Shown here: positions 1 through 17,942 of the stretch, piece after piece | How positions within the stretch are numbered: the first letter of the stretch is position 1 | How the letters are laid out: every line of letters begins with the position of its first letter | Assembly: GCA_030831885.1 (NCBI GenBank) | Contig: JAURKF010000264.1 | Coordinates: forward strand, 1-17,942 | Length of the DNA: 17,942 bases | Source of the DNA: Flavobacteriales bacterium | GTDB lineage: Bacteria; Bacteroidota; Bacteroidia; Flavobacteriales; UA16 | Direction: 5' to 3' | The notes under the pieces: model-generated | What the model saw: the letters and a program-made list of their open reading frames with translations, nothing else | What the model was told of the DNA's origin: nothing | The model's database searches: none | Made by a program: the position numbers and the translations under genes

Positions 1-1
1 A

Positions 2-349
2 ATCAAGAGCATTCGGGCAGCCAAGGCCAATATCGGAGATGCTTATTGTAAAATGCGCAATGGTGAGCTTTTCGTAATCAATATGTACATTGGTCCATAC
101 TCCAACGCGGGGTATAGCCAGCACAAGGAGCGCAACGAGCGTAAACTGTTGCTCAATCGCATTGAGCTGAGAAAAATTGATCGCAAACTGAAAGATGCCG
201 GAATCACGATTGTGCCAACTTTATTGTTCATCAGCGAAAAGGGATACGCTAAGTTGCGTATTGCATTGGCAAAGGGTAAAAACATCGGTGATAAACGCGC
301 AGACACGAAAGAGAAGGATTTACGCAGGGAGCGTGAGCGAGGGGAGTGA
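2..349 (+). CDS. smpB: SsrA-binding protein SmpB, 3' part (5' end outside window)
   Basis: SmpB binds the tRNA-like domain of tmRNA and delivers it to stalled ribosomes in trans-translation. The frame is open from base 2 without a start codon, so the first methionine visible at 53 is internal and the N-terminal part lies upstream of the window. The visible 115 residues include the family block around YSNAGYSQHKERNERKLLLN, the stretch ending LLFISEKGYAKLRIALAKGK, and the basic C-terminal tail with the GKxxxDKR and KEKD elements that become helical in the ribosomal A site. The tail ends in an Arg/Glu-rich stretch as usual. The next gene begins 115 nt downstream on the same strand. Family assignment is firm; only the 5' end is missing. 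Confidence 0.95.
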   Translation: MKSIRAAKANIGDAYCKMRNGELFVINMYIGPYSNAGYSQHKERNERKLLLNRIELRKIDRKLKDAGITIVPTLLFISEKGYAKLRIALAKGKNIGDKRADTKEKDLRRERERGE

Positions 350-464
350 TGAATGATTCGATAGGGGTAACATCGCACGAAGTCACTTTGGGTTCTTGCA
401 TACTTGTGAACAGAAAGAGGGAAAGGCAGAATTCAGTCGTAAATTCGCGACTCATATTAGAACC

Positions 465-809
465 ATGGAATTAGTTGGAAAAGTAAAGTTAATCCGCGAT
501 GAGCAAACCTTTGCAAGCGGATTCACCAAGCGTGAGTTTGTAGTTACCACCGAAGAAAAATATCCTCAAGACATTCAATTTGAACTGCTGAAGGAAAACG
601 GTAGCCTCATTACATCCTATAGCCCCGGCGATCGCATCAAGGTTTTTTTTGATATCCGCGGGCGCGAGTATCAAGGCAAATATTACAATAGTTTGGTATC
701 CTGGAAAATTGAAGGCCAGGGAAGCGATAACGGTCAGCAACCAGGGCCGCCTATGCCTCCGCCCATGCCACCCACAGCAGCGGAAATGGAAGACGATCTC
801 CCATTCTAA
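465..809 (+). CDS. DUF3127 OB-like protein with SSB-type acidic C-terminal tail
   Basis: A 114-residue protein matching the Bacteroidota family DUF3127, which has no established function. I chose the ATG at 465 because the product then begins [16 protein letters not shown], as family members do; a longer frame to a TTG at 396 adds 23 residues that look non-conserved. Residues 1-84 are beta-rich and OB-like, with GFTKREFVV (19-27) and the conserved [10 protein letters not shown] region (73-82). Residues 85-105 form a Gly/Pro/Gln linker, and the chain ends EMEDDLPF, closely resembling the DDDIPF tip by which single-stranded DNA-binding protein recruits its partners. This suggests nucleic-acid binding or competition for SSB-partner sites, but that is inference. 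The gene lies 24 nt before a DEAD-box helicase gene on the same strand, in the same reading frame. Confidence 0.85.
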
Positions 810-833
810 GCTGCATCACACCCCCACATTCAG

Positions 834-2054
834 TTGGAATTTACAGAACTCAACCTGCATGAGCAACTTCTCGAGGGTATTCTCTCGATGAATTACAAGA
901 ATGCAACACCTATACAAGAGAAAAGCATTCCTGTGATTCTTTCAGGAAAAGACCTTATCGGCATTGCACAAACCGGTACCGGTAAAACTGCCGCTTTTGT
1001 TCTGCCCATCCTCAATATGATCATGGACAAACCTGATCATGTAGGAACACAGGCCCTTATTATTGTACCTACTCGAGAACTTGCTTTACAAATAGATCAG
1101 GCAGTTGAGGCATATTCTTATTTTACCGGTACTTCATCTGTTGCTATCTATGGCGGTGGGGATGGACAAGATTTTTATCAGGAAAAACAAGCAATAGTTA
1201 ATGGTGTAGATATCATCATTGCTACACCGGGTCGTCTCATATCCCATATGAATGTGGGCCATGTTGATTTTTCGCGCTTGCGTTTTTTGATTTTAGACGA
1301 GGCAGATCGAATGCTCGATATGGGCTTTCAGCCCGATTTGTTCCGCATCATTCGAGGTGTGAATGAAAACAGACAAACGCTCATGTTTTCGGCTACCATG
1401 CCACAGGGAATTGCGCAACTAGCGAAAACGTTTATGCGTGAACCCGAGCAAGTAAGTATCGCGATATCGAAGCCGGCGGAAAAGGTCAAGCAGGGCGTGT
1501 ATATGGTGCATGAATCTCAAAAGCTTGCACTCATGCTCCATATTCTCCGTGATGAATCGCGGAAGGATCAATGCATAATTGTATTTTGTTCACGCAAGCA
1601 AGCGGTTAGCGCATTGCATAGAAAACTCGTGCAGGCGGGAGTGCAAGCCGATCGTATTTCAAGCGACCTTGAACAAGACCAACGCGAAGAGGTAATGCGT
1701 CGTTTTCGAAACAAGCAAATCAATGTACTTGTCGCGACTGATGTAATTAGCAGAGGAATTGATGTGGACGGAATCGATATGGTGGTAAACTTCGATGTAC
1801 CGCGCGATGCCGAAGATTATGTGCATCGTATTGGTAGAACGGCGCGCGCTCAGCGAAGCGGTGAAGCCATTACCCTCGTTTCACCGGATGACATTCGCGG
1901 GTTTCGACGCATCGAGAAACTTATTGATAAATCCATCGACGTGTTAGCTCTTCCCGAGTCTCTCGGGCCCGCGCCTCAAATGACCGATGCTCCGGCCGCC
2001 GGAAGAGATAATAGGCAAAACCGCTTCAGGCGACGTCCACCGCGTAAGGGTTAA
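834..2054 (+). CDS. DEAD-box ATP-dependent RNA helicase (RhlE-like)
   Basis: A 406-residue cytoplasmic RNA helicase that remodels RNA or RNP at the cost of ATP. All core motifs are present: Q motif around NATPIQEKSIP (23-33), Walker A AQTGTGKT (45-52), Ia PTRELALQ (79-86), Ib TPGR (131-134), II DEAD (155-158), III SAT (186-188), IV IVFCSRKQ (249-256), V ATDVISRGID (301-310) and VI HRIGRTAR (331-338). The C-terminal extension is short and ends in an Arg-rich tail (391-405), a likely RNA-binding element. The start is TTG at 834. The first in-frame ATG (888) would remove the Phe and Leu residues upstream of the Q motif, so TTG is preferred. No Shine-Dalgarno sequence is seen. Co-directional with the DUF3127 gene and convergent with the transporter at 2094. 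The subfamily name is approximate. Confidence 0.95.
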   Translation: MEFTELNLHEQLLEGILSMNYKNATPIQEKSIPVILSGKDLIGIAQTGTGKTAAFVLPILNMIMDKPDHVGTQALIIVPTRELALQIDQAVEAYSYFTGTSSVAIYGGGDGQDFYQEKQAIVNGVDIIIATPGRLISHMNVGHVDFSRLRFLILDEADRMLDMGFQPDLFRIIRGVNENRQTLMFSATMPQGIAQLAKTFMREPEQVSIAISKPAEKVKQGVYMVHESQKLALMLHILRDESRKDQCIIVFCSRKQAVSALHRKLVQAGVQADRISSDLEQDQREEVMRRFRNKQINVLVATDVISRGIDVDGIDMVVNFDVPRDAEDYVHRIGRTARAQRSGEAITLVSPDDIRGFRRIEKLIDKSIDVLALPESLGPAPQMTDAPAAGRDNRQNRFRRRPPRKG

Positions 2055-2093
2055 TAATGAATGCATGGCAGTAGCCATTGTCGATTCGAATTT

Positions 2094-3560
2094 TCATTTC
2101 TCTTTAATCAGAAAAAATCCCAATGTTGCGGTCAATCCGGCAATCGCTATCGGATACCAAAGACCGGAAAATATGTTACCCGTGCTCACTACCATCGACT
2201 CGGCAATTAGCGGGGTTAAGCCACCAAAAACACCATTACCGATGTGATAGGGTAGAGAAAGAGATGTGTATCGCAGCTTTGGTGGGAATAGTTCGACAAG
2301 GAAAGCTGCAATGGGGCCGTATGCCATACATACAAACAAGAGCTGAATAAAAATTATGATTGCAATAACAAGGATATTGCCCGATGGCAATTCGATAGTA
2401 TTTGTTGTTTTCAAGACTTTGCTTCTCGATTCATCCAAATATTCGATTACTTCCGCTCTACTGCCCCCATTCGTATAGGTATGGAGTATGGTTAGCTCAA
2501 ATGTGTTTGGCAACTTACGTGCTGTTATGTGCGGCTGCTCAGCACCAGTTACATTGGGAGTCCAGGTTTTCCAGTCTGCTTGTGCTGCCATTTGCTTGTA
2601 TAGGGGCATATAACTGCATGCAGCAATTGCCATCCCGGTTAGCATGATCCATTTTCGGCCCACTCGATCCGACCATGTGGCAAACAGAATAAAGAAAGGC
2701 GTACCCAACAATAACACGGGTATGAGCATCCATTGAATTTGAGAGGATTCAATATTCAATGTTTTAATGCAAAAGTTCATCGCATAAAATTGCCCGGTGT
2801 ACCACACCACACCTTGGCCTGCTGCAGCACCGAAAAGAGCAATGAGGACATACTTTAAGTTGCTCCATTTTCCAAAACTCTCCCTTAACGGATTCTTAGA
2901 AGTCTGTCCTTGTGCCTTCAGCTCTTTGAACACAGGAGACTCTTCCATTTTTGTTCGGATGTAGTAGGAGATTATCACCAAGAGGAGTGAAAAAAGGAAT
3001 GGAAGTCGCCAACCCCAGCTGTTAAAATCATCGGGCGACATCAGCGATCGGCATCCTAAAATGACGATGAGTGAAAGCAGTAAGCCAATGGTTGCAGTTG
3101 TTTGAATGAAGCTTGTGTAGTAGCCTTTTTTATGATCGGGGGCATGTTCCGCAACGTAAATGACGGCACCGCCGTATTCACCGCCAAGGGCAAGGCCTTG
3201 AAGTGCTCGAAATAGGAATACTATAATAGGTGCCGCAATACCTATGCTTTCGTAGGATGGTATCAGACCAATCACGAATGTTGAACCTCCCATAATAAGC
3301 AGCGTCAACAGGAAGGTGTGTTTTCTACCTACAATATCACCAAGCCTTCCAAATACCAATGCCCCAAACGGCCGTATTACGAAACCTACTCCGAAGGCAG
3401 CGAGTGTAGCTAAAAATGCGGCCGTAAGATTTTCCTTGGGAAAAAACTGCGTTGCGATAATAGGGGCCAGGCTTCCGAATATGTAGAAGTCGTACCATTC
3501 TATCATGGTACCGACCGATGAAGCTGTTATGACCTTGCGAATCGATTCGTTGAAGTTCAT
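2094..3560 (-). CDS. MFS transporter, metabolite:H+ symporter (MHS) type
   Basis: A 488-residue inner-membrane carrier of the major facilitator superfamily. EWYDF in TM1 (21-25), the first motif A GRLGDIVGRK (71-80), and RALQGLALGGEYGGA (118-132) are typical of the metabolite:H+ symporter family that includes ProP, ShiA and KgtP. A second motif A, SDRVGRK (297-303), marks the loop between TM8 and TM9. The following loop between TM9 and TM10 (about 324-394) is hydrophilic and about 70 residues long, far longer than usual, and should be periplasmic. The substrate cannot be read from sequence; organic acids, osmolytes and amino acids are all possible. The gene starts 65 nt downstream of the SGNH/LysM gene on the same strand, so it could be a distal cistron of that unit. 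It converges with the helicase gene, 39 nt away. Confidence 0.9.
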   Translation of the reverse strand: MNFNESIRKVITASSVGTMIEWYDFYIFGSLAPIIATQFFPKENLTAAFLATLAAFGVGFVIRPFGALVFGRLGDIVGRKHTFLLTLLIMGGSTFVIGLIPSYESIGIAAPIIVFLFRALQGLALGGEYGGAVIYVAEHAPDHKKGYYTSFIQTTATIGLLLSLIVILGCRSLMSPDDFNSWGWRLPFLFSLLLVIISYYIRTKMEESPVFKELKAQGQTSKNPLRESFGKWSNLKYVLIALFGAAAGQGVVWYTGQFYAMNFCIKTLNIESSQIQWMLIPVLLLGTPFFILFATWSDRVGRKWIMLTGMAIAACSYMPLYKQMAAQADWKTWTPNVTGAEQPHITARKLPNTFELTILHTYTNGGSRAEVIEYLDESRSKVLKTTNTIELPSGNILVIAIIIFIQLLFVCMAYGPIAAFLVELFPPKLRYTSLSLPYHIGNGVFGGLTPLIAESMVVSTGNIFSGLWYPIAIAGLTATLGFFLIKEK

Positions 3561-3625
3561 TATACTCTATTCATTAATCATACAAGATAAACTGAAAGCT
3601 ACTAACTCGCACCTCCAACCTCGTA

Positions 3626-5116
3626 TTAATACTTCAACTTTTGCCCCGGATGAATCAATTCATTCGCCGATATCTTATTCTTCGTTGTTAGATTCTTCAC
3701 TGTGGTTCCTGTCTTTTTTGCTATACCGGATAATGTATCTCCATTTTTTACAACGTAAATCCTGGACTTGACCGTTGTTGGTTTAGATTTCTTTTTCTCT
3801 ACCGGCTGTTTCGGTTTTTCGATTGGCGGAGGAACTTCGGTTATAGCAGGTTCGTTCTGACGTTTGCAAAGGGTTGACTCTATTTCGCTTTTCATCGAAA
3901 TAAGAGTGTTGCTCTCGCCTATATCGGCTGCTGTGAACATGGCATAGGTCATGAGCATTCCAAGCAACCGAGCGCCATCTTTATTGAAATGAAGCAGATC
4001 TTTCAGCACGAATCCTTTTTTATTCCACGTGTATAGGGAACCCCATCCACCCATTGCTTGATTGAGATCGAAGTATGCTGTATTGCATTGCAACGAAACT
4101 TTACGAAGCGCTTCATTCACATGAATTTGGCTTGGAGGTGTTTTGCCTGAACTGCGCGTGTCGGGCGCGTTGGTTATGAGAATGGGAATTCCCGGTATGC
4201 TTGATTGTATTCGTTTGATGAAGCGCGAAACCTTCCTGAAGTAGGACAGCGTGTCAATTACTTCGTAGGCTTCATTGGTGCCGTAGGAAAAAACAATCAT
4301 ATTGGGCTTGATTGCCGTGAGTTGACGGATCACATATTCTTCGTGTGTAATGAGATGTGAAAATTGTGCCCCGACCAAGCCATTTTGTTGGTAGCACAGC
4401 CCATTACCCTGATTGAACTCGAGGCCCCAAAAGGATGTAGCAACACCCGCAGTGAAAGTAATCTTGTCGGGCACATCTGAAGTCTCGAAAGTGTATGAGT
4501 AAATATCCATTCCTATCGACATGCGATTGACCAGTTTCCAAGTTGAATCGAGCAATACGTGATTTGTATCTGCAGGTGAATGAATCCAAATAGTAATTGA
4601 GTTGCTTTTCTTTCCTTTGAAGTCTTCATCGAAGGCCATCGAGAGCTGTGCTCCTTGTTGAAGCGAAATTGTATATCCCATGACGCCAATGGGTAACGAT
4701 GAGGGGTTTTTCAGCTGGGTGGCATATGTGTATTTACCGGTTATGGTTGTTTCTACACCGCTGGGTCCATAGCTTCCGCATAAACTGTAGGGGAATAAAA
4801 TACCCGATCCTCCGTTGCCACCTATCTGCTGAAATTCCTTACGCAGAGTGGAAGTGATACGGTCGGCCTGAATGTGGCTATCTCCAAAATGAATGATACG
4901 ATAAACTCCGCTTCCATGCAATAAAGAGTCGTTTAGTGCAGCCTTTACAATCTCTCCTTGCTGCAGCGGCACAAATTCATACGCACACGGTATCTCTTGT
5001 GCACGTGCGGTTTTGGATAGCAGGACGGTTAAAATTGAAAATATATAAAGGGCTGTATGGAGTTGTCGCGCAATTGCACTATAATTTGAAGGATTACAAG
5101 AATGAAAATGGGCCAT
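3626..5116 (-). CDS. Secreted SGNH hydrolase with C-terminal LysM domain (putative cell-wall O-acyl esterase or transferase)
   Basis: A 496-residue exported protein. Residues 16-39 form a signal peptide with likely cleavage after TARA. SGNH block I is HFGDSH (76-81) with Ser80 as nucleophile, block III is GTNEA (279-283), and block V is DLLH (373-376) with the Asp/His pair. Roughly 170 residues between blocks I and III are beta-rich and probably an inserted accessory domain. A Pro/Lys linker (425-450) leads to a LysM domain (453-496, with NGDTLSGIA and HPGQKLK), which in known families binds N-acetylglucosamine-containing glycans such as peptidoglycan. The ATG at 5116 is the only ATG before the catalytic domain. 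It lies inside the preceding MBOAT gene, giving an 88-nt overlap in another frame. Esterase versus acyltransferase activity cannot be decided from the motifs. Confidence 0.88.
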   Translation of the reverse strand: MAHFHSCNPSNYSAIARQLHTALYIFSILTVLLSKTARAQEIPCAYEFVPLQQGEIVKAALNDSLLHGSGVYRIIHFGDSHIQADRITSTLRKEFQQIGGNGGSGILFPYSLCGSYGPSGVETTITGKYTYATQLKNPSSLPIGVMGYTISLQQGAQLSMAFDEDFKGKKSNSITIWIHSPADTNHVLLDSTWKLVNRMSIGMDIYSYTFETSDVPDKITFTAGVATSFWGLEFNQGNGLCYQQNGLVGAQFSHLITHEEYVIRQLTAIKPNMIVFSYGTNEAYEVIDTLSYFRKVSRFIKRIQSSIPGIPILITNAPDTRSSGKTPPSQIHVNEALRKVSLQCNTAYFDLNQAMGGWGSLYTWNKKGFVLKDLLHFNKDGARLLGMLMTYAMFTAADIGESNTLISMKSEIESTLCKRQNEPAITEVPPPIEKPKQPVEKKKSKPTTVKSRIYVVKNGDTLSGIAKKTGTTVKNLTTKNKISANELIHPGQKLKY

Positions 5117-6489
5117 AGGTACAAGGGTAATGAGATAGTGTGAGAAATCAGTTTTTGTTTATAATTACTTGGGAAGAAAACAATCAGTGCAGAAATCGCA
5201 AGTAGAATGAGCACTTCAGGACGCGCTATCCAAAAGCCGGCTATTTCCAGGAGGTTATTTTCAAGAACTATTTTCTGAATGCTTGCAAATGAGCCACTGA
5301 TGGTTGACGAACGGAAGAAAATCCAAAGAATGGCAACAAAGTGGAAAGTGAGTATTATGCCTCCTGCACGTATGACCCAATTCGATCTGGTTTCCTTTGG
5401 AAATATCAATTTGTGCCCGACCAGCAAGAGGCCATGCCCCATTCCCCAAAAGACAAATTTCCAGTCGGCACCATGCCAAAATCCTCCTATGAGCATCGTG
5501 GCCATTAGAAATAGATACATAAGAAAAACTCCTTTGCGATTTCCGCCTAAAGGAATATAGATGTAGTCGCGAAGCCACAAACTCAGCGAGATGTGCCATT
5601 TTCTCCAAAATACAGTGATGTTGCTGGCACCATATGGGTTGTCGAAGTTTTCCTTGAGTTTGTAACCGAGCATGAGTGCAATGCCAATCGCTATGTCGGA
5701 ATATCCTGAGAAATCGAAATAAATTTGAAACGCATAGGCGTACATGGAGACATAATGTTCAAATCCGCTGAATCCCTCTGGTGCTTGATGAAGCATATCG
5801 ACATACTTGGCAAGATAATCGGCGATGAGGAGTTTCTTCGTCAGACCAATAGTGATTCTAAAGAGCGCTGCTTTGGCGATTACTGCATTCAGTGCAATGG
5901 GATTGTAAATCTGCGGCAGAAAGTCTTTTGCCCGCACAATAGGCCCAGCAACCAAATGAGGAAAGAAGGTCATGTAAAATCCGTAATCAATAACACGGGT
6001 AGAAGGCGGAATTTCCTTGCGGTAAACATCAACCAGATAGCTGATAGATTGAAATGTGTAAAACGATATTCCGATTGGAAGAAACAAATCGTGTTCTGAA
6101 AATTGAGTATGAAACCATTCATTCAAATTAAGAATGATGAAGTTGGCATACTTAAAATATAATAGAAACGAAAGACTATAGATGAGTGTGAAAATTAATA
6201 GGATTTTTCTCCTTACTCCCTCAAGCTTATTCAACCATTGCGCAAGAAAGAAGTCGCAAATGATAACTCCCATGAAAAGCAGAAGAAAGGGGCCACTCGA
6301 TTTGTAATAGAAAAAGAGGCTGAACAGGATGAGGTACGTTAATTTAAGCGACGCCTTCTTGGATAGGAACGCGTAACCAATCATAAAGAAGGAAAAGCAA
6401 AGCAGGAAGCTGTATTCGGTGAAGAACCAGGGTTTCTCGAAGGAATAATAGAATGCCCACTGTATGTCGGATAGAAATTTTTCGATCAT
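5029..6489 (-). CDS. MBOAT-family membrane O-acyltransferase (AlgI/PatA-like)
   Basis: A 486-residue polytopic membrane protein of the MBOAT family. In AlgI, PatA and DltB such proteins pass an acyl group, often acetyl, across the inner membrane to a periplasmic or extracytoplasmic transferase. Diagnostic stretches are LPIGISFYTFQSISYLVDVYR (137-157), DFSGYSDIAIG (259-269), the conserved FWRKWHISLS (294-303), and GGFWHGADWKF (335-345) with His339 as the expected catalytic histidine. The chain ends IQPFIYFQF, a typical AlgI-like C-terminus, so the full 3' end is real even though it overlaps the next gene by 88 nt. It begins 3 nt after the SGNH protein gene upstream, which implies translational coupling. 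The polysaccharide acceptor is not shown by this gene; the LysM domain of its partner suggests peptidoglycan. Confidence 0.93.
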   Translation of the reverse strand: MIEKFLSDIQWAFYYSFEKPWFFTEYSFLLCFSFFMIGYAFLSKKASLKLTYLILFSLFFYYKSSGPFLLLFMGVIICDFFLAQWLNKLEGVRRKILLIFTLIYSLSFLLYFKYANFIILNLNEWFHTQFSEHDLFLPIGISFYTFQSISYLVDVYRKEIPPSTRVIDYGFYMTFFPHLVAGPIVRAKDFLPQIYNPIALNAVIAKAALFRITIGLTKKLLIADYLAKYVDMLHQAPEGFSGFEHYVSMYAYAFQIYFDFSGYSDIAIGIALMLGYKLKENFDNPYGASNITVFWRKWHISLSLWLRDYIYIPLGGNRKGVFLMYLFLMATMLIGGFWHGADWKFVFWGMGHGLLLVGHKLIFPKETRSNWVIRAGGIILTFHFVAILWIFFRSSTISGSFASIQKIVLENNLLEIAGFWIARPEVLILLAISALIVFFPSNYKQKLISHTISLPLYLWPIFILVILQIIVQLRDNSIQPFIYFQF

Positions 6490-6492
6490 GGC

Positions 6493-7506
6493 TTAATATC
6501 CGCGGTCGGTGGCCGCATTGGAATGAATGACTTTACCTGACATTTTATGTCCGAATTTTTTTGGGATATCAAATTTGAAATTATAGATATCGCTTCCCTG
6601 AATGAAATGGGCAATATGCTCCATCCATATTTTATAACCCTGGTGGTTGGGATGTCGCTTGTCGTCTCCTCTTGGAAGGCTCAAGTTTTTGGAAAGGAAA
6701 AAACGCTCCGGTGTAGCGGTTTGTTCATATACTTTGTTGATGCCATAGTCCTCCATGAAATTTGCGGGCCCTATCCATAGGTAGGGAGTGCTTCCCAACT
6801 TTGCTCTTAGCAGGTTAGCTGCATTTGAGCGTTTTGCCAAATCCCTTGCATAAAGCTCATTTAGTCCTAGGACAATTACAATAAGAGAAGGTTGATATTG
6901 CTTGATAAGATTATCCACCTTGCTGGAATATCCATAATTGTAGGTTGTTGCAGAATTCCAAACGAGAGTGGCAACTAGCTTATGTCCGTTTTCTACACAA
7001 TAATCATTGAAAAGATGCACAAGGCCTCCGGCTTCCGAATCACCGATAAGTAGGATTCGCTGCTCGCTTGAATCTGTTTTCTCCACAGTGACGAACGAAG
7101 TGGTATCGGCTATATATAAGAACTCTGGCTTGTTTTCCAATTTGGTGGTATCCTCGATATCTTGCGGATCTTGAATGTCGGTCGCCATGCTATCTGCCTG
7201 AACAATTCCTATAGATAAAGGAATGTTAATAGGGATTGAGGAATCGTTCGCAGGATGCCGTTCAAGCAATTTAATCCACGGAAAAGAAGGAGATTGATAT
7301 GCATTGCTCTCACCATAGTCTAACATTTCTTGCCAAATACTAAGCGAGTCAATGGTGTCGATTTTCTTGAGGGGTGTTTCGAATATTCGAATTTCAACAG
7401 ATGAATAGTTGTAGGCGAAAAGTAAAATAAACGGGAGCCCAAGTGTAATCGCGGAGAGTAGTATCCAGCGCGAGGAGAATTGATTTTCTTTGGAATCTGA
7501 ATTCAT
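6493..7506 (-). CDS. Membrane-anchored SGNH protein (AlgJ/PatB/DltD-like O-acyltransferase partner)
   Basis: A 337-residue protein with a short cytoplasmic N-terminus, one transmembrane segment (about 14-33) and an extracytoplasmic part. Residues 40-147 are a variable, partly acidic stretch. The SGNH core follows: block I LIGDSEAGG (153-161, Ser157 nucleophile), block III LGLNEL (213-218), and block V DDKRHPN with Asp282 and His285. This single-anchor plus SGNH architecture fits the partner proteins that accept acyl groups from MBOAT proteins, such as AlgJ/AlgX, PatB and DltD. Its stop codon lies 3 nt before the MBOAT start. It follows the 191-residue secreted protein gene by 49 nt. A hydrolase rather than transferase role is possible, but the cassette layout favours transfer. 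Confidence 0.85.
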   Translation of the reverse strand: MNSDSKENQFSSRWILLSAITLGLPFILLFAYNYSSVEIRIFETPLKKIDTIDSLSIWQEMLDYGESNAYQSPSFPWIKLLERHPANDSSIPINIPLSIGIVQADSMATDIQDPQDIEDTTKLENKPEFLYIADTTSFVTVEKTDSSEQRILLIGDSEAGGLVHLFNDYCVENGHKLVATLVWNSATTYNYGYSSKVDNLIKQYQPSLIVIVLGLNELYARDLAKRSNAANLLRAKLGSTPYLWIGPANFMEDYGINKVYEQTATPERFFLSKNLSLPRGDDKRHPNHQGYKIWMEHIAHFIQGSDIYNFKFDIPKKFGHKMSGKVIHSNAATDRGY

Positions 7507-7555
7507 AGTTCACACAGCAATGTTTTCTTTTCGAAAAAATGCAACATTTTGATTT

Positions 7556-8131
7556 CTATTTCGCTCCTCCTAAACTCCACAATAATGGAAATAGAACTAT
7601 TCCATCGAATTTCCAGCATAGAGGGCAAATCTTTGGAGGATTAAGTGTTTTAATTTTCACCTTACCATCATTCTGAACCTCAATTGTCATTTGAAATTGC
7701 TGTTCGAATTCCTGCAGTGTTCGATCAGACTCCTCTTGATCGAAATATTCTGAGTAGGACATGGAATTGAGAGTTAGGTAGATAATATTACCTTGCTCTT
7801 TTGCATCGATAATTTGAGCGAAACCTTGGTGATGATTGATTTCCGGATTCTGACCTGAATAATCTTCGCGGTAGTCGAATTGGATATAGTACTGATTTTC
7901 CATACTACCCGTTATATCACTCCTAAATTCATTGGTCGCCATAATATTCACTTCTAACATCGGCCCATCGAGATCTGTAAAGCGAGGCATACTAACATGA
8001 CAGGCCTCGATACTTTGGTATATACCGGTATGTCTGGAAAGGACCTTATCCAAAGCCGATGGTGTATAATCCTGAGAGTAGATTGTACCTGCAAGGAGCA
8101 ATAGCAGAACAGCCGAGAAAGTAATATACAT
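7556..8131 (-). CDS. Secreted protein of unknown function heading the O-acylation cassette
   Basis: A 191-residue protein I do not recognise. Residues 1-19 form a signal peptide ending near IYSQ, with no lipobox cysteine. The middle is beta-rich, with alternating hydrophobic and polar stretches such as YYIQFDY (81-87) and NIIYLTLNSM (115-124), then an acidic Glu/Gln-rich segment (131-147). Near the C-terminus there is a KICPLCW motif with Cys169 and Cys172, followed by a short hydrophobic tail (178-189). The CxxC could be a disulfide or metal site. It lies 49 nt upstream of the membrane SGNH gene on the same strand, so it is probably cotranscribed with the acyl-transfer genes. A promoter-like TAnnTTTG box lies about 50 nt before its ATG. 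Confidence 0.7.
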   Translation of the reverse strand: MYITFSAVLLLLLAGTIYSQDYTPSALDKVLSRHTGIYQSIEACHVSMPRFTDLDGPMLEVNIMATNEFRSDITGSMENQYYIQFDYREDYSGQNPEINHHQGFAQIIDAKEQGNIIYLTLNSMSYSEYFDQEESDRTLQEFEQQFQMTIEVQNDGKVKIKTLNPPKICPLCWKFDGIVLFPLLWSLGGAK

Positions 8132-8181
8132 TGGACGTAGAAATCTATTTAAAGATTGACTGAAAAATATTTGTAATGCAT

Positions 8182-8189
8182 CAAATATA
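8182..8189 (-). promoter_or_regulatory. Candidate Bacteroidota -7 box upstream of the secreted-protein / O-acylation operon
   Basis: On the minus strand this reads TATATTTG, matching the TAnnTTTG -7 consensus of the Bacteroidota primary sigma factor. It sits 50 nt upstream of the ATG at 8131, inside an A/T-rich intergenic stretch. No convincing -33 TTG partner is seen at the usual spacing, so this rests on the -7 match and location alone. Confidence 0.4.
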
Positions 8190-8275
8190 GAATCTTTATT
8201 TCTACATACTTTTTAATGGCTTACTCATATCCGCGATACCGAGAGTCTAGAGCTTTTTATCTGCTGTATAATTGG

Positions 8276-9568
8276 TCACGCTAAATTCTCTTCCTCAACA
8301 AAATGTAAATCACGACCGAAAGTTTCGGACAAAACCAATAAGGAAAGAAGGGCGAGACTTAAACATATTCCGCCAATGATGAGTGCGGCATTTACTTCTC
8401 CCATGGTCGCCGTAAGTGATTTAAAGGATAGTACAATTGGTACTGTAGCTCCTCGTACGAAGTTGGGTACTGTTGTGGTTACTGTTGCGCGGATGTTCGT
8501 ACCGAAGGTTTCGGAGGCAATAGTTACAAAGAGTGCCCAGTATCCTGTGCCCGCGCCAATGAGGAAGCAAAGGAAATAGTAAAATGAAACAGAAAAGCCT
8601 CGGCCAAGCAGAAACACCAGGATTATTGCCACACAGGATACAAGGTATCCAAATACAACTCGCTTTCTACTTTTGAGCAGTTGACTCAGATAACTGCTCA
8701 TCAAATCTCCAACGGAAAGTCCCAGGTAAGTGAACACAATGGCTTGCCCAACTTCAAATGTGCCGCCTGTGGCGCCGCCGAGTTGAGCGAACTTGGCAGA
8801 GAATTTCGTCAATACTCCTACACAAAACCAAACAGGCAATCCCATGGCAATGCACGCGAGATAGCGTGTGGCGCGCTTGCGAGTGGCAAATAGCATGAAG
8901 AAGTTCCCCTTTGAAACCAGCTTTTGCTTCACATCGTCGAACATATGGCTTTCGTGGGTGCCGGCACGCAGTGTTAGCAAAAGCAAACCAAGTAATCCTC
9001 CAATAATGTACATGATTTGCCATTGGGCAAGCCCGAACATGGAAAGTTCAAGTTTGTTGATGTAAACAGCTGCCACCGCACCGAGTGCCCCCATCGTGAC
9101 AATGACCATCGTCCCATATCCGCGATTTTCTTTTTTAAGAATTTCATTAACCAACGTGATGGCCGCGCCTAATTCTCCGGCAAGACCAATACCTGCAATA
9201 AGACGGACAATAGCGTACCATTGGATATCCGTAACAAATGCATTAGCAATATTGGCAAGCGAATAAATGAGTATCGAGCCCATTAGAATGTTGCGTCGCC
9301 CTTTGATGTCACCCAGAATTCCCCAAACTAGTCCACCAATGAGCATTCCCGACATTTGCCATAGAAATAGGGTATAGTCATATTCGGCCAGCAAGGCAGG
9401 GTCGCTGATACCAATGCCTTTCAGGCTTGCCTGACTGACGATGTTGAATAATTGTAAATCGAAAATATCTACAAAGTAGCCGAGCGATGCTACAAGCACC
9501 GTAGGCCAAATCGCACGGTTATTCATAATGTGGTATTGCTGTGGCGAAAATAACGATGCAGTATTCAA
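8276..9568 (-). CDS. MFS transporter, 12-TM, substrate unknown
   Basis: A 430-residue inner-membrane permease of the major facilitator superfamily. TM1 contains GYFVDIFDLQLF (30-41) with acidic residues typical of proton-coupled sugar- or acid-porter-like members. Motif A is GILGDIKGRRN (83-93), and RLIAGIGLAGELGAA (122-136) closes the N-terminal half. The C-terminal half has several more hydrophobic helices and ends with a short acidic tail. ATG codons at 9568 and at 9526 (residue 15) are both possible starts; the second places TM1 almost at the N-terminus, as in many relatives. It is transcribed divergently from the transglycosylase-like gene, and its stop is 144 nt before the next minus-strand gene. 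It differs clearly from the MHS transporter at 2094-3560. The substrate cannot be inferred. Confidence 0.88.
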   Translation of the reverse strand: MNTASLFSPQQYHIMNNRAIWPTVLVASLGYFVDIFDLQLFNIVSQASLKGIGISDPALLAEYDYTLFLWQMSGMLIGGLVWGILGDIKGRRNILMGSILIYSLANIANAFVTDIQWYAIVRLIAGIGLAGELGAAITLVNEILKKENRGYGTMVIVTMGALGAVAAVYINKLELSMFGLAQWQIMYIIGGLLGLLLLTLRAGTHESHMFDDVKQKLVSKGNFFMLFATRKRATRYLACIAMGLPVWFCVGVLTKFSAKFAQLGGATGGTFEVGQAIVFTYLGLSVGDLMSSYLSQLLKSRKRVVFGYLVSCVAIILVFLLGRGFSVSFYYFLCFLIGAGTGYWALFVTIASETFGTNIRATVTTTVPNFVRGATVPIVLSFKSLTATMGEVNAALIIGGICLSLALLSLLVLSETFGRDLHFVEEENLA

Positions 9569-9631
9569 TCGCTTAGAATTCTTTTGAATTCGAAATATTT
9601 ACATACTCCTATCACTTCGTTATTTTGCGCA

Positions 9632-10630
9632 ATGCACCGATTGAAGTTCATATTGGTTTCTTTTTGTATTCTCACGAATCTCAAGTTGTTGGCTCAGCAG
9701 CAATTTGATCATATGCAGCGCGAAGTATTGGAATCTTCAGCCAATCAATGGTTGTGCAAAGAGCTTCGTCTGTCTAACCCCGGCTATTTTGATTGCTCAA
9801 GGACTTTATGGACTCTCCCCAAGGCTGGAGAGTTTTTATTGTTCGGCGAACCTATTGTACTTGAACAGCAACATATCGATCGATTTCAACAATTGTGGTT
9901 TCCCAATGGCGATTGCAATCAATATCTATCGGTTGTTGCCATGGCCGATTTGTATGGACCATTATTCAAGCGCAAAGCCGAGCAGCTTCACTTGCATCCG
10001 GATATTGCCCTGCTACCGTTGGTCCTATCCGGTTGCAATCAGCAATTCAGATATGAGGATTTCGCCGGTCTTTGGGCCATGACAACTGAGATTGCGCGGA
10101 GGCAAAAACTGCGTGTCGATACGCTGGTTGATGAACGGTTGGGAGGTGATTTCACTACCGATGCTGCCTTGAAATACATCGCCTATCTTTCGAGTGAGTA
10201 TAGTGGGGACTATATGCGCGTATCGGTCGCTTATCGATGGGGTATGATGGAGGTTGCTGATACCGATTTCGCTCTGCGTGGGTTACGTTTTTTGGATGCG
10301 CTCAGACCTGAGTTAGCAGATTACTTGAGATTTCAGGCCTATACGTTTGAGCTATTTCGTTTTGCACGAAGCGAGAATCAGCTAAACAATTGCTTCGATA
10401 TTTTGGGGCATTTTCAACCTGTAATTATAGATAAACCCATACTCATTAAGGCAATTGCCCATGTATTGAATGTGGACGAGGAACGAATTCGCTCCTCGAA
10501 TCCGGTTTATACGGGAAGCTTTTTAATGCCTGGATACAGAAAGGTGCCTTTTGTACTAGAAGATACCATTATGGCACGTTTTAAAAATTCAGTGGAGAGC
10601 ATTGCTAATTGGAAACCTTCGAAGGACTAA
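9632..10630 (+). CDS. MltD-like lytic transglycosylase homologue lacking the catalytic glutamate (putative pseudoenzyme)
   Basis: A 332-residue secreted protein when started at the ATG at 9632, which gives a clean signal peptide (1-21); a TTG at 9584 would add 16 residues in front of it. Residues about 96-205 follow the MltD/Slt pattern. LLPLVLSGCN (127-136) stands where active enzymes have PLVES(x)xN, so the catalytic Glu is Leu132. GLWAMTTEIAR (146-156) replaces GLWQFMPxT, RVDTLVDER (161-169) is well kept, and AYRWG (200-204) replaces AYNAG. Residues about 263-309 match the MltD region before the usual LysM repeats, including SSNP and LMPGYRKVPFVL, but no LysM follows. Peptidoglycan binding without cleavage, or a scaffold role, is the likely reading. 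The family match is solid in outline; loss of activity is inferred. Confidence 0.75.
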   Translation: MHRLKFILVSFCILTNLKLLAQQQFDHMQREVLESSANQWLCKELRLSNPGYFDCSRTLWTLPKAGEFLLFGEPIVLEQQHIDRFQQLWFPNGDCNQYLSVVAMADLYGPLFKRKAEQLHLHPDIALLPLVLSGCNQQFRYEDFAGLWAMTTEIARRQKLRVDTLVDERLGGDFTTDAALKYIAYLSSEYSGDYMRVSVAYRWGMMEVADTDFALRGLRFLDALRPELADYLRFQAYTFELFRFARSENQLNNCFDILGHFQPVIIDKPILIKAIAHVLNVDEERIRSSNPVYTGSFLMPGYRKVPFVLEDTIMARFKNSVESIANWKPSKD

Positions 10631-10668
10631 AATTTTTCGAGTTTAACGGCAAATAGAATAAAAAGAAA

Positions 10669-10694
10669 AAACCACCCTCGACGAAAGGTGGTTT
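10669..10694 (-). terminator. Rho-independent terminator-like hairpin, stronger on the minus strand
   Basis: Perfect 8-bp arms AAACCACC and GGTGGTTT enclose a 10-nt loop. On the minus strand the hairpin is followed by TTTCTTTTT, a good U-tract. On the plus strand only TTT within the stem and then CTCCC follow. It lies 38 nt after the transglycosylase-like gene, so it may act in both directions, but the better geometry serves a minus-strand transcript for which I see no gene. Confidence 0.7.
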
Positions 10695-11107
10695 CTCCCA
10701 TTAACCAAAAAAACCATGAACAGTTACTCAACTCAAATAAGTTGTATCCAACACATCGGCGACTTGAAAACCGACGAATGAGTTTCAAATAATCAGCCAT
10801 TGGCTGAAGTATTTGCTTAGGTATTGTTCTATCGATCTGCTCAAGCTTGTTCCAACAAGAACAACACTTTACTATCAGCGAACCGTCCGTCATCTCGTTC
10901 CAATGTTCGCGCAGCTATCGAAGAAAATTAAGAGTAGAAATTACCTTGCAGGAGATTTCTTTCTTTTGATGAATGCGAGGCAAATTAGGGGCATCTTCGG
11001 ACTGAATCCAACGATGTAAATAGGGAGATATCAACCGATTAGTGTTGATGTATGAACAAGGTCTCACGGCTTCTTGGAAAGCCCACAATTCTGCTAATTT
11101 CGGCCGC
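10695..11107. other. Intergenic stretch with no convincing gene; short palindromes and a 21-codon micro-ORF
   Basis: About 410 nt between the terminator and the ureohydrolase start. Several frames are open for 60-90 codons, but their products look random and have no signal peptide or recognisable motif. Visible elements are a 21-codon ATG reading frame (10716-10781) preceded by an A-rich stretch, a small inverted repeat CAACT/AGTTG (10729-10744), and a palindrome TCAGCCA-T-TGGCTGA (10793-10807). These could belong to a leader, a small RNA or a decayed gene. I see no tRNA fold. Confidence 0.4.
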
Positions 11108-12151
11108 ATGAACAAACACGAAAAAATCGCGTCGTTTAATCCTAATTCTGCCGGGCTTAAAGATGCCAACATTTACGGATTACCCTTTACTCCTGAGGAA
11201 AGTGACATTGTGCTTATACCTGTTCCATGGGAAGTTACCACAAGTTACGGAGCTGGCACCAGCGAAGGTCCTGCGCACATTCTTGAAGCAAGTTTCCAGG
11301 TCGATTTGTATCACCCGGAGTTTCCCGAGTTGTGGAAGAGAGGCATAGCCATGATGGATGTACCGGAAGATATGTTGTTGCGCAGTGCGGATTTGAAGCA
11401 AAAGGCTGCGCGCATTATTGATATGTGGGAGGATGGGATCGATGTAATGACGAATACAGAAGCGAAAGCGCTTCAGGTGGAGATTAATGCAGCTTGCGAA
11501 CAAATGAATCAATGGGTGGAGGAGAAGGTGAGTCATTGGTTGGACGCAGGAAAGATAGTGGGTTTGGTAGGGGGCGATCACTCAACGCCTCTCGGTTACT
11601 TCAGAGCGCAAGCCAAGCGTCATGAAGCCTTTGGAATACTCCATATCGATGCGCACAAGGATTTGCGAATTGCTTACGAAGGTTTCTCGTATTCACACGC
11701 TTCCATTATGTTCAATGCATTAAGTCTTCCTCAGCTCACCTCGTTGGTTCAAGTGGGTATTCGTGATTTTTGTGCAGAAGAGATGGAGGTAGCCGACCGC
11801 GAGAAAAATCGTGTACACGTATTCACAGATTCATTTCTGAAGCACCAATCTTTTCAAGGTATGAATTGGTCTCAGCAGGTGGATTCCATCATTGCAAAAC
11901 TCCCACAAAAGGTTCACATCAGTTTTGATATCGATGGTCTCGATCCAACGTTGTGTCCTAATACAGGAACTCCTGTTCCGGGAGGTTTGTCATTTGAGGA
12001 AGCAACCTATTTACTCTCATCATTGAAGCGATATGGTAAAACCGTCATCGGCTTTGACCTTGTTGAAGTTGCGCCGGGTTCCGACGATTGGAATGGCAAC
12101 GTGGGATCTAGAATGTTGTGGTATTTGTGCGGTATTGCAGCAGCCGGATAG
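11108..12151 (+). CDS. Arginase/agmatinase-family ureohydrolase
   Basis: A 347-residue cytoplasmic binuclear-manganese hydrolase of the arginase/agmatinase/formiminoglutamase fold, which splits a guanidino or formimino group from its substrate. Metal-ligand blocks are all present: GGDHS (155-159, His158), DAHKD (181-185), and SFDIDGLDP (272-280, Asp274 and Asp276), plus DLVEVAPG (317-324). Residues about 90-150 form a helical insertion that makes it longer than the roughly 306-residue E. coli agmatinase, as I recall for Bacteroidota members. The ATG at 11108 gives the N-terminus MNKHEKIASFNPNSAGLKDA; a GTG at 11042 would add 22 unconserved residues. The DAHxDLR form recalls formiminoglutamase as well as agmatinase, so the substrate remains open. 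No polyamine or histidine-degradation gene is nearby to decide it. Confidence 0.9.
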   Translation: MNKHEKIASFNPNSAGLKDANIYGLPFTPEESDIVLIPVPWEVTTSYGAGTSEGPAHILEASFQVDLYHPEFPELWKRGIAMMDVPEDMLLRSADLKQKAARIIDMWEDGIDVMTNTEAKALQVEINAACEQMNQWVEEKVSHWLDAGKIVGLVGGDHSTPLGYFRAQAKRHEAFGILHIDAHKDLRIAYEGFSYSHASIMFNALSLPQLTSLVQVGIRDFCAEEMEVADREKNRVHVFTDSFLKHQSFQGMNWSQQVDSIIAKLPQKVHISFDIDGLDPTLCPNTGTPVPGGLSFEEATYLLSSLKRYGKTVIGFDLVEVAPGSDDWNGNVGSRMLWYLCGIAAAG

Positions 12152-12174
12152 GCTATGAAGGGAATAGGCCGTTG

Positions 12175-12208
12175 AAGTGAGAGTGAACTATCTCACGAGT
12201 CACTTTTT
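12175..12208 (+). terminator. Terminator after the ureohydrolase gene
   Basis: An outer stem AAGTGA/TCACTT (12175-12180 with 12200-12205) holds an inner inverted repeat, GTGA/TCAC or the alternative GTGAGA/TCTCAC. It runs into TTTTT at 12204-12208. It lies in the 76-nt gap between convergent genes, 24 nt after the ureohydrolase stop. The orientation of the T-run serves the plus strand. Confidence 0.55.
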
Positions 12209-12227
12209 ACTGTTCACTATTCGTTTT

Positions 12228-14174
12228 TCACTCAATTACCCGAAATTCAGTTCGACGATTTTTAGCGCGTCCTGCATCAGTATCATTTGTTGCAACCGGC
12301 TGTGTCTCTCCATACCCTTTTGCCGTTAATCGGGCTGAGGGAATACCTTTTTTAATCAGGTAGTCAACTACGCTTTGCGCACGGTTGTTCGATAAGGTGA
12401 GGTTGGTATCATCGCTGCCCACATTGTCGGTGTGTCCGCCTATTTCGATTTTCTTCTCAGGATTGGCTTTAAGTAAATCGACCAGACGATCGAGCTCCAC
12501 CATCGACTCTGGCTTGAGTTCCCATTTGGCGGTTTCAAAAAATACATTGTTCAGGACAATGCTCGCACCCGGACGTAGTTTTTGAAGTTCCACATCGAGT
12601 CGGTAGGGTTCATAGCCTTCAAAGTTTTTCAATGAGAAATTTTCCGAGTGAAAGAGATATCCAGTTTTGCTAACGTTCAATGCATAATCCTTACCTGCCG
12701 GAATGCACAGCAAGTAGTCTCCCGTTCCTTGGTTGCTGTATGATTCGGTGATCGTTTTTCCTGTTTCGAGATCAATTAATTCCAGACGTGCCTCCAACTT
12801 CTTATAGCTGAGTTTATCACTTATGATACCTGCTACATACGTTACGAGTGCAGGTTGAACGCGCGCGGGTAGGTTGAATTGATATAGGTCTAATCCTCCC
12901 TGACCGCCAAAGCGATCGCTGGCAAATAAGGCTATGTCACCACGAGCGGTTACCTGAATTGAGTTTTCGTCTTTAAAGGTGTTGATTGGGTAGCCTAAGT
13001 TAACAGGGGTGTCCCATTCACCGCTTGGTAGCAGACGGCTCATGAAAATATCCAGCCCCCCCATACCTGAATGACCATTGCTGCTGAAGTAAAGGGTGTG
13101 ACCATCGGGATGAATCATCACGCTTTCTTCTTCGAAAATAGTATTCACTCTTCCCGGCACTTTCACCGGTACGGCCCACTCTCCCGTCTCGCGCAAATAG
13201 CTGTAATAGATATCTTGCTCTTTGATTCCCAATGCCGTTCTCTTGCCTCTCACGAAATAAAGCGTTCGCCCATTGGCTGCAAAACTTGGCTGGCTCTCCC
13301 ATGTTGAACTATTGATGGTGTTACCCATATTTTCAGCCTCTGTCCAACCATTCGCTGTGCGCATTGAGTAGAAGAGGTCACAGCTTCCGTAGCCTTGGCG
13401 TGTTCCGCCCCAGGTTCCATCGGCCGATTCACAGGCAGTGAAAATGAGCATTTGTCCATCGGCGCTCAGAGTGGGCGCACCTTCATTCTTTTCAGTATTG
13501 ATTTCTAATACAGGTTGGGCATGCCCCCATTCCTTTGAGGTGCGTTTGCTGATATAAAAATCTTCCTGCTTGCGAGCGCTCGATTGGGGATCTTCTATCC
13601 GACGCGTAAATAGCAATGTCTGCTCGTCAGCCGTAATACACGGATAGTATTCGTTAAAACTGGAGTTTACATCGGGGCCCAGGTTAATGGGGTCAAAAGG
13701 GACAGGATGCTGGAGGGCGCTTTTAGCATAAACACAACTGCTCAATATGAGTTGCGCACGTTTCTCCATCTTGAGGTCGTTTTTCGGATATGGAATGAAT
13801 TCCGAAATCGCTTTCTCCGCGTCCTCATAGGATCCTTGGGCGAAGTAGCACTCGGCAAGCATCATCCACGCGGCCGGATAGAATTTTTCGTCAATTGAGA
13901 TAGCCTTTTTAAGGGGCTCAATCGCTTTTTCCGTGGCTCCGGTTTCGTCATAAAGTTGAGCGAGCATTAGTTGAGCTTCAATGAAATCGGGCTTTTCGGA
14001 TATGAGATTTTGAAGTGTTTCAAGAGCCTTCTGATAATCAAACTGATTGTAAAGGGCTAGCGCCTCTTCGAATGTTTTTATTGCTTTTTTATCTTTGATG
14101 GTGTACGATCGATTGGGTTGCGCCGACAATTGAATTGTCGCGAATAGCATGAGAAGTGCGAATAGTTTTTTCAT
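12228..14174 (-). CDS. TPR / PD40 beta-propeller / OmpA-family protein (PorE-like)
   Basis: A 648-residue exported protein. I start it at the ATG at 14174, giving the signal peptide MKKLFALLMLFATIQLSA; a longer frame to 14240 puts 22 residues in front of it. Domains in order: TPR repeats (about 30-130, with EAQLMLAQLYDETG and AAWMMLAECYFAQG), a PD40/WD40-like propeller (about 165-435, with repeated LYFSSNG-type strands and GGLDI/GGLDL), a carboxypeptidase-regulatory-like beta domain (about 445-530), and a C-terminal OmpA domain (538-648). In the OmpA domain, GHTDNVG (580-586) and NLTLSNNRAQSV carry the Asp and Arg that bind diaminopimelate in peptidoglycan. This order matches PorE, a type IX secretion component, but similar proteins outside that system exist. 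No lipobox Cys is seen. Divergent from the M23-LysM gene. Confidence 0.85.
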   Translation of the reverse strand: MKKLFALLMLFATIQLSAQPNRSYTIKDKKAIKTFEEALALYNQFDYQKALETLQNLISEKPDFIEAQLMLAQLYDETGATEKAIEPLKKAISIDEKFYPAAWMMLAECYFAQGSYEDAEKAISEFIPYPKNDLKMEKRAQLILSSCVYAKSALQHPVPFDPINLGPDVNSSFNEYYPCITADEQTLLFTRRIEDPQSSARKQEDFYISKRTSKEWGHAQPVLEINTEKNEGAPTLSADGQMLIFTACESADGTWGGTRQGYGSCDLFYSMRTANGWTEAENMGNTINSSTWESQPSFAANGRTLYFVRGKRTALGIKEQDIYYSYLRETGEWAVPVKVPGRVNTIFEEESVMIHPDGHTLYFSSNGHSGMGGLDIFMSRLLPSGEWDTPVNLGYPINTFKDENSIQVTARGDIALFASDRFGGQGGLDLYQFNLPARVQPALVTYVAGIISDKLSYKKLEARLELIDLETGKTITESYSNQGTGDYLLCIPAGKDYALNVSKTGYLFHSENFSLKNFEGYEPYRLDVELQKLRPGASIVLNNVFFETAKWELKPESMVELDRLVDLLKANPEKKIEIGGHTDNVGSDDTNLTLSNNRAQSVVDYLIKKGIPSARLTAKGYGETQPVATNDTDAGRAKNRRTEFRVIE

Positions 14175-14506
14175 GGATTTGGGGCTTGCCAACAATTGGG
14201 CCTTAATGTATTTCAGTAGAATGCATATATAGCATCGCATGTGCTGAGTTATCCATTTTTAGGGTTGATAACTGAAGTCCATTATTCCATATTTCATTGC
14301 TCTCAAATTGAATGATGCGCTTGTTCCTGTTATGGATAGACGGTTATTCGATTGGAGTCTTTTTTCATGTTTCAATGGGACGACTCTTATTTGATTATCT
14401 GAACTTTATCTATTTAGCTGCTCATATCCGTTTTGTAAGCTTTCTAATCGAATTTGGGAAATATGTTTCTATCCCTACGGCTTACCAATCTGTAAACAGT
14501 TGAAAA

Positions 14507-14528
14507 ACAACAATGTGCAATTTGTTGT
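14507..14528. repeat. Inverted repeat ACAACAA-N8-TTGTTGT
   Basis: Perfect 7-bp arms with an 8-nt spacer, about 55 nt upstream of the -33 box of the M23-LysM promoter. It could be an operator or a small hairpin. No T-run of terminator quality follows. Confidence 0.5.
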
Positions 14529-14547
14529 GTGATTCTGAAGTTTAACA

Positions 14548-14564
14548 CTTAACATTTCGTTAAG
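14548..14564. repeat. Inverted repeat CTTAAC-N5-GTTAAG
   Basis: Perfect 6-bp arms with a 5-nt spacer, 18 nt upstream of the -33 box of the M23-LysM promoter. The position suits an activator or repressor site, but no protein can be named. Confidence 0.5.
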
Positions 14565-14582
14565 AACATTGCGCTTTTAATA

Positions 14583-14615
14583 TTTTGTGCAAGTACATGA
14601 GACGGAGTACTTTTG
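14583..14615 (+). promoter_or_regulatory. Bacteroidota-type promoter for the M23-LysM gene
   Basis: A -33 element TTTTG (14583-14587) and a -7 element TACTTTTG (14608-14615) are separated by 20 nt, which fits the TTG / TAnnTTTG consensus of the Bacteroidota primary sigma factor. Transcription would begin near 14621, about 30 nt before the ATG at 14651. This excludes the TTG at 14585 as a translation start, because it lies within the promoter. Confidence 0.7.
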
Positions 14616-14650
14616 CCGCCCGCAAAAAAATCGAACTAGTCAGTTGGTTA

Positions 14651-15628
14651 ATGATGAATTATAAGTTTCATATTCTATCATTTTTAGCTTTTCCTCTGGG
14701 GCTGGTTGCGATTATGGCATTCATGCCAATTCCGAAGAAAGTTGCAGCAGACAAAATTGCATACTTCAGAAGTTCCAATGATTCGGTTGTCTTTGTGGAA
14801 GCTCACTTTCCGGATCCTGCCACTTGCTTGTTTGATACAGTCAATGTATTTGGTAAGTACTGGCATAATACAAACCTATTTTCATATTCATACCCGTCTA
14901 AGGTGCCAATTCCGGATTCCATGTATTTCGTTATGTGTGATTCAGATATTGAGTTTTGTATTCCTCGCAATGGGGGAATTAATTCACCTTTTGGTCCACG
15001 CTGGGGAACAATGCACAAAGGGCTTGATATTCACCTGAATCGCGGTGATGCTGTGAAGGCTGCAATGCCTGGAAAGGTGAGATATGCGCAGTTCAATACC
15101 GGCGGTTTTGGCAACTTGGTAGTGTTGAGGCATGCCAACGGGTTGGAGACTTATTACGCTCATCTTACAGACATTAAAGTAAAGCCCAATGCATGGGTAG
15201 AGGCTGGGGCAGTAATTGGCACCGGGGGAAATACTGGAGCTGAATGGTCGGGCGAGCATCTTCATTTTGAAATGCGTTATTTAGATCGAGCATTTGACCC
15301 ACTATTGATTATTGATTGGGCCAAAAAGCAGTTGAAGTCAGATACCTTGGTTTTGCACAGGAAACACCTTCAGGTGGCGGAATCGGTTGTTAAGACAGAC
15401 GCTTCTCAGCTTTCAGATGTTCGCACAGAGTCATCAACCAGATTGCAATCGATTTATACAGAATCAAATTCGAACGCGTCCGCCCCCTCTTATCACATGG
15501 TGCGATCGGGAGATACCGTATATAGTATTGCCAGAAAATATGGCAAAAGCAGTACGAAGTTGCTCGTTCTAAATGGCCTAACGACTGAATCTACCTTGAG
15601 GATTGGCCAGCGAATTCGACTGAAGTAA
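14651..15628 (+). CDS. M23-family metallopeptidase with C-terminal LysM domain
   Basis: A 325-residue exported zinc endopeptidase of the M23 (LytM/lysostaphin) family, which cleaves peptide cross-links of peptidoglycan. The N-terminus has one hydrophobic segment (about 7-25), a signal anchor or signal peptide. The catalytic domain has PFGPRWGTMHKGLDI (113-127), where His122 and Asp126 are the first zinc ligands; YYAHL (168-172, His171); and EHLHFE (202-207), with the HxH pair. All required residues are present, so it should be active. A Ser/Thr-rich linker (about 245-279) precedes a LysM domain (281-325, with RSGDTVYSIARKYG and LRIGQRIRLK). I start it at the ATG at 14651 (a second ATG follows directly), because the longer frame from 14585 begins inside the promoter. 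Divergent from the PorE-like gene, so shared control is possible. Confidence 0.92.
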   Translation: MMNYKFHILSFLAFPLGLVAIMAFMPIPKKVAADKIAYFRSSNDSVVFVEAHFPDPATCLFDTVNVFGKYWHNTNLFSYSYPSKVPIPDSMYFVMCDSDIEFCIPRNGGINSPFGPRWGTMHKGLDIHLNRGDAVKAAMPGKVRYAQFNTGGFGNLVVLRHANGLETYYAHLTDIKVKPNAWVEAGAVIGTGGNTGAEWSGEHLHFEMRYLDRAFDPLLIIDWAKKQLKSDTLVLHRKHLQVAESVVKTDASQLSDVRTESSTRLQSIYTESNSNASAPSYHMVRSGDTVYSIARKYGKSSTKLLVLNGLTTESTLRIGQRIRLK

Positions 15629-15756
15629 CAAAGTTAGTCCTATCTCCTTTTGTGTGTTTAAAATCTGTTGACGATGGAATCACTTAATGGTTGTCATTAT
15701 TCTAATTTTACGGCATTAAACATTACTTAAAAAAACAAGAATTGAAATAAAAATCT

Positions 15757-16500
15757 ATGAAGAAGGCGATTCTCATATTCTCTGCTTCTGTCATTACCAT
15801 ATTGTGTGGTTGCCAAAGCAATTCAGGAAGTGGAAATGTTGACTCCAATGCGGTGTCTGCGCCTTCCTCTGCTGAACCGGCTAGGACCGAATCGGAAGCT
15901 CCTGCCTCTGAGTCTGAAACGACGCTAACCATAGTGAAGGCTCAGTCCGACAATCATCGATTTGTTGATTGGGGAAGCAAACCGGAAGAGGAAATGGAAG
16001 GCCCTACACCTACATGGGTTTGGACTGGCATGATGTGCGGAGGTTTTTATGAAGACGATTTAATGGTTTCTTCAACCCTTGCGCCTCAGGGTAAGTATAA
16101 TTATAATGTGCGCAACCTGAGCGATGACAATCCGACCTCGGCATGGGTAGAAGGTGATGCTGATTATGGCATTGGTGAGTATATTGAGGTAATGAACTGG
16201 AGCCCAATGGGCGATGGAACAGTGTCTATATTGAATGGTTACCAGGCAAGTCGTTCAAGTTGGGAAAACAACAGTAGAGTTAAGCAGCTCAAAGTTTCTC
16301 TGGACTCTAAGGATTACTGTATCATTGAATTGGCAGATGTAATGGGGATTCAGGAATTTAAATTTCCTAAGGATTTTACCTCGGCCTTGGACAAAATGGG
16401 CGAAAATCGTGGTAAAATTCGCTTTACAATTTTGGATGTGTACCCTGGATTGAAGTGGAAGGATACCGCCATATCTGAAATTTTCAGTTGCGGCGGCTAG
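15757..16500 (+). CDS. Lipoprotein with NADase-type glycan-binding domain
   Basis: A 247-residue lipoprotein. The signal peptide ends in the lipobox LCGC with Cys19 as the lipidated residue, followed by a Ser/Gly/Glu-rich linker (20-60). Residues about 85-247 form a galactose-binding-like beta-sandwich. They match the pattern of the NADase-type glycan-binding (NADase_transloc) domain: DDNPTSAWVEG (123-133), GIGEYIEV (138-145), ILNGYQ (158-163), NNSRVKQLKVSL (171-182), LDVYPGLKWKDTAISEI (226-242). In the family this domain accompanies secreted enzymes or stands alone; its ligand here is unknown. There is no enzyme domain, so a surface or periplasmic binding role is the likely reading. The preceding gap of 128 nt holds no clear TAnnTTTG box. 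The gene converges with the Omp85 gene, only 14 nt away. Confidence 0.8.
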   Translation: MKKAILIFSASVITILCGCQSNSGSGNVDSNAVSAPSSAEPARTESEAPASESETTLTIVKAQSDNHRFVDWGSKPEEEMEGPTPTWVWTGMMCGGFYEDDLMVSSTLAPQGKYNYNVRNLSDDNPTSAWVEGDADYGIGEYIEVMNWSPMGDGTVSILNGYQASRSSWENNSRVKQLKVSLDSKDYCIIELADVMGIQEFKFPKDFTSALDKMGENRGKIRFTILDVYPGLKWKDTAISEIFSCGG

Positions 16501-16514
16501 GTGCTCACGACACA

Positions 16515-17942
16515 TCAGAAGGGAAATCCAATACCCAGATTGAAGACAGTGCTGTTGCGCAACTTAAGTCTATCGACAGCATTTCCTGTAGTTGCGAGGT
16601 AGGCTAGGTATTCATCCTTCGGCTGCCATAGCCATCGTTCGCCCTGCACTTTGGCGGGATCCTTAAGTTGTATGCCCGCATCCAGACGAACCAGGAAGTA
16701 CTCAAAGTCGAGTCGCAATCCTAGTCCTCCTCCAATAGCAACTTCACTAACAAATCGGTTAGCTTTGAAGTCGGCCCCTTTGCGATTGCTGTCTTCATGA
16801 AGCAGCCAAATATTACCCGCATCAGCAAAAAGAGCCCAGTTGATTAGATTGGTGAACTTAAAGCGATATTCGAAATTACCCTCGAGTTTCAACTCCCCGA
16901 TATTGTTGAATGTTTGAGGAAGCAGAGCATCGCGCGAAGAGCCGGGGCCCAACGTACGCGCCTGCCAGGCGCGCATACCATTGGCACCGCCGCTGAAAAA
17001 GCTTTTTTCGAATGGTAGTGTAATTGCATTTTTTCTCGGCACACCCAATCCACCATAGGTGCGCAGCACGAAGGCATTACGGTCATTCACGTTGCTGTAA
17101 AAACGAAAATCGACTTCGCCGCGGAAATATTGGGCGAAACGTATTCCATAAACACGATGGCTATCGAGCGTGTCGACAGGCTGCCCTGTAAGATCCATGA
17201 TTCCATTGAGCATATTACCTGCAGCACTCGCGCCCATTCGCAAATAAATATAGCGCGGTTGATATTTAGCTTTCTGGGTATTCAGGGTGTAAGAGGCGTT
17301 GGTGGCAACAATGAGGTGATCCTGATAACTATTGGCCAAAAAAGCGTCGTTCAGTCGGAGAAGGAATTCTTCGAAAACCTGTGATTTGTCAATTTTAATG
17401 ATACTGAATTCAACCAAATCTAATGAAACACGCGACACTGCATCGGGGTTTTCAATCCAATCATAGGAGTATCTGATTTGAGAAAGTGTTCTTTGATAGT
17501 CAGGTCTTCGCTGGTAGTTGAAGGTAGCACTCAAAGAGGTTTGAGGCTCGCTGCTTTGAGCTGTAAAATCGCAACCTAATGGCCAAAGCCTAGGCACGCG
17601 ATAGGTTATTTCGGGGCCAATTTCGAAGGTGTTGAGGTTGAAGTTACTTTGTAATTGATTGGCTGCGTTGTCGTTGGTTACACTGGAGAAGCCAAGGGCT
17701 TGTGAAGCCTCGACTCCCGTTACAATATTGAAATCGAGCGCCTCGGCACCCCCAAAAAGATTGCGATGCGTATAGGATAGATTGCCGTAAATACCCATGT
17801 TTCCACTTCGGTTGGTGAAGTGGGGATAAAAGTTGAAGGACTGCTTTTCGGCAGGGGTAAGCCTTACATGCGTATCGAGCACGTGTAGGCGCTCATTGAT
17901 GGACGACGATTGAGGTAGCAATTGAATTGTGGTGGACTTGAA
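16515..17942 (-). CDS. BamA/TamA (Omp85) family outer-membrane protein, TamL-like, 3' part (5' end outside window)
   Basis: The frame is open to the right edge of the window. A TTG at 17919-17921 is an internal leucine rather than a start, because family-like sequence is expected to continue upstream. The visible 475 residues are mostly amphipathic beta-strands of a 16-stranded barrel. Key landmarks are NLSYTHRNLFGGAE, typical of the early Omp85 barrel, and SGGANGMRAWQARTLGPG (coding 16965-16991 and beyond), matching the GGxxSxRG(W/Y) L6-loop region that is conserved in Omp85 proteins. The chain ends with an aromatic strand, NLGIGFPF, the expected outer-membrane insertion signal. Bacteroidota carry this subtype as TamL, usually with TamB; no tamB is seen here. 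BamA itself is less likely, but the missing POTRA domains prevent a firm decision. Confidence 0.82.
   Translation of the reverse strand, partial: FKSTTIQLLPQSSSINERLHVLDTHVRLTPAEKQSFNFYPHFTNRSGNMGIYGNLSYTHRNLFGGAEALDFNIVTGVEASQALGFSSVTNDNAANQLQSNFNLNTFEIGPEITYRVPRLWPLGCDFTAQSSEPQTSLSATFNYQRRPDYQRTLSQIRYSYDWIENPDAVSRVSLDLVEFSIIKIDKSQVFEEFLLRLNDAFLANSYQDHLIVATNASYTLNTQKAKYQPRYIYLRMGASAAGNMLNGIMDLTGQPVDTLDSHRVYGIRFAQYFRGEVDFRFYSNVNDRNAFVLRTYGGLGVPRKNAITLPFEKSFFSGGANGMRAWQARTLGPGSSRDALLPQTFNNIGELKLEGNFEYRFKFTNLINWALFADAGNIWLLHEDSNRKGADFKANRFVSEVAIGGGLGLRLDFEYFLVRLDAGIQLKDPAKVQGERWLWQPKDEYLAYLATTGNAVDRLKLRNSTVFNLGIGFPF

Follow-up and report, generated by a model that had tools for sequence, protein, structure and literature searches.

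A probable peptidoglycan O-acetylation and de-O-acetylation cassette with a LysM-bearing Ape1-type protein in Flavobacteriales

The DNA analysed here, ‘the window’, is a stretch of 17,942 nt from a Flavobacteriales bacterium. The first-pass annotation described four minus-strand genes in it, the second and third separated by 3 nt and the third and fourth overlapping; all four are present in the list of open reading frames (Table 1), and both junctions are as described. The stop of the membrane-anchored SGNH gene (6493) and the start of the MBOAT gene (6489) leave a 3-nt gap, and the gene for the second SGNH protein, ‘SGNH-LysM’, starts 88 nt before the MBOAT gene ends. This start is probably right, because the 88-nt overlap recurs in loci L002, L003, L008 and L117, and the N-terminus coded within it aligns with homologues (e.g. 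P0006). The protein of 191 aa coded upstream contains a single hydrophobic span (residues 1–19); our search found only two relatives of it beyond the window, and so we do not claim it as a member of the system. The genes nearest the cassette are two MFS transporters, by Pfam. Upstream, no full match to the Bacteroidota-type promoter pattern was found; one TANNTTTG box lies at 8189–8182, and across the window such boxes number 10, against 15.2 expected.

Table 1. Features of the cassette in the window
Feature	Position	Strand	Remarks
Putative secreted protein, 49 nt upstream of the SGNH gene	7556–8131	minus	191 aa
Membrane-anchored SGNH protein, probable PatB-like O-acyltransferase	6493–7506	minus	337 aa
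MBOAT protein, putative PatA-like acyl exporter (motif and role by analogy with PMC12148441)	5029–6489	minus	486 aa
Overlap of the MBOAT and Ape1-LysM genes	5029–5116	minus	88 nt
SGNH-LysM, predicted Ape1-type SGNH esterase with LysM	3626–5116	minus	496 aa
LysM domain of SGNH-LysM, residues 454–495	3632–3757	minus	PF01476, E 3.8e-13

Three further features of the window may be recorded. In an MFS symporter of the metabolite/H+ family (2094–3560), the profile matches are interrupted after about residue 330, in the way that an inserted soluble segment would cause. Other likely wall enzymes are a LysM-bearing M23 peptidase at 14585–15628 and, at 9584–10630, a protein that matches an SLT transglycosylase below the threshold. 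An open reading frame at 15757–16500 carries an NAD glycohydrolase translocation F5/8 type C domain (PF25302, E 9.3e-31).

The MBOAT protein matches its Pfam family with E 2.6e-23 (83.3 bits; cut-off 27). The histidine expected of the family was placed at residue 339 by the first-pass annotation, correctly, as the motif GFWHG begins at residue 336 (His codon about 5475–5473). Residues 294–299, FWRKWH, are one letter off the signature F-W-R/N-R-W-H (PMC1199599), and the C-terminus, FIYFQF (481–486), places Tyr483 in the acyl-shuttle motif FxYxxF of PatA. The Tyr of this motif in Campylobacter jejuni PatA becomes auto-acetylated with acetyl-CoA as the source, and PatB can take acetyl from an acetylated peptide of Neisseria gonorrhoeae PatA (PMC12148441). 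Of 31 loci with a membrane SGNH and an MBOAT gene, the window included, 30 have the His motif, 30 the FW..WH motif and 30 the C-terminal tail; the FW..WH motif is FWRKWH in 28, FWRRWH in two and missing from one. The single MBOAT without the tail is that of L005 (6327–7826, on a contig shared with L124), a frame without the usual His motif that ends MPFITHLF and forms a long branch; a frameshift is perhaps the cause.

By its sequence, SGNH-LysM is an Ape1-type protein. It has an N-terminal signal region, an insert resembling a carbohydrate-binding module, and a C-terminal LysM domain, and its SGNH domain is matched by Lipase_GDSL_2 (E 2.2e-9). The similarity to solved Ape1, itself an SGNH domain with a carbohydrate-binding-module insert, extends over the full length, and scores against proven Ape1 structures are far above those of other SGNH entries. 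Motif I is GDSH (78–81), in agreement with the Ape1 motif GDS(H/F); block II is GLVGA, with the Gly retained; and residues 373–376 are DLLH, with the Asp and His of the Ape1 motif VII, Dx(V/T)H, in place and Leu at the third letter, where that motif has Val or Thr. Among 43 aligned rows, Asp373 and His376 are invariant and Ser80 is present in at least 90%. Among the matches listed, 28 three-gene sets have an esterase that is not truncated at the end of a contig; LysM is present in 26 of these esterases, those of L032 and L034 being the two that lack it. On the esterase tree, its presence changes twice when the rows L030 and L075, whose esterases end at contig ends, are omitted, and four times when both are included. 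Two changes imply that LysM was gained twice, or gained and then lost; the joining forks have moderate support (81–86).

The membrane-anchored SGNH protein is more remote from known families. It has a single hydrophobic span (residues 12–34), and its predicted model comprises a transmembrane helix at 12–34, a low-confidence linker at about 61–135, and an SGNH domain at about 143–316. The catalytic residues Ser157, Asp282 and His285 occur in all 55 aligned rows (eight of them repeat contigs). An N-terminal membrane anchor and a Ser–Asp–His triad are both characteristic of PatB, as is replacement of the block II Gly by Ser or Asn. The window protein has Ser185 here, aligned by sequence rather than structure to the Ser of Bacteroidota PatB, and the 55 rows have Ser in 41, Gly in 12 and Ala in two. 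Its Pfam matches, to DUF459 (E 0.0089) and two GDSL families, are all sub-threshold; the DUF459 score is 15.8 bits where 27.2 are needed, and 18 of 34 aligned members match this family at E up to 0.01. The two wing-like β-hairpins that lie next to the active site of PatB have no counterpart in the secondary structure of the model, which lacks extended hairpins, and the window protein does not have the inserts (presumed hairpins) of the PatB proteins in L143 and L144. A search of the PDB by sequence with the SGNH profile did not find PatB. The first-pass annotation had proposed a structure comparison for both SGNH proteins; for the membrane SGNH, the fold search did not discriminate. We regard the membrane SGNH as a probable PatB-like transferase.

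The gene order, which the first-pass annotation proposed to look for in other Bacteroidota, recurs in other genomes. A genome scan with the esterase alignment found at least 79 loci, by their titles mostly in Flavobacteriales and other Bacteroidota and nearly all in MAGs; L046 (Syntrophorhabdus) and L063 (Planktophila), whose titles fall outside Bacteroidota, were kept. Among the matches listed, 30 loci have membrane SGNH, MBOAT and Ape1-type genes in this order on one strand. With the membrane SGNH as query, 25 genomes yielded 27 places, of which 24 were extended into loci (eight are contigs already found) and G001, G002 (repeats) and G461 (a fragment) were left out. MBOAT directly adjoins the membrane SGNH in 23 of these 24; in L140 an A' gene (defined below) intervenes. 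Twenty of the extended loci show an Ape1-like gene, which lies on the opposite side of the SGNH in L126 and L134 and is of the A' kind in L140; of the others, L135 and L139 reach contig ends, and L123 and L131 have none. In L123 (7953–10837), the membrane SGNH and MBOAT genes are followed directly by a glucosaminidase gene, and elsewhere in this genome (G517) there are matches to an A'-like and to a further Ape1-like protein. The membrane SGNH is rare: with E up to 1e-8, it occurs in two of 296 genomes of the phylum sample, 18 of 299 of the order and 19 of 150 of the family, counts that include the centre genome each time and divergent members. This window-type protein is a PatB-like transferase candidate limited to one lineage.

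Bacteroidota have other forms of the cluster. In the second form, A'–A–MBOAT, two Ape1-like proteins accompany the MBOAT. ‘A’ is an Ape1 with GDSH and a block II mostly of the GVNGA type; ‘A'’ is Ape1-like with GDS(M/F/L/Q) and a differing block II that retains Gly. A' proteins form a separate clade (28 rows, support 100), their profile matches solved Ape1 (1.4e-35), and a strong N-terminal hydrophobic span is found in 25 of 26, compared with 39 of 80 A proteins. This form corresponds, likened by order alone, to ape1b–ape1c–pat of Bacteroides and Porphyromonas (PMC1199599). Membrane-anchored A' proteins lie upstream of MBOAT, at the place of Bacteroides Ape1b, in L036, L047, L054 and others. 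A' proteins may be transferases rather than esterases.

A third form comprises MBOAT, DHHW and an Ape1-like protein with LysM (L029 5080–9389, L031, L141 7566–11691 and L142 4858–9101, from the same or related genomes). Its MBOAT ends NPFLYTRF or NPFLYFRF, and the Ape1-like protein of L141 and L142 has GGSH instead of GDSH in block I. The SGNH families beside MBOAT in Bacteroidota include PatB proper (L143, L144), the window's PatB-like protein, the DHHW/PatB1-type and A'. On the MBOAT tree, sequences cluster mostly by the kind of SGNH partner (six label changes in 90 rows, a raw count), with L046 and L140 joining as long branches. From the cluster forms and this grouping we infer that erasing usually falls to Ape1, and writing to a second SGNH that is exchangeable.

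Two simple rules fail. A second SGNH does not always adjoin Ape1, which would have marked the Ape1-like protein as the esterase: five loci have Ape1–MBOAT alone. In each of the five genomes the A' profile has a strong match at another place (E at most 1e-73, with the E-value as the sole criterion), and so this rule survives at the genome level only. Nor are the window-type SGNH and A' mutually exclusive, since some genomes have both: a strong A' match (E up to about 1e-60) occurs in two of 13 window-type genomes (G517 and G611) and in six of seven with a divergent SGNH, absences being soft in both counts.

Tentatively, we can envisage that in Bacteroidota the Ape1 (GDSH) esterase tends to stay while the MBOAT-side transferase has been swapped several times among SGNH families; that A' is a transferase, not an esterase; that LysM arose on two or more branches of the esterase, or else disappeared from some; and that the LysM esterase is a sacculus-tethered eraser working with a neighbouring glucosaminidase. 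Against this picture count the block II Gly of A', the co-occurrence of A' and the window-type SGNH, and the two PatB–MBOAT loci (L143, L144), which have no Ape1 gene within about 8–10 kb.

The neighbourhood bears on the target polymer. We scanned 69 of 71 neighbour proteins from 12 loci other than the window; 119 families were matched, of which the best 25 by member number were listed (the remainder have at most one member each). Glucosaminidase, with five matches, is the only family matched by more than two. Homologues of this PF01832 protein (query L003 9395–9856) occur in 25 fetched loci on 20 distinct contigs, no gene lying more than 190 nt from an MBOAT or esterase-type gene. In 17 window-type rows the glucosaminidase is convergent with the cassette; 16 of these rows have an esterase, and in 11 of them the two genes share 4 nt; in eight A'–A–MBOAT loci it is upstream of A' on the same strand. 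Because it accompanies two differently built clusters, it is the best evidence from context for a peptidoglycan target. It is present at eight of the 30 three-gene loci, among the matches listed, and is not beside the window cassette.

MBOAT and the membrane SGNH might instead acylate an exopolysaccharide, lipopolysaccharide or other surface polymer, in the manner of AlgI/AlgJ, with the LysM esterase adjacent by chance. LysM domains can bind GlcNAc polymers besides peptidoglycan, and in five loci (L044, L064, L071, L073 and L077) an Ape1–MBOAT pair directly follows a sugar-nucleotide-type gene, named from its N-terminus by eye. MBOAT–SGNH pairs also act on several polymers (PMC12148441). We nevertheless consider this reading improbable, given that the third gene encodes a full-length Ape1 homologue, that glucosaminidase is the only family with more than two matches in the neighbour scan, and that the peptidoglycan of Bacteroides species in which related clusters occur is O-acetylated (PMC1199599). 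A consistent neighbourhood of exopolysaccharide genes, which the first-pass annotation named as counter-evidence, was not found among the 69 proteins of the 12 loci, and exopolysaccharide acetylation was rejected on the result of that scan.

Less probable again is that the roles are swapped or shared, Ape1-LysM being the transferase at the sacculus and the membrane SGNH an esterase or intermediate carrier. The block II Gly of SGNH-LysM, its far higher match to proven Ape1 structures than to other SGNH entries, the close adjacency of membrane SGNH and MBOAT, and the grouping of the MBOAT tree all argue against it, although both SGNH proteins have a complete Ser–Asp–His set, and PatB itself was originally named Ape2 and taken for an esterase (PMC9487903, section 9). 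Aminoacyl transfer of the DltB/DltD kind, in place of acetate, is very improbable: DltB proteins are the only PDB and NCBIfam relatives of the MBOAT found by sequence, but the DltB model TIGR04091 scores 164.1, below its cut-off of 375, and the MBOAT carries its own acyl-shuttle motif, like PatA, instead of relying on a DltX-like microprotein for it (PMC12148441), so that score and architecture together rate this transfer low.

Among known systems, the PatA/PatB/Ape1 (OAP) clusters of Neisseria and Campylobacter are similar in having, all adjacent, an MBOAT with the His and C-terminal FxYxxF, a membrane-anchored SGNH, and a secreted full-length Ape1. They differ in order (pat–ape2(patB)–ape1 there, SGNH–MBOAT–Ape1 here; PMC1199599), in the transferase candidate, here a remote DUF459 relative without the PatB inserts, and in the LysM with which Ape1 ends here. 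MBOAT with two SGNH genes was described in Bacteroidota in 2005, as ape1b–ape1c–pat, in a paper that reports peptidoglycan O-acetylation of 69.4% in B. fragilis and 27.0% in B. thetaiotaomicron (PMC1199599). There, both SGNH proteins are classed as Ape1 and lie upstream of MBOAT, whereas here one is not Ape1-like and Ape1 is downstream; LysM, present on Ape1 here, has no occurrence in that paper. The MBOAT–DHHW (PatB1-type) systems likewise have an SGNH-fold partner and, in the four loci above, an Ape1-like LysM third gene, but belong to another SGNH family (PF14286) and another MBOAT clade. In a search of mostly open-access literature, no title or abstract opening mentions an Ape1–LysM fusion or the order SGNH–MBOAT–Ape1. 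The kind of system is known, and its flavobacterial form, with a cell-wall-binding domain on the removing enzyme, is little described. New here are the permuted gene order, the lineage-limited PatB-like transferase candidate, and the predicted LysM-bearing Ape1.

We conclude that the cassette is quite probably an operon of the PatA/PatB/Ape1 kind that O-acetylates peptidoglycan and de-O-acetylates it. The main proposal of the first-pass annotation, that peptidoglycan is O-acylated by one SGNH protein as transferase and de-acylated by the other as esterase, is the best-supported reading, and roles can be given to the two: SGNH-LysM is of the Ape1 type, and the membrane SGNH is the probable PatB-like transferase. 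The genes, motifs, predicted fold, conservation and gene order are its observed basis; the donor, the acceptor, the direction of each SGNH reaction and the binding by LysM are deduced. The gene set would attach acetyl groups to the cell wall and later strip them off: the MBOAT would act as a PatA-like acyl exporter and the membrane SGNH as the transferase, and the secreted Ape1-type protein, which LysM would anchor to the sacculus, would remove acetyl groups from peptidoglycan, re-opening the glycan to the cell's own lytic enzymes.

This would extend a wall-modification pathway studied in pathogens to a mostly uncultured group of Bacteroidota. The combination of a frequent constant part, Ape1, with a variable part, the transferase candidate, offers a handle on which SGNH does what, a question that also concerns Bacteroides and Porphyromonas, whose two SGNH partners were both given the name of esterase in 2005. 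Through its LysM, Ape1 would bind de-acetylation to the sacculus; the glucosaminidase neighbouring the cassettes of relatives is a concrete enzyme whose access Ape1-LysM may control.
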